From: Tubulanus polymorphus
Lineage: Eukaryota; Nemertea; Palaeonemertea; Tubulaniformes; Tubulanidae
Reading direction: 5' to 3'
NCBI RefSeq assembly: GCF_964204645.1
Contig: NC_134035.1
Location: 2,246,001-2,310,000, forward strand
Length of the DNA stretch: 64,000 nucleotides
Below the pieces are notes generated by a model. It was not told the origin of the DNA. It searched no databases and saw only the letters and a list, made by a program, of their open reading frames with translations. Below are positions 1-64,000 of this stretch, piece by piece (position 1 is the first letter of the stretch; each line of letters begins with the position of its first letter). The position numbers and the translations under genes are program-made.

Positions 1-532
1 AAGAAATCGTCAGGTACATTACATAAACCAAACTATCCCGTAAACTTAACCATACACTGTAAATATTTCATGTAGTTGAAAAGAAGGGAAATACAATGTT
101 TTTCACAAATACAGAGTTGCCAAATATTCCTGTCCTGTGATATTTCGTTATGATCTTGTCCTGAAAAATACTGGTTTAATTCTTTCGTCCGTCAGAAGTG
201 TGAAGGATGTTACTTCCAATTGGGGGTCTTACCCTTCCCCCTCTCATTTACTGATTATTTTGTTAAGAAATATGAAAGGTTTTGATTACTGATTAATTTG
301 AACAGAAATATAAAAGATGTTACTGAGGGTCTTGCCCCCTTGATTAGTAATTGATTTGAAAAGGAATATGAAAGGTTTTACAGAGGGTTTTACCCCCCTT
401 GATAACTGATTAATTTGTACAGAAATATGAAAGATGTTACTGAGGGTCTTACTTTTGATTACTGATTAATTTGAACATTTGCTTTTATTATCGACATGAA
501 ATTTCAGTTTAACTCCTTTCTTCAACTTACAG
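1..532. other. Intron or upstream flank of the zinc-finger gene
   Basis: No coding signal is seen here. From about 207 to 480 it holds roughly four diverged units of a repeat with the core ATTACTGATTAATTTGAACA followed by GAAATATGAAAGATG. The same unit forms a cleaner 56-bp array at 33.75-34.12 kb. The stretch ends in a pyrimidine-rich tract and AG at 531-532 that looks like a splice acceptor, so it is probably the 3' end of an intron whose upstream exons lie outside the window. Confidence 0.55.
207..480 (+). repeat. Diverged tandem repeat, about 56-60 bp unit
   Basis: About four imperfect units carry ACTGATTAATTTG, AAATATGAAAG and GAGGGTCTTAC in the same order each time. Units are interrupted by short C-tracts. 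The same family recurs in RP2 intron 1 at 33755-34120. Confidence 0.8.
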
Positions 533-3003
533 AAAAAACACCGACGAAAACTTCCCGACCGAAACGAGCGTTGACTCCATCTTCGTCGTCATCGAAGTTG
601 CCGTCTCATCCTGCGAAACGTACTAAACTCCAACTAACGGAGCGCCATCGATCTCCCGGTACTCCGTCGAGCGTCGACGAAACGACGCGGTCGACGTCTA
701 CTTCGAAGCACGACCGCCGTACGCGCGGTAAAATATTCGTGAATCCGTTCAAAAGCGATTTCACGCCAATAACCGGCCGTCGACGGACGTCGCCGCGCCG
801 GTCGGCTTCGACGAAGAAATCGCGCGTTCATCGATCGACGATTAAAACGACTTTGAAAAAACCGACACCGGAGAGAACGACTTCGCCGAGAAAACAGACG
901 GACACCGCCGACGACGACGAGCAGGTGGAAAACGCGACACGTAAATCGGGCGTATTGAAGAAGTATTACCAGTGCGGTTACTGCGAGCGCAGTTTCGTAC
1001 GCGTCGATCATCTGACGAGTCACGTTCAGAAACACATGGGCGAATCGAGTTACACTTGCGCCGATTGCGGTCGACCGTTCTACAGTTTGAGCACGTTACG
1101 CGCGCACGCTGTACGAGCTCACGAGACGTCCGCGCCCGACGCCGAGTCCGAGGGCGTTCGATCTCCGTCGTCGTCGTCGCGGAACGAGGTCAACGAAGCG
1201 AATGCGGCGAAAAGCGTTTCGCCGTCGAAGTTTAAAACGAATGGCAAGAAGAAAATATCGATGGCCGGATTGAAGAAATCGTTGAGCTCGACGTTGGAGC
1301 AGAAGCGTCGATTGATCATACCGTTGAAACGCGTAACATTACCGGCCGGCGACTTCACGGCGATCATCAAGCGACGAGAATTGAACGACGTGACTGCCGG
1401 GGGCAGCAAGGAGGCAAAGACGTCGAAGTCGCTGAAAGCGGTAGAAAACGATGATGCGGCAAAGAAGGACAAGACGCCATCAAAGTCACCTAAGGCGACA
1501 GTCGGCGATGATGGGAGAAATAAGCAAAAGACACCAATCGATGAGAAAAAGAAGGATGAGATGTTGAAGGCTCAGAAAGCAGCGGTGGACGATAATGAGA
1601 AAATGAAGAAGGCCGCAAAGGCACAGAAAGCAACGAAGGATGATGATGAGAAAAAGAAGGAAAAGATGTTGAAGTCACCGAAGGTAGCAGTAAACGATGA
1701 TGAGAAAAAGAAGGAAAAGATGTCAAAGTCATCGAAGGCAGCTGTGAACGATGATGAGAGAAAGAAGGAAAAGATGTCAAAGTCATCGAAGGCAACAGTG
1801 GATGATGATGAAAAAAAGAAGGAAAAGACATCAAAGTCACCGAAGGTAGCAGTAAACGATAATGAGAGAAAGAAGGAAAAGAGATTGAAGTCACCAAAGG
1901 CGGTAGAGGTCGATGATGAGAAAAAGAAGGAAAAGACATCAAAGTCAACAAAGGCAGCTGCGGACGATGATGAGAAGAAGGAAAAGACATCAAAGTCACC
2001 GAAGGCAGCTGCGGGCGATGATGAGAGAAAGAAGGAAAAGATGTCAAAGTCACCGAAGGCAGCTGTGGACGATGATGAGAAGAAGGAAAAGACATCAAAG
2101 TCACCGAAGGCAGCTGTGGACGATGATGAGAAAAAGAAGGAAAACACAAAGTCACCGATGGTGGTAGAGGATGATGATGACGAAATGATATTCGAAGAAC
2201 CGGCATCATCGGCCGTGGCGACTTCAACAATGAGTAGCATCAACGTCATCAAACGTCTGGCTGCGCGATCGGCTCGAAAACTCTCCGCGGCCGCCTTGAA
2301 AAAGAAGAAGAAGCATGATGACGCTGCGGTCGGCGGCGGCGACGACGATAAATCACCGATACGCTGCGACGATTGCGGCAAGATCTTCACGCATCGTTAC
2401 AAACTGCATTATCACATGGTCGTTCACACGGGCGAACGACCGCACGAGTGTCGCATCTGTCACAAGACGTTCGCGCGTAAGTCGTACGTGACGGCGCACG
2501 AACGCGTTCACTGGAAGGTGAAACGCCACACGTGTGCCAGCTGCGGCAAGCAGTTCGTCATGAAATCGACGTTGGTGAAACACGCGAAGTTTTGCCGCGC
2601 CAAACAACCTGGTTCGTCGTCCGGCGCTCCGTCGTCTGGCGGCGCCGTCGGTGAAACGACGATCATCGCGGCGACCGGAGAGGATTTATCGTTTGTCGTC
2701 GTGCCGGAGAATTTACCCTCCGCCGACGATAGCGACAAATCCGCTCACCAGGTGGCGGCGGCTTCCGCGACGGCTACTACTGCGATGTCCGGGATGGAAC
2801 AATTAGAAACGTTAGTCGAGCAAGTTAATCGCGGGGAAGGTCTAGAAGAGACGACGCAAACGACATCGACAGCGGTGAGTCACGAGTATAAATGCCAAGC
2901 GTGCGACCACGGTTACGACTCGTACAGCGCGTTGATTATGCATTTACGGCTACGCCACACGACGACCTTGATCAATCCGAAAAGCCATCAAACCGATCTG
3001 TAA
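533..3003 (+). CDS. C2H2 zinc-finger protein, terminal coding exon
   Basis: This is probably a nuclear DNA-binding protein. The frame is open from an ATG at 496 to TAA at 3001, 835 codons. A strong acceptor (pyrimidine tract, then AG at 531-532) suggests the real exon starts at 533 and the protein begins in an upstream exon. Numbering from the 496 ATG, fingers lie at C160/C163/H176/H180, C188/C191/H204/H209, C624/C627/H640/H644, C652/C655/H668/H672, C680/C683/H696/C700 (C2HC type) and C800/C803/H816/H821. A TGERP linker follows the third finger. Residues about 355-556 are a Lys/Asp/Ser repeat of 17-18 residues (DDEKKKEK.SKSPKAAV) encoded by a 51-54 bp minisatellite, so the fingers are split 2+3+1 around a highly charged spacer. 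The N-terminal part is basic, Ser/Thr/Arg-rich and likely disordered. I cannot assign an orthologue. Fingers are certain, the start is not. Confidence 0.85.
1560..2160 (+). repeat. Coding minisatellite, 51-54 bp unit
   Basis: About ten units encode a Lys-rich 17-18 residue repeat inside the zinc-finger protein. Unit lengths differ by multiples of three, so the frame stays open. The antisense strand is open too, which produces spurious reading frames. Confidence 0.85.
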
Positions 3004-3221
3004 ACTGAAATAGACTTCGATTCTCGAATCTCTTCCCGAATCGAGTGCAGCGACCGAGCTTCGAAGCTGATCTCGCGAGGATGTAATTTCTTGTTTTAAA
3101 AAAAATTAACGTTAATATTTCGCTCTCGGTTTCTTGTTTTTTTTGGTCAAATCCACCGCATTTAGTAACATTGTGATGATCGCATTTTTAGAAATCATAA
3201 CTACAGTATTGTATGAATGAT

Positions 3222-3360
3222 AGAGGGTGGATAAATGGGGGATATAGGGTGGATGAACAGGGGATAGAGGGTGGGTGAACAGGTGATATAGGATGGATAT
3301 ACAGGGGATATAGGGTGGATGAACAGGGGATAGAAGGTGGATATAGGGGGGATAGGCTGT
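3222..3360 (+). repeat. Minisatellite, about 20-24 bp unit
   Basis: Around six imperfect units of GGTGGATGAACAGGGGATAT lie in the probable 3' UTR of the zinc-finger gene. Confidence 0.8.
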
Positions 3361-3723
3361 GGATCTTATATATTTTGCTAGAAAACAGACCAAATGTACA
3401 TAGTAAAAAGGCAGCTTACTACTTAGGCCTATATAGATGTGTATATTGATTGTAAAATCTATTGTAAATATTGAATAGGCAAAAAGAATTGCTTTTATGC
3501 GCAACCTATATTGTATATTTGTAAGCATATCAATCAATCAATCAATGGTATGTTCTGTGGCTACTAACTGAATTCTACAATTAATAATGTATAGAACCTG
3601 TTATATGTAAATATGATTAAATAATATTTTGACGCTGTAAATACTATGCATGAATTCATACTAAATAAGTCAATGTTTGTATATATAAGCTTACAACTGT
3701 TCGTGAGCGCATTTTTTTGTGAC

Positions 3724-3729
3724 ATTAAA
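3724..3729 (+). terminator. Candidate polyadenylation signal ATTAAA
   Basis: ATTAAA is followed within 15-45 nt by a T/G-rich downstream element. It is the best candidate for the zinc-finger transcript end, with a 3' UTR of about 720 nt. Confidence 0.4.
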
Positions 3730-4201
3730 TGTGAATATTAAAATGCTTGATTTTACGTGTTGTGTTTCACGTTATTGTGTTGGGACGGTTTGGAGAAAAA
3801 GTCCGGATCAGAATCTGATGGTGGTGGTGTGATGCATGTGGAGAGGAGTTGGAGGTCTTGAATAGAGGAAAAATTCATTTAGGAGGGGATGTCTGGATCT
3901 TTGGCATACTTACTTTGGCATACTTCGTCGCATCTCCTTGACAAACCTGATGGCATTGAGACTGCCATTAGTGTCAAAAAGTGCTCTTAGTTGTTAAAGA
4001 AAAGGACCAGAAGGGATTTGAACCGTGTGGGATTATTGATTCATACAGATAATTAATTTTATTAATCTCTAACGATATAAAAAATCATTACGGGCCTCCA
4101 TAAGTCGAATTATATGCTGTATGAAAAAAATGAAATATAAACGGGATTCGAACCAAAGTGAATGTTTTGACAGTTCACCCACGCCATATTTGTTGTGGAG
4201 C

Positions 4202-4212
4202 AACCAGGAAGT
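4202..4212 (+). promoter_or_regulatory. ETS-like element AACCAGGAAGT before TMEM30
   Basis: The 11-mer AACCAGGAAGT lies 4 nt before the TMEM30 ATG. The identical 11-mer occurs before RP2 (17456-17466) and before MS4A-like gene A (52561-52571). The ACCAGGAAGT core matches the ETS-family consensus. The role is inferred. Confidence 0.35.
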
Positions 4213-4216
4213 AAAA

Positions 4217-7200
4217 ATGGCAACTCCACAAAACGGCGAAGAAAAAACGAAATCTCGTTGTCCAGAGGGTACGTATTGTGTTCTGATTTGCGTAGGAAGC
4301 AATTCAGACATTGTATCTAAGAGTTCAAAGTTGTTTTGATGGTCAGTTTTAATGTGAAATTACGGAAAATATCGAAATAATTCATCAGCTGATTGAACTA
4401 ATTACCGAAATTAAACAACGAATATCGTCTCTGACAGTGACAGCTGATCTCTTTGTGAAGAAACGGGCCCTATGTTTAATTAATTTCATTAAGTATGGAA
4501 CGTTAGCTGTAATGAACAGGTTCCCAGAAATTAAAATGGCTAAAAAATGCATAAACGAGAAATATTTCAATGAAATTCTTTAATTTCAGACACTGATTTT
4601 AAACAGCAACGATTACCAGCTTGGCAGCCGATATTAACAGCCGGTACGGTGTTACCGGCATTCTTCGCTATCGGTATCGCATTTATACCGCTAGGTGTCG
4701 CTTTATTCATCACTTCAAGCAATGTAAGTATCTCTCTACAGTAGACTCGGTGCTTTACTCAGTTATGTGTTGGGACTGTTTAGTTTTTTACTGGATTAAG
4801 AAATCATTTCCAAATGGATTTTAGGAAAATTTGTTGTTCTTTACGGTTAACCCTTTCAGTGCATCTATAAGGCAGTGCAGTGTATAAATCAGTGATTGAT
4901 TTTGCTAGTATACCGCACTGCGGTGTATTGGTGTAATTAGTAATTATCTCTTGAAAAACGGCAGCACCTGTCAAACATAGTGAAATACTAGTAACTAACG
5001 ATATACCGCGCCGTGGTGTAGACGCACTATAGTGGTATTCCCATTGTTCAACACACTAGGGTTGTATTTTAAAAAAAATTCAATTATCTCCAGCACTATT
5101 GGGTATTAATTAGTCGGCACTGAAAGGGTTAATGAGTTGACCGATACCGAGTCTATTTCTATCTACTGTGGGTTTTGCTCGTTAACTCTGAGAAATACTG
5201 AGTATCAGTCTCTCTACCGGTCACGAAATGAGTGAATCTATTTTCTGTTTTTCAGATTCAGGAGTTCTCGCTCGATTATACCGATTGCGTGAACGACAAT
5301 TCACCGGAAACGCCGAAAACGACGTGCGCGGCGTTCGTAGCCAATCCGAACAATACGAACAAATACGCATCGTGTAACTGTACGGAACAGTTCGAATTGA
5401 CGACCGATTTTCAGGTTAATATCCGCCTCTCCCTACTGCTCACCCCGAAAAATTGCCTTCCCCCTAGACAACTTACTATCTCCCCCTCCCTATTTTCATT
5501 GCCTCATCAAGATTGTAGTTCGTTTGTCAAATCAAAGGCGAAGTTTTAGAATTAGCAATTACCTGCAATAGTTAGCGATCTGTTCCTTTTTAGCGGATCA
5601 GGGTCCAGTTTTAGCTTAAAGCTTAAAACCGTTTGAAAGTTTGAATTGTTGGCGTCTTTGAAAACGTGAAATAACCAACAGCGAGTAAACCAAATACCTT
5701 AGAAACTGGACTCAGAGTAATCCAAATGTCTAAAATACACTAATTAGCTAAAGCAAGTGCCCTAGCCAAATTTATCGGAATTAGTTGTGACTATTTAGGG
5801 ACTGTTACTTTAAGCAGAAGATATTAAATGATGAAAATCTAAGAAAAAAATGGGGACAATTCCCTATCAGGGGAAGGTGCGCAATCATTTGTATATTCCA
5901 TGTGGTATGTGCATTTCAGGGGACGGTGTACATGTATTACAGTTTGAGTAATTTCTATCAGAATCATCGTCGTTACGTGAAGTCACGCGACGACCAACAA
6001 CTGATCGGCAATGAGATCGCCGCGGATAAATTAAACCGCGACTGCGACCCGTATCGGCTGAACGGTAACCAGGCGATCGCTCCGTGCGGCGCTATCGCTA
6101 ACAGCAAATTCAACGGTAAGTTCTCTACCGCCAGGGCTCGCATTGATGTCCCAAAATGGATGTCTGCTTAAGAAGATTTGTGAAAGATCATGAAAATGAC
6201 CGAATATTTTCAAGAAAAGTGAAATGTTATAAGGCCATGCCCCATTGGAAGAACGCGACAAATGTCCATTTTCATGATTGAGAATTTTTTTTCTAAAAAG
6301 TCTCGATCTTCTCAGTGATCTTCATACGCTGGGATTTTAGAGGGGTTGCTTTCATTCGTTAGTGCAATGAAATGTAGCGCGTTGTAAGCAATGATTGCTG
6401 TCCCTGTAACAATTTTCTACTGTTCCTCCTAATTCTTCAATTTTCCTTAATGTGTCCCTGGAAATTGTCTTTTTCTGTCCCAGATGCGGTAATTGATAAA
6501 GGTTGGCTCGTCTGTCATTTCGGATAGTATCTTTGCATTTACTGATTAAAAATTTGTTCCGTTGTTGTAATTTTTCAGATACGTTAAAGCTTCATTTAGA
6601 CAATAACGGCACGCTGGTACCGGTGAAACTACTGCGAACGGGAATCGCTTGGAGAACCGATAAAGAAGTGAAGTTTCGCAATCCGTCCGGTAATCTTACT
6701 GCCTGTACGTATCATCACTATATGTGTCATTCTTAGTCGACCTCTACAATTTGATTCCATTACCCATGGAGGGTAATTCCATTTTGTGAGGATTAGATTT
6801 AACCCTTTCAGTGCATCTACACCGCAGTGCGGTGTATAAATCAGTGATAGATTTTGCTAGTACACTGCACTGCGGACTATTGATGTAATCATTAATTAGT
6901 AATTATTTCTCTTGAAAAGGCAGCACCTGTCAAACATAGTGAAATACTAGTAACTAACGATTCACCGCACCGCGGTGTAGACGCACTAAAGTGGTATTCC
7001 GGTTATTCAACACACTAGGGTGGAATATTTTAAAATATTCAAATTATCTCCAGCACTGTAGGGTATTAATTAGTCGGCACTGATAGGGTTAACACCATTT
7101 GACAACTTGAGAAGATTCAAGACCACTTAAGACTTTTGGTCACACGTGTACAACTTTGTTCGATTGGCTAGAAGCTTAAATGGTCTTAGTTCTAAGCTTG

Positions 7201-9524
7201 GCTTTGCAACTGACCTAATGCGACATTAGAACGAATTTAGAGCGATGCCATTAAGATTTCTGTCACAATTTCCTCAAAATTTACCATAAACTGGAAATCA
7301 TATTCTAGAGGTCGACTAAGAATGAAATGATCACTTTATACTAGTCCAATGTGAATGAGGCGATCAAATTTCAATACGGTATTTCGTTTCAGGGTTCGCC
7401 GGCAAATCGAAGCCGCCGAACTGGAAAGTTGCGGTGAACGAGCTCGACCCGGATTTACCGGATAACAACGGTTACCAGAACGAAGACCTGATCGTGTGGA
7501 TGCGTACGGCCGCGTTGCCGACGTTCCGTAAACTGTATCGTCGTATCGACCACAACGTCGCGCAATTCAAAGACGGTTTACCGAAGGGCAAATATAAACT
7601 CACTATCGATTACGGTATCCTTTTACGTATACACAGTCCTGATATACCGCCCACATCGGTGCAGAATGATTTTGATGGTATAGACAGTATGGCGGTATAT
7701 ATCAGGGGTGTTTTACTATGTATTTGTATAGAGATGTACATTGAGAAAACATGACGGTAAGCGGGGGAGGGTGGTATATGGGAGGGTGATATATCAGGGG
7801 TGTTTTACTATGTATTTGTATAGAGATGTACATTGAGAAACCCGGCGGGGACGGCGGTATATAGGAGGGTGGTATATCGGGGGTTCACTGTAGTATGAAA
7901 AATTATTCAGATTTTGTTGTGTGGCTTTGCGGTGATTTATCAACTTAGTTCTAAGATCACGTTGAGCTCGATTTGACTGTAAATCGAGTTCCTTAGGTGC
8001 AGGTAACTGGTAGTGTAGTGTGACAGATTAGAGTATCATGTTTTTAGATATAAGTCTGGATGTGTGAACTGTATGTTTTGGGTGAGTGAATATGTGTGAC
8101 TGATGGTAACTGCATGAGTGCATCGGTCTATAGGAACTGAGAGTCAGTATATGTGTAACTGTAACGGACAGGGTGGTGTGTATGTCTGATAGGAAAAAGG
8201 GGTGTGTAAAAGAAGTAAGTAACATATTTATCAGATAATTGTTTTTCAATTGAATGAATCGCTAAAATCCAAAAAGAAATAGATTGAGCTGTTGCGCTCT
8301 CTTCCCGTCTGAGTCGGAGAATCCCGATCCGATGCTCCAACACTCCATCGTCATATTTGATAGGTTATATCACAGGTGGCAGACGTAGGAAAACTAGAAG
8401 GTCAGGGTCCATAAAAAATTTTCTTCTGGAGAAATTCCTTTTCAAAAGGAATTTCATGCTTCTATTGGGGTTCTCCCCTCGGTTTTCAGATATCTTCGAA
8501 GATATACAGCGGAAAAGTTGCAATTTCCGAGAGAATGAGCGTCAAATTTACGAGTTTTAACTTTTAACTTGGACCTTAACTTCGTAAACAGCATTCCCGA
8601 CGACGTTGTACGACGGACGTAAATACATGATACTGACGACTACCTCGTGGCTCGGCGGTAAGAATCCATTCCTTGGAATAGCGTATCTCGTAGTCGGCTG
8701 CCTCTGTATCCTGCTCGGCGTTATATTTCTGGTGGTGCATATAAAAGTCGGCAAAAAGTAAGTTCCTCGTTTTATTTTCTCGATATATCTACATAGTCTC
8801 TGCGATTTACATAAGATTCATAAAAGAGATTAGAAATACAATCTTCTGTGAAATACTCGACATTAAGACTACGAGTAATTGTCAATTTGTTAAAAACATT
8901 AAGATGAACAGGTTCGTTAAAAAAGAAATTTTTCATTTACACCAGAATTTGATTGAGGATTTAGAGACTCCTGTTCGCATCTTTACGGTTGAGTAGAAAC
9001 AATAAAAAAGTTAATTACCTTCTCTTCTAATGGCCAGTCACCACAACTGTGGGTCCATTCGCTAAGTTAAGACGGACTCAGATTTAAGACCTGCCAGTTT
9101 AAAGCCTACTTATGGTACATTTTGTCGCCAATTTAATGACACTTTTGGAACTGAGGTTATGATTGTAATTGGACATATATTGCTTAACGTTTGCGGCAAT
9201 GAATTAGGCCTATATGACCTATATGAATTGGCCTATAGGATATTATGGATGATAATCAGTGGAGTTGTATTAAAATTGAATACCGGTATACGGAAAAATG
9301 AATTGATTGAACTCAAGCCTCAATATAGATGGCGCAGTGCACATCTACTCACGCGATATTTTAAGTCTCTATTTAAGAGATAAGGAGAAAATTCACTAAA
9401 TAGAAAATGAAATATAACGATATATTTAATTACAAAATGACTGTCAAAATTCACAATTGTAATTTCACGCTCTTTTTTCAGGCCCCAAGAGATGATCAGC
9501 GTTAACAACCAGACAGCGTACTAG
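4217..9524 (+). CDS. TMEM30A: CDC50/TMEM30 family, P4-ATPase flippase beta subunit
   Basis: CDC50 proteins pair with P4-ATPases, let them leave the ER and support phospholipid flipping. Exons: 4217-4268, 4590-4723, 5256-5414, 5920-6115, 6579-6704, 7393-7614, 8592-8757, 9482-9524. All junctions are GT-AG, phases agree, and the product is 365 aa, close to the family's usual ~360. The N-terminal signature [20 protein letters not shown] (18-37) leads into TM1 (about 37-58). The lumenal domain (about 60-320) carries paired cysteines, N-glycosylation sequons (NNTN, NCTE) and family blocks [16 protein letters not shown] and [25 protein letters not shown] and [11 protein letters not shown] precede TM2 (about 324-346). 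The donor after exon 6 (GTATCC) is the weakest. A piggyBac-type MITE sits in intron 2 and another in intron 5. No clear polyadenylation signal follows. TMEM30A and TMEM30B are not separable here, but the multi-exon structure favours TMEM30A (TMEM30B is single-exon in mammals). Confidence 0.95.
4851..5128 (+). mobile_element. piggyBac-type MITE, copy 1
   Basis: Non-autonomous element of 278 bp. TTAA target copies lie at 4847-4850 and 5129-5132. The ends are CCCTTTCAGTGC and GCACTGAAAGGG, a perfect 12-bp inverted repeat. It carries internal hairpins around CCGCACTGCGGTG and lies in TMEM30 intron 2. CCCT ends with TTAA duplication are typical of the piggyBac superfamily. Confidence 0.85.
6803..7088 (+). 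mobile_element. piggyBac-type MITE, copy 2
   Basis: Same family and orientation as copy 1. TTAA lies at 6799-6802 and 7089-7092. The left end is CCCTTTCAGTGC and the right end GCACTGATAGGG (one mismatch). It lies in TMEM30 intron 5 and is collinear with copy 1 along its length. Confidence 0.85.
7615..7880 (+). repeat. Dispersed repeat with TATACCGCC motif
   Basis: Two partial direct copies (about 7625-7745 and 7775-7880) share GGGGTGTTTTACTATGTATT and GTATAGAGATGTACATTGAG. The reverse complement of this element occurs at 29127-29395, where an internal 18-bp unit is expanded. It starts immediately after the exon 6 donor of TMEM30. Confidence 0.75.
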
Positions 9525-11046
9525 GTGTAATCATATCGTAGGTTCATAAGATCGTGAAGAGATTCGAATGCAGATCGAAAATTATAACATCAATATTCAA
9601 TGTAAACTGCTAAAACTTTTTAAAAGGATTTTCCAAAAACTGTTGGATTGACATATCGATCATTAGTCAGGTTGTTTTTATTTTTGGAACGAACAAACGC
9701 ACCAGCTTCGATACTGCTCTAGAATATTGTCATAAATTTCAAATTTTCATGTTATTTTTGTTGTTGAACACAAAGGAATGGCACCAGCTAACTCATCGGA
9801 GTAACATGTGTTCTTTAGTGGAGCATTTCTGCATGTTCTTATACATTGATGTATAGCAGCAGCGATATGGCTCTAGGTTTCTCAGGCGATGATTCACAGG
9901 AATGTCATCGGTGTAAGTCACGTGTAAGATTTAAAGTTCAAATCAAGTGACCACAACATTATGATCTATGAATACTAGGAAATGAAATATAGTTCAATAT
10001 TTCCTTTCCCTTCTGAAATGTAGCCTAGTCAAGGCCGGATGTAAATTGGAATACGGACACTTAATGTGAGGACTGCAAGTGAAACATTGTTTGGGGGTTC
10101 TGGTGACCCTCCCACAGAAGATTTAGAACAGGGACATTTCAGGGCCTTATAACAACTGATTTGAATTCATTCCCTAAATCCACCCTTCCAAGTTCAGATG
10201 ATCTCTTGCAAAAATCTCGAATGATTTAGATATTGTTTTGTCGATGACCTGACATGATCAATGTGTACTGCTACTGTGTCGATCAATCTGCAGCTTGGCG
10301 CTGTGTCACTTGTCGTCAATTGTTTAAATATCAGATGTTTCTTGTCGATTTGTCCGATCATTTTGGTTCGATTTCCTTGAATTCACACGAGATATCTGTA
10401 GAATCGGTGGTCAATCTGGCAATAGGTGCTGATTGTAAATTGATGTTTACTAGGGAAAATTTGAGAGGGGAATCGGGGAACCAAGCTGCATATTGATTGT
10501 TACATATATTTATATCTGTTCAATGTTTATCCAGTGTCTGTTGTTATTACAATATGCAGGAACAGATCCAAGGGAAGGGTGCAGGGGGTGCACATCCCAA
10601 CTTAAATCTCAAGTTGCCTGGAAACATGAAAAATATCAAACTAATACCAAAAGAGTTAAAATTCTAAAGCTTGTACTCTGTATTTGGAAAAAATGAGTTA
10701 ATATTTTCTGATGAGCTTTCTTTATGGTGTCCTTTCAATTATATGATATCCCTTATTTCGGGTGCACCCCTACCTGAATCAGACCCCCGATCCCCCCCTG
10801 AATTACAATATGTATTATATACCTAAAACATGGACGACGCTTCTATGAAAGCTGATACGATCATTTCTGCTGAATCATCTATCATTTAAACAGCAGATAA
10901 TATTTTCCGTGTTCGTCATCGGTAAATAGGTTATTGATGAGCGGACACAGTGTTTACTGGTTATTAACAGTACACTATACTACTCGTGTGCATTCTCTGA
11001 GGTGAAATGTACTACTGTATACGAATGACACTTTATCAAGTGGAAC

Positions 11047-11079
11047 CATGGACTCCAAATCGTTTTAGAGTCCATGGTG
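11047..11079. repeat. Perfect short inverted repeat
   Basis: Arms CCATGGACTC and GAGTCCATGG are perfectly complementary across a 12-13 nt loop. The right half, CGTTTTAGAGTCCATGG, recurs at about 44630-44647 within another imperfect inverted repeat, so it is probably the trace of a small foldback element. Confidence 0.6.
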
Positions 11080-12423
11080 GAACGTATAATTTCATGTACT
11101 TTTCACATAGTGGAATCTTGTTATAACGACCTCAGATTTGACAATTCATCGGTTATTCATCGAGAATTTCGTCCCATATTGGACATTTTATAAATAATTT
11201 CATGCCGGATATAACGAACTATCAGCTATCGAAATATATATATTGAAAACATTTTTCGAAATTCCCTGGTTCTGTTTTCATATACTGAGTATCAAAATCA
11301 CCCTTTGAGGTATATCCTCATATAACCTATATCGACAACCACCATAGTAACAGTGAGGAACCATGGTGATAACAGACAAATTTCTCAAAATGTTCCCATC
11401 GACTATTTTGCTTCGACATTTACGAAACCAAGCCCTGGACGGTTCATCGTAGCGAGGTTCCACTGTAGATGATATTATTTCATGAGCAGTGTCATCGCCT
11501 GTTCCGGTATCGTGCAGTTTAACGACATACAATTTCAATTTGTCAAAGTTGTCGAGAATGAATAGGTTATAGTTGTCATCAGCAGCAACATATTGCCAGC
11601 TGAAAATATTCATTACCCAAAAGAAATGTGATTCAATATTAATTGATATACATGTAGATAAATGTACTGTATCGCATTATGTTGCAGATATTGATCTTGT
11701 CAAAGAGGTATATATGTATACCTACAATGGCAGGAAGCAATAGATTTAAATGATACCCTCTCCGAAATACTGGTTGGATTCATTAGCTTTCTATTGTTCA
11801 CTCTGAATTTAATTTTTTTTCGTCGTAATTTGGATTATATCTCGGGAGATTAAAGTGGACGTTGCGAGTGAAATATTTCCATTCGAAATTGACTCCGCAA
11901 ATTTAAGGGGTTAATTTCCATTCGCCGCTTTATGTAAGCATGTCTATATATAGACATTGTTTATTCATTGGCAAGTGATTTCGCCTCACATGACATTTCA
12001 GTGAAAGGCTGTTCCTTCAGTATTCTCGGAGGGTGTATAATACATTATATAGGTTGCGCCTATAAACTTGTAAATACTGATTATATGACCGGATACTTGA
12101 ACATTTTGTGCCACATATTTTGACCCATTGTTTGTGAAATTATTGTATGGCCTTTAATGAATTTGTTTTCGAAAACGGGCTCAAATTATGGTAAATCAGT
12201 CTTGCGTCAATTCCATGGACTCGGCAGTTTCAATGTGTGTTAATTAGAATTTGTTTTTAATTATTTCATACGCTAAAAACAATATGATTGGTTGCTAAAA
12301 CTGTGTAATTTTCTTTTTCATTGAATCCACGCATTTCAAGTAAACCTCTTTCTTAATATGACTTCACTCCAAAAATATGGCCAAGTTCGGTTTCAATATA
12401 GTCAGTTTTTTCCAAAATACAAT

Positions 12424-12575
12424 AGTAAACCTTGTCTAACTCGGACGAACTGGACCAAAGTAAGCGAAGGCCAAGATAAGGATAGGAATGTACGTTAGGA
12501 ATTAAGAAAGATGATTTTGTTATTGTCCAAGTTAGTCAAAGTTGGCTGTGTCTGAGTCAGGCGAGGTTTACTGTA
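12424..12575. repeat. Imperfect inverted repeat, probable MITE remnant
   Basis: The left side AGTAAACCTTGTCTAACTCG pairs with the right side containing GAGTCAGGCGAGGTTTACT, with several mismatches. No target duplication is clear. Confidence 0.45.
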
Positions 12576-14064
12576 CATGGATTCACAAGTGCATGAAATA
12601 GATAAGGGGTACTTCATATGTATCCTTTGTTGAACATTCAAGAGGGGGGTCAAAAATTGGCCACACTTTTCCTGATGTACATAATGCTTAAAATTGTGTA
12701 AATGGCGGATTGAAAACAATGCGCAAGTACTTCATGAACTCGATGGTAATTTTTGTAGCTTTCATTGTATCGAAACACTGTAAAACGTGTTCGATTAAAA
12801 GCGATTTCTATTGCTTTGACACGAATTAGAATTACTGAAAGAGCGTGTGTAAAGAACTATCTTATCCGTGTATGACTAAGAAAACTTGTGATCACATAAA
12901 ATATGACTGTTCAGCCCCATATATATGTACACGCATTGATATCATTTGTGTTATGCGTCAGACACCTTGTTCAATAGAGTTGTAAAAATCTGTCTGAGAG
13001 ACATCTCTATCCTTTACGTTGTCGCGTTGTAAATTTCTTGAATATAATATATATATAATGTTTTATTTTTTTCTCTCGAAATATTTTCAATCATGTCATC
13101 TTTTAAATTATTAATTAATGATTCAAATATTATCCTCTATTGAAAACATCTGTTACTTTATGCTTATAATAATGTTTTCGTCTGATCGGTTTTTATTGTT
13201 CCCTAAAACGGTTTTCGTCGGAAAATGCGCTTCATTTGCATTTCATGATGGATCTTTAATTCTTATGCTCTAAATGTTTCGGGTTAGAACTGTAAATATT
13301 TCACTTTTCAGTCGTGACTAGTTTTGAAATCAACGTTTAAAGTATCTTGTTCTGTCATATTCCCAAATGGACCTGGACTTCAGAAATTGACCGACATATG
13401 TGAATAGCCCACTTATGCATACCAGGTTCTCTACTGTAGCTTTGAAATTAATGAACTTGTTTGAATCCCAGTTTTTATCAAATAGGTAACTTTGTTCCTG
13501 CGAGTTGAAATCTGTAACAATATTAACATTAATATTGCCTACCAGGAAGCAATATTGTTGCCTTTATTAGAATTACCGACATCTTACTAGAACACCTGCA
13601 GATCGAGGTTATGCAGACCTCGCACATATTGTTTTATATTGGCAGTCAGTTTGTAATTCCACTTTTCTGTAGGAATGATGAAGTCCCTCCATGAGTAAAT
13701 ATACAATGCATAAGATCCGCATGAATGCACAAGCATAGGAACAATAGGCTCCTATAACTCAAATCAATTGGGACAAGTTATTTTTGTTTAGATTTGGCTG
13801 ACAATTCAAATAAGAGAATTGAGTGAAATTTATATACCATTGCAATTGTTCTAAGATAGTGTTCAAGTGATAATTCAACTGGTAATGATTTGAATTAAGA
13901 GAGTGAGTCTACTATATTGAGTCCAGTCCTCCTAAAACCAGTCCTCTGTATCCAGTCCTCATAAAACCAATCCTCTGTATCCAGTACTCTGTAAGAATGA
14001 ATGTCCTCCATTGCAACCTTTTGAGAAACAACCCAAGCAATGATTAATGCTTAGAATTAGTCTT

Positions 14065-14070
14065 TTTATT
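14065..14070 (-). terminator. Ferritin polyadenylation signal AATAAA
   Basis: TTTATT on the + strand is AATAAA on the ferritin strand, about 525 nt after the ferritin stop codon. It is the first canonical signal I find downstream. Confidence 0.5.
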
Positions 14071-14595
14071 GTTTCCTTCTTCACAAAATTGATACAATAG
14101 AACAAAAAATTATAATAATAATAATCTTAAAACTTTTTCTTAACCAAATAGTTGAATTCGATCGACCTCAAGTGTAGATTAGAAAATAAGCGTCAACAGT
14201 GTATCGTATTATTACATGTTAACCGTAACAAAAAATGCGAAGCAGGAAATTGATAAATGTTGTATGATATTTTAAACGACCTTAGGAAATTATTTCCATT
14301 CAGAGATGGATAAACAGATTATATATATATTAGAGTAGTTAAGTTTGAAAGAAGCACCGTTGGCGGCTAAACAAACATCGATGAAATAAGCGTTACATTC
14401 AATTAGTAGTCGTTATGCGACCGGATTTTATAGTCCGTTATAAAGTTTCGACAACTGTGAGCCTCGCTAATCGAACGTTAAGAGATCGAAGGTATTGTAA
14501 ATAGGAGAAAGTTCAAAATTTTTTTTTTAAATGACCGAAAAGTTTTCCGATGACGTCCGATAAACGAGGCCGTTTTTTTTTTCGGTTGCGAGGGT

Positions 14596-16572
14596 TTACA
14601 ACTGGAGCGTCTCCTTGTCGAAGATGTACTCTCCGAGTCCGGTTCCGCCGCAACGTTTCAGCTGAGTGATGTAATCAGCGATCTGTTTCATCGACTCGAC
14701 TTGTTCGTTCAGGTATTCGTTCTCGATGAAATCGCACATCTGCAAAAAAGAAATAATTGATGATTCCTTAAAGTGATGATACATTTATCTTCGAATGCAT
14801 CCAAATCTGTTTTTAAAATGATTATTTTTCAATTTACGGTTAGCTTAGATTAGGACCAGCCTAAATTCATCAGAATTCTATAGCCTATTTAACAAATTAA
14901 GACCAGTCTAATTAAATTGTGCATTAAGAAAAGTCCAAATCTCTTTTCAAATCTATATGCCACCCAAAGTGAATGAAATCATAGGTGATCTTGGCCGTTT
15001 AAGAAAAACTGCATAACCTTGGCATGACTTTCAATAACTGAGTAACTAGGATTGATAAGGTTAAAGAATATGTCTCGTGATCTAATTAATGTTATCATTC
15101 AAACAATCATGGACAGGTTTATCGCAAGCTGAAGTTCAAGTGGAAATAAAACGACCAACCAGATATACCGCGGGGCGTGCCAAATTCAAAGATTAGGCCT
15201 AAGGGTTGGAACTATCAGCTGAAGAGGTCATCAAATTACCAAAAATAATTCCAAATGGGACAAAGATATGAATAATCTAGGATGTTTTATTGATTTTAAA
15301 CTTATGACGATGATGATCTTGACATAATTTTCCTGTCCTTCATTCTTCTTCACAATGAGAGAATTACTCGACAATTTGCCTATTAAACCCATGCCTCCTG
15401 CCCGAGTATTCCAAACAGTGGGTTGAGGAGAAAGTACACGACGAAGCTGATACTATTTGTATTTACCTGTGGATCGGTATGGTTGCTGGCAACCTTATGC
15501 AAGTCCAACAGACTCTGATTGACGCTCTTCTCGAGCGCGAGCGCCGCGTTCAAAGCGTCCAATCCACTTCCCCATTCATCGTGTTCGGGTTTCTGAAATG
15601 AAGACAATACGAAGATGCTGAGTAATCCTGCCCATAAGCCTAATTAACCTCAAGTTACTTCCAGTGGGTTGACCAGGGACTTATGAGACAAGTCCATCAA
15701 ATCTTTTGCGTGGCCTTTTTATGACATAAAAGAGGGATGTGACAAGTCATTCCTTATTGGTCTCTGGATCCACCCGAGGATGAGGACAGAGGTTTAATGA
15801 CTATTTCTCAAAATTGAAAGAGTTTCGGGAATTCTGTTCGAATTAAAGGAGTTTCAAGTGACTTTGAAAGCATTTTCCGTTCAAATAAAGAGTTTTTAAA
15901 GGAATTAAAGCACGAATAACTGAAGACTTACAGCGATTGGTTGAAGGACGACTCGACCTCCGCGCTGACTTTGAAATTTCATGAATTTCTCGGCGTGTTC
16001 GCGCTCTTCATCGGATTGGTGCTTGAAGAACTTCGAGAATCCCGGCAACGCGACATCATCACGATCGAAATAGTGAGACTGAAATAGCAAATACAAAAAC
16101 AACTTCTTAACTGCATTATTCCTATAACGACCAAAACGTACTTTAGAGAAATGAAGCTAGGTCTATAGCTCAAGGAAAATCTTTAGACATTATTTGCTAT
16201 TTCATTGTACATATCGCCTTCATGACTGAATTTCTGGGGCAGGCCCAGGACCCACCCCCTATTTTCCTTCAAGTTTGACCCCTCCCCAACTTGGGGCCCA
16301 AGTACAATATTGATGGGTCACTTTTGGGAGGGCCTTTACTCTTTAGAGATTGACTTCATTAGTACATGAATTAACAGACTCTGAATTGGGCACAGCAAAC
16401 CAAGTTAACAAGGTGGAAAAAAGATAATTCATGAATTGCGTCTTTCAATACTGACCATTGAATGATAGGTGTAGCTGGCATACAGTTCCATATTAATCTG
16501 TTTATTCACTCCGGCTTCGCATTCTTCGTGGTAATTCTGACGGCACGATACTGCTGCTGATGACTTAGACAT
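14596..16572 (-). CDS. Ferritin heavy-chain-type subunit, cytosolic
   Basis: Ferritin forms a 24-subunit shell that oxidises Fe(II) and stores it as mineral. Exons in transcript order: 16572-16456, 16078-15932, 15592-15467, 14739-14596. All are GT-AG, phase 0, giving 177 aa, against the usual 170-180. There is no signal peptide, so it should be cytosolic. All H-type ferroxidase ligands are present, each two above human H-ferritin numbering: E29, Y36, E64, H67, E109 and Q143. Conserved blocks include [48 protein letters not shown] and [19 protein letters not shown], ending [14 protein letters not shown]. An iron-responsive element in the 5' UTR and a TATA box are annotated separately. The neighbour RP2 is divergent, about 0.8 kb away. 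Confidence 0.97.
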
Positions 16573-16653
16573 CTTGGATTGATGTTGATGATCGGATCGT
16601 CGACGATGAAATCAATGAGAGAATTGAAATAGTTTTCGGATGGTGGCTTCGAT

Positions 16654-16685
16654 TTGTCCGTACGTTCACTGACGCAGCAAGACAA
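16654..16685 (-). promoter_or_regulatory. Iron-responsive element (IRE) of ferritin mRNA
   Basis: On the - strand the RNA folds as a bulged C, upper stem UGCGU/ACGUA (5 bp with one G-U), and hexaloop CAGUGA. A lower stem UUGUC/GACAA follows on a short irregular base. The hexaloop is at 16671-16666. It lies about 80 nt before the ATG and about 15-20 nt from the cap site predicted by the TATA box, the cap-proximal position needed for repression by iron regulatory proteins. By family knowledge it should block translation when iron is low. Confidence 0.9.
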
Positions 16686-16725
16686 ATTCTGAAGTTGTTA
16701 TGGCGTACACGTTCCAGCGAGCACG

Positions 16726-16732
16726 ATTTATA
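16726..16732 (-). promoter_or_regulatory. TATA box of ferritin
   Basis: TATAAAT on the - strand lies about 160 nt upstream of the ferritin ATG. It puts the start site near 16700 and gives an unspliced 5' UTR of about 130 nt containing the IRE. Confidence 0.6.
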
Positions 16733-17364
16733 CCCAATGCTGTTCCGACATTCCGGCCGCACTCCCTCCTCTGTGTTCTTATCTATGATTCTATAACATT
16801 GAAGAATAAAGTTATATTAACGCCCAGGCATTAGACATATTTTTAGACAAGAGTAATATCCCAATAGAAAATTGAGTTTATCGTGCATTGGATTCATGAA
16901 TTCGTGAATAGGTTTTTACATAAATTATCCGTTTGAATCTAACTATAGTAAAATGCATTTCATGTCAGTTTTTACTCAATTCAAAGCATCAATCATTGTT
17001 GGGAACCGGTTCATCAAGAACGTTGCATTAGAATCATAGGGCGAAAGAGATGTCTTAAGGCGTAGGTCACCGTACCCCGAGATTTCCCTCCGGCCCGCAA
17101 ATCGAAAATACCCAGCTCGCAGACTCTGGCACGCGAGCGATGGATTAGTTCACGTTTTTGCCGCTATCGTAATATATAGCGACAGCACTGAACGGTCGAT
17201 ATCTCTTGTTTACTGTGGCATGCGAGTTATAGAAGAACCTTTCATCAAAGGGGATATTGCAAGAAAAAATTTTTAATAACCTAACATCAAATTTTGAGTC
17301 GTTAGAGAGAGTTCTTTTTATTCATCAAGAATAAATGCATCATGATAAACTGAACAATCAGTCG

Positions 17365-17419
17365 ACCGATTTCAGGATTCGAACCCGGGCGACGGAATTT
17401 GACGTTCTGCCTAGTGCGC
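17365..17419 (-). repeat. tRNA-like relic, possible SINE head
   Basis: On the - strand a B-box-like GGTTCGAATCC lies about 35 nt after an A-box-like GGCGCACTAGG. The acceptor and T stems do not pair properly, so it is not called as a functional tRNA. Confidence 0.35.
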
Positions 17420-17455
17420 CGTCTCGCGGATATCGTCGAAACCACTGAATTCCGC

Positions 17456-17466
17456 AACCAGGAAGT
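17456..17466 (+). promoter_or_regulatory. ETS-like element AACCAGGAAGT before RP2
   Basis: Identical to the 11-mer next to the TMEM30 start and upstream of MS4A-like gene A. It lies 58 nt before the RP2 ATG. Function is inferred from ETS consensus similarity. Confidence 0.35.
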
Positions 17467-17524
17467 GAAATGCCAATCGCGAAGAATATTATTAGTCTAT
17501 AGATGATTAGGAGGATATACTATT

Positions 17525-20500
17525 ATGGGTTGTTTGTTCTCGAAATCCAGTCGCCGGCAAGCGAAAAAAGAGAAACTAGAAGAGGAAAAAGCCGAGGAAC
17601 AAGATGAGTAAGTAGACCGTCTCTTATTAAATCGACCGACAACAAAAAACAATTTCGGCACAAACACAAATTCAATCCAAATCAAAAAAATATCACCTAG
17701 TGTAATTGTAAATGCATACCTGACCAAGTGGTCTGCATCGAAAACGGTTTGTCTGTCTTTTGATGCCGTTACTTTATTTAATTCCAGCTTGTCGACCGAT
17801 AATCATAGTCTCTCTTTCTATAATGGGAGGGTGAAATTTAAAACTGTGCTAAAGTTTTAATGCAAAAAAATAATGATGCAAATTAGGCCTATTACTACTG
17901 TGGACGTAGAGATAGGCTGGTGATGATTCATTGTTCTGTGCATGTCGTGTGTTTATATTGTATATTGATGGCTCTTTTATGCCCTCAATGATATTACTAG
18001 AAGCTAGGCATGGCTTCCTCCAGCAGCAGATGCTTTTTAAAGCGAAAGTTGTCCTTTCGTAACCCAGAACCGGATGAAGCGCCTTCCACCAGAAAATCTT
18101 TCAATTGTCACACATTCTCAGATGTGGTGAGAGAGCCAGTTCGGCTTCATACGTCGATAAAGTATGCCTCGACAAAAACTTTGAAAATGTGGCTTAAAAA
18201 CCATCAGAATTAATAGTTAAGCCTAGTTTATGAAGGATTCAGCAGCCTAGGTTGGATACAATGGCAAGATCTGAGTTCTTACCAAATTTTTTTAATGCAA
18301 ATTTGTTGGAAAACAGTATAGGTAGGCAGTTCCCTATTCATAGGCAAAATACCCTTTTCCAAGACGTTTCAACAATTATAGGGCCTTTTCCATACGTATT
18401 TGTTTGGAAGAATTTGTGCCCTTTTTGACATAAAAGTCTTATAGAACAAACAGGCAGGCAAAATTATGAGGGTATTGAGAAGGTCTCGCAAAACCTTCAG
18501 TCGCCAGCTAGTGTCTGTCGATTGCCTGTTCTAAGTTCATCATAATACAGTACAGAGACTGATCAAAGACTTTAAAATCATTTGTTATTATAGAAACTCA
18601 TTAGTTTCACGGCTCGAGTGACTGAGCTCAGTTAGTTTCTATATGAACTGTTATAATTGATGAGTGTTGCAGTGAGACTGAGGTCATCGTTGATAATTAG
18701 CTGTAAACGCAAACAGTGTCAATTATTCATATTTCATCCAGGCTTTTATAGATATTAAATCTTCTTCGGACGTTCATCAGTTTTCATTCGTCAAACCACA
18801 AATTGTTCATCTTCGACTGATTTGTCGGTTATGCTCCTTTTTTGTATGTCGTTTACAAACCCACAAAACCTGTATTGAAAGGGGAGGTTTCACGATTCAT
18901 TTCGCTATCATATATACTCCTCTTCTTCTGATTGCAGAATATAGTAGCTTGAAATTAAATAAACCGACCGATAATCGGTAAATTAGCTTCAACCCGTAAT
19001 TCAAACCGACAGTGAATCGGTTTTAGCGACGACGCCTTTGCCTTCGGTGATCGTTAAACGTCGTGTTTTCGCCGTTGACAATTTCTAGCCTCGCGTCGCG
19101 TCTCGTTTTCATTTTAGTTTTTCAATTATTTCGTCGACCGCTGAATCAATACGAAACTCCGTCCCAGACTCCGCAGTGATTATTATATTCTAAAAGTCTG
19201 CGCGTTTCAGACGTCGTGCCAGCGAGCGAACGCAGAATTCAAATCCAATTCAAGTTTTGATGAAGATAAATACTTTCCGCATCGCGGTGTCTCGTGTGGG
19301 TAACGTACGGAACAGCGGTGTTTGAGGCGTAACATGTATCCGGGTTCCTACGACGATTCCGTAAAAACTCCTTCTAAATGGAAACTGCTTATATGAAGAT
19401 GCTTGGAACTCGGTTAATTTGAGCAAAATGGCTGAAGCTCCTTTGAAACTCAAGTTTGAGAAATAGGCTATTAGATACCCGCGGTACCGTCGAAGTTGTA
19501 AATTAGACTTCCCTTAAATCGGTACATGCAGTTGGGACCAGGATTTGTTGCCCAATTATGCGGTTACCAAATTAGAAAGGGTAGGAATTTATTTACAAAA
19601 CCGCTGAATTAACAGTTTGCTGATGAACAGAACCGATTTTGGAGGGTCTATACTGTAATTGGGATCATTAAAGTGATGCAGAAGACACTGCCTCAAAATT
19701 TGAAATGTTCTCGAAGAAACTTCTTATATCCAGGAATAACTGATGATTTGTAGGCATCCTGGATTATGATGCTCTAAAAGTTTGCGTTTCAGACGAGCGA
19801 GCTTAGAATTCGAATCCAATTCAAGTTTTGATGAAGATTTACTTTCCGCGGTATCGTTTTTGAGGCAACATGCAGCGATGTCGTCATTGTCGCCGTTCTA
19901 CTAGAATTTTTGCGACTAGCAGTAAAATTCTCCCAAGTGTTAAATTGTATTGGACGATTGAAGTTTTGATGAAGATTTACTTTTCTCGCATCGCGCGGCG
20001 TCGTCTCGTCGATGCTGCGACACACGGCTGTGTATATCATTCCTCCGTGTAGGAGGCTGCAGTGATCGAGTCGGCTAACACCGCCGCCGCTGCTAGCCGA
20101 GTTTTTCTATGTTTTATTTATTGACATTCGTGGGAGAGATTTCGTCCGATAAAGTACGACGACGTCTTTATCTATCTATCTGTCGCTTGCGCGGGCGCGC
20201 GCGAGTAAAGTAGTCTGCCGCGCTTGGATGCGCGATTCATTTAATTAACCCTTTCATATTGATTTTTAACCCTATCGCGGCTGAACAATTTCTACCCTAA
20301 AGTGTTGGAGACAGTTAGAAAATCCCACCCAGTGCGTTGTTTAACAGCTGAGTTGTGTTAACACTATTTATAAAGTATAGCTAATTGATAAATCAATACA
20401 CAATCAATACAATCAAGGTGCGATGTATCATTAGTTAAATGTTTCACAATGTTTGATGGGTGCTGCCTTGGTGCGATGTATCGTTAGTTACTGATATTTC

Positions 20501-23500
20501 ACAATGTTTGTGATAGGTGCTGCCATCTTTCAACAGAGATCAAAACTAATTACTAATGACATCAATACACCGCAGTGCGATGTATTAGCAAATCCCATCA
20601 CTGATTTATGCACCTTATTGCGTTGTAAATACATTGAAAGGGTTAATGCGCCTGCGTTTGTCATTTTTATCGGGGTTTAAACTGAAAAGATTCGTCTGCT
20701 GGTGTCACCGGAGTGCAACCAATGCTCGAATTAATAACACTAGATACAATAATAAATCATGTCTATGAATACACAATATAAGCTCCTTAGAGTTGTGTCG
20801 TATAAACTATAATATCGTCGATTCATTAACTGTGTCTCTCTTTGGCATTTGTTGTGTTCAATATGTATTTTACGTTTCGTATTATCTATATTCTTCCGGG
20901 GCCCACAGTTGCACCGTCGTAACTCAAGTCCTGCCGTATTATCTGAAGTCTGAAGATTGGTCTTGAGTTGTAGGTCGACTATTATGGAACCAAGATGGTT
21001 TCGAAGCTCGATGTATGCAATTCTAAAGAGTATCTTCTCAAGATACGAGATCCTTCATCGTCAGTATTCCGCCACATTTTGATTTATTTGATTTGATTTT
21101 GATTTATGTTTGATTTATCTTTGATTTATGTTTGGAAGGAATCGAATTAAAACATTTTTGATGGTGAAATCAGAAATTTCTTGTATTTCGTTCGGGATTT
21201 TCAAGTTTTAGTATCCGAAAGAAAAAGTCCTGGACCTAATGGATACCAGGATACTGCAAAAACTGAGCCACAGGGTTCGGACGGGTCTTATATCTAAGCT
21301 GTGGTTGAGATGATGTCAAATTCAATAGCTTTACTAAATAGGATTGGTGACTCTAATGATGTAGAGTAAGAGCCGGAGTCGATCTCGTGATTATATTACC
21401 GCAAGTCGAGGTACTTCTTTAAGATTGCGGTTTAGCTCATATATACACGCAGTAATAGACTGTAAACTGTGTCTCGTCGTGTCGGTAAAAACCAATCGTA
21501 TTCATGTCACACGGAATCATTCTCCAACTAATGACGATGATGTGGAGAGCGTTTATAATGGAATTCAATTGGATAAGTAGTTCTCCCTCTCTATCCCTCT
21601 TTCTCTCCCTCTCTTCTCTCTCCCTCTCTTCTCTCTCCCTCTCCTCTCTTTCCCTGTCTCTCTCCCTCTCCTCTCTCTCCCTTTCCCTCTCCCCCTCTCC
21701 CTCTACCTCTCTCTCCCTTTTTCTCCCCCTCTCCCTCTACCTCTCTCTCCCTTTCCCTCTCCCTTTCTTTCCCTCTCTCTCCCTCTCCTCTCTTTCCCTG
21801 TCTCTCTCCCTCTCCTCTCTCTCCCTCTCCCTTTCTCTCCCTCTCTCCCTCTCTCCCTCTCTCCCTCTCTCCCTTTCTCTCCCTCTCCCCCTCTCACTCT
21901 ACCTCTCTCTCCCTCTCCCTCCTCTATCTACTGTGAATTCTTTTTAGAGTCGGATGTTACTACATCAATACAAAAATGTTTTCAGCCCTCCGCATGCACT
22001 TGGCAGTTTTGTGTGGAAAATAGAAAGAATTTTTGTTTATCACCATCAAGTCGTCTGTAGACTAGACTATTTTTGTAGCCAAATCGTAGGCCGCAGGTGG
22101 CGCTCCACGACAAATCGCCAATCGGCATTGTGAATGTGATAATAGGGGCTAGAATCATGAGAAAGCTCGAACTCCAGAAACCAGAACCTCGGTTATGTTG
22201 ACTCAAATTCATGACCACATTGCCAGTTGTTCATGAATCGGCATAGACTTTAAAAAAATAATCTTATATAAGTAAAAAGCTGTCACCCGAATAGCTTTTT
22301 GCGCGGCAGTCAACCGGAGAACTCGGTCTGCTTAAAACGTAATAACAATATCCAGGGTCTGTTAAATACACCGAGGGAGAGAGAAGTGCACGTCAATTAT
22401 TACAGGCATCTCGTTGTTTATTCATCATTATAGAGTCCCCTCCAGCTCCCCTCTCGGTCCCGCCTCCCTGCCACCCCAACTGATGAATGTTTGATTTTAT
22501 CATCAGCTGTCGAGCATTCTAAATCTGCAATATGGTGAAAAATATTTTGTTGTTCAAATTAAGGCAGCGTTTTATGACAAATGATCTTTTCGTATCATAT
22601 TTATTCTCGGTAAAAAAATCCTGGCTGTATTCAAGGTTGGCGTTATAATGGATTGGACTGTTTCATTGGTTCTAGGATTGTTTCATGTTTCCGTGTTTCG
22701 ATAGGGAGCTATTGTCTGTGTCGAGAAACCATGTTTCCGTGTTTCGATAGGGAACTACTGTCTGTGTCCAGAAAGCATGTTTCAGTGTTTCGATAGGGAA
22801 CTATTGTCCGCGTGTCCAGAAAACAGATGTTTCAGTGTTTCGATGGGGAGCTATTGTCTGTGTCCAGAAACCATGTTTTGATAGGGAACTATTGTCCGGG
22901 TGTCCAGAAAACATATGTTTCTGTGTTTCAATAGGGAGCTTTTGTCTGCCAGAAACCGTGTTTCTGTGTTTCAATAGGGAACTATTGTCTGCGTCCAGAA
23001 ACCATGTTTCGATACGTCGGTTATGACCGTTGGTTTCGATCAAGTCGTGACGAAGCGGTTAAATCAAAGACGGTCATTCGCGTGACGTTCGAGGCATTCG
23101 ACGCTCGCTAATTATAATCGGTTTTCACACCGGTGGTGATGATGATGATGATGATGATGAAGACAGCACACACTACATGTCGATTCATTCTCGTTGAATA
23201 CTCCTAATTCATGCGTCTTATGTCGAAGAGCTCCTGAGAATTATATCACTGGAAATGTCAAGGGTTTCGCTTTGTATACGCTGTTGATGTCTTCATTATA
23301 AGTACACTCGATTGAATTACCGCCGTGCGGAGTGTTCATAAGATTGCCGATGTTTCCTATAACCCCGCGATCCGTTCACGACTTTTAAAAATTCGACCAC
23401 GCTAAGCAAACATGGCGAAATTTAATTCGGACCCAAATCGTGCCGGGTCATAATGTTTTCAACAAGAAAAAATTTAGGGTCTTCAGCAAGAAAATTTAGG

Positions 23501-26500
23501 GTACTTTGGACTGGTGAAAAAAAGGGAATTTGCTGCATGAAAATGCAAAAAAAGGCGTTAAGCCAATAAGGGATTCTGCCTCAGGAAATTTAGCAATTTT
23601 TCGGACTATTTCCCATGGCACTGAGAGACTTATAGAGAGTAACAGTTGGTGAAATGTGCCGTCAAAAGATGGTCAGCGAAATTTGGGATTCTAGACTGTA
23701 TTTGGGTCATACGGCTAATACATACAGGCCGGACACTGATATTCACTACGAATGACCCAGCGTTTCGTTGCGCCATCTGGTGGTGCCGATATCCCGTCGA
23801 GCGCAATCTGATAGCTTCCTCCTACGCAACGTTCAGTCATTTTGCGTATTATACCGCTCGGGATTAGCTCATTTCGAGATTATATATTTCTGTGTTCTGG
23901 TTTTATTGGTTTCGTTGTGGCGTGTTTACGTATTTATGAGCTTTATTACGTCTGGCTAATGTTGGCTGCTGGATGCAGAAAAAAACGGGCATCTATAACC
24001 ATCGGTGAAACACTAAATGTCGTAAAACGATAAATAGAAAATCCCGCACTAGATAAAGTTCGAAAAGTTTCCTTAACCCTTTCGGTGCCAGTACACCGCA
24101 GTGCAGGGTATATAAATCAGTGATAGATTTTGCCAGTACACCGCACTGCGGTGTATTTGTGATATTAGTAATTAGTAATTATCTCTCTTGAAAAATGGCA
24201 GCAACTTCAAACATAGTGAAATATTAGTAATTAACGATACACCGCACCGCGGTGTAGACGCATTATAGTGATATTCCTGTTATTCAACACACTAGGATGG
24301 AATTTTTTAAAATTTTCAAATTATCTCCAGCACTATAGGGTATAAATTAGTCAGCACTGAAAGGGTTCAAGCTAATGATTTATTACAAAAATTGTTTTAA
24401 CTATAACCTAATAGCCATCATCTAGAATACTGAGTGAAACAAAATATGAGATATGCCAAGGATCAAATCAAAAGCGGATCGCCCCACTATTTTAAGATAA
24501 CGTTTTCACAACCCGGCTTGAGAAAGTTACAATTATATGACAAGCTATTGCAGGTTATTTTCTTCTAGTTAGTCGAGACGCTTCGAAAATGATAAATTTT
24601 TTTCGGAATTTTCTCGGGCTGGACCCGTGACCTCAATAAAACTTAACCTACGTCTTACTGCGGATCAGTAATTACCGGTTAATATTTGGGACGTTGTCTT
24701 AATATTTCGATGAAACAATGCTGAAAATATTGTGGTGGAAGCGTGCCTGATGGTTAAGTTTGTTATGGTTGACTTGGCGCTATGAAATACCTGCAGCGCG
24801 TACCCTATGCAGGTATTTCGTCTGTGGAATAAATGATGCATCAATGATTGTATATTCCGGGGCGTAATAGAATAAATGGCAGTCAGGCTGTTACAGCGGT
24901 ACGGCCGGGTTCATAACGATGTGGTTTCCGGTGAGCGCTCGCGCCGGAGTCTAATTTCAAGACGATATATCGGGAAAAATAGTATGTCCAAGGGCGGATT
25001 TAAGGTTTGGTCTCGGGTCCAGACGCCTGCCTTCGCATTGAGGTGGCCCTTTACGTCAAAACAGATCGTTAGAATTTGTTAATTTGACATTCATCCTTTC
25101 GGAATCTGAACACTAAAGATGGTACTTGGCTAGTAGCCTGAGGATTGGACTCCTCCCATAGTCTATGAAAGTGCCATTTATTTTCTTAAGGCCTCAGCCT
25201 ACCAGTTGTTCAGGATCCGCCCCTTATGTTGGAGCAACTCCCAGACCAATTTCATTAGCCGCGTTCATGCTACCACTATTAGTTAAACAATGCTTAATTG
25301 GTCCGTGCTACCTGCAATGTACCAAATGTAGAAAGGACCAATTCAAAGTGCTCATCGTTCACACATTCGTTGTTGAATTTGCTACAGATAGTAGTTAATG
25401 CTCGGTGAAAAGCGGTCTTTTAGGTAGGTCCAAATTTGTCCCTTCCAAAAAATCAAACGACCTAATTTGGAACGAACTTTTCGCTAGCATGTGAGGTCCG
25501 TTCAAAATTCGAACAGGCCAAATAGATGTGAAAGTTTCAGCGTAAAGTAAAAAGTAAAACTGGAGTGGTAGTTCTGGAGGATATCGACCAGCGGAATCTA
25601 TTATCACCAGAGTGTTGGAGTAGATGATGCAGTGATACAGTTTGAGTATAACTGGAGTAGTAATTCTGGAGGATGTCGAATCAACGCTCTATTATCACCA
25701 GGGTGTTGGTCACACAGTGATGGACCGTCAGCTGCTGGAGGATATCGAATCAATGCTCTATTATCACCAGGGTGTTGGAGTATATCACACAGTGATAGAC
25801 AGTCAGCTGCTGGAGGATATCGAATCAACGCTCTATTATCACCAGGGTGTTGGAGTATATCACACAGTGATAGACAGTCAGCTGCTGGAGGATATCGAAT
25901 CAACGCTCTATTATCACCAGGGTGTTGGAGTATATCACACAGTGATAGACAGTCAGCTGCTGGAGGATATCGAATCAACGCTCTATTATCACCAGGGTGT
26001 TGGAGTATATCACACAGTGATAGACAGTCAGCTGCTGGAGGATATCGAATCAATGCTCTATTATCACCAGGGTGTTGGAGTATATCACACAGTGATAGAC
26101 AGTCAGCTGCTGGAGGATATCGAATCAACGCTCTATTATCACCAGGGTGTTGGAGTAGACAGTCAGCTGCTGGAGGATGTCGAATCAATGCTCTATTATC
26201 ACCAGGGTGTTGGAGTAGACAGTCAGCTGCTGGAACGATTCTCTGAAATAATAACCTTTAGTTGTTGTTCTAGTCGTTTTCATGAGTCATTAGTAATCGA
26301 AATAAATCGATTTTTTTCCGTAAAGCCTTCAGGATGTGGGTATCTTTGTGAAAACGTGCGCTCAACCAGGAATATCCATGATAGAAGATGATGACTTTGA
26401 TACAAGTCTGATTGAGTCTAAACGTCACTACTCTCTTGGTTTTGAATATGTCTTGTAGAAAGTTGAGTCTAAACGTCACTACTCTCTTGGTTTTGAATAT

Positions 26501-29500
26501 GTCTTGTAGAAAGTTGAGTCTAAACGTCACTACTCTCTTGGTTCTGAAAATGTCTCATAGAATTGAGTCTAAACGTCACTACTCGCTTAGTTATTTTTCA
26601 TAATCATATTTGTTTTTTTATTCAATGTCTCGACGTGTCTGGCGCAGACAGTTTATATTTTACCCCCGTGTGGAAGCGTCAGTGCGTCGCGCCGTCTGAA
26701 AGACAGCGGTTGGATGGAAGATTTGTTATCCGTTAGTCGTAGCGATACTTGTCGGGAGTTATCGCGGTTGCTGCAGGGTCCTGTACTCTTAGTCTGACGT
26801 CCGATATATGACTATGACACATGAGAATAGTTCTTTCCGTAAGATCTTTAGGGCGAGTATAAGAATAATTGAATAGTTACTCCTCCTTGCCTTGACCGCG
26901 ATAAAGATGCCTTCTCTACTTAATCGCGTAAGTGTGCGACGAGCCTGTCCCCCCGGGAGAATGTCACCGTTTACCAGGTCGTATTTAAAAGCGCTCATGG
27001 CGCGAAGGGTCGAATTGATCAGGGAGGTAGGAGTGTCACAGGGGTTGTGGTGTTTAAGAAACCTCAACCAGCTGAAGAAACCTCATGACACTCGTGACGG
27101 GATTGTATTCAACTGATGCAGTCTTTTTACCCTATAGCGAGGAGGGGCAAAAAACATATTGAACCGCACTAATGACCTTAGAATTATGTTCTCAAACGAA
27201 AACCGGAATGAAAAATGATTTAGAAAAGTTTTTCTTAATGGTTAAAGCACATGTAGGGAGTCGACGTATTAAACGTGTAGAAGTAGATAAGGTACAAGAT
27301 ACCCAGATATATTCATCAGACTGAAAATAAGGCACATGAGATACCTGTCCCCTCTCCCCTCTCTTCTCTACTCTTTCTCCTCTCTCTCCTTTCACCTCTC
27401 TCTTATCTATACTCTCTCCCCCTCTTTCCTCTCTCCCCTCTCTTTCTCCTCTCTCCTCACTCCCCTCTCACCTCTCCCTCCCCTCTTCTCTCTCCCCTCT
27501 CATCTCTTCTCTCTACTCTCTCCTCTCTTTCCCCTATCCCCTCTTATCTCTCTCCTCTATCTTCTCTCTCTTCTCTCACCTCTCTCTTATCTGTACTCTC
27601 TCTTCTCTACTCTCCCCTCTCCTCTCTCCCCCTCTCTTCTCTCTAATGTATTTATGTAACCGATTGCGCCACGCGGTGTATCCGATCCAATAATCATGAG
27701 TTGGCACGGTACCGGGTGTACGCCGCTCTGATCTGTCACCTCGGTCAGAGTGCGTGCTCAATTTATGGCGTCGTTCAAATGGATTAAGACGTCGTTTTAT
27801 GGCGAATAGTTTTGTCGCAATAAACGAACGGCAAACACACATCGCGAGCCGTTCTGATAAATCGATGTCTGTTCATGATGAGCTTCCTCCTCTGATTCTT
27901 TCTCTCTCTCTCTGTCTCTCTGTCTCTCTCCTTCGCCAGTTTATAACGGGTGCAATGTTCAATCAGATTCATCTCGTTCATCATTACCCGCACCGATCAA
28001 ACCAGCGCTTTTGGTTCCTGCTAATCAGACGCGGACCATTTGGCACCAGTGTGAACCGTTGGCCCTGATGCCCCAATATCGCTTGTGTGGTCGTTGCTTA
28101 TGGCGAGTACGACTAAAATCGTCAGACCAGGCGCGAGCCAAACTTAAGCGCTGGTCAAATAAATGCGTGTGATTTACAACTGTTTCCGGAAATGACTCAC
28201 TTAGCTTTGTTTAAGCATTGTTTAGTATAATGTTCAAATTTTCTGTGTAACGAGGCACGGCCCGAATTTGACTCTCGCCAAATCATCTCTGCGCTATAAT
28301 TCTTTTGAGTCGCTTGATAATTATCGGGTTCTTATGGGTTTTGGAAAATGGAATTTTTTTTCCAGGACCTTGAAATAGGTGTGGCAATTTTGTTTTTTTT
28401 TGTATGGAAAATCAGAAAATGGTCTCAAAGTAAAATTTTCTCCTTTAAAACTCCTTATATCCAAGAATGACTGATCCCTTTAAAATAAATCAGTACCCAA
28501 AGTAATTAATAAAGGCTTTTTATGATACATTTACGCTCATTGCATCCGAGTCATAAAGGCATAAGTTCATCGTTTTTGAGTCACGTAATGTTAATTGTTT
28601 TTTTCCACCGGTGCAAATTAAACGCACTTGAAATTTTATAATGCGCGTTAATGAAGATACACGAGGCGATGGTAGCAGTTCGCAATCTATAACCGGGGGG
28701 GGGGGGGGTAGGGGGAGGGGGGATATCCCGGATAATAAACCACACTCAGCACGCAATTTACCAGCTATAAAATGACTGTACAAATATATGTTCAATCGCT
28801 CCCCGCTGCTGCTGATGCTGCTGCTGCCGCCGCTGCTGCTGATGCTGCTGGTACTGTTGGATTTTAATGAAGGTTTTTAGAGAATCGTTTTAGGATGAAA
28901 TTTGAATAAACCGTAGCCTCGTCGTGATCTGCCGTGCGTCTCGTGTCATTCGCTCGCTCGAGATTGTGAGGAATAGTCGATCGATGAACGACGCCGAGTT
29001 CCCGAGAGAAAGGTCACCGAGATGGAAAATTCATCGCGGCAACTGGATCGCCTAACGATGCAGCGCCTGCCCGACTCAACTGTGACACCTGCTTTCCCAC
29101 CAGGTGGCGCAACGTTTTCTGAATTTACATCTCTATATACAAATACATAGTAAAACACCCCCGATATACCGCCATACTCTCTATACCCCCATACTCTCTA
29201 TACCGCCATACTCTCTATACCGCCATACTCTCTATACCGCCATACTCTCTATACCGCCATACTCTCTACAACGCCATACTCTCTATACCGCCATACTGTC
29301 TATACCTCCATACTCTCTATACCGCCATACTCTCTATACCGCCATACTGTCTATACCACCGAAATCATTCTGCACCGATGTGGGCAGTATCTCGGGGGGA
29401 TGGTGGGGTGACTAGTTTGTTTCTGGTTTAGGTCATCTGTTGGCTACTGATTTACCTAAAAACACTTGAGTTAATGTGGTAATGAAGAAGTGACTGGAAG

Positions 29501-32500
29501 CTTGTGGCTGGAAGCTTCCTCCGTTGCTGTTGCTGTTGCTGCTGCTACTGCGACACTTTATGATGAAATCTGAATAATTGATAGAGAAGCTCATTAGAAC
29601 TCGATATGAATGTTCTATTATGACTCTCTTTAGGGAACATTTACTTCGAACCCCGTCGTTGTGGGTTCTACCATGATATATCGGCGACAGAAAAAACTGA
29701 CCTATTTCCGAACGATCGAGATTCAGTTTGCGGGTTTATAAATCCGCGTTTTCGATACGGTATTTTCAAAGGCTGCTTCGTCGCGTACGGCTTCATTAGA
29801 AGTTTCGTGTTACCGATGAAATTATGTTATTTGATTCGAAAAGTTTGTTATATGAAATCGCTCGATAAGTAAAATTACTCGGCCTCGTGATTACACGGAA
29901 ACGATTTCGCTCGGATCGAACTGGCCCAGACCGGACACGTTTCAAATGTGGCCCATGTCTATTAATAGATCAGTCCGTGTTCGTTTGGGCCGACCAAAAA
30001 CGTCTGACCAGACCCGAGCACGGGTTAGATAATTGCGTTCGAATTGCAACTGGTTCGGGAAGAGACTTCGCTTTGTTTTAGTAATGTTGAGTATCGAGTG
30101 AGTGTGAACGCGCTCTCACGAGCCAGATTAAACTCGAACCTGATCGGGACTAATTAGACGCGTGCGTAATCGCGGCTATAGGTTCGATTCTAGTCGAGCT
30201 GTAGTTCTCGCCGCGGTTATCGGTTATTAGCCATCGCCGACGTTTTATTTCCGACGGGGTAAATGTCACCCGTTTAAATGTCACCGATACGAAGAGAAGC
30301 TCCGGAGATCGTAGGACGTCATCGCTTTAAATAGAATCGAGTTTAATTACGCCGTCTGTCAACTGCATGTATCAACATATATCAGAAGTCAATAGACTGT
30401 CAAATTACGCTGTAAGTGTTTGCGTCTATAAATGGTCTATTTTTACGAGAGAGAGAGCGCGAGAGAGTGAGAGTATAATCGGTAAAGTCTCTCTAGGCTG
30501 TTATTGTTGCGTCTTATTTCCATGGTGATTACACGCGTCGTCGATTGTCTCCGCGCCAATACCAGATGCGTCGTCGGCCATATTTAATTATCGTTTGACG
30601 TTCGTCGTCGACGGTGACGCGGTTCTTAATACTAGAGTATAGTCGTTCACCTCCCCGGGAGTTCTCCGCTTCAAACCCTCTTAATCTCCCTCCACCCTCT
30701 CCTCTTCAAACTCACCCTCTTAATCTCCCTCCGCCCTCTCCTCTTCAAACTCACCCTCTGAATCTCCCTAAAACCTCTCATCTCTCCTTCCAACATACCC
30801 TGCCGCTTTCTCTCTCCCCCTCTCTCCCCTCAGTTCTCTTCAAACTCACCCTCTTAATCTCCATCCTCTCCTCTCCCCTTCAAACTCACCCTCTCAATCT
30901 CCCTCCATCCTCTCCTCTCTCCAACATACCCCAGCCTCTTCCATGATACCCTCTCCCCTCCCTCTCTCCCCCTTCACAATCTCTCCTTCCCCCTACCTCT
31001 CTTTTGTCTCCCTCAACCCATCTTTCTACAAAATCATCTTTGAAATTCCGATATTCGAAGAACCTTCACTTAATCAGCTTTTGACATTCGCCGCTCTATG
31101 TGTCTATGAGTCTATGATTGTGGCTACTTTGTGGATTGCGGCTCGTGTTGTTTAAGGCAGTTTACGTTCCGCGCTCAAATTTACCATAGAAGTGTAACCG
31201 AACATTTCTATAAATATACCAACATCATGTGATTACGGGGAATCGATTTCGATTTCGACGACCAGCTTCACAACACGAAGGACTCGATACGAGGATTCAT
31301 TATTTCTGTCGTCATCCGTAAGATCCAAGGTGACAACGGGAATGATGTCACGAATTGCCAGTCGTCGATAACCCAGATACACACGGCTACTGGCTGCTGC
31401 TCGATTACAACGCAACAGATCCTTTACATCATGCATAATATCATAGCAACTTCTAGTGTGTAATTCACGTGTCAGTTCTTTGATTATAAGCCAGTCAGGA
31501 ACTTTGACATTACGCCATATTTTCTCATGCATTTTAAGAAGCTGCTTCTTGCAATAATACGGTAAAAAAAACCACAATACGCGAAAAGTCCTTTATAATG
31601 TCACTGTTGGGACGTTATACACTATGGTATTGCCATTGAATTTGAGTTGGATTGAGCAAATTTGTTCTCTGAAAAATGCCGGCGTTACACGGAGCGATGA
31701 CTGTAGTCAAAACACTGAAATAAACTACTAGCTCAAAGAAACATTCCGGACTTGTTTCCCTTTTTGGTTTTTAATTTGGCTTTTATCGATATGAATTGTC
31801 GCTGTGAATCATCGTTTCAACGCGGACACAGTTTCTTATCAACATGTTTATCACGTTTCTTCAACCGCTCCGGTATTTCAGATTTCTTTTCGAATCGTTC
31901 GACCGACCGTAGCATCATCGCTCAGAGGGCGTTATTATTATTAGCACGTTTACGCGATTTCTTTATCTTCTCAGCTGAGATAAGACGAGGATTCCGGCGC
32001 CATCGGGGTTCGAATCCGTGAACCGTAGATCGACAGTCGTATTTCGCAATCGTCATAAGTCTGAAGTTATTGGTGTAAGCGCCTGTAGGGGCTTACTGTT
32101 CCGAATGACATTTTTCCACGATTCAAAACGAAAGTTATGCCTTGTACGTTATCTTTATGAAGCCAGAGTTATGAATCACTTCTATTTTTCACACTGTTCG
32201 ATTCAGTTAATTGAATAGGAAATATAAATTGTCACTGATAAATAGAGAATGCTTAACGATAAGTAATTGACAATGACTTAGTCGTCACAATTACTTATTA
32301 TTTACTCGTCTCTATTTCTTAGACACAATTAGTATTTCCAATTCAATTTAGTGAGTGTAAGTAATCATTTGGATGTTAGCAAGTTTGCCCACGACTGTAA
32401 GCGAGTTTGCCGGCAACTAAGCAAGTTTGCCCGTGACTTTAAGCAAGTTTGCCTGTGACTTTAAGTAAGTTTGCCTGCGACTGTAAGCTAGTTTGCCCGC

Positions 32501-35500
32501 GACTGTAAGCTAGTTTGCCCGTGACTTTAAGTAAGTTTGCCTGCGACTGTAAGCTAGTTTGCCCGCGACTGTAAACTAGTTTGCCCGTGACTTTAAGTAA
32601 GTTTGCCTGCGACTGTAAACTAGTTTGCCCGTGACTTTAAGTAAGTTTGCTCGCGACTGTAAACAACAAGTTTGACTGCGTAATTTAAAAACGTACCGGG
32701 CGTATTTGCAATAATTGAAGTAATCGAGTCCTACCCCCGCAGCCGGCAATATCTCGGCATTGATCACGTTGGAAGTAAATGAGACTGTTGATTGGGTTTT
32801 TGCGTTGTTTGTCTAGCTGTTTGGTGTTTTTATTGCCCGATGCTGTTGCACGGCGGTGGTTGTACAGTCTAATACCACGACGATGACGACCGTGTTCATG
32901 TATGTAGTTGTATTACAACCTGCCTGTATAATCAGTCGGCTCAATGAATACCAACTCGATTAATTATTTTTTCCAAACGACCGACCGCGACTGTGGACGA
33001 TGTTAAACATATATCAGAATGCGCAGCGGTTAATTTACCGGTTATGCCCGACGATCGCGAAGGGCTGATTCCATGGCTTTGACTTGAGACCGGTCTAAGG
33101 CAAACTTAGTTCTCTTCTCACTTGGAAATCGGGGAAAATTTGGGGAATAATCTTCTTTTTAAGAAAATGAAGGAATGGCCTGGGAGTTTTGTAGAAAAAA
33201 GCTAAAAATGAGGGAAAAGTCAAGGAAATTAGTTGAGATTGTGCGGGTAAAATCAAACAGTTTCTGTCAATGTCTTACGTATTTGGCAGTGTTATTACTT
33301 GATTTGATATAAGATATTTCGGTTTTGGGAGTAACTCCGACCGGCTGGGAAGGTTGGATTGATTTATTTTTCGGTTCCAGACTTCATCTTATTGTACCCG
33401 AGCAATGAGATGCTCCACTTCTTTTCGATAGCGAAACAAATTAGTTTCCGAATGACAGCTGGATGTGAAAGAGGAAATAAATGTCTTGTTGTTTCTTTTC
33501 GTGTCTCATCGAGATCGCTGCCGTCGTCGTTGTTGCTTTAACTACGTTTTCACCGGTGACTTCTTTTCCTGTTCTGCGACGATTTTAACATATTATTTTC
33601 TTCGACACTGTTATAAGGGAATCATACTGGTGTTGTTGACGGATTTGCCCTAGATTGTGGTTCTACATTGTCGAGCCAATCTTAGGACTAGCGAACTGCA
33701 AATTGCCCCTGATATTCAGTAATTGTTACTATTTTATAACAGGAAATACTGATTTGATTTGTTTGATGCTTACAGAAATATGAAAGATGTCACTTAGGGT
33801 CTTACTGTTGATTACTGATTAATTTGAACAGAAATATGAAAGATGTTACTGAGGGTTTTACTGTTGATTACTGATTAATTTGAACAGAAATATGAAAGAT
33901 GTTACTGAGGGTCTTACCGTTGATTACTGATTAATTTGGACCGAAATATGAAAGATGTTACTGAGCCTGAGGGTCTTACTGTCGATTACTGATTAATTTG
34001 AACAGAAATATAAAAGATGTTACTGAGGGTCTTACTGTTGATTACTGATTAATTTGAACAGAAATATGAAAGATGTTACTGAGGGTCTTACTTTTGATTA
34101 CTGATTAATTTGAGCACTTTCATTCATATGTCAATGGAATGTTATTGAAAAAATTCAATTTGTACAATAGCACTTTCCATAGGTTGGCCTGGACCAGTGT
34201 AAACTCATCTTAACAACTTAACAACTTGAGATCAGTCTAAGCTCCTTCAAGACCACTTTTAGACGTTTTGGTCACGACTGCCGCAACTGAGCCTTTGCCT
34301 CCTAATCTTTTGTCTGATCAATTAATTAATTCATGATTCATTTTTATTTTTTGTAGAGTGCCAGAAGAAGAACCGATCAAACTCGATCCGAAAGATTTCA
34401 TCATCGAAAACAAAAAAGGCGAAACGTTCGGACGAACGCCGGGGAAAGTTCGCGGCCAACAATTCATGATTAATAACTGCGAAGTGAGTCCAACCTGAAT
34501 CAGTGTATCATCTATCATACTGTCTCATTCGTCACATTAGTTCCAGTAAGAACAGTTTCGATGTAAATCAGGGTTAAAAAGAGAACCCGAATGCATTTTG
34601 CATTAACACGGGCATAGGTCACTCACGACATCTGCGAGGTCGACGGGTCATTGCGACACTATCATCGCTCACGGTCGCAGAGAATCACCAAGTCCAACCT
34701 GTACCCGGCTTAATTGAGTTCTATGGCCAGTCTGCGAGGTTGACGGGTCATTGCGACACTATCATCGCTCACGGTCGCAGAGAATCGCCAAGTCCAACCT
34801 GTACCCGGCTTAATTGAGTTCTATGGCCAGTCTGCGAGGTTGACGGGTCATTGCGACACTATCATCGCTCACGGTCGCAGAGAATCACCAAGTCCAACCT
34901 GTACCCGGCTTAATTGAGTTCTATGGCCAGTCTTCGAGGTTGATGGGTCATTGCGACACTATCATCGCTCACGGTCGCAAAGAATCACCAAGTCCAACCT
35001 GTACCCGGCTTAATTAAGTTCTATGGCCAGTCACTCAAAAGATGGTGCCAAAGTAACAATTGAAATTGTATTGTAACTGTGGTATCTATCCACCGGTTAA
35101 CTCTTACCGACTTCTGGGCAACTGACCCCGATGTATGATTGACACGGTGAAGATTAACTAACTGCATTGATGATCTAGAAATACAAAACACTTTTTTTTC
35201 AATCATCAATTTACCGAAAATGCTGCATAAAGTATATTCAGAAATTTAAATGTGTCTGTATTATTAACCTATAAACTCATCGGTTTTCAGAGTCTACTGT
35301 TTGTTGTACAGGAAGTCTATGATAATGATCTTCGAGTTCGCGCAATGAAATCATCATCAAATCATCGCTTCAACTATGACGACTGCCACGAACATAAAAC
35401 TGTGGACATAAATTTGATTTATTATCGATTCCGTGTTTTTCAGGATTGTAATATTTACATATTCGACCATATAGCGACGGTAACAATAGATGATTGTACG

Positions 35501-38500
35501 AATTGTACGATATTCCTCGGTCCAGTTCAACAAAGGTAAAAAAATCATATCATCATCGCTGCTGAATAGTTCTCATACGGCCTTTTTTCACATTGCTCGG
35601 AATGCAGGGGCTGCAGTTGGTCAAAAGTTGGTTATCTTCAGTTATCTTCAACCAACTTTTGGAGCAACTGGCACCAGAACTGTTGAACGGGGGCCAGTTG
35701 CTCCAAAGAGTTAACCAGTTAGAAGCGAGTTGTTGGAGTTAGAGTTAACCAATGAACAGTTGACGTAGTGACAATTAAAAGTTCATTGTTGCTATGGAAT
35801 TTATCCGCCGGTTACCTTTAACGTAACTTTTGAGCAACTGCAGCCCCTGATTTTTACAAGAAAAAATGGAAGAGCAAGGAAAAGATTTCGAAAATGTTTG
35901 GATTCATTTTGTGGATCCTTTTGAGATATTAAGATTCAGCAGTTTTTACCGAACCAAAAACAATTAAGAGCGAAATATCATGAACAAAACATTTTTTGGG
36001 AAAAATTCTAAAATGAAAACTAGAAAAATGAGGACTGAAAGATTTTTTTCTAGATATCTATTTATTTATTTATTTATAATTAGTGTATTTATAGTGCCTG
36101 TACTCACATGATGTGATCAAACAGATTCTAAACAAACAGATATGATGTTGACATCTTAATGTTATGAAGATAACTTAAAACCAGGCTGGCCTTGGTGGGC
36201 GGCACAGATCTGTACTCCGAGTAATTAAAGAAAACGGTGTTGCACTGATAATCCTAGCCAAAAATGTAAACAGTAATTTGGAAATCACGTTTGGTGAACT
36301 GAATGACCAACTGATTTTCTGTGCGTTGTACGTGACATTTAATGGGCTTTACTACGGTGTAAAATCTATTTTTAACTCTGTATCTAACGATCTCCAGACG
36401 ACGGCGACGGGTGACGTTCGCGAGATCAATCATTAATGAAATTTGTTTCTCTCGTTTTTTCTTTTGATCTTAAAATAGGGATTGACCCTTGATATTTATT
36501 TGCGGGGTAGATTTCGTTTGATTTATTCTGATTTGGTGTCTCTTGCAAACCCGCCACACCTGCCGGGAACGAAACAGGGGGTTTGATTTTGAAATCGGAA
36601 ATCGAAGTGCGGATATAGTTGTGTGATCGGCGGTCGAATTTTTTTGTTTAACCCTTTCAGTGCTGACCTAATTAATACCCTATATTGCTGGAGATGATTT
36701 GAAAATTTTGAAAAATTCCACCCTAGTGTGTTGAATTACAGGAATACTACTATAGTGCGTCTACACCGCAGTGCGGTGTATCGTTAGTTACTAATATTGC
36801 ACTGTTTGACAGATGCTGCCATCTTTCAATAGAGATAAAAACTAATTACTAATTACATCAATACACCGCAGTGCGGTGTACTAGCAAAATCCATCACTGA
36901 TTTATACACCACACTGCGGTGTAGACGCACTGAAAGGGTTAACTCGAAGTACGTAATTGGGAAATTCGGTTTCGGTTCGTTCAAACAATCTCTGTTGTTT
37001 TTTTTTCCAGTGTTTACATCCGTGACTGTACGGACATCAGATTGATGGCCGCTTGTCAACAGTATCGTACACGCGATTGTAGGAAAGTCGATACGTATCT
37101 CTGCTGTACAACTCAACCCGTCATCGAATCGTCGACCAGTATGAAATTCGGCTGTTTTCAGTGTTTTTATCCGGAATTAGAACGTACGTAAACCCTGTTT
37201 ACAATATGGCCGCCCTTTAAGTAAAACTATGATGAGTATATGATCTAGTAATGCCAGTCTCTTTTGGTCCTAATAAGACTTTTATCAGGTATGTACTACA
37301 AAAGCTGACCGAGCTAGGCAACCTGATATGCTCTCAAGTCAAGTTAAAATAGACATTAGTTGTTATCGGATAAGTCATCACATAACTTATATTGTCTCTA
37401 TTCCCCTTATGTCAAACATAGTGAAATGTTAAACGCATGATTATGAACTGCGCATTCATCCAGTAGATTGTGGTCAGAAATCTTCATGATAATTTTCTTC
37501 TTTTTTTTTCCCATTTTCTTATGCAGCACAATTCCATAAAGCCGGACTAAGCGTTTATAACAATAACTGGAGCACGATCCATGATTTTACACCAGTCCCC
37601 GGTGAAAATAACTTCTCTATTATGGATAACGTGAGTATGAGACATCTATTTGAACCTGTATGAACGTATATCGGCCGTATGTCAATGAAATAACTGTAGC
37701 CTAATAGCTAGAAGGCAATTTTCGGTGTACGACAGGAACTGGTCATGTTCAATCATTTGTTTGAATCTGTCAATGTATGTCAATTTATGCAGGGCAGGGG
37801 TGGATCCAGAGGCCAATTTTGAAGGACTTATACCGATACTTCCTATTACTCTGAGGAGATACCAGTACCTCCTATTACTCTGAGGAGATACCAGTGCCTC
37901 CTATTACTCTGAGGAGATACCAGTGCTTCCAATTACTCTGAGGAGATACCAGTACCTCCTATTACTCTGAGGAGATACCGGTGCCTCCTATTACTCTGAG
38001 GAGATACCGGTACCTCCTATTACTCTGAGGAGATAACAGTGCCTCCTATTACTCTGTGGAGACACCGGTGCCTCCTATTACTCTGAGGAGATACCAGTAC
38101 CTCCTATTACTCTGAGGAGATACCGGTGCCTCCTATTACTCTGAGGAGATACCAGTACCTCCTAATACCCTGAGGAGATACCAGTGCCTCCTATTACTCT
38201 GAGGAGATACCAGTACCTCCTATTACTCTGAGGAGATACCAGTACCTCCTATTACTCTGAGGAGATACCAGTACCTCCTATTACTCTGAGGAGATACCGG
38301 TGCCTCCTATTACTCTGAGGAGATACCGGTGCCTCCTATTGCTCTGAGTAGATACCGGTGCCTCCTATTACTCTGAGGAGATACCAGTACCTCCTATTAC
38401 TCTGAGGAGATACCGGTGCCTCCTATTACTCTGAGGAGATACCGGTGCCTCCTATTACTCTGAGGAGATACCAGTACCTCCTATTACTCTGAGGAGATAC

Positions 38501-41396
38501 CGGTGCCTCCTATTACTCTGAGGAGATACCAGTACCTCCTATTACTCTGAGGAGATACCGGTGCCTCCTATTACTCTGGCTAACTAACGCTGTGTTAATA
38601 TTATCATTAGTCCATCATGTCAATTTATTGCCCATGAAACGACATGGAGTAATTGCCTTGCCGTGGATAAACTGGTCATAATCATTCAATCATCTATGTA
38701 TATATGTATATGATATACAGCAGAATGCATTCGAGCCAGTCAAATCTCTTTGGACAGGAAAGATTTGCCCGGCTTGAGCGAGATATCCGAGTTGGATGGT
38801 ATCAGATGACCTACTGCTCATTTGAGAGTTTTTGGACTAGATGAAATATGTCCAATTTGAGCGGATTCTGTTGTACCAGCTAAGGTAGTCAGTTGGACTT
38901 GAGAGGGACGATGAATAGGGGGTCAGAAAAATATTCCTTCACCGACGGGATCAGATCTGACATGAACTGCAGTGTCTGTATATAAAGCTAATCTATTATA
39001 ATTCAATGAGTTCAATCCATATTTTGAATCGGGATATCATTTACGGTCCATCTATACATCAATGTTTCTCACCCAGTCCTGGCAGCGTGGTGGTTGTTTC
39101 CACAGAGATCTCCGTCGCTCTACTACGACCCTAGTGTAACCAACTGTGGTACATCAGGCATTAAGGTTCTTGGTGAAAAATGTATGTTAAATATTATATT
39201 TTTTTGATGAATTTAATCCGTCCCAATTAAGGCTAGGTTCCCATTATTTATTTGATTGGTTGATTTGATTTCGCTTGATTCGTTGTCACTTCTGCTTACT
39301 GCCGTTTGATTGTGAAATCTTCGGGTTTTACTGTACTGTGGTGTCTAATATTCTGCTTACTACCAGGAATGAAATGGGTTCTGATCGTAAAATCGGAAAT
39401 CGTGGTGTTTTACTCTATATATTGATGTACCGCTGTATCTCGTATTCCAGGATGAGGAAGCGTCACAACTTTTCTCGCTGCCGACAGCCGACTACTTCCA
39501 CAGTCTACAAAACAAAGTGGCGTTCACCGCGACGAAGTGCGTCGTACCGAAAACTATGGGAAGCCGAAGGAAAATATCGGATGAGGTAAGTACGGGGTGG
39601 CGCCACTATAACTGGAAATCGGGGGAAAGTCTCAGGGAATTTTCCTAAAATAATTCAGGGAATTTTGTTGAGATAGCTAGATCGTCATACATGCATGTGT
39701 AATGTAAAACTCTGCATGCACGTCTACAATTGTTCATGCGATCATCAGGTTTCATGTATAAGGAATTGATAATCTGATCATCCGTACGTAAACTTAGTTA
39801 GCTCGGAATGTTTCATGGCTTTGATATTTATCTAATAGTATATACGACGGCTTCTTCGACTTTGAAAACAGAAGCATATATTCATATGTATATATTAGTA
39901 ATTTGCAGGGTGTTTTTATGAAATATTTACATAAGTCGGTCACGTCACGCGTGTCTCCGCTAAAATTTCTCTTGATAATCCATGCGATTGTTTTTGTTTT
40001 CAGTCATGTTTAATAGTGTTCTTTAACGACGGTGGTCAGCATTACAGAGCGCACAAACTAGTAGAGGAAATGAGAGCCCATGTAAGTATACGCATTGACC
40101 TGAGTTTGAACCACTTCTTATTATGTTTATAGGTTAAAACTCCGCGCAGTTCCGTAGTGTCCCTAGCCAAGACGCTAATCCTCATTGCCACTCCGCACCC
40201 AGCTGTAAGATTCTAGTGTACTGGTGAAGCGGTATGGATAAGTGGTTAGAGGGTTTGATTCTGATATACTGGGTTGTGAGTTTAAACCCTGCACAGTAGC
40301 GTAGCGGCCTTGGCTTTGATTGAGATCGGTCCAAGATCAATAGCCATTTAACAATTCAAGACCAATCTTACGATTTGCTACCAGTTTTGAACTTAAGTCA
40401 TGACTGTCTAACTGTGCTTATAAGTCATTGTTTGGATAAGTCATCAATCCCATGCAGTGATGAGTTTAACTCTACGTGCTGATGATACATTTTTGCAGTG
40501 ATTCGCTTTTCTTCACGTTTCAATGTTTTCTGTGTTTCAATGTTTCAGACTAAGTGCAATTTAGTTCAGACGAAAGAATTAACTATGCAACTGAACGATG
40601 CTAAACGTGTATTCATGTCAGACTCGTACACACATGCTTTAAAACAAGGTAAAACATTTACATTTAGGGATCATTCATTTATTACGTACGCATGAAATTT
40701 GAATTTTCCAAACCGCACTCCCCTTCTGTACGCAAAATCGGCCATTTTTCACATACATCAAGCATTACAGTACGCAATTGCACTGAACCCCTCCCCCCTC
40801 CCCTAATGCATACGTAATAAATGAATGACCCCTTATAGCTTTTCAGCTGTGAGTCTTGATAGAGAGTCATTGTCGTTCTAGGAAATTCTTGTCGAACAAT
40901 AGTGAGTTTTCTGTCTTTGATATCTCGTGGTGAATGATTTACCTATCAGACTGCAAAAATTGGTCGGTCGCCTTAGCATGGCATGCTTCGGGTCCAAAGA
41001 CCCACAAATTTCGATATAAACCGGCCAAAGTAAGAACTTCTTTGCTTACTAGTATATCTCGTTCGATGCTACTAATGTTTATGAAATTGTAGGTTGATTT
41101 TTGTTCAAAGGAGCATTTGGAATAAACTGTTTAACTCTAAATGAATAAGAGTCAATACGAAGTAAAAGAAAAGAAAAAAAGAGACTAAATTATACCCATT
41201 ACGAAATTTATCTATTTCAGGGCCAGTCATCGGTTTCGAATATAACGGTGACGATTGTATACAACTTTGCCAACAGGCGGTCGTCGCCGTGATGCAGGGA
41301 TCGACCGGTCTCGTGTTCGTCAGCCAGAACAAATCGCTCGCCCAACAACAGATCGAAAACTTCTACAACTATGCCGATATGCAAATGGGCTTCTGA
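17525..41396 (+). CDS. RP2: XRP2/RP2, ARL3 GTPase-activating protein
   Basis: RP2 is the GAP for ARL3 and releases lipidated cargo at the cilium base. Exons: 17525-17607, 34357-34483, 35444-35535, 37011-37183, 37527-37630, 39451-39585, 40004-40081, 40549-40648, 41221-41396. All are GT-AG with matching phases, giving 355 aa against 350 in human. MGC at the N-terminus supports myristoylation of G2 and palmitoylation of C3. The cofactor-C-like beta-helix (about 35-160) contains [23 protein letters not shown] and [13 protein letters not shown]120 corresponds to the catalytic arginine finger (human R118). The C-terminal NDK-like domain (about 210-355) ends [11 protein letters not shown]. Exon 1 encodes only a Lys/Glu-rich 27-residue tail and is separated from the rest by a 16.7-kb intron full of satellites. 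Exon 1 was assigned by its MGC start, donor and matching phase. No convincing polyadenylation signal is close. Confidence 0.95.
19199..20015 (+). repeat. Three related direct segments
   Basis: The string CAAGTTTTGATGAAGAT and flanks appear near 19252 and 19825. The shorter AAGTTTTGATGAAGATTTAC recurs near 19962, in each case followed by a CGC-rich tail (CGCATCGCGG or similar). The first two also share TTTCAGACG 40-60 bp upstream. They are about 570 and 140 bp apart, so this is a dispersed rather than tandem duplication. Confidence 0.55.
20249..20642 (-). mobile_element. piggyBac-type MITE, diverged copy 3
   Basis: TTAA lies at 20245-20248 and 20643-20646, with ends CCCTTTCA and TGAAAGGG. It is in reverse orientation to copies 1 and 2 and is 394 bp long because an internal segment (GTTTCACAATGTTTG...GGTGCTGCC) is duplicated. 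It is clearly older than the other copies. Confidence 0.7.
21580..21935 (+). repeat. CT-rich microsatellite
   Basis: A pure pyrimidine tract of CTCTCTCC and CTCCCT units, about 350 bp. It creates a spurious Ser/Leu reading frame. Confidence 0.9.
22680..23020 (+). repeat. Minisatellite, about 45-50 bp unit
   Basis: About seven imperfect units carry CATGTTTC.GTGTTTCGATAG, GGAACTATTGTC and a following TGTCCAGAAA. It lies in RP2 intron 1. Confidence 0.85.
24077..24365 (+). mobile_element. piggyBac-type MITE, copy 4
   Basis: Collinear with copies 1 and 2. TTAA lies at 24073-24076. The right flank is TTCA, one base changed from TTAA. The left end is CCCTTTCGGTGC and the right end GCACTGAAAGGG. 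It lies in RP2 intron 1. Confidence 0.85.
24784..24819. repeat. Perfect 12-bp hairpin
   Basis: Arms GAAATACCTGCA and TGCAGGTATTTC enclose a 12-nt loop. Pairing stops outside the arms, so it is too short for a microRNA precursor. Confidence 0.6.
25640..26235 (+). repeat. 75-bp tandem repeat, about eight units
   Basis: Units start with AGTCAGCTGCTGGAGGATAT. Starts at 25801, 25876, 25951, 26026 and 26101 are exactly 75 bp apart. Two 60-bp units that lack the TATATCACACAGTGA segment end the array. Because 75 is a multiple of three and the unit lacks stops in several frames, long spurious frames open on both strands. Confidence 0.9.
26413..26583 (+). repeat. 51-bp tandem repeat, about 3.3 units
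   Basis: GAGTCTAAACGTCACTACTC recurs at 26413, 26464, 26515 and 26564. It is 180 bp downstream of the 75-bp array. Confidence 0.9.
27347..27645 (+). repeat. CT-rich microsatellite
   Basis: Pyrimidine tract of CTCTCTTCTCTC and CCCCTCTC units, about 300 bp. A shorter CTCTCTGTCTCT tract follows near 27900-27930. Confidence 0.9.
28694..28723 (+). repeat. Poly-G tract
   Basis: An uninterrupted G run of about 12, then TA and two further G runs. On RNA or DNA it could form a G-quadruplex. CTGCTGCTGATG-type triplet repeats lie just downstream at 28805-28850. Confidence 0.7.
29127..29395 (-). repeat. Inverted copy of the 7.6-kb dispersed repeat with expanded 18-bp array
   Basis: The flanks (ACATCTCTATATACAAATAC on the left, ATCATTCTGCACCGATGTGG on the right) are the reverse complement of 7625-7745. 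Between them ATACTCTCTATACCGCC is repeated about eleven times (29172-29358), where the 7.6-kb copy has one unit. Confidence 0.8.
30641..31010 (+). repeat. C/T-rich minisatellite, about 39-40 bp unit
   Basis: Imperfect units of CCCTCTTAATCTCCCTCC plus CTCTCCTCTTCAAACTCA. It degrades into plain CTC repeats after about 30940. Confidence 0.8.
31233..31577 (-). other. Unrecognised 114-codon reading frame
   Basis: The frame lies on the - strand inside RP2 intron 1. Unlike most spurious frames in this window its composition is complex: [18 protein letters not shown] and [16 protein letters not shown] could be structured, and it ends with an acidic VEIEIDSP. I recognise no family, signal or membrane segment, and see no promoter or polyadenylation signal. 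It may be a chance frame or an exon or relic of a nested gene. Confidence 0.2.
32385..32670 (+). repeat. Minisatellite, about 22-23 bp unit
   Basis: About twelve units alternate between GTAAGTTTGCCTGCGACT, GTAAGCTAGTTTGCCCGCG and TTTGCCCGTGACTTTAA. It lies in RP2 intron 1. Confidence 0.85.
33755..34120 (+). repeat. 56-bp tandem repeat, six to seven units
   Basis: ATTACTGATTAATTTGAACA recurs at 33811, 33867, 33923, 33985, 34041 and 34097, that is 56-bp spacing with one 62-bp unit. The same family lies upstream of the zinc-finger exon at 207-480. It ends about 240 bp before the RP2 exon 2 acceptor. Confidence 0.9.
34631..35030 (+). repeat. Exact 100-bp tandem repeat, four units
   Basis: Four units, each exactly 100 bp, start TCTGCGAGGT at 34631, 34731, 34831 and 34931 (TCTTCGAGGT in the last). 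Units differ by only a few bases. Each contains complementary arms TCTGCGA and TCGCAGA about 40 nt apart. They lie in RP2 intron 2. Confidence 0.92.
35028..35145 (+). mobile_element. Diverged foldback element (GGGGCTGCAGTTG family)
   Basis: CACTCAAAAGATGGTG, AACAATTGAAATT, CTATCCACCGGTTAAC and GGGCAACTGACCCC match, in order, segments of the better preserved copy at 35607-35847. It directly follows the 100-bp array. Confidence 0.45.
35607..35847 (+). mobile_element. Foldback MITE (GGGGCTGCAGTTG family)
   Basis: The ends GGGGCTGCAGTTG and CAACTGCAGCCCC form a 13-bp perfect inverted repeat that continues imperfectly through TCAAAAGTTGGTTA. An internal duplicated end (CCAACTTTTGGAGCAACTGG) suggests nested or rearranged copies. 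It lies in RP2 intron 3, with no clear target duplication. Confidence 0.7.
36652..36938 (-). mobile_element. piggyBac-type MITE, copy 5
   Basis: TTAA lies at 36648-36651 and 36939-36942. Ends CCCTTTCAGTGC and GCACTGAAAGGG are perfect. It is in reverse orientation to copies 1, 2 and 4, and lies in RP2 intron 3 about 70 bp before the exon 4 acceptor. Confidence 0.88.
37831..38578 (+). repeat. 29-bp tandem repeat, about 25 units
   Basis: The unit is GAGGAGATACCGGTGCCTCC followed by TATTACTCT, with CAGTACC and CGGTGCC variants interleaved. It lies in RP2 intron 5. The variants alternate in blocks, which suggests higher-order amplification. Confidence 0.92.
40130..40320 (+). repeat. tRNA-derived SINE fragments
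   Basis: 40225-40300 has A-box-like AGTGGTTAGAG and B-box-like GGTTGTGAGTTTAAACCC, the layout of a tRNA-derived SINE head. 40140-40200 has the tail motif TTCCGTAGTGTCC with AAGACGCTAATCCTCATTGCC, which usually follows such heads. It lies in RP2 intron 7. Confidence 0.5.
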
Positions 41397-41710
41397 TGTC
41401 CGCGTTGTTGAACATTGAAAATATCGCATGCGAGTCGAGTTATTTTCGACGAGGGGGGTAGGGGATAAATAGACGCACTACTGTTGTTTTTCAACTGCTA
41501 AGACGACGAGACAAACTTTCGACCGACTTCGAGCTCGGTTACACGTGTTCATCATCGAGAATATACTCAATCCCGTGTCCAGTTTTAAGTCGGAAATGTT
41601 TTCTGAAAATCTTCCAGCTCGCCTTTTCTTCGACGGGGGAACTGCGGAGGCTACTGCGGCGATTGAGGATTCCTCCTATTGTAAGCGAGATCTGCCAGGT
41701 GTCGCTAGTG

Positions 41711-41878
41711 CAGTAGACTCCGCTCAAGTCGGATCTTTTTGGACCGTAAAAATGTGTCCGACTCAAGTCATATTCAAGTTGGTTGTTATGTATTTCTTAT
41801 AGTGTCACAAAAATATTTCAACAAACATCCAAGTTGAACGTTTATCAGAGTTGATTGGATCCGACTTGAGCGGCCTAG
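41711..41878. mobile_element. Probable MITE with 15-bp inverted ends
   Basis: CCGCTCAAGTCGGATC near the left end and GATCCGACTTGAGCGG near the right are perfectly complementary. The left outer sequence is CAGTAGACT. No target duplication is confirmed. Confidence 0.55.
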
Positions 41879-42418
41879 TAACTTGGGTCTCGCGTGTTCA
41901 ATTCTTCTACATGTCATCTAAAATTGAATGAACATTTCTCAGAAATGATTTAATTATGAATGAAAACTTTACCAATCACTGAGTAGAAAAATGCATTCGA
42001 TGTTTATGTGGTTGGTCCTGCGATAATCTTTGAATTCAGGGCCTAGAAATTCAAAATTGGTCGCTTATGAACTGATTTTAGACCGAGTGCTCGTCGACCC
42101 ATTTGGTGGGATAACTAATGTCGCAGTTCCCCGTTCGTAGTAAGGGTGCCCCTATTAGGATTTGATGATTACTTTTATTCGGCGGTCAGTAGTTGTATCT
42201 ATACAAAAGTATATACAGTATATGGTCGTCATAAACTCGTGCTAATCATTATATACAATTAACGCTTTAAGCTGCCAGCTATGAGTTATCTCTCGTACTT
42301 CCGGTTCTAACGCTGTCACCTACGAAAATATTACGTTCGATTTAGAATAATCCTACACTTAGAATGGTATTAGAGTTCTGAAATGTTTCGATGGTTTCAT
42401 CGTATCCTGGGGCTGCAG

Positions 42419-42535
42419 TTGCTCAAAAGGTGGTTACTGTAAACCAGCGGATAGTTGACATAGTGACAATTAAAACTTCATTATTACTATCTATCTGTTG
42501 GCTATCTTTAACAAACTTTTGGAGCAACTGGCTCC
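42419..42535 (+). mobile_element. Foldback MITE, second copy of GGGGCTGCAGTTG family
   Basis: GGGGCTGCAGTTGCTCAAAA, GACATAGTGACAATTAAAAC and ACTTTTGGAGCAACTGG match the 35607-35847 element in order. The right end is GGCTCC instead of CAGCCCC. Confidence 0.65.
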
Positions 42536-43271
42536 ATCCAGAAACGATGAAACGTTCAATGGAGTAAAATCTCAAGAAAACATTTCTGACTCTTTATTGT
42601 CCATTATCATCGTTATAACAAAGTGTTTCATCAATCGTCATATTACGTCCAGAATGGAACAGTTTCTGATGATTAGCTGATGGTTTAATCAAACTCTTGG
42701 TCATGGTTCCCACAGAACACAGGGAAATTGGCAAAAACTTGGGAATTTAGAAATAATATTCCCAGTTTGGAAATATTTGGGAATTTGAGAAATTTTCCTC
42801 ATATCAGGGAAATATTTGGGAAATTCATTACATTTCACATATTGCATTTGCCAAGGGCAAATTTTTATAGCAATCTCCCTTGAAAATCATATTCATCAAC
42901 CAGTCACCGCTAAAATGTTGACCGTAGCATGACGATATGTGTTGATTTCCATTTGGGAAAATTGAAAAATCACCCATGAAATACTTTGGAAAAATTTTGG
43001 ATTTTTGAATTCATATAACTGTGGTGGGAACCATGCTTGGTTCATAATCGATGCTCGTCGGTTGATTCTGAACAGCGGCTGACTATGTAATAGCCCCGTT
43101 GTCAACTATGAGATAACTCGCGGTGAACGAATGAACTCCATAAAGCCTTGTACTTTACAGTGTGTGTATGATGCTACAAATAATTGTGTTTTACTCATTT
43201 ACTCATTGCGTTTAGCGCCTAACAAATGAACGAATGTTAGTAACGGCAGAAAAATTGGAAATTATCAAAAT

Positions 43272-43452
43272 ACCAGGGATGAGTTTCGTAGATGAGTTTC
43301 AATTCATGCGGACAAAATAATCCTCGGGAATGTTTTGAAATTTGTCGGTTATTACCATGGTTTTTCATTGTTACTATGGTGGTTGTTGCCCAAGTTGATG
43401 ATTTGCTGCCCCTGGAGGTAATTTTGATACCTCCTTAATGAAATGGAGCCTG
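43272..43452. mobile_element. MITE-like element, copy 1 (shared with 58.8 kb)
   Basis: Collinear with 58816-58980: GTAGATGAG/ATAGATG, GGTTATTACCATGGTTT, TCATTGTTACTATG.TGGTTG, GGTAATTTTGATAC and a terminal ATGAAA.GG complementary to the start. The ends CCAGG/CCTGG are inverted. Confidence 0.55.
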
Positions 43453-44880
43453 GTTCTTAGGTCAGTAATAGGTAATCTGTCCGGGTATTTTGATGTAAAT
43501 TTCAGCAATTAATTTTGATGTGTAACAGGTAGACACTTGTCTAAAATGCAATTGCGCAGTTCAAGTCCAAAAATGGCTTTAAAATCTTACAACTGGTCTT
43601 CAGTGAGCCAAAACTGGCTTAGACTAGTTCTAATTCTAAGTCTCACGACTGGTTCCTGGTGTTGACCATACAATGTTATTGTTATAATGAATAGGAAATT
43701 GTTTCATGCATTTTTGAAATGTAATTTTTTGCACAAACGTTATTAACTCATCTCTGAAATCGAGCTTTTCCGCACCGAAATACTGCATATCAAATACTGC
43801 AAATATCGATGTTTTTTTACTTAACTATAAAACGAGTTTTTTGAAAAGTAATCTTTTAACAGAAAACTTGGAATGAATTTTATCGGTTTGTATCAGATTT
43901 GGTCAGGCATTTGTGGTTGTAGCTACGCCCAATATTTAGATGTACGCATTAAAATGTGATTGATGTATGTGTCTGTAGCCACGTTGTCCGAGGCGGAGCT
44001 ATAGGAAGTATGATATTTATTCGAAATGACGCTTATCAAAAGCTCTAGTCACTGCACAAACATGATCTGACAATATTGAATATTTCAGTGAACTTACCTA
44101 TATTTCACTGTGTCTAGTGTCGATGAGTAATGATCCGGAACAGATTCAGCAATCGTCAGTTTTAGGTCGAACGAAACCAACAATTGTTCAGCAATCTCTC
44201 AAGCTAACATTAACCTTACATGTTAACCGTTTATATATACGCAATATGACTGCGAATGAATTACCTGGTATTGAATCGGTCACGAATATATGGTAAACTT
44301 TTGCCGACCAGGCGCTCTTGATTTTTTTCGCCGCAAATCGAGATTAAACTAATCGTATATATCGGTATGTATGCTTCGATAAAAATCGACGTTTTGTCGA
44401 CTTCGTTTGATGATGAAATCATATCAATTCGTAGATTCCTGCGTGGACAAAACGCGACTGTCTGATTCAATTGAAGAGAAAACCCACAATTATTATGAAG
44501 TACTATCGTAGAACTGATCGAAGATTTTTGAAACAGATTTGAAATCACTTCTGCGTGTCTGTTTTTGAAATTGCTCGTAGTATTTGAGTTGCGAAAAGTC
44601 AAAATCCTCTGTTAGTTTAACTATGGACGTTTTAGAGTCCATGGTTTAACTACGTAATTGTGAGATTTTCATTCAACTCATATCAATACCAAATTAGCTA
44701 TGTGAACAATCGTAAATTTTAAGGACTTAGATATGTAATTTTCGCATCGGGTTTTGTATATGTATTTTCAATTGACGACAAAATATATATTGCGTCTAAG
44801 ATTTGTAATGTATCCATAACTGAAAGCTCTTGAGTTGATGCAGGTATCAATCGACAGCCCAAATCCTGAAGATACTTTGA

Positions 44881-45138
44881 CAGGGTCCGATCTAAGCACT
44901 TCTCCGATCGCCCGGGACAAGTATATTCTCATCAGGGCAAGTAGGTTATCATTATCACTTGTCCCCCGGGCTAGTGCAATTTTATGTCACAAAACCCTTT
45001 TCCCACTCGATAAAACGGATGATTGTGCCACCAATCGGACTGCCTGTGTAGGGCAAGTAGCTTTTGGAGGGGGCAAGCGAAATTTCAGATATGCTTGCCC
45101 ACCGGGCAAGTGGCTTTCATTCCTTAGATCGGACCCTG
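44881..45138. mobile_element. MITE with CAGGGTCCGATCTAAG ends
   Basis: Perfect 16-bp terminal inverted repeats CAGGGTCCGATCTAAG and CTTAGATCGGACCCTG bound 258 bp. A 6-bp direct repeat CTTTGA flanks it (44875-44880, 45139-45144). CAGGG ends resemble hAT elements, which usually make 8-bp duplications, so the superfamily is tentative. Confidence 0.75.
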
Positions 45139-46652
45139 CTTTGATACTTCGATACTTTGTGGCCATTCTTTGAAATTGTTGATAGTCCTCAGCTATTACA
45201 CCAATGGTCCAACCATAGATTACTGAATAACTTTGATAATGATTACTAAACATTTTTTTTCATATTTCAATAAAATTTTCCCGAAAAAATCAACTTATTG
45301 CTGATAGTACTTTTCAGAGGTTGGCAGCCCTGCTTTCAAATAGCATCCGTCCAGACTTCGATGTCTGAAGGGTTTGCGATAAGGCAGTCTGCAGATTGAT
45401 ACATGCATATTAATGTGAGCAATTCACACTTTTTTAGGTCCGGCAACTTAGCAAAGTACGCCGCATTCTCAATCAATGGACGAATAGCGCATTTTTCTCA
45501 CACGCGATGCACAATAGCGATTTTTTTCTCGTCGAGATTTATTTTCAAAATGCGTTACATATCGCGGAAGTTAATTCAGTAATATATGTTCATTCCCTTA
45601 AACTCTGCTATTACGTCTTATATCAAGTGTCAAATTGCGAGTAGACATATCTTTATCGAGTCAAAAAATGATTTCAATTTAGAAGTATTTTCGTTGTTTA
45701 TTTTCCGTCTATTTTAGCTAGTTGTTTATATTTATATATATGTACACGTTTTGTGATTATTATTATTATTATTCTTATTATTATTCATTAATGGTATTTG
45801 TTTACGTGAATTAGTATTTATTTTTGTGAGCTTAGTCGTTTTTAGTTCAGAACATATGCGCACGATTGCGCGTGACTACCATGATACTACTTATATACAT
45901 ATTAATATTAATATAAATATATATAAATATATTTTGTAAAACATTTCTACTATGAAAATTCGTATTTCGTACATAAAATGCAAACACACAAATGAGACTC
46001 AACTTCTTTATTAACATAACTATTATTATTATGATTATTATTATTATGATTATTATTATTATGAGACTGTAGTGGTACGCTCGCGCGCGCACTCGCAAAT
46101 ACAAGCGTATTTAAACATACAATACATATTTATATGTAGTCGTCAAATGTGAAAAAAATAAACTTATGGACTAATGTAATAAAACGCAACTACAAATGAC
46201 TTGAATTTCTGTATATTTTTTCGATGTAGGTTTGTTGTTCGTGGTTCCGTTATCGAAGTCCCAAGTTCGGTAAGTGCCTCTCATTATTCTACCATTTGCA
46301 GGGCCGGCGGCTTCAGCTGGGCCAATAATTTTTTGCCGGATGATGGTTTTTTCCTGAAGGGTTTCTCCATGAAAACTACACAACTAGGTCTGCAGCTCCT
46401 ATCGTTCCTGAAAACTTATTTGTGATCAACGATGAGACAGCTGTGTCTGATCCGTAACATTCATGATGACCCAATCGTGAATCGTATTATTCCCCGAATT
46501 ATGAACCGATTATGAACCCCGAATTTTTCGCGTGGTGAACGGCCTCGCTCCGTCGGATATGCACCGGGCCAATGTCAACTCGCTTTCGCCTGCCCTGCTA
46601 TGCTTTGACGTCTACGTATAATGGTGGTCGTCAACCGTGACTCAATGGTCAA

Positions 46653-46790
46653 TATTATTAGTGCCTTAACGTCACTCGTCCTCGACCAATCAGAGGACAG
46701 GAATTCGGTGACGTTATTAGTGCACTGACGTCACTCACCTACGTCACCCGTCCTCGATCAATCAGAGGACAGGGATTCAGTGAAACCTGT
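46653..46790. promoter_or_regulatory. Duplicated segment with CRE and CCAAT-like motifs
   Basis: Two imperfect direct copies share TTATTAGTGC, CGTCACTCGTCCTCG-type sequence, CAATCAGAGGACAGG and ATTC.GTG. The second has a perfect TGACGTCA palindrome at 46726-46733. A TATATAAG follows near 46835. No adjacent gene is recognised, so this could be a promoter or simply a repeat. Confidence 0.35.
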
Positions 46791-47527
46791 AATAACGAAC
46801 TCACAAGTTTTTGAACCCAGTATATCCTAGGTATATGTACTATATTATATAAGAAAGAAACAAGGGAGCCAACTCCTCGTCGGATCACTTAGATCTTAGA
46901 TGATATATGGGGGGTTTACAAATTTCGGGGAAATGTCGCATCGTGTTGACTGCCAAGAAAAGCACATGGTTGTAATCTGTATCTGCCGCGATATTTCACT
47001 GAGTGCATGACGACCTGTTATCCCCAGAAATTCTTTATACTATAGGTAAAGACATAAGACTTTTTTCGTGGAAAATATGTATTGAACGGCAGAGAAAATG
47101 GTGATACAAAACTTTCCTTAAAACGGAGTAAATTGTAAAACGATATAAGTACTATTAAGTTAAAAATGTGAGTTTTAAACAAATATTCATAAGGACTAGA
47201 ATTTATGAATTATCGGTTAATCGTCACTCCGGGAATTTCTTTATTTCCAATCGATGATTTATGAGGATTAAAGGCGGGCGGATTCGATGAAAGAAAATGT
47301 TTAATAAAGTGTTCAACAAAAAAAGAAGAGTACATAAATGAATCTCAAAAAGACACTGACACCATTTTCAGTTCGTTTTGCAGAACGAAATTAACAAACT
47401 TGTCAAAATAAATACAAACAATATTTACAAACATATCTACATATCAATTTACGACCACCGATGATGGTTTTGCGTTAGCGCAACAGATTGTTTTTAAACC
47501 GAGCCTGTGACTTTAGGCTAACATAAC

Positions 47528-47724
47528 TGATACCTTATTTCTCATTTCTGCTGAGCTTAAAATTTGACCAGACCGGCCTTTACCCTGTACATCACTTTTT
47601 TTTAAAGATTATGATCAAGCTAACCGTTACGGAAACGGCAGTTATAGAAATGAACTGATCACAAATTGTATTGTAGTTAACAAAAGTTACCCGGCCGAAT
47701 TAGGAGAAACAAGGTACACTGATA
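47528..47724 (-). mobile_element. MITE with TGATACCTTGTTTCTC ends, copy 1
   Basis: The whole length aligns by eye with the reverse complement of 55748-55941: TGATACCTTATTTCTC, TGCTGAGCTTAAAATTTGAC, CCGGCC, ATAGAAATGAACTG, CCCGGCCG and GGAGAAACAAGGTA. The right end is slightly damaged. Confidence 0.75.
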
Positions 47725-48751
47725 CATCGTTAATACGATTCTGTTTAAGGCGAAACCCGTTTTCCAGCATTTCCCAACTAACCTATTTATATCAATAACA
47801 GGTTTGGATAATACGAAACCCGTTTAATACGACAATTTCACTTTAGCCCACAAATTTTGTATTAAAGAGGTTCCACTCTAAGTTCAGTCATCAGCCCGAT
47901 TGGTTCTACATGCGTTTGAAATCTTAATATATAGAATTAGAATTGAATTATTTGCATCTAAAGTCTAATTTTCTTTACCAGTCAAAAGCAGTTTAAAACT
48001 CGGATCGGCATATGCCATTGCGCTCAGCTACCGCTCTTGCATGACGTGTATTCTAACGGCCAAACATCGAACAGTCTCCCGGGACGTAACTGCTGTTTTA
48101 ACGTCACTTCGAGTTTCCCATGAACATAAGTGACCGTCATGAGTCACGGGTCTTCTAAATTACATGTAATATCTAATACATGCAGTATCTCTGGGGTAAA
48201 AATCCCATCACAAGGTTTTAAAGGCCTCAGTCATTTTGCAATTATTTGTTATTCAATTTCCAAACGGCACTTCTACTTGTGACACATCTAGTACCGGATC
48301 ACTAGCCAACACCAACGTGTTGTTGATGACATTCGACCATCTTTGATTATACATGTATCCATTTTCAATTTTTCCCTTGTAAATGTATTACGTTCAAATT
48401 TTCATATGTAAGTGACTTGAGTTTATCGGAAATGGAGTAAAGTCAAAGTTACTTAAACTAAAGTATATATGTGGGGAAGTGCGCTTGAAAACCGCATGAT
48501 TTATGTTTAATATAACTTTAAGATAGTATCTGCCAAGAGCTAAGTGTTAGGAATTGGTCAAGGCTGTCTGCTGACACGGTAACTGGATGGAGTAAATTCC
48601 GATCACGTTCTGAGCTCTTCCGGCGTGTCACACCGTCTGAATACTCAATGCGTGTCTCCGATGCGGCGTTTGGGATCCAACAGGTTATGGTCGAATTTTG
48701 TCCGATTCACGGTTCAATTAATTTCCAAAAAAACTTTCAGTAACAACACGT

Positions 48752-51700
48752 TCAAAACGGATGGCTTACAAACATGGCAATAGATATTAGCGAAATGATC
48801 AAGAAATTGAGAGGTTTAAGCAAACAATTGGCTCGACACGGAATAGTTTTTCGTCGCGGGGGAGAATTCATACACGCCGACTCACGGCGCCGATATCTGG
48901 GCGTCTGCGCGCAAATATCCGGTCCATCGTCTGTGACCGGTGAGGGTCCCGGCAATTCCACCTCGCAACTTTCCGCGCTATCTTCCGAGTCGCATATCTG
49001 ATCGGCTACGACCAACAATAAGTTACTTTTCTCGAGACTTTTTACTAGGAACCGTCTGGTACAATTTGTAAAGCAGTTGAATTCTCCGGACGCCTGACGA
49101 CCGGGCAGACTATCGAGATAACTCGTGTTGGCGTAGTAATACTCTCGTTTCATCGTGCAACTGATGTTTTTGATTTTGTCGTCCAACACCGATTCGTCGT
49201 CGGCGTCATCGGCACTGGCGTACGAGAGTAAATCTGATACCAATTCGAAAATCGTCGCGATGAAATACGTAGCGCTGAATCGAGGCGTCAACCAGTTGAA
49301 CAGATCGGTCAACGTCGGAATGTAAAACGACCGCGGACCCGACGCGCTGTTCTCATCGGTGATCACCGTACACGTGGCCTGATAGTCGTAATACGTCATC
49401 GAACCGATCAGCGACGTGTTATACATCCAATACGCGAGTTGCGGGTCGACGGTCGGGTCGCCGATAAAACGCCCCACTTCATAATCGGGTTGATTACTAG
49501 CGATCAGATATCCGGACTCGTCCAACAGATAACAAACCACGTCGATTTCCTTACATTCGTCCACAGTTTCGGCCAATCGATTGCGCAATTCGTCTTCAGT
49601 GATTTTCGCACCGACGACCGCTACTTTTACCTGATTGGACAGTTTTACCGATTTGGCCACCAACACGGTTCCGTTAAAGGGTACGGAATAATTCGACGGT
49701 TCGACCGGACGCACGCTGAACACGAAGCCGCCCTGGTTCTCATCCTCGTACATGAACGCCCTTTGGAAATAGGCGGCGTTCCAGACGTCGGCCCAGTCGA
49801 GAAACTCTGAACCCTCGTTCCAGGGAAATACAGCAGTCAGGCCGCCGTATGTACCGATAAATCGCGCTATGATACCGGCGCTGATCGCCTTCTCCGTCGT
49901 CTCCTCCCAATGAGTTTGCAGTTTAGTCGTCGACAAATCTAAAAGCACGTTGTTCAATATTTCGGACCCGTTAGCTCCGCCGCAAGTGCCGTTCGCATGC
50001 CGGTCCAATTCGTCTTTTAAAATATCCGCCGAATTCAAAACGTTGTTTTCGATCACGTCGGCTAAACCCGGGCAATAGTTCCAGGGCGCTAATAGCAGCA
50101 GAGACGAGCGGTTACCGTTCAGTTGGTTCATCGCCGCTGTTTTCCTATCGGCGGCAACTGGCTTCGAAACCTCGAGAAACTTCGTATGAGATTTCGGATT
50201 AACGACGCCGATACTGAACGGGGATCCAGCGATTCCAGCGTGCATATACGTACGCGCTTGTTTAGCGATATAGGCTCCATCAGTCGTACGAAAGAACCCG
50301 TCAAAATCGTCGCTACCCATCGATTTTTGATCGATCATTTTCTTTCTGATCGACGATTTCTGGCCGTTTTCGTCGTCGATTTCCACGTCCATGATGTCGA
50401 CGTTAGGAGGCACGCTGTCCGAGTCGACGGCGTCGTATTTCAGATGCGGATGCGACACTAGATATCCGTTCGTGTTGATGACGAACGAATATCCGTTCGG
50501 GCCGAGTTTTCTCAACGGCGTAAACTTCTGCATGTCTTTCGTTCGGAAGTCGATGCCCATCACGCCGATGATGGTTTGATTTTGAGAGCAGCCAGCCGCG
50601 CACGAATCGTTACTACCGCCGGCCAGACACCTCTCTCGACAACCATCGGTGTCAGTCGTGTCGTAAACGGGCAGAGTAACGGTGGTCGTCATTCCTAAAC
50701 CCTGCGCGTCGTTATACGGGTCCGTCCATTCGGCCTGTTTCGTCTGTACGGTATCTTTCTGCAAGATGTCGATATACTCTTGAACGGTCGTGCGTATTTC
50801 ACCCATGGCCGGAATCTGCGAGAAGAAGCCGTTTTTCGTGCACGCCATCCAACGTTTCACGACGGCCGATTTCGTCGGTAGACCGATAGCGTAAATGAAC
50901 ACGCGCACGTCCGTCGCGTCCCAGTCGTATTTTTTGAACACCTCTTCGGGAATATCGCGCGGGCTTTCGGTCAACATTACCATGACCTTGTTGCATTTGG
51001 CCCCGGCGGCGTGGTCAGCATATACGGAACTATTTCCCAGTTGCTCGAACTCTTTGTAACCGAAATCGAACGCTTTTTCGTAGCTGGCCATCTTCGAAGC
51101 GACGATTTCGTCGATTTCGTCGAAAAGTAGTTTCTTATTGCGATGGTTCGCGCGCACGAATGAATTCAGACACGACAGACCGACGGTTTCTTTAGAGAAT
51201 TTCGCCACCCGAATGTAGTCGTTTTCGCCCAGCGTGTTGATGATGGATTTGGCCGCCACTTTCAGCAACTGTAGAGGCTTACCGTGCACGCTGCCGCTGT
51301 GGTCGATCAGAATGAGCATATCTTTCGACGGACTGGAACCCAACGTGTACCACGGTCGGCGACGCACGTCGTACAGATCCACCGAATCCCCGTGCCACCT
51401 GCTTGCGGGGAGCGTACGCATAAACCCGACCCGACTGCCGAAATACTGCCACAACAAATCCGGGTCGTTCAGACGATTCTCGTGGAAGACTCGGTCTAAC
51501 CTGGCTGACCAAGTCAAACCGTTTTGAATATCCACATCACCACGGAACACTTCCACAGGGATGTGTACACTAGACGTGTCCGCTATGACGTTCTGTTCGA
51601 GGCGTTCGTCGTAAACGAAAACCGTCTCGTTATTTTCGGGGTCGTCTTCTTTCGCGTGGATATAGATAACATCTTGCATCGCCGGATCGGAGTTCCAAGT

Positions 51701-52048
51701 GTGATTTTTTGCTAGTTTTTCGGCTTCGAGTACCGACCTCTCCAGCGCTTTGACCTTCTTGTCTAAATCGTCGCGCAAACCACGCTCCATCGTCGCCAAC
51801 ACGTCCTTCAAGTCGACGTCGCCGAAATCCATCTCGCCTTTATCCTTCATCAGTTGGTATTCGGAAACGGCGATATCCGTGCCGATTATACTGTCCAACC
51901 AACTGGACAACTCGTTGTCGAACAAGTCCGCGAAATCTGGTTTAATCGACGGTAACGCGTCGACGGATTTCGGCGCGACCACCAATGAAACTAACATAAA
52001 TCCTCGTATGTAATTGTACAGTACATAGCTGGTACTGATGGACGCCAT
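48752..52048 (-). CDS. Voltage-gated calcium channel alpha-2/delta-like subunit, intronless
   Basis: Alpha-2/delta subunits are extracellular, GPI-anchored partners that raise surface delivery of Cav1/Cav2 channels. One 1098-codon frame carries the whole protein, near the usual 1000-1150. Order: short N-terminal hydrophobic segment (15-32), VWA_N region, RRRPWY block at 229-234 (the triple Arg of the gabapentin site in vertebrates), VWA domain (about 243-430), Cache-like region (about 492-600, IGVMGIDFRTKDM), Cys-rich C-terminal part, and a hydrophobic tail fitting GPI attachment. The MIDAS DxSxS is intact (D249, S251, S253). The position of the usual MIDAS Thr is A321, and the TDG aspartate is E361 (TES), so the metal site looks impaired. 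Family genes normally have dozens of exons, so an uninterrupted frame suggests a retrocopy. It has no stop or frameshift, so it is probably functional. Possible TATA-like TATATTTATA lies about 95 nt upstream. Confidence 0.92.
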   Translation of the reverse strand: MASISTSYVLYNYIRGFMLVSLVVAPKSVDALPSIKPDFADLFDNELSSWLDSIIGTDIAVSEYQLMKDKGEMDFGDVDLKDVLATMERGLRDDLDKKVKALERSVLEAEKLAKNHTWNSDPAMQDVIYIHAKEDDPENNETVFVYDERLEQNVIADTSSVHIPVEVFRGDVDIQNGLTWSARLDRVFHENRLNDPDLLWQYFGSRVGFMRTLPASRWHGDSVDLYDVRRRPWYTLGSSPSKDMLILIDHSGSVHGKPLQLLKVAAKSIINTLGENDYIRVAKFSKETVGLSCLNSFVRANHRNKKLLFDEIDEIVASKMASYEKAFDFGYKEFEQLGNSSVYADHAAGAKCNKVMVMLTESPRDIPEEVFKKYDWDATDVRVFIYAIGLPTKSAVVKRWMACTKNGFFSQIPAMGEIRTTVQEYIDILQKDTVQTKQAEWTDPYNDAQGLGMTTTVTLPVYDTTDTDGCRERCLAGGSNDSCAAGCSQNQTIIGVMGIDFRTKDMQKFTPLRKLGPNGYSFVINTNGYLVSHPHLKYDAVDSDSVPPNVDIMDVEIDDENGQKSSIRKKMIDQKSMGSDDFDGFFRTTDGAYIAKQARTYMHAGIAGSPFSIGVVNPKSHTKFLEVSKPVAADRKTAAMNQLNGNRSSLLLLAPWNYCPGLADVIENNVLNSADILKDELDRHANGTCGGANGSEILNNVLLDLSTTKLQTHWEETTEKAISAGIIARFIGTYGGLTAVFPWNEGSEFLDWADVWNAAYFQRAFMYEDENQGGFVFSVRPVEPSNYSVPFNGTVLVAKSVKLSNQVKVAVVGAKITEDELRNRLAETVDECKEIDVVCYLLDESGYLIASNQPDYEVGRFIGDPTVDPQLAYWMYNTSLIGSMTYYDYQATCTVITDENSASGPRSFYIPTLTDLFNWLTPRFSATYFIATIFELVSDLLSYASADDADDESVLDDKIKNISCTMKREYYYANTSYLDSLPGRQASGEFNCFTNCTRRFLVKSLEKSNLLLVVADQICDSEDSAESCEVELPGPSPVTDDGPDICAQTPRYRRRESACMNSPPRRKTIPCRANCLLKPLNFLIISLISIAMFVSHPF

Positions 52049-52560
52049 GATGCGCGAAGCAGAAGTAAGAGAAAGGCTTAGAGAGTTAGTTGCATACTAA
52101 GAGAATATATATCTAAGAATAGCCGATGTGCATCGGGTGCTATAAATATATCGCATCCCGCCAGACTGCGCAAACTGGAACAAGTCGGTTTCAGCATTAA
52201 ATATGCGGCACGTTTAGATCTTTCAAATCTAAGCTCATTTTGAAAACAAATTTCATCATCTTCAAACGCCAATCACTTAAATCAGACAATTAAACGCCGG
52301 ATTGCGAATATCGATTAAATAAATAAATAAATTCGCAAATAAAGTTATTTGGACAGTTGGATACAAAATCAAAACCTAATTTGTGGTGTTTTCGTATTTT
52401 CTATTTATCCCGAATGTTTGTAATGTGTAGATCTTAGGTGAAAAAATATTTCATCGTTACCGGCACCGGTGTATTTTTGCCAGAGGTCAATAAAGTTTCC
52501 ATTGAATTATATTTGAATGACCATCACGTGCTACCACCTATACTCAGTCTCTCGAACTAG

Positions 52561-52571
52561 AACCAGGAAGT
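52561..52571 (+). promoter_or_regulatory. ETS-like element AACCAGGAAGT upstream of gene A
   Basis: Third occurrence of the identical 11-mer, about 70 nt upstream of the TATA-like box of gene A. Confidence 0.35.
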
Positions 52572-52637
52572 AAATAAAAATACTCAAATACTTTGTTGAT
52601 CGTGACGACATTTCTCACATTTCTTTGACGTAATTGC

Positions 52638-52645
52638 CTATAATA
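52638..52645 (+). promoter_or_regulatory. TATA-like box of MS4A-like gene A
   Basis: CTATAATA is followed by CCAGACG and, 30 nt on, TTTGACGTA. The same order occurs after GATATAAG (57713-57720) and TATATAAA (63266-63273). Confidence 0.5.
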
Positions 52646-53454
52646 CCAGACGTCTAATCTTATCTCACCATTTGACGTATCAAGCGGACAAAAATAAAAG
52701 AAACAATCTGCGAGGTTGGTTTTTGTATTTTTTGGGTAAGTATTTAAACGTAACTTTTGTTTAATGATTGAACCTCACTCATTCGATTCTTCAATTTCAA
52801 GATTTTGATTCCGTCGTTCTCCTCATCGTGCTCTCTTTATTACTCATGATCGGCCTATTTATAAGGCCTAGTTTGAGTTTAGAATCTGGGGCTCGGTAGG
52901 AATGATGTATTTGTAAAAGTCTGTAATGGGATTCAAATGCTGACTGAGATCTCTCATTTGGTTGATCTTGTGGCAAGTCGCGATTTGTTCACTTTCACTT
53001 TCACTATCTTCATTTCATTTGATTTGATTAATTTGATGATTAACACAGAGGTTTGAAAATAAAGGTAAAATATTTGTCTAAATTTCGTGCTTGTAGGTAG
53101 TTCATACTACAATAATGGTCATTCTTACCAAGCCTTGAAGCCGATTAAAATCATGTTTATTCTGTCAATTTGTCTTGAGTTGTTTCGTCGTCGAAATTTT
53201 GCTTAATTCTTAGAGTTGAATTTAGGGCCCACGAACTAAAACAATAATGTTTTTATCGTATTGCTTGATCAGTCTCTTGTTCTGGATTGTGTATGTCCTA
53301 TAATTTTGTTGTAACTTGAGTAGTTTAGATGAATATTAGAATTGAGAGGTTCAGATGAACTATCAGGACTATTAGCATGGGTCCTTTTTTATTACATTGT
53401 ATTTCATTTTCTCATCGCATCCTCTAGGTACTTGAAAAAAAGAAGAATCATAAA

Positions 53455-54585
53455 ATGGCTTCACAGGTGCCCCCGGTATACAGCACTGGTGGCGCGGGTC
53501 ACGTGAACCAGATTTCACCTCAGCCACAAACGGTGATGATGTCGGCGGTGCCGCAGCAACCGATCGCGACGAGCAATCGCCGAGCAGACGGATCACGAAT
53601 CAGTTTCGCCCATCATTCGGCGCGATATTGCGGAATCATTCAAATCGTCTGCGGTTTCATCCTGTTGATCATCGGGATTTCGATGATTCCGTCACATGCG
53701 ATGTTCTACTTCATCGGTTACGGATTCTGGGGCAGCATTCTGTGCTTCATCGCTGGCGGGCTTGGGCTGCACGGTTCGAAAACGAAGAACAACTGCCCGA
53801 TAATCGGCACGATGGTAATGTCGATTTTCACGTGTTTGTTCGGTTTTGTGTTGTTCGGGTTTTCAGCAGCTGGAATTCCGCTTGACGAGCATCAAAGAAG
53901 ATGCTTGAGAATGAACATGAATATGGAATTTGATTATTCGTACCGCTGCTATGGGCCCGCCAAGCCCGCGGACTCAATTGACCAAGTCAACTTCAGAGTA
54001 GCGTGCCACTCGATCAATTTGCTCGTCGGAATTGTTTTGATGGTCGTACCGATCGTTCAGTCGTGTGTGAGCTGTCAGGCAATTTGCTGCCCGACGACAG
54101 ACGCGTGTTTCCCACAGCAGACGACGACGCTGGTCTACGGGATGCATCCTCAACAACAGCCGATCGTCTACGTGATGCAACAACAACGTGGTGCATATAC
54201 TACACAACCCGGTCAGATCGTGTACGGTCAGCCTTTACAAGTTTACGGTCAACCTACTGCAAATCAGCCGCCGGGGTACGGTCAGCCCGCTGCGAATCAG
54301 CCGCTGGGATACGGTCAGCCCGCTGCGAATCAGCCGCCGGGGTACGGTCAGCCCGCTGCGAATCAGCTGCCGGGGGACGGTCTGCCCGCTGCGAATCAGC
54401 CGCTGGGGTACGGTCAGCCCGCCGTCACTACTCAATTGCCCTACAGTCAGCCCTCGGCTGTACAACCGTCTTATGGGCAGCCTACAGTAGCACCAGCGCC
54501 ACCTACTGGAGCCAGTGACGTCATGCCCGGAATTCACGGTCTGCCAAGCTACAACGAAGCTGTTACCGGAGTGAAATCTAATTGA
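53455..54585 (+). CDS. CD20/MS4A-like four-pass membrane protein, gene A
   Basis: 376 aa, entire coding region in one exon. The exon opens at the acceptor 53425-53427, 27 nt before the ATG. Four hydrophobic segments at about 59-79, 86-107, 114-139 and 182-204 have the MS4A layout: QIVCGFILLIIGI, then GYGFWGSILCFIAGG and KTKNNCPIIG. A short outer loop (140-181) holds C150 and C165, which could form a disulfide. Cysteines after TM4 (SCVSCQAICC) suit palmitoylation. The cytoplasmic tail is Gln/Pro/Tyr-rich with five or six 11-residue GYGQPAANQPP-type repeats and ends PSYNEAV, close to a PY (WW-binding) motif. By family knowledge these proteins modulate membrane signalling or ion flux, but the function here is unknown. 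First of a tandem array with B and C. A 3' UTR of hairpin repeats follows. Confidence 0.85.
   Translation: MASQVPPVYSTGGAGHVNQISPQPQTVMMSAVPQQPIATSNRRADGSRISFAHHSARYCGIIQIVCGFILLIIGISMIPSHAMFYFIGYGFWGSILCFIAGGLGLHGSKTKNNCPIIGTMVMSIFTCLFGFVLFGFSAAGIPLDEHQRRCLRMNMNMEFDYSYRCYGPAKPADSIDQVNFRVACHSINLLVGIVLMVVPIVQSCVSCQAICCPTTDACFPQQTTTLVYGMHPQQQPIVYVMQQQRGAYTTQPGQIVYGQPLQVYGQPTANQPPGYGQPAANQPLGYGQPAANQPPGYGQPAANQLPGDGLPAANQPLGYGQPAVTTQLPYSQPSAVQPSYGQPTVAPAPPTGASDVMPGIHGLPSYNEAVTGVKSN
54253..54420 (+). repeat. 33-bp coding repeat in gene A tail
   Basis: Five or six units of TACGGTCAGCCCGCTGCGAA plus TCAGCCGCCGGGG encode GYGQPAANQPP. Paralogs B and C keep one or two units. One unit in A is degenerate (GDGLP). 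Confidence 0.85.
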
Positions 54586-54608
54586 TAGGTTATTGATGAA
54601 GAGAATTG

Positions 54609-54955
54609 ATAAAAACTGGTGTTGTGATGATGATAATAAAAACCCCGCAAAGAGTTGTGACCATGATATAAAAATCCCACAAAGAGTTGTGTCAATAATA
54701 TGTAAACCCCACAGAGAGTTGTAACTGTAGTATGAAAATCCCACAGAGTTGTAACGATAATGAAACCCCACAAAGAGTTGTGGCAGTAATATAAACACCC
54801 CACAGAAAGTTGTAACTATAGTATGAAAATCCCACAGAGTTGTGGCAGTAATATAAACACCCCACAAGGAGTCTTGGCAGTAATATGAAAACCCCACATG
54901 GAGTTGTGGCAGTAACATGAAGACCCCACAAAATGTTGTAGCAGTAATATAAAGC
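54609..54955 (+). repeat. 3' UTR array of about ten 33-37 bp hairpin units, gene A
   Basis: Each unit reads roughly AAACCCCACAAAGAGTTGTG followed by GCAGTAATAT. CCACAA and TTGTGG are complementary with a 4-nt AGAG loop. About ten units follow the gene A stop. Homologous single or few units follow B (60040-60170) and C (62345-62410). AATAAA at 54635-54640 lies in the first unit. Confidence 0.8.
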
Positions 54956-57712
54956 ATGTTGAAAAAGCACATGGCTGCAAGGCCTCAAACTACATCTTTT
55001 TCTAAACTGCTTTTTACGTAGAGGATATAATGTACTTTACAATATCTACATGTACAATATATTCTTCGGTAGGATTATTATTATTTAGTATAATTATAGT
55101 ATCTTGATGTTGATTGTGTGGGCATACACATGCATGCTGGGGGGAGGGGGGAGGGTGGTTGGCAGGTCTAGTTCGGCCACCCACTCGTGTCAAAATACGT
55201 AAATATTTGAAAAGAGTCCCATTTCTCACTCTTTATTGAGATGTCTCTTAATTGATGACAACCATTCTTTCCACATGACGTAAAAATTTGAGACCCCATT
55301 AATTGAACTACATGTATTGTAATTTTACAAAACTGCGCTTCCGTCCAAATACAGATGTTTTAGTCAATGCGTACCCGTAGGTATTTGTTGATTTTTTCTG
55401 ATCCTCATAATCGATATGATGTGCCAAAATTGATCAAAGTCTGTTTGACATGAAAATGAAGGAATTGAATATGAGGGTCAGAAAGTGAGTTCTGAGAATT
55501 CTGCTGATTGATGTAGGACACCGGATGATCGCGTTGATATTTAATGGTTTTAAACACATGACGTCAAAGTGAATGGTGTGGCTATTGAATCTGATAAAGT
55601 AGATTAGCACCGTTCAATGTTTGCATCATGCAATCAGAGGTAAGAAAAGCATGGTGTTTTATGTTGGACTTTGAGTATATGATTTTTAGAATCCCTGTTT
55701 TCTTTCTTTTATTTTGTCGTTTTATATATCGTAAGGCTAAACAAAAATGATACCTTGTTTCTCCGCAGCGGCCGGGTCATTTTTGTAAAATATGATAAAA
55801 TTTATAAACAGTTCATTTCTATAGCGGCCGGGTCTGTTATGGTGAAATTGATCACGATTTCAAAAAAAGTAATGTATAGGGTAGATAGGCGGCCGGCCAG
55901 GTCAACATTTAAGCTCAGCAGAGCGGAGAAACAAGGTATCAATTTTTTTTGGCCTAATATTTATATATTTGCTTATTAATATTGTATTTCAGATTGGCTA
56001 TCATATACTTATTCAAAATGAACATGTATATCTTAGGAGCTGCTCTTACTATTGCTCCAGTGTAGAGAGGCTTAATATGGTGATTTAATTTGTGATGAAT
56101 ACAGTTGACTCCCCATAGCTAGGTACATTGTCAATTTATTGAAAAATTGCTGCTTATGGATACAAATAATTATATGAAAAAAAATGTCCTGTTAATTGAC
56201 TAGATATAATAGCATGGAACAAGGCGTTGTTGACTTAGTGTAGAGTCAATTTGAATTACAACTTTTATTATCAATACACGGCCAAAAATAGTATATTGTT
56301 ATAAGGTATATTCCATGAAACTAATGAATTATACAGCCAAACGCGCTTAATGCCGAGCAGTGATCCATCAGATACGGATATTATTTATGGTCCAGCCATA
56401 CCGGAACTTAAATGTAAGCGAAATACAATGTTTAATCTGGCTTCCCAGAAAATAGATTAATTTCGTAATCCCAATGAGCTACTATAATTGTTAGTATAAA
56501 GTACTATCCGTCTGGTTTTACCGTTTCATAAGGCTTATACAAACGTACTAAGCTGTCTAATATACGGGCTAGACATATACAGAATTATGTTGTGATCAAA
56601 TTCTAAACTCGGTGAAATATACATACTCTTCAAAAATACTGAATTTAATGTCAGAATGTCTTTGAATAGCTTTTAGAAAATTTATATTCTAGAAAGTTAT
56701 CGCCTGTTACACATATATGAAATATATTTATATATATATTGTTATTATTATTGATTGTACTAAACTTCTGACCGATATTCAACAACAGATTTTATACCAA
56801 GACGTGATTTTGAATGTTTTCCAAAACAAAAATATGCGTTTTTATTTTCGGACTTGTCAATCGCTGTTTGTGATTTCTTTTTTAAATTCTACCGCTACTG
56901 TCTGTTATAATTGTTACAATAAAATCTACGATGTCGTTGTCAAGTTTATGAAGAAATTTCGCATTTTAGTCAATCGTAGGGAAGTGGATATTTCATTGTG
57001 TTGATCCAGGTTCGAACTTGGTCTGCCCAACCCTGATGAGAATCGGACAAGTCAGTTTTCAGTTCACCACCTACCCCATGTAAAACTCACGAAGCGTTTT
57101 AATGATACATCGTACAAATTACCAAAATTCATACAGTATAGTAACACGATCTGCTCGACGGAGCATGAGGTCGAACATTGTGTCCGACAGTGGATATTAT
57201 GTTGTACTGTATATCAAATTTCAACAAACATCATTAAACGGTTATGCGAGTTATTTAAGCGGAGTCTACTTTTGCGGCTGTTTGGGATGAACAATGATTA
57301 GGTTCATCAACCGCGATACTTTTCACAAATTCCCCGAATTCAATTCGATCGACTATCACATGCTGCCACCTACATGCATGCTCTCGAACTAGAGTCATGA
57401 TTGTACCATGTTGAAAAAGATTTTCTCGGTTTTTTGGTACAGTACAAAAACAATATGGCGACATTTTCAACACATGGATTAGGGGCCACGAATTAGAGTC
57501 CAGAGGGCTGGCTCAAGTGGATAGTATGCTACGCTGGATACGGGGTCTGCAGTTTCCGAATTCGATCAACTTTCTCTGATTTCGACCCATGTCGTACAGC
57601 GGCGTACCAAAATCAAATATTCTCCGTCGACATGGTAGTGGCCTACGCTACATCTCCCTTTGAGTTGAGATGATTCTCAACAATTCAAATCAATTCTATT
57701 ATTCAAGCCTCC
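54956..57712. other. Spacer between genes A and B
   Basis: No gene is recognised. It contains a G-rich tract at 55139-55160 and a MITE at 55748-55941. From about 57345 to 57400, sequence homologous to the gene A upstream region begins (ATCACATGCTGCCACCTA, CTCTCGAACTAGA), marking the start of the duplicated gene unit. The AACCAGGAAGT element is not retained there. Confidence 0.5.
55748..55941 (+). mobile_element. MITE with perfect 19-bp inverted ends, copy 2
   Basis: Ends TGATACCTTGTTTCTCCGC and GCGGAGAAACAAGGTATCA are perfect inverted repeats bounding 194 bp. Internal GCGGCCGGGTC occurs twice. It is homologous in reverse orientation to 47528-47724. Confidence 0.85.
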
Positions 57713-59108
57713 GATATAAGACGCTCAAGTCTCACTTGACGTGCATGTAGTGAGAGAGAATAAAGAAATCTCTGAGGTTGGTTTTTGTTTTTTGTTGTGA
57801 TGAGTGAAAATTTGAATTTGAACTTTAAAGTCTAGATTCGATTTCGTCTTAGTTCATTACTCCTTCCGCTCCCGGGGCTCTTCCTTAATGCTTCCTAATA
57901 TGGCCTAGTTCGGGTTCAGTATTTGGGGCTTAGCAGGTGGATATATGATAGTTTAGAACTTCAGTTATGGAACGCCAAGATTCTCTTTGTGAGCTGATCT
58001 TGTATCGATTTGTTGCTGAATCTAGACTGACTGGTTGCCTGTCCCAGAGACCGGTAACCAGTCTATTGCTGAATCGGAGTCTACTTTCACTTTCATTTTT
58101 AACCCTTCGATCGATCACCAATTAGCATTCATCTGATCGATTTATTGATTTGGTTGATAAAGTTACTATTGGATGAATATTTTTCTAAATGTTAGGCTTA
58201 GTTCATACACTAGACTCGGTACTGTTCTATCCGATCTGTTCATTCGGTATTAAAGATAAAAATAAGATTGCAACTGTTCTCATCAGGTAGATGAGTCCGG
58301 TACATTCGCGGTAATCCGCCTGTTTTCGGTGAAATTTTGACTGAATTTCGGTTCATTCTGCGCGTGCGTAAATATAAACATAACGGCCCTTCACATACAA
58401 ACCCGATTAAAATCCAAACTGCGTAAAGTAAACAAAACAAATCGTGCAGCCGGCCCTTGTTTGGTAAATTTTGGAAATTTAGGTAAATTTCTTTGCAATG
58501 ATATTTAGCGCATATCATTGCCTTACGAAGTACTGTGGGCTTTCGTTATACATGTAGTCCAATACCGGTTTGAATTATGTTATTTCAAAAGGCATTTGGT
58601 CAGAAGGGGGGGCTCGGACCCCCTCCTCAGGATCCGCCCCTGCTGTATACCGGTTTAGGTGGAGTCTGCTGAACTACTGGTCCTAGTCAGTGGATTTCTT
58701 GTCGAAGTTTTGCTCTATTTTTGGAAACGCGTTAGGCCAGTCTAAATCGATTATGTTTTATCTTACCTTTGTTCTGGATTGTGTTTATACCTATATAATT
58801 TTGTCGTAAATTACTGGGCTAGGTTTCATAGATGTGGGATAAAAGTAATCCCTGGGGGAATATTTTGAATTTTGTCAGTTATAACCATAGTTTCTCATTG
58901 TTACTATGATGGTTGTCAACCCGGATTGAGGATTTACCTCTAGGGATAACTTTGATACTCAGTCCATGAAACCCGGCCCCGGAATATAAAGATAAAGCAC
59001 GTTGAAATAAACTATTAGTATTACTAGTTCAAGAATACGTATTTTTCATTCTCGTATTTTCAATTCAGGATATTACATTGTGTTTTATTTTTTTCATCAC
59101 TCTTCCAG
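57713..59108 (+). promoter_or_regulatory. Promoter, first exon and intron of MS4A-like gene B
   Basis: GATATAAG at 57713-57720 with GACGCTCAAG and TTGACGTG downstream matches the promoters at 52.64 and 63.27 kb. First-exon-like sequence with GAGGTTGGTTTTTGTTTTTTG follows. Where A and D have GTAAGT or GTGAGT, this copy reads GTGATGAGTG, so the donor appears weakened. The intron (to the acceptor at 59106-59108) contains the shared module and a MITE-like element at 58816-58980. Confidence 0.5.
58816..58980. mobile_element. MITE-like element, copy 2 (shared with 43.3 kb)
   Basis: Ends GGGCTAGGTTTCAT and ATGAAACCCGGCCCC form an imperfect inverted repeat. The interior is collinear with 43272-43452. 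It lies in the intron of MS4A-like gene B and is absent from the introns of A and C. Confidence 0.6.
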
Positions 59109-59132
59109 CTACTCAAAAAAAACAATCGTAAA

Positions 59133-60044
59133 ATGGCTTCGCAGATGTCCCCGGTATACAGCGCTGGTGGCGCGGGTCACGTGAAAATGATTTCACCTCA
59201 ACCACAAACTGTGGTTAATAAGTCGGCCGTGCCGCAGCAACTGGTCGCGACGAGCAATCGTCGAGCAGACGGATCACGAATCGGTTTCGCTGATCGATCG
59301 GTGGGATATTGCGGACACATTCAAATCGTCTGCGGTTTCATCCTCATTTTAAACTGGATTTTGATGATGAGGTCGAGTGCGATGTTCGCCAAAATCAGTT
59401 ACGGATTCTGGGGCAGCATTCTGTGTTTCGTCGCTGGTGGACTTTGCGTGCTCGGCGCGAAGTTGAAGAACAACTGCCTGATAATCGGCGCGATGGTCGT
59501 GTCGATCTTCACGTGTTTGTTTGGTTTCGTGTTGGTCGGGTTTTCGGTGGCTGGAATCCCGATCGATGAGCAGCAAAGAAGATGCTTGGAAGAAAGTGTG
59601 CAGATGAAATTCAATCCACCCACCTGCGACACGGCTATGCCCGCACGCTCGATCAGCCAAGTCAACTTCAGAATAGCGTGTCACGTGGGCAATATACTCG
59701 TCGGAATTGTTTTGATGGTCGTACCGATCGTCCAGTCGTGTTTTAGCTGCCGGGCGATTTGCTGCCCGAGGTCAGACGCGTATATCCTTCAACAGCCGAT
59801 CGTCTACATGAAGCAGCAACCGACTACACATCCCGGTCAGATCGCGTACGGTCAGCATTTACAAGTTTACGGTCAACCTACAGCAAACCAGCCGCCGGGG
59901 TACGGTCAGCCTGCCGCCACTACACAAGTGCCCGGAATTCACGGTCTGCCCAGTTACAACGAAGCTATTACCGAAGTAAAATCAGTTGGTTCTCGATGTT
60001 TACAATTGATAAAAACTCGAGGTGTTGTGATGGTGGTATCATAA
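59133..60044 (+). CDS. CD20/MS4A-like four-pass membrane protein, gene B
   Basis: 303 aa, coding region in one exon opening at the acceptor 59106-59108. Collinear with genes A and C through four membrane segments (about 60-80, 87-108, 115-140, 182-205), with the same GYGFWGSILCFVAGG and KLKNNC motifs, but more substituted (N-W-I in TM1, changed outer loop). The tail is shorter: a deletion removes the HPQQQ-type segment, only one or two GYGQP units remain, and it reaches PSYNEAITEVKS. There A and C stop within two residues. B has lost that stop and continues 19 residues into sequence homologous to the 3' UTR of A. The extension adds one cysteine and is hydrophobic at the end. Substitutions and extension suggest the least constrained paralog, but the frame is intact. 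Confidence 0.82.
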   Translation: MASQMSPVYSAGGAGHVKMISPQPQTVVNKSAVPQQLVATSNRRADGSRIGFADRSVGYCGHIQIVCGFILILNWILMMRSSAMFAKISYGFWGSILCFVAGGLCVLGAKLKNNCLIIGAMVVSIFTCLFGFVLVGFSVAGIPIDEQQRRCLEESVQMKFNPPTCDTAMPARSISQVNFRIACHVGNILVGIVLMVVPIVQSCFSCRAICCPRSDAYILQQPIVYMKQQPTTHPGQIAYGQHLQVYGQPTANQPPGYGQPAATTQVPGIHGLPSYNEAITEVKSVGSRCLQLIKTRGVVMVVS

Positions 60045-61323
60045 AAATCCACTAACAGTTGAAACGCTAGATCCTTAAAAGAGTTGTGATGATAATATAG
60101 AAACCTCCTGAAGTGTTGTGGCATGTGATATGAAAATCCCATAAATAGTTGTGACGATGATATACGCATATATATATATAAGTTTATATTCGGGGCCATA
60201 TTCGGTTTCGTAAGTTAGGGTTCAGAATTTGGCTTGTTAAGAGTTTCAGTTATGAAGCGCCAAGATCTCTTGTTTGGGTTTAAGGGTTATCTTGTGGGTG
60301 TCACGTGATTTCTTGAATTTCATACTTTCACTTCATCCCGATCGCCAATTTAGCATTTATTTAATTGATAATATGATAAAGTTAAAGTTACTATTGGTTG
60401 AATATTTTTTTTGAATGTTAGGCTTAGTTCATACAGTAGACTCCGCCTCGGTACTGTTCTGTTCATTCGGTGTAATGAATGTAAATATGATTTCGGCATC
60501 TGCTACTGTTTTTCATCAGTACACGATAAACATAACGGCCCTTCACATGCAAAACCAATGGAGATCCAAACGATGTAAAGTAATAAAAACAAACAAACTA
60601 AACATACAATACTGTGTTATACGTAATAACGACGATCTCTGTTGTTGATGCATATGATGCTCTGTTACTGTACTGCTGCACGCTCATGACCTAAATTGGC
60701 TACAGTTTCAATAACGTAAATGCATCGCGAATGAACAGAAACGGAGGTAAGTGTCGCGGAATTTGAGAGAATTTGTCCACGACGACTTGTGTCTCGCGTA
60801 TTAATTATACGTGTGGAAGGAAACCATCGGTGGTTCATTTAAGGCTACGGTGAAATCGTATGGAATAAAACGAAATTAGTGATGCTATTTGACCGTCATT
60901 AGGCTCGATAATTCCCTATGCTTTCATCCCGTGATTTTCGCCATTTTCGAATCGGTAATCGCCTTATTCGGTAGAAAAATGATACCGGTTTAGGTGAAGT
61001 CTGCTGCACAACAATTGATGATCCTGATCAGAGTATATTTCTTTCTGAAATTTTGCTTAATTTTTGGAATGCGTTAGGTCCTACAAACTATAGCCACAGT
61101 CTAAATCAATTACATATTTACCTTATTGCTTACTTGATAATAATTCTCTTTGTTTGGATTGGGCATATAGATTGCATCATATAACTTTGTTGGAAATTGA
61201 GTATTCCCGAAGATATAAAAATGAAACGTTGAAATTAACTATGCACTACCAGCCCAAGTCCATTGATTCCATTTTCATTACTAGATTTTACATAGAGTTT
61301 TCTTTTTTTCATCACTCTTCCAG
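60045..61323 (+). other. 3' UTR of B, and upstream region of gene C
   Basis: 60045-60170 holds about three hairpin-type 3' UTR units. From about 60215 to 60480 the sequence is homologous to the gene B intron (GCGCCAAGATCTCT, GTTACTATTGG, TAGGCTTAGTTCATACA). No TATA/first-exon copy like those of A, B and D is found before it. The best alternative donor is GAG|GTAAGT at 60747. The gene C acceptor is at 61321-61323. Confidence 0.5.
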
Positions 61324-61352
61324 CTACTCCTCGAATAGAAAACTAACGTAAA

Positions 61353-62336
61353 ATGGCTTCGCAGATGTCCCCGGTATACTGCGCTGGTGGCGGCGGCCAC
61401 GTAACACTGAATTCGCCTCAACCACAAACGGTGATGATGTCGACGGTGCCGCAGCAACCGATCGCGACGAGCAATCGCCGAGCAGACGGATCACGAATCA
61501 GTTTCGCTGATCGATGGGCGCGATATTGCGGAATCATTCAGATCGTCTGCGGTTTCATCCTGTTGATCATCGGGATTTTGACGATCTCGTCGGGTGCGAT
61601 ATTCCACTTCATCGGTTACGGATTCTGGGGCAGCATTCTGTGCTTCGTCGCCGGCGGGCTCGGTCTGCACGGTTCGAAAACGAAGAACAACTGCCCGATA
61701 ATCGGCACGATGGTCATGTCGATTTTCACAGGCGTGTTGGGTTTCGTGTTGGTCGGGATTTCGGCGGCTGGAATCGCGTTAGACGAGCGTCAAAGAAGAT
61801 GCATTAAGATACACGCGCAGATGGAATTCAAATATCTCAACTGCTACACGCTGGCCGAGCCCACGGACTCGATCGACCGAGTCAACTTCAGAATAGCGTG
61901 TCACTCGATCAATTTGCTCGTCGGAATCGTTTTGATGGTCGTACCGATCGTTCAGTCGTGTGTGAGCTGTCACGCGATTTGCTGCCCGACGCCAGACCCG
62001 CTTATCTCGTCACAAACGACGACACTGGTCTACGGAATGCATCCTCAACAACAGCCGATTGTCTACCTGAAGCAACAACAGACCCAACCCGGTCAGATCA
62101 TATACGGTCAGCCTTTACAAGTTTACGGTCAACCTACAGCAAATCAGCCGCCGGGGTACGGTCAGCCTGCCGTCACTACTCAATTGCCCTACGGTCAGCC
62201 CTCGACAGTACATCCGTCATATGTGCAGCCTACAGTACCACCAGCGCCACATACTGGAGCCGACGACGCCATACCCGGGATTCACGGGCTGCCAAGCTAC
62301 AACGAAGCTGTCACCGAAGTAAAATCTAATTATTAG
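61353..62336 (+). CDS. CD20/MS4A-like four-pass membrane protein, gene C
   Basis: 327 aa, one coding exon opening at the acceptor 61321-61323. It is closest to gene A: TM1 is nearly identical (RYCGIIQIVCGFILLIIGI), as are GYGFWGSILCFVAGGLGLHG, KTKNNCPIIGTMVMSIFTG and the TM4 block ACHSINLLVGIVLMVVPIVQ. The outer loop has C-x(n)-C (RRCIKIH ... LNCYTLA). The tail keeps YGMHPQQQPIVY and YGQPLQVYGQPTANQPP but lacks the expanded 11-residue array of A, and ends PSYNEAVTEVKSNY. Its 3' UTR has one clear hairpin unit (about 62360-62400). Probable role as for A. Promoter is unclear. Confidence 0.85.
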   Translation: MASQMSPVYCAGGGGHVTLNSPQPQTVMMSTVPQQPIATSNRRADGSRISFADRWARYCGIIQIVCGFILLIIGILTISSGAIFHFIGYGFWGSILCFVAGGLGLHGSKTKNNCPIIGTMVMSIFTGVLGFVLVGISAAGIALDERQRRCIKIHAQMEFKYLNCYTLAEPTDSIDRVNFRIACHSINLLVGIVLMVVPIVQSCVSCHAICCPTPDPLISSQTTTLVYGMHPQQQPIVYLKQQQTQPGQIIYGQPLQVYGQPTANQPPGYGQPAVTTQLPYGQPSTVHPSYVQPTVPPAPHTGADDAIPGIHGLPSYNEAVTEVKSNY

Positions 62337-63261
62337 GAGCTGAAAAACTGCCCGTGTTGTGATGATTATATAAAAATCCCACAAACAGTTGTAGCAGTAA
62401 TACGACGTCATCCATGGAACTGGCCATTTCTCACTACGATTTGAATAATGATTAATTTCGTACATGGATGAGGCTGGGCCATTGTCAACACAATGTCAAA
62501 ATATATAGTAAGATAAAAAGTAACTATATGCGGATTTAAAGATTTTAAAATCAAGAACTTATTCAATCAAAAATTAAAATTGCACGGCGTTTCAAACTCT
62601 CATTAGAATATGTTTAAAGTGGGTTTTATCTTTCTGTCCTCCACGTTTGAGGACTATGTCAAAATATGTAAATATTCTATGTAAATATTAATAATACTGT
62701 GGATTTCTGCGGATATTTCTGCGAACTCAATGTTTAGAGTATATGAATATCTTTTCATTTTCTCTCATTTTCTACTACAGCTTACAGAAAAATGCCCCTT
62801 AAAATCTTTACCAGAATGTTTGTCTGAACTCTACTATAAGACTCTCTGTGAACTCTCCCGAGAGTCTCTGTGAACTCTCCCGAGACTCTCTCAGAGCCTT
62901 TAACATTTACAATTTGGGCCTATCTAAACAAATCCATCTTCCTAGTGTCAAAATTGTGACTTACTATTTCTTCTATGAAGAATCATTTTTTAGTGACATC
63001 TCAGACAGGAAAATGCAATTGTTATACAATTTTATTGGCACGTGATATTTTTACGGAAAAGAACCAGAACAATTATTTTTGATGGACGACTCGGCGGGGA
63101 GAAACCCGGAGATAAAGTCTCAATTATTTTGAGAGAACTGAATTCCTGTAAGTAACACGATTATGATAGGGAAGTAAGTATTATCTAAAAACATTATATT
63201 TTTTTGTGAAAATGATTTATAATAGGGAAGTATTCAATAGTATTTCAAATTGACATTTCAG
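62337..63261. other. 3' flank of gene C and spacer
   Basis: Starts with one hairpin-type unit (CCCACAAACAGTTGTAGCAG). The rest is AT-rich and unique, with a short direct repeat GTGAACTCTCCCGAGA at about 62849 and 62871. No gene is recognised. Confidence 0.5.
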
Positions 63262-63265
63262 TATG

Positions 63266-63361
63266 TATATAAACCAGACGCTCGAATCGTTTCTTATCAT
63301 TTGACGCGTGCGTGGTAAGAGCGGATAATAAAAAGAAGGTTGTTTTTTGTCGTTCGTTGCG
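63266..63361 (+). promoter_or_regulatory. TATA box and first exon of a fourth MS4A-like gene (D), truncated by the window
   Basis: TATATAAA at 63266-63273 is followed by CCAGACG, TTTGACG and a first-exon-like segment ending at 63361 with donor GTGAGT. The order and sequence match gene A (52638-52735). The coding exon would lie beyond 64000. The downstream intron module follows at 63405-63535. Confidence 0.55.
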
Positions 63362-63404
63362 GTGAGTAACTTGAAAATTAAATATTTCGTTCATCATCTC
63401 AGAC

Positions 63405-64000
63405 TCACTCAGTTTCAGTTCAGGTTTTTGCGGTTCGGTAGATGTGGTGCGTTTGTAAGAGCTAAATTGAGGGATTAAAGACGCCAAGATCTCTTTTCTG
63501 GTGTTCTTGTGACTGTTTAATTTCACTTTCATCAAAAAAATCTCAACTCAAAACCAATAAAATGCTCTTTATTTTAATGTACATTTATTAGGTTTAAGGT
63601 CAAACCCTGGTTAAGTATTTCTTCATGTATACGGCTATACTTCATTACGGTCACATCCGCTGAACCGGTCTCAATGTCTCTTTCTCTATTCTGGTCACTA
63701 ACCTGTTCTTTTTTTCGATAAATTCGCTTAATTTTCTGAATTCGCCTCAAACAACTGTTGTTAAACTGTCTAAGATTGGTAAATTGAATGAATAAACCAT
63801 CTTTGCCAAACGACGTCACTTTAAAAATGAATGTTTGGGTTTGTGAAAATAATATCCAATCGTGAAACTACGAATTTGGCGTTCGGTTGATGTGACGCGT
63901 TTGTAGGAGAGCAATGGTTATGGTTTTAAGATGCAAAGATATCTCGTTTTATGGGTCATCATTTCGCGATTCGTTGAATCTCTCTCCGATCACACCAATT
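63405..64000 (+). repeat. Two copies of the MS4A-cluster intron module
   Basis: 63430-63535 (GCGGTTCGGTAGATG, GCGTTTGTAAGAG, GACGCCAAGATCTCT) and 63878-64000 (GGCGTTCGGTTGATG, GCGTTTGTAGGAG, GATGCAAAGATATCTC) are homologous to each other and to the modules at about 52.88, 57.92 and 60.22 kb. No coding exon lies between them. Confidence 0.55.

Follow-up and report, generated by a model that had tools for sequence, protein, structure and literature searches.

The MIDAS ligands published for alpha-2/delta-1 are D259, S261, S263, T331 and D363 (PMC6231325), the fourth and fifth being T333 and D365 in rabbit numbering (PMC5655503), and the VWA and cache1 regions of this protein face the channel (PMC5655503; PMC9901441). 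The motif which binds amino acids and gabapentin consists of YxxxxRxWY plus Y and D (PMC9901441). In vertebrate alpha-2/delta-3 and -4, a non-polar residue stands at one of the MIDAS positions (PMC6231325), and a MIDAS made of D, S, S, A and D was reported for UNC-36 and for the orthologue of the nematode D. destructor (PMC9657823). A perfect five-residue MIDAS is not needed for family membership, since alpha-2/delta-3 and -4 are without one of the residues; alpha-2/delta-3 loses its action on CaV2.2 when the channel carries D122A, a mutation of the MIDAS partner, just as alpha-2/delta-1 does (PMC6231325).

The window analyzed here, a stretch of 64,000 nucleotides of the Tubulanus polymorphus genome (C11:2246001-2310000; searched genome, 267.8 Mb), contains an intronless coding sequence of this family (48752..52048, C11:2294752-2298048, on the minus strand, as are all the features of this gene given below). 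In line with what a sequence-only reading had proposed, the frame is complete, with 1098 codons from ATG to stop and neither internal stop nor intron. As judged from open reading frame, Pfam and phmmer results, the 1098-residue product is a full-length alpha-2/delta protein, an additional member of a well-known family. It matched human and rabbit alpha-2/delta-1 across residues 19-1087 (phmmer, E 5.7e-144 for the human protein), a full-length similarity to solved alpha-2/delta, and its domains follow in the order VWA_N, VWA, dCache and VGCC_alpha2. These are VWA_N (PF08399, residues 109-218, 51395..51724, E 4.6e-26), the opening part of the first dCache domain; VWA (residues 243-419, 50792..51322, E 2.8e-7); dCache_1 (E 3.8e-10, with 40.2 bits, below Pfam's own 45-bit cut-off); and VGCC_alpha2 (PF08473, residues 649-1071, 48836..50104, E 1.4e-51), covering the last section of alpha-2 together with delta. 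Of the family traits of raising CaV1/CaV2 currents, cleavage into alpha-2 and delta, and GPI anchoring, the sequence shows a hydrophobic stretch at the C terminus. A TATA-like sequence (52139..52148), a consensus match only, precedes the ATG by about 100 bases and is a possible, weak candidate for the gene's own promoter.

The amino-acid-binding motif YxxxxRxWY ... Y ... D is complete in the alignment. Its core, the RRRPWY block already pointed out in the sequence-only reading, lies at residues 229-234 (51347..51364; motif from PMC9901441), and D500 (codon 50549..50551), equivalent to Asp491 of alpha-2/delta-1 and part of the second half of the motif, is kept. The pocket position occupied by Ala217 in alpha-2/delta-1 is Phe in alpha-2/delta-3 and -4, which impedes gabapentin, and Met in the window gene, which may accordingly bind gabapentin more weakly.

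In this genome the alpha-2/delta genes are split except for the one in the window, in agreement with the earlier suggestion that the family is normally rich in introns. When the window protein was searched against its own genome, collinear short matches were found at C3:6.04-6.05 Mb, and spliced alignment delineated there a paralog of about 34 exons (C3:6038696-6052761, hereafter C3a) which spans query residues 19-1095, in a gene model whose last exon boundaries are uncertain and which contains one stop where segments close to the C terminus were misjoined. Identity between the two copies reached 551 of 1050 aligned residues (52.5%). The first exon of C3a starts MASSIRTVRTECLIFTGLISIVL... and aligns with MASISTSYVLYNYIRGFMLVSLV... 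of the window gene, the N-terminal starts of the pair being similar (MASSIRTV... versus MASISTSY...). The other split members are C3b (C3:19.31-19.34 Mb), an alpha-2/delta-3/4-like paralog with Phe in the ligand pocket, like alpha-2/delta-3 and -4 themselves; the CACHD1-like C2b (E 2.8e-69 to CACHD1); and C4, C2a and C1. The last three are diverged VWA-cache genes related to alpha-2/delta, with C4 and C2a as sisters, and their DxSxS variants include DCSIS and DGSFS.

A core tree of nine sequences, used in place of trees built from five or six longer sequences, placed the window gene and C3a as sisters (bootstrap 89, SH-aLRT 94). This sister relation has moderate support. Human alpha-2/delta-1 adjoined the pair, C3b fell outside, and CACHD1 and C2b formed a separate branch; the branch of the window gene was longer than that of C3a (0.61 vs. 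0.13). In the longer-sequence trees, the order of the window gene, C3a, the human protein and C3b was not clearly resolved: AU tests on these sequences disfavored a grouping of the window gene with human alpha-2/delta-1 (p 0.027) and did not exclude one of C3a with the human protein (p 0.21). A CACHD1 identity for the window gene was ruled out by its intact DxSxS and its separate branch from CACHD1 in the tree.

The codons of the window gene and C3a differ at 36% of first, 29% of second and 65% of third positions, and 157 of the 215 comparable fourfold sites differ (73%), which corresponds to saturation; dN amounts to 0.42, and no dS or numerical dN/dS is given because the silent sites are saturated. 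In neutral simulations the frame remained open in none of 500 runs, even at 0.1 substitutions per site. Moreover, of the 107 sites at which human alpha-2/delta-1, C3a and C3b all agree, the window gene retains 88. Taken together, the open frame, the saturated silent sites and the dN indicate long purifying selection on the coding sequence. That the gene could be a recent or decaying copy without function is accordingly extremely improbable: the 1098-codon frame stayed open while silent sites became saturated, the shared sites were kept, and the codon-position pattern contradicts such a history unless function was lost very recently.

Base composition also separates the two copies. GC at fourfold sites was 0.69 in the window gene vs. 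0.33 in C3a, with 0.34-0.38 in the flanks, and GC3 was 0.63 vs. 0.37. The GC of functional mammalian retrogenes shifts in the same direction (PMC7181179). All five long intronless frames of the window had a GC3 of 0.58-0.63 vs. 0.34-0.46 in the intron-bearing genes of the alpha-2/delta family, for which intron absence, location or expression may be the cause. High GC was nevertheless downgraded as a proof of retrogene status and is a weak argument by itself, because a multi-exon ferritin-like gene of the window also has a GC3 of 0.60. The pieces of this putative gene (14599-16572, minus strand) were recognized by eye from translated segments. The window further contains a C2H2 zinc-finger protein of 835 residues in a single frame (496-3003, plus strand), a tandem repeat with a repeated peptide unit, readable without stops in several frames of either strand (about 25600-26390), and a dispersed repeat near 5000 (minus), 20530 (plus), 24150 (minus) and 36850 (plus), the copies of which encode variants of one peptide. 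Beside the alpha-2/delta gene lie three tandem single-frame CD20/MS4A-like genes (53455-54585, 59133-60044 and 61353-62336, all on the plus strand; Pfam PF04103, E 8.8e-10 to 2e-7) with very similar N termini.

An old functional retrocopy, as suggested by the sequence-only reading, is the best and a well-supported interpretation of this gene, because a multi-exon paralog exists elsewhere in the genome, the family is split, the two copies are sisters in the core tree and the frame is open despite saturated silent sites. An mRNA from the usual alpha-2/delta gene of C3, the one rich in introns, would have undergone reverse transcription in the distant past and been integrated into contig C11; there the copy would have acquired its own expression, and purifying selection would have maintained it as the genome's second such subunit. 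We regard this scenario, from retroposition to retention, as likely. Against it, the AU test leaves C3a free to group with the human protein. The usual traces are also lacking: neither a poly-A tract nor a target-site duplication was found at the window gene, and its flanks showed no clear homology with the C3a UTRs, so that retroposition is argued from the missing introns and the location. Erosion of such marks is expected at this age, and their absence counts little against a retrogene. The same absence of poly-A tract and duplication would suit another history, in which the gene arose by duplication at the DNA level, or is itself the original locus, and lost all its introns in place through cDNA-mediated recombination. 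This history is quite improbable, as about 33 introns would need to be removed, the window gene lies on a different contig from C3a with no shared flanking sequence found, and cDNA conversion would require a prior DNA duplicate at C11.

The MIDAS of the presumed retrocopy was said to keep DxSxS and to have substituted ligands at its two last positions. The positions were correctly assigned: D249, S251, S253, A321 and E361 align to the ligands of human alpha-2/delta-1, with A321 and E361 facing T331 and D363 and no gaps nearby. The DxSxS (D249-H-S251-G-S253, 51290..51304) is intact. The reading of them as substitutions has to be narrowed to one of the two, and this one is mild. The A321 codon (GCC, 51086..51088) occupies the fourth position, and the MIDAS of C3a reads D, S, S, A, D, while C3b has Ala and Asp at the fourth and fifth positions. 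Because Ala is shared by C3a, C3b, UNC-36 and D. destructor, and because alpha-2/delta-3 still depends on D122, A321 is most simply read as ancestral and compatible with function; an Ala at this position is nothing unusual in alpha-2/delta proteins other than the alpha-2/delta-1/-2 class and does not signal a loss of function. By contrast, E361 (codon GAA, 50966..50968) is the sole MIDAS change particular to the window gene, with LTDSG in C3a becoming LTESP, and the Asp is retained by all intron-bearing family members of the genome except the CACHD1-like one. The perfect five-residue MIDAS of the alpha-2/delta-1/-2 class is thus absent, D, S and S being kept along with A321 and E361. The change is conservative in charge and Glu can still provide a carboxylate; a loss of metal-dependent binding is no more than possible.

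Change along the protein was also unevenly distributed. For each copy, sites were counted at which it departs from human alpha-2/delta-1 and the other copy matches the human residue. Residues 243-640, which comprise the VWA domain and the latter half of the first dCache, had 47 such changes in the window gene and 20 in C3a, vs. 36 and 42 outside (Fisher p 0.004, for segments picked after seeing the data and with one distant outgroup sequence behind the test). Because this excess falls in the region that faces the channel in alpha-2/delta-1, an altered surface for channel binding is plausible. The AlphaFold prediction of the full protein without alignment had a mean pLDDT of 33 and no structural reading was taken from it.

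From a mechanistic point of view, the retrocopy would most likely enter the secretory pathway, bind a small amino acid in its first dCache domain and associate with CaV alpha-1, its MIDAS comprising D249, S251 and S253, the ancestral Ala321, and a Glu where the last Asp would be. That the gene is expressed, and that its product reaches the surface and binds CaV, is what we infer, and so would be any weakened contact across the metal bridge. The gene could instead encode a MIDAS-independent alpha-2/delta, either using other channel contact surfaces as a CACHD1-like protein or competing with the ordinary subunit. The specificity of D361E to the window gene and the enrichment of its changes in residues 243-640 are in line with this, but DxSxS is fully intact, in contrast with the DHGAS of CACHD1, the Glu carboxylate remains, functional members of the family tolerate an Ala for the Thr, and the enrichment depends on segments chosen post hoc and a single distant outgroup, so that we consider such independence unlikely. 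A fuller version, in which the retroposed subunit diverged specifically at the surface that binds the channel and works on CaV channels or another partner without a metal bridge while amino-acid sensing is kept, is unlikely; if true, it would make this gene a natural, evolved counterpart of MIDAS mutants. With C3 retroposition as the preferred reading, the putative parent and its copy form a natural pair differing at one MIDAS ligand, with the amino-acid pocket unchanged.

Compared with known systems, the window gene resembles vertebrate alpha-2/delta-1 and -2 (CACNA2D1/2) in its order of VWA_N, VWA, dCache and VGCC_alpha2, its RRR motif, its amino-acid-binding residues and its DxSxS. It differs from human alpha-2/delta-1 by a core identity of about 41%, the absence of introns, an Ala instead of T331, a Glu instead of D363, and Met at the Ala217 pocket position, as also found in C3a. 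With C3a it shares 52.5% identity across almost its full length, the similar start, the MIDAS Ala, the pocket Met and a cysteine-containing insert preceding the dCache strand, whereas C3a has its roughly 34 exons, the MIDAS Asp, the lower GC3 and the shorter branch. Like alpha-2/delta-3, alpha-2/delta-4 and UNC-36, it has one non-polar MIDAS ligand (Ala in UNC-36 and D. destructor), but UNC-36 retains the last Asp where the window gene has Glu, and alpha-2/delta-3 and -4 combine RNR with a pocket Phe where the window gene combines RRR with Met. CACHD1 is likewise an alpha-2/delta-like protein with an imperfect MIDAS, and it still acts on CaV2.2; unlike the window gene, it has lost the DxSxS itself and stands on a separate branch of the tree.
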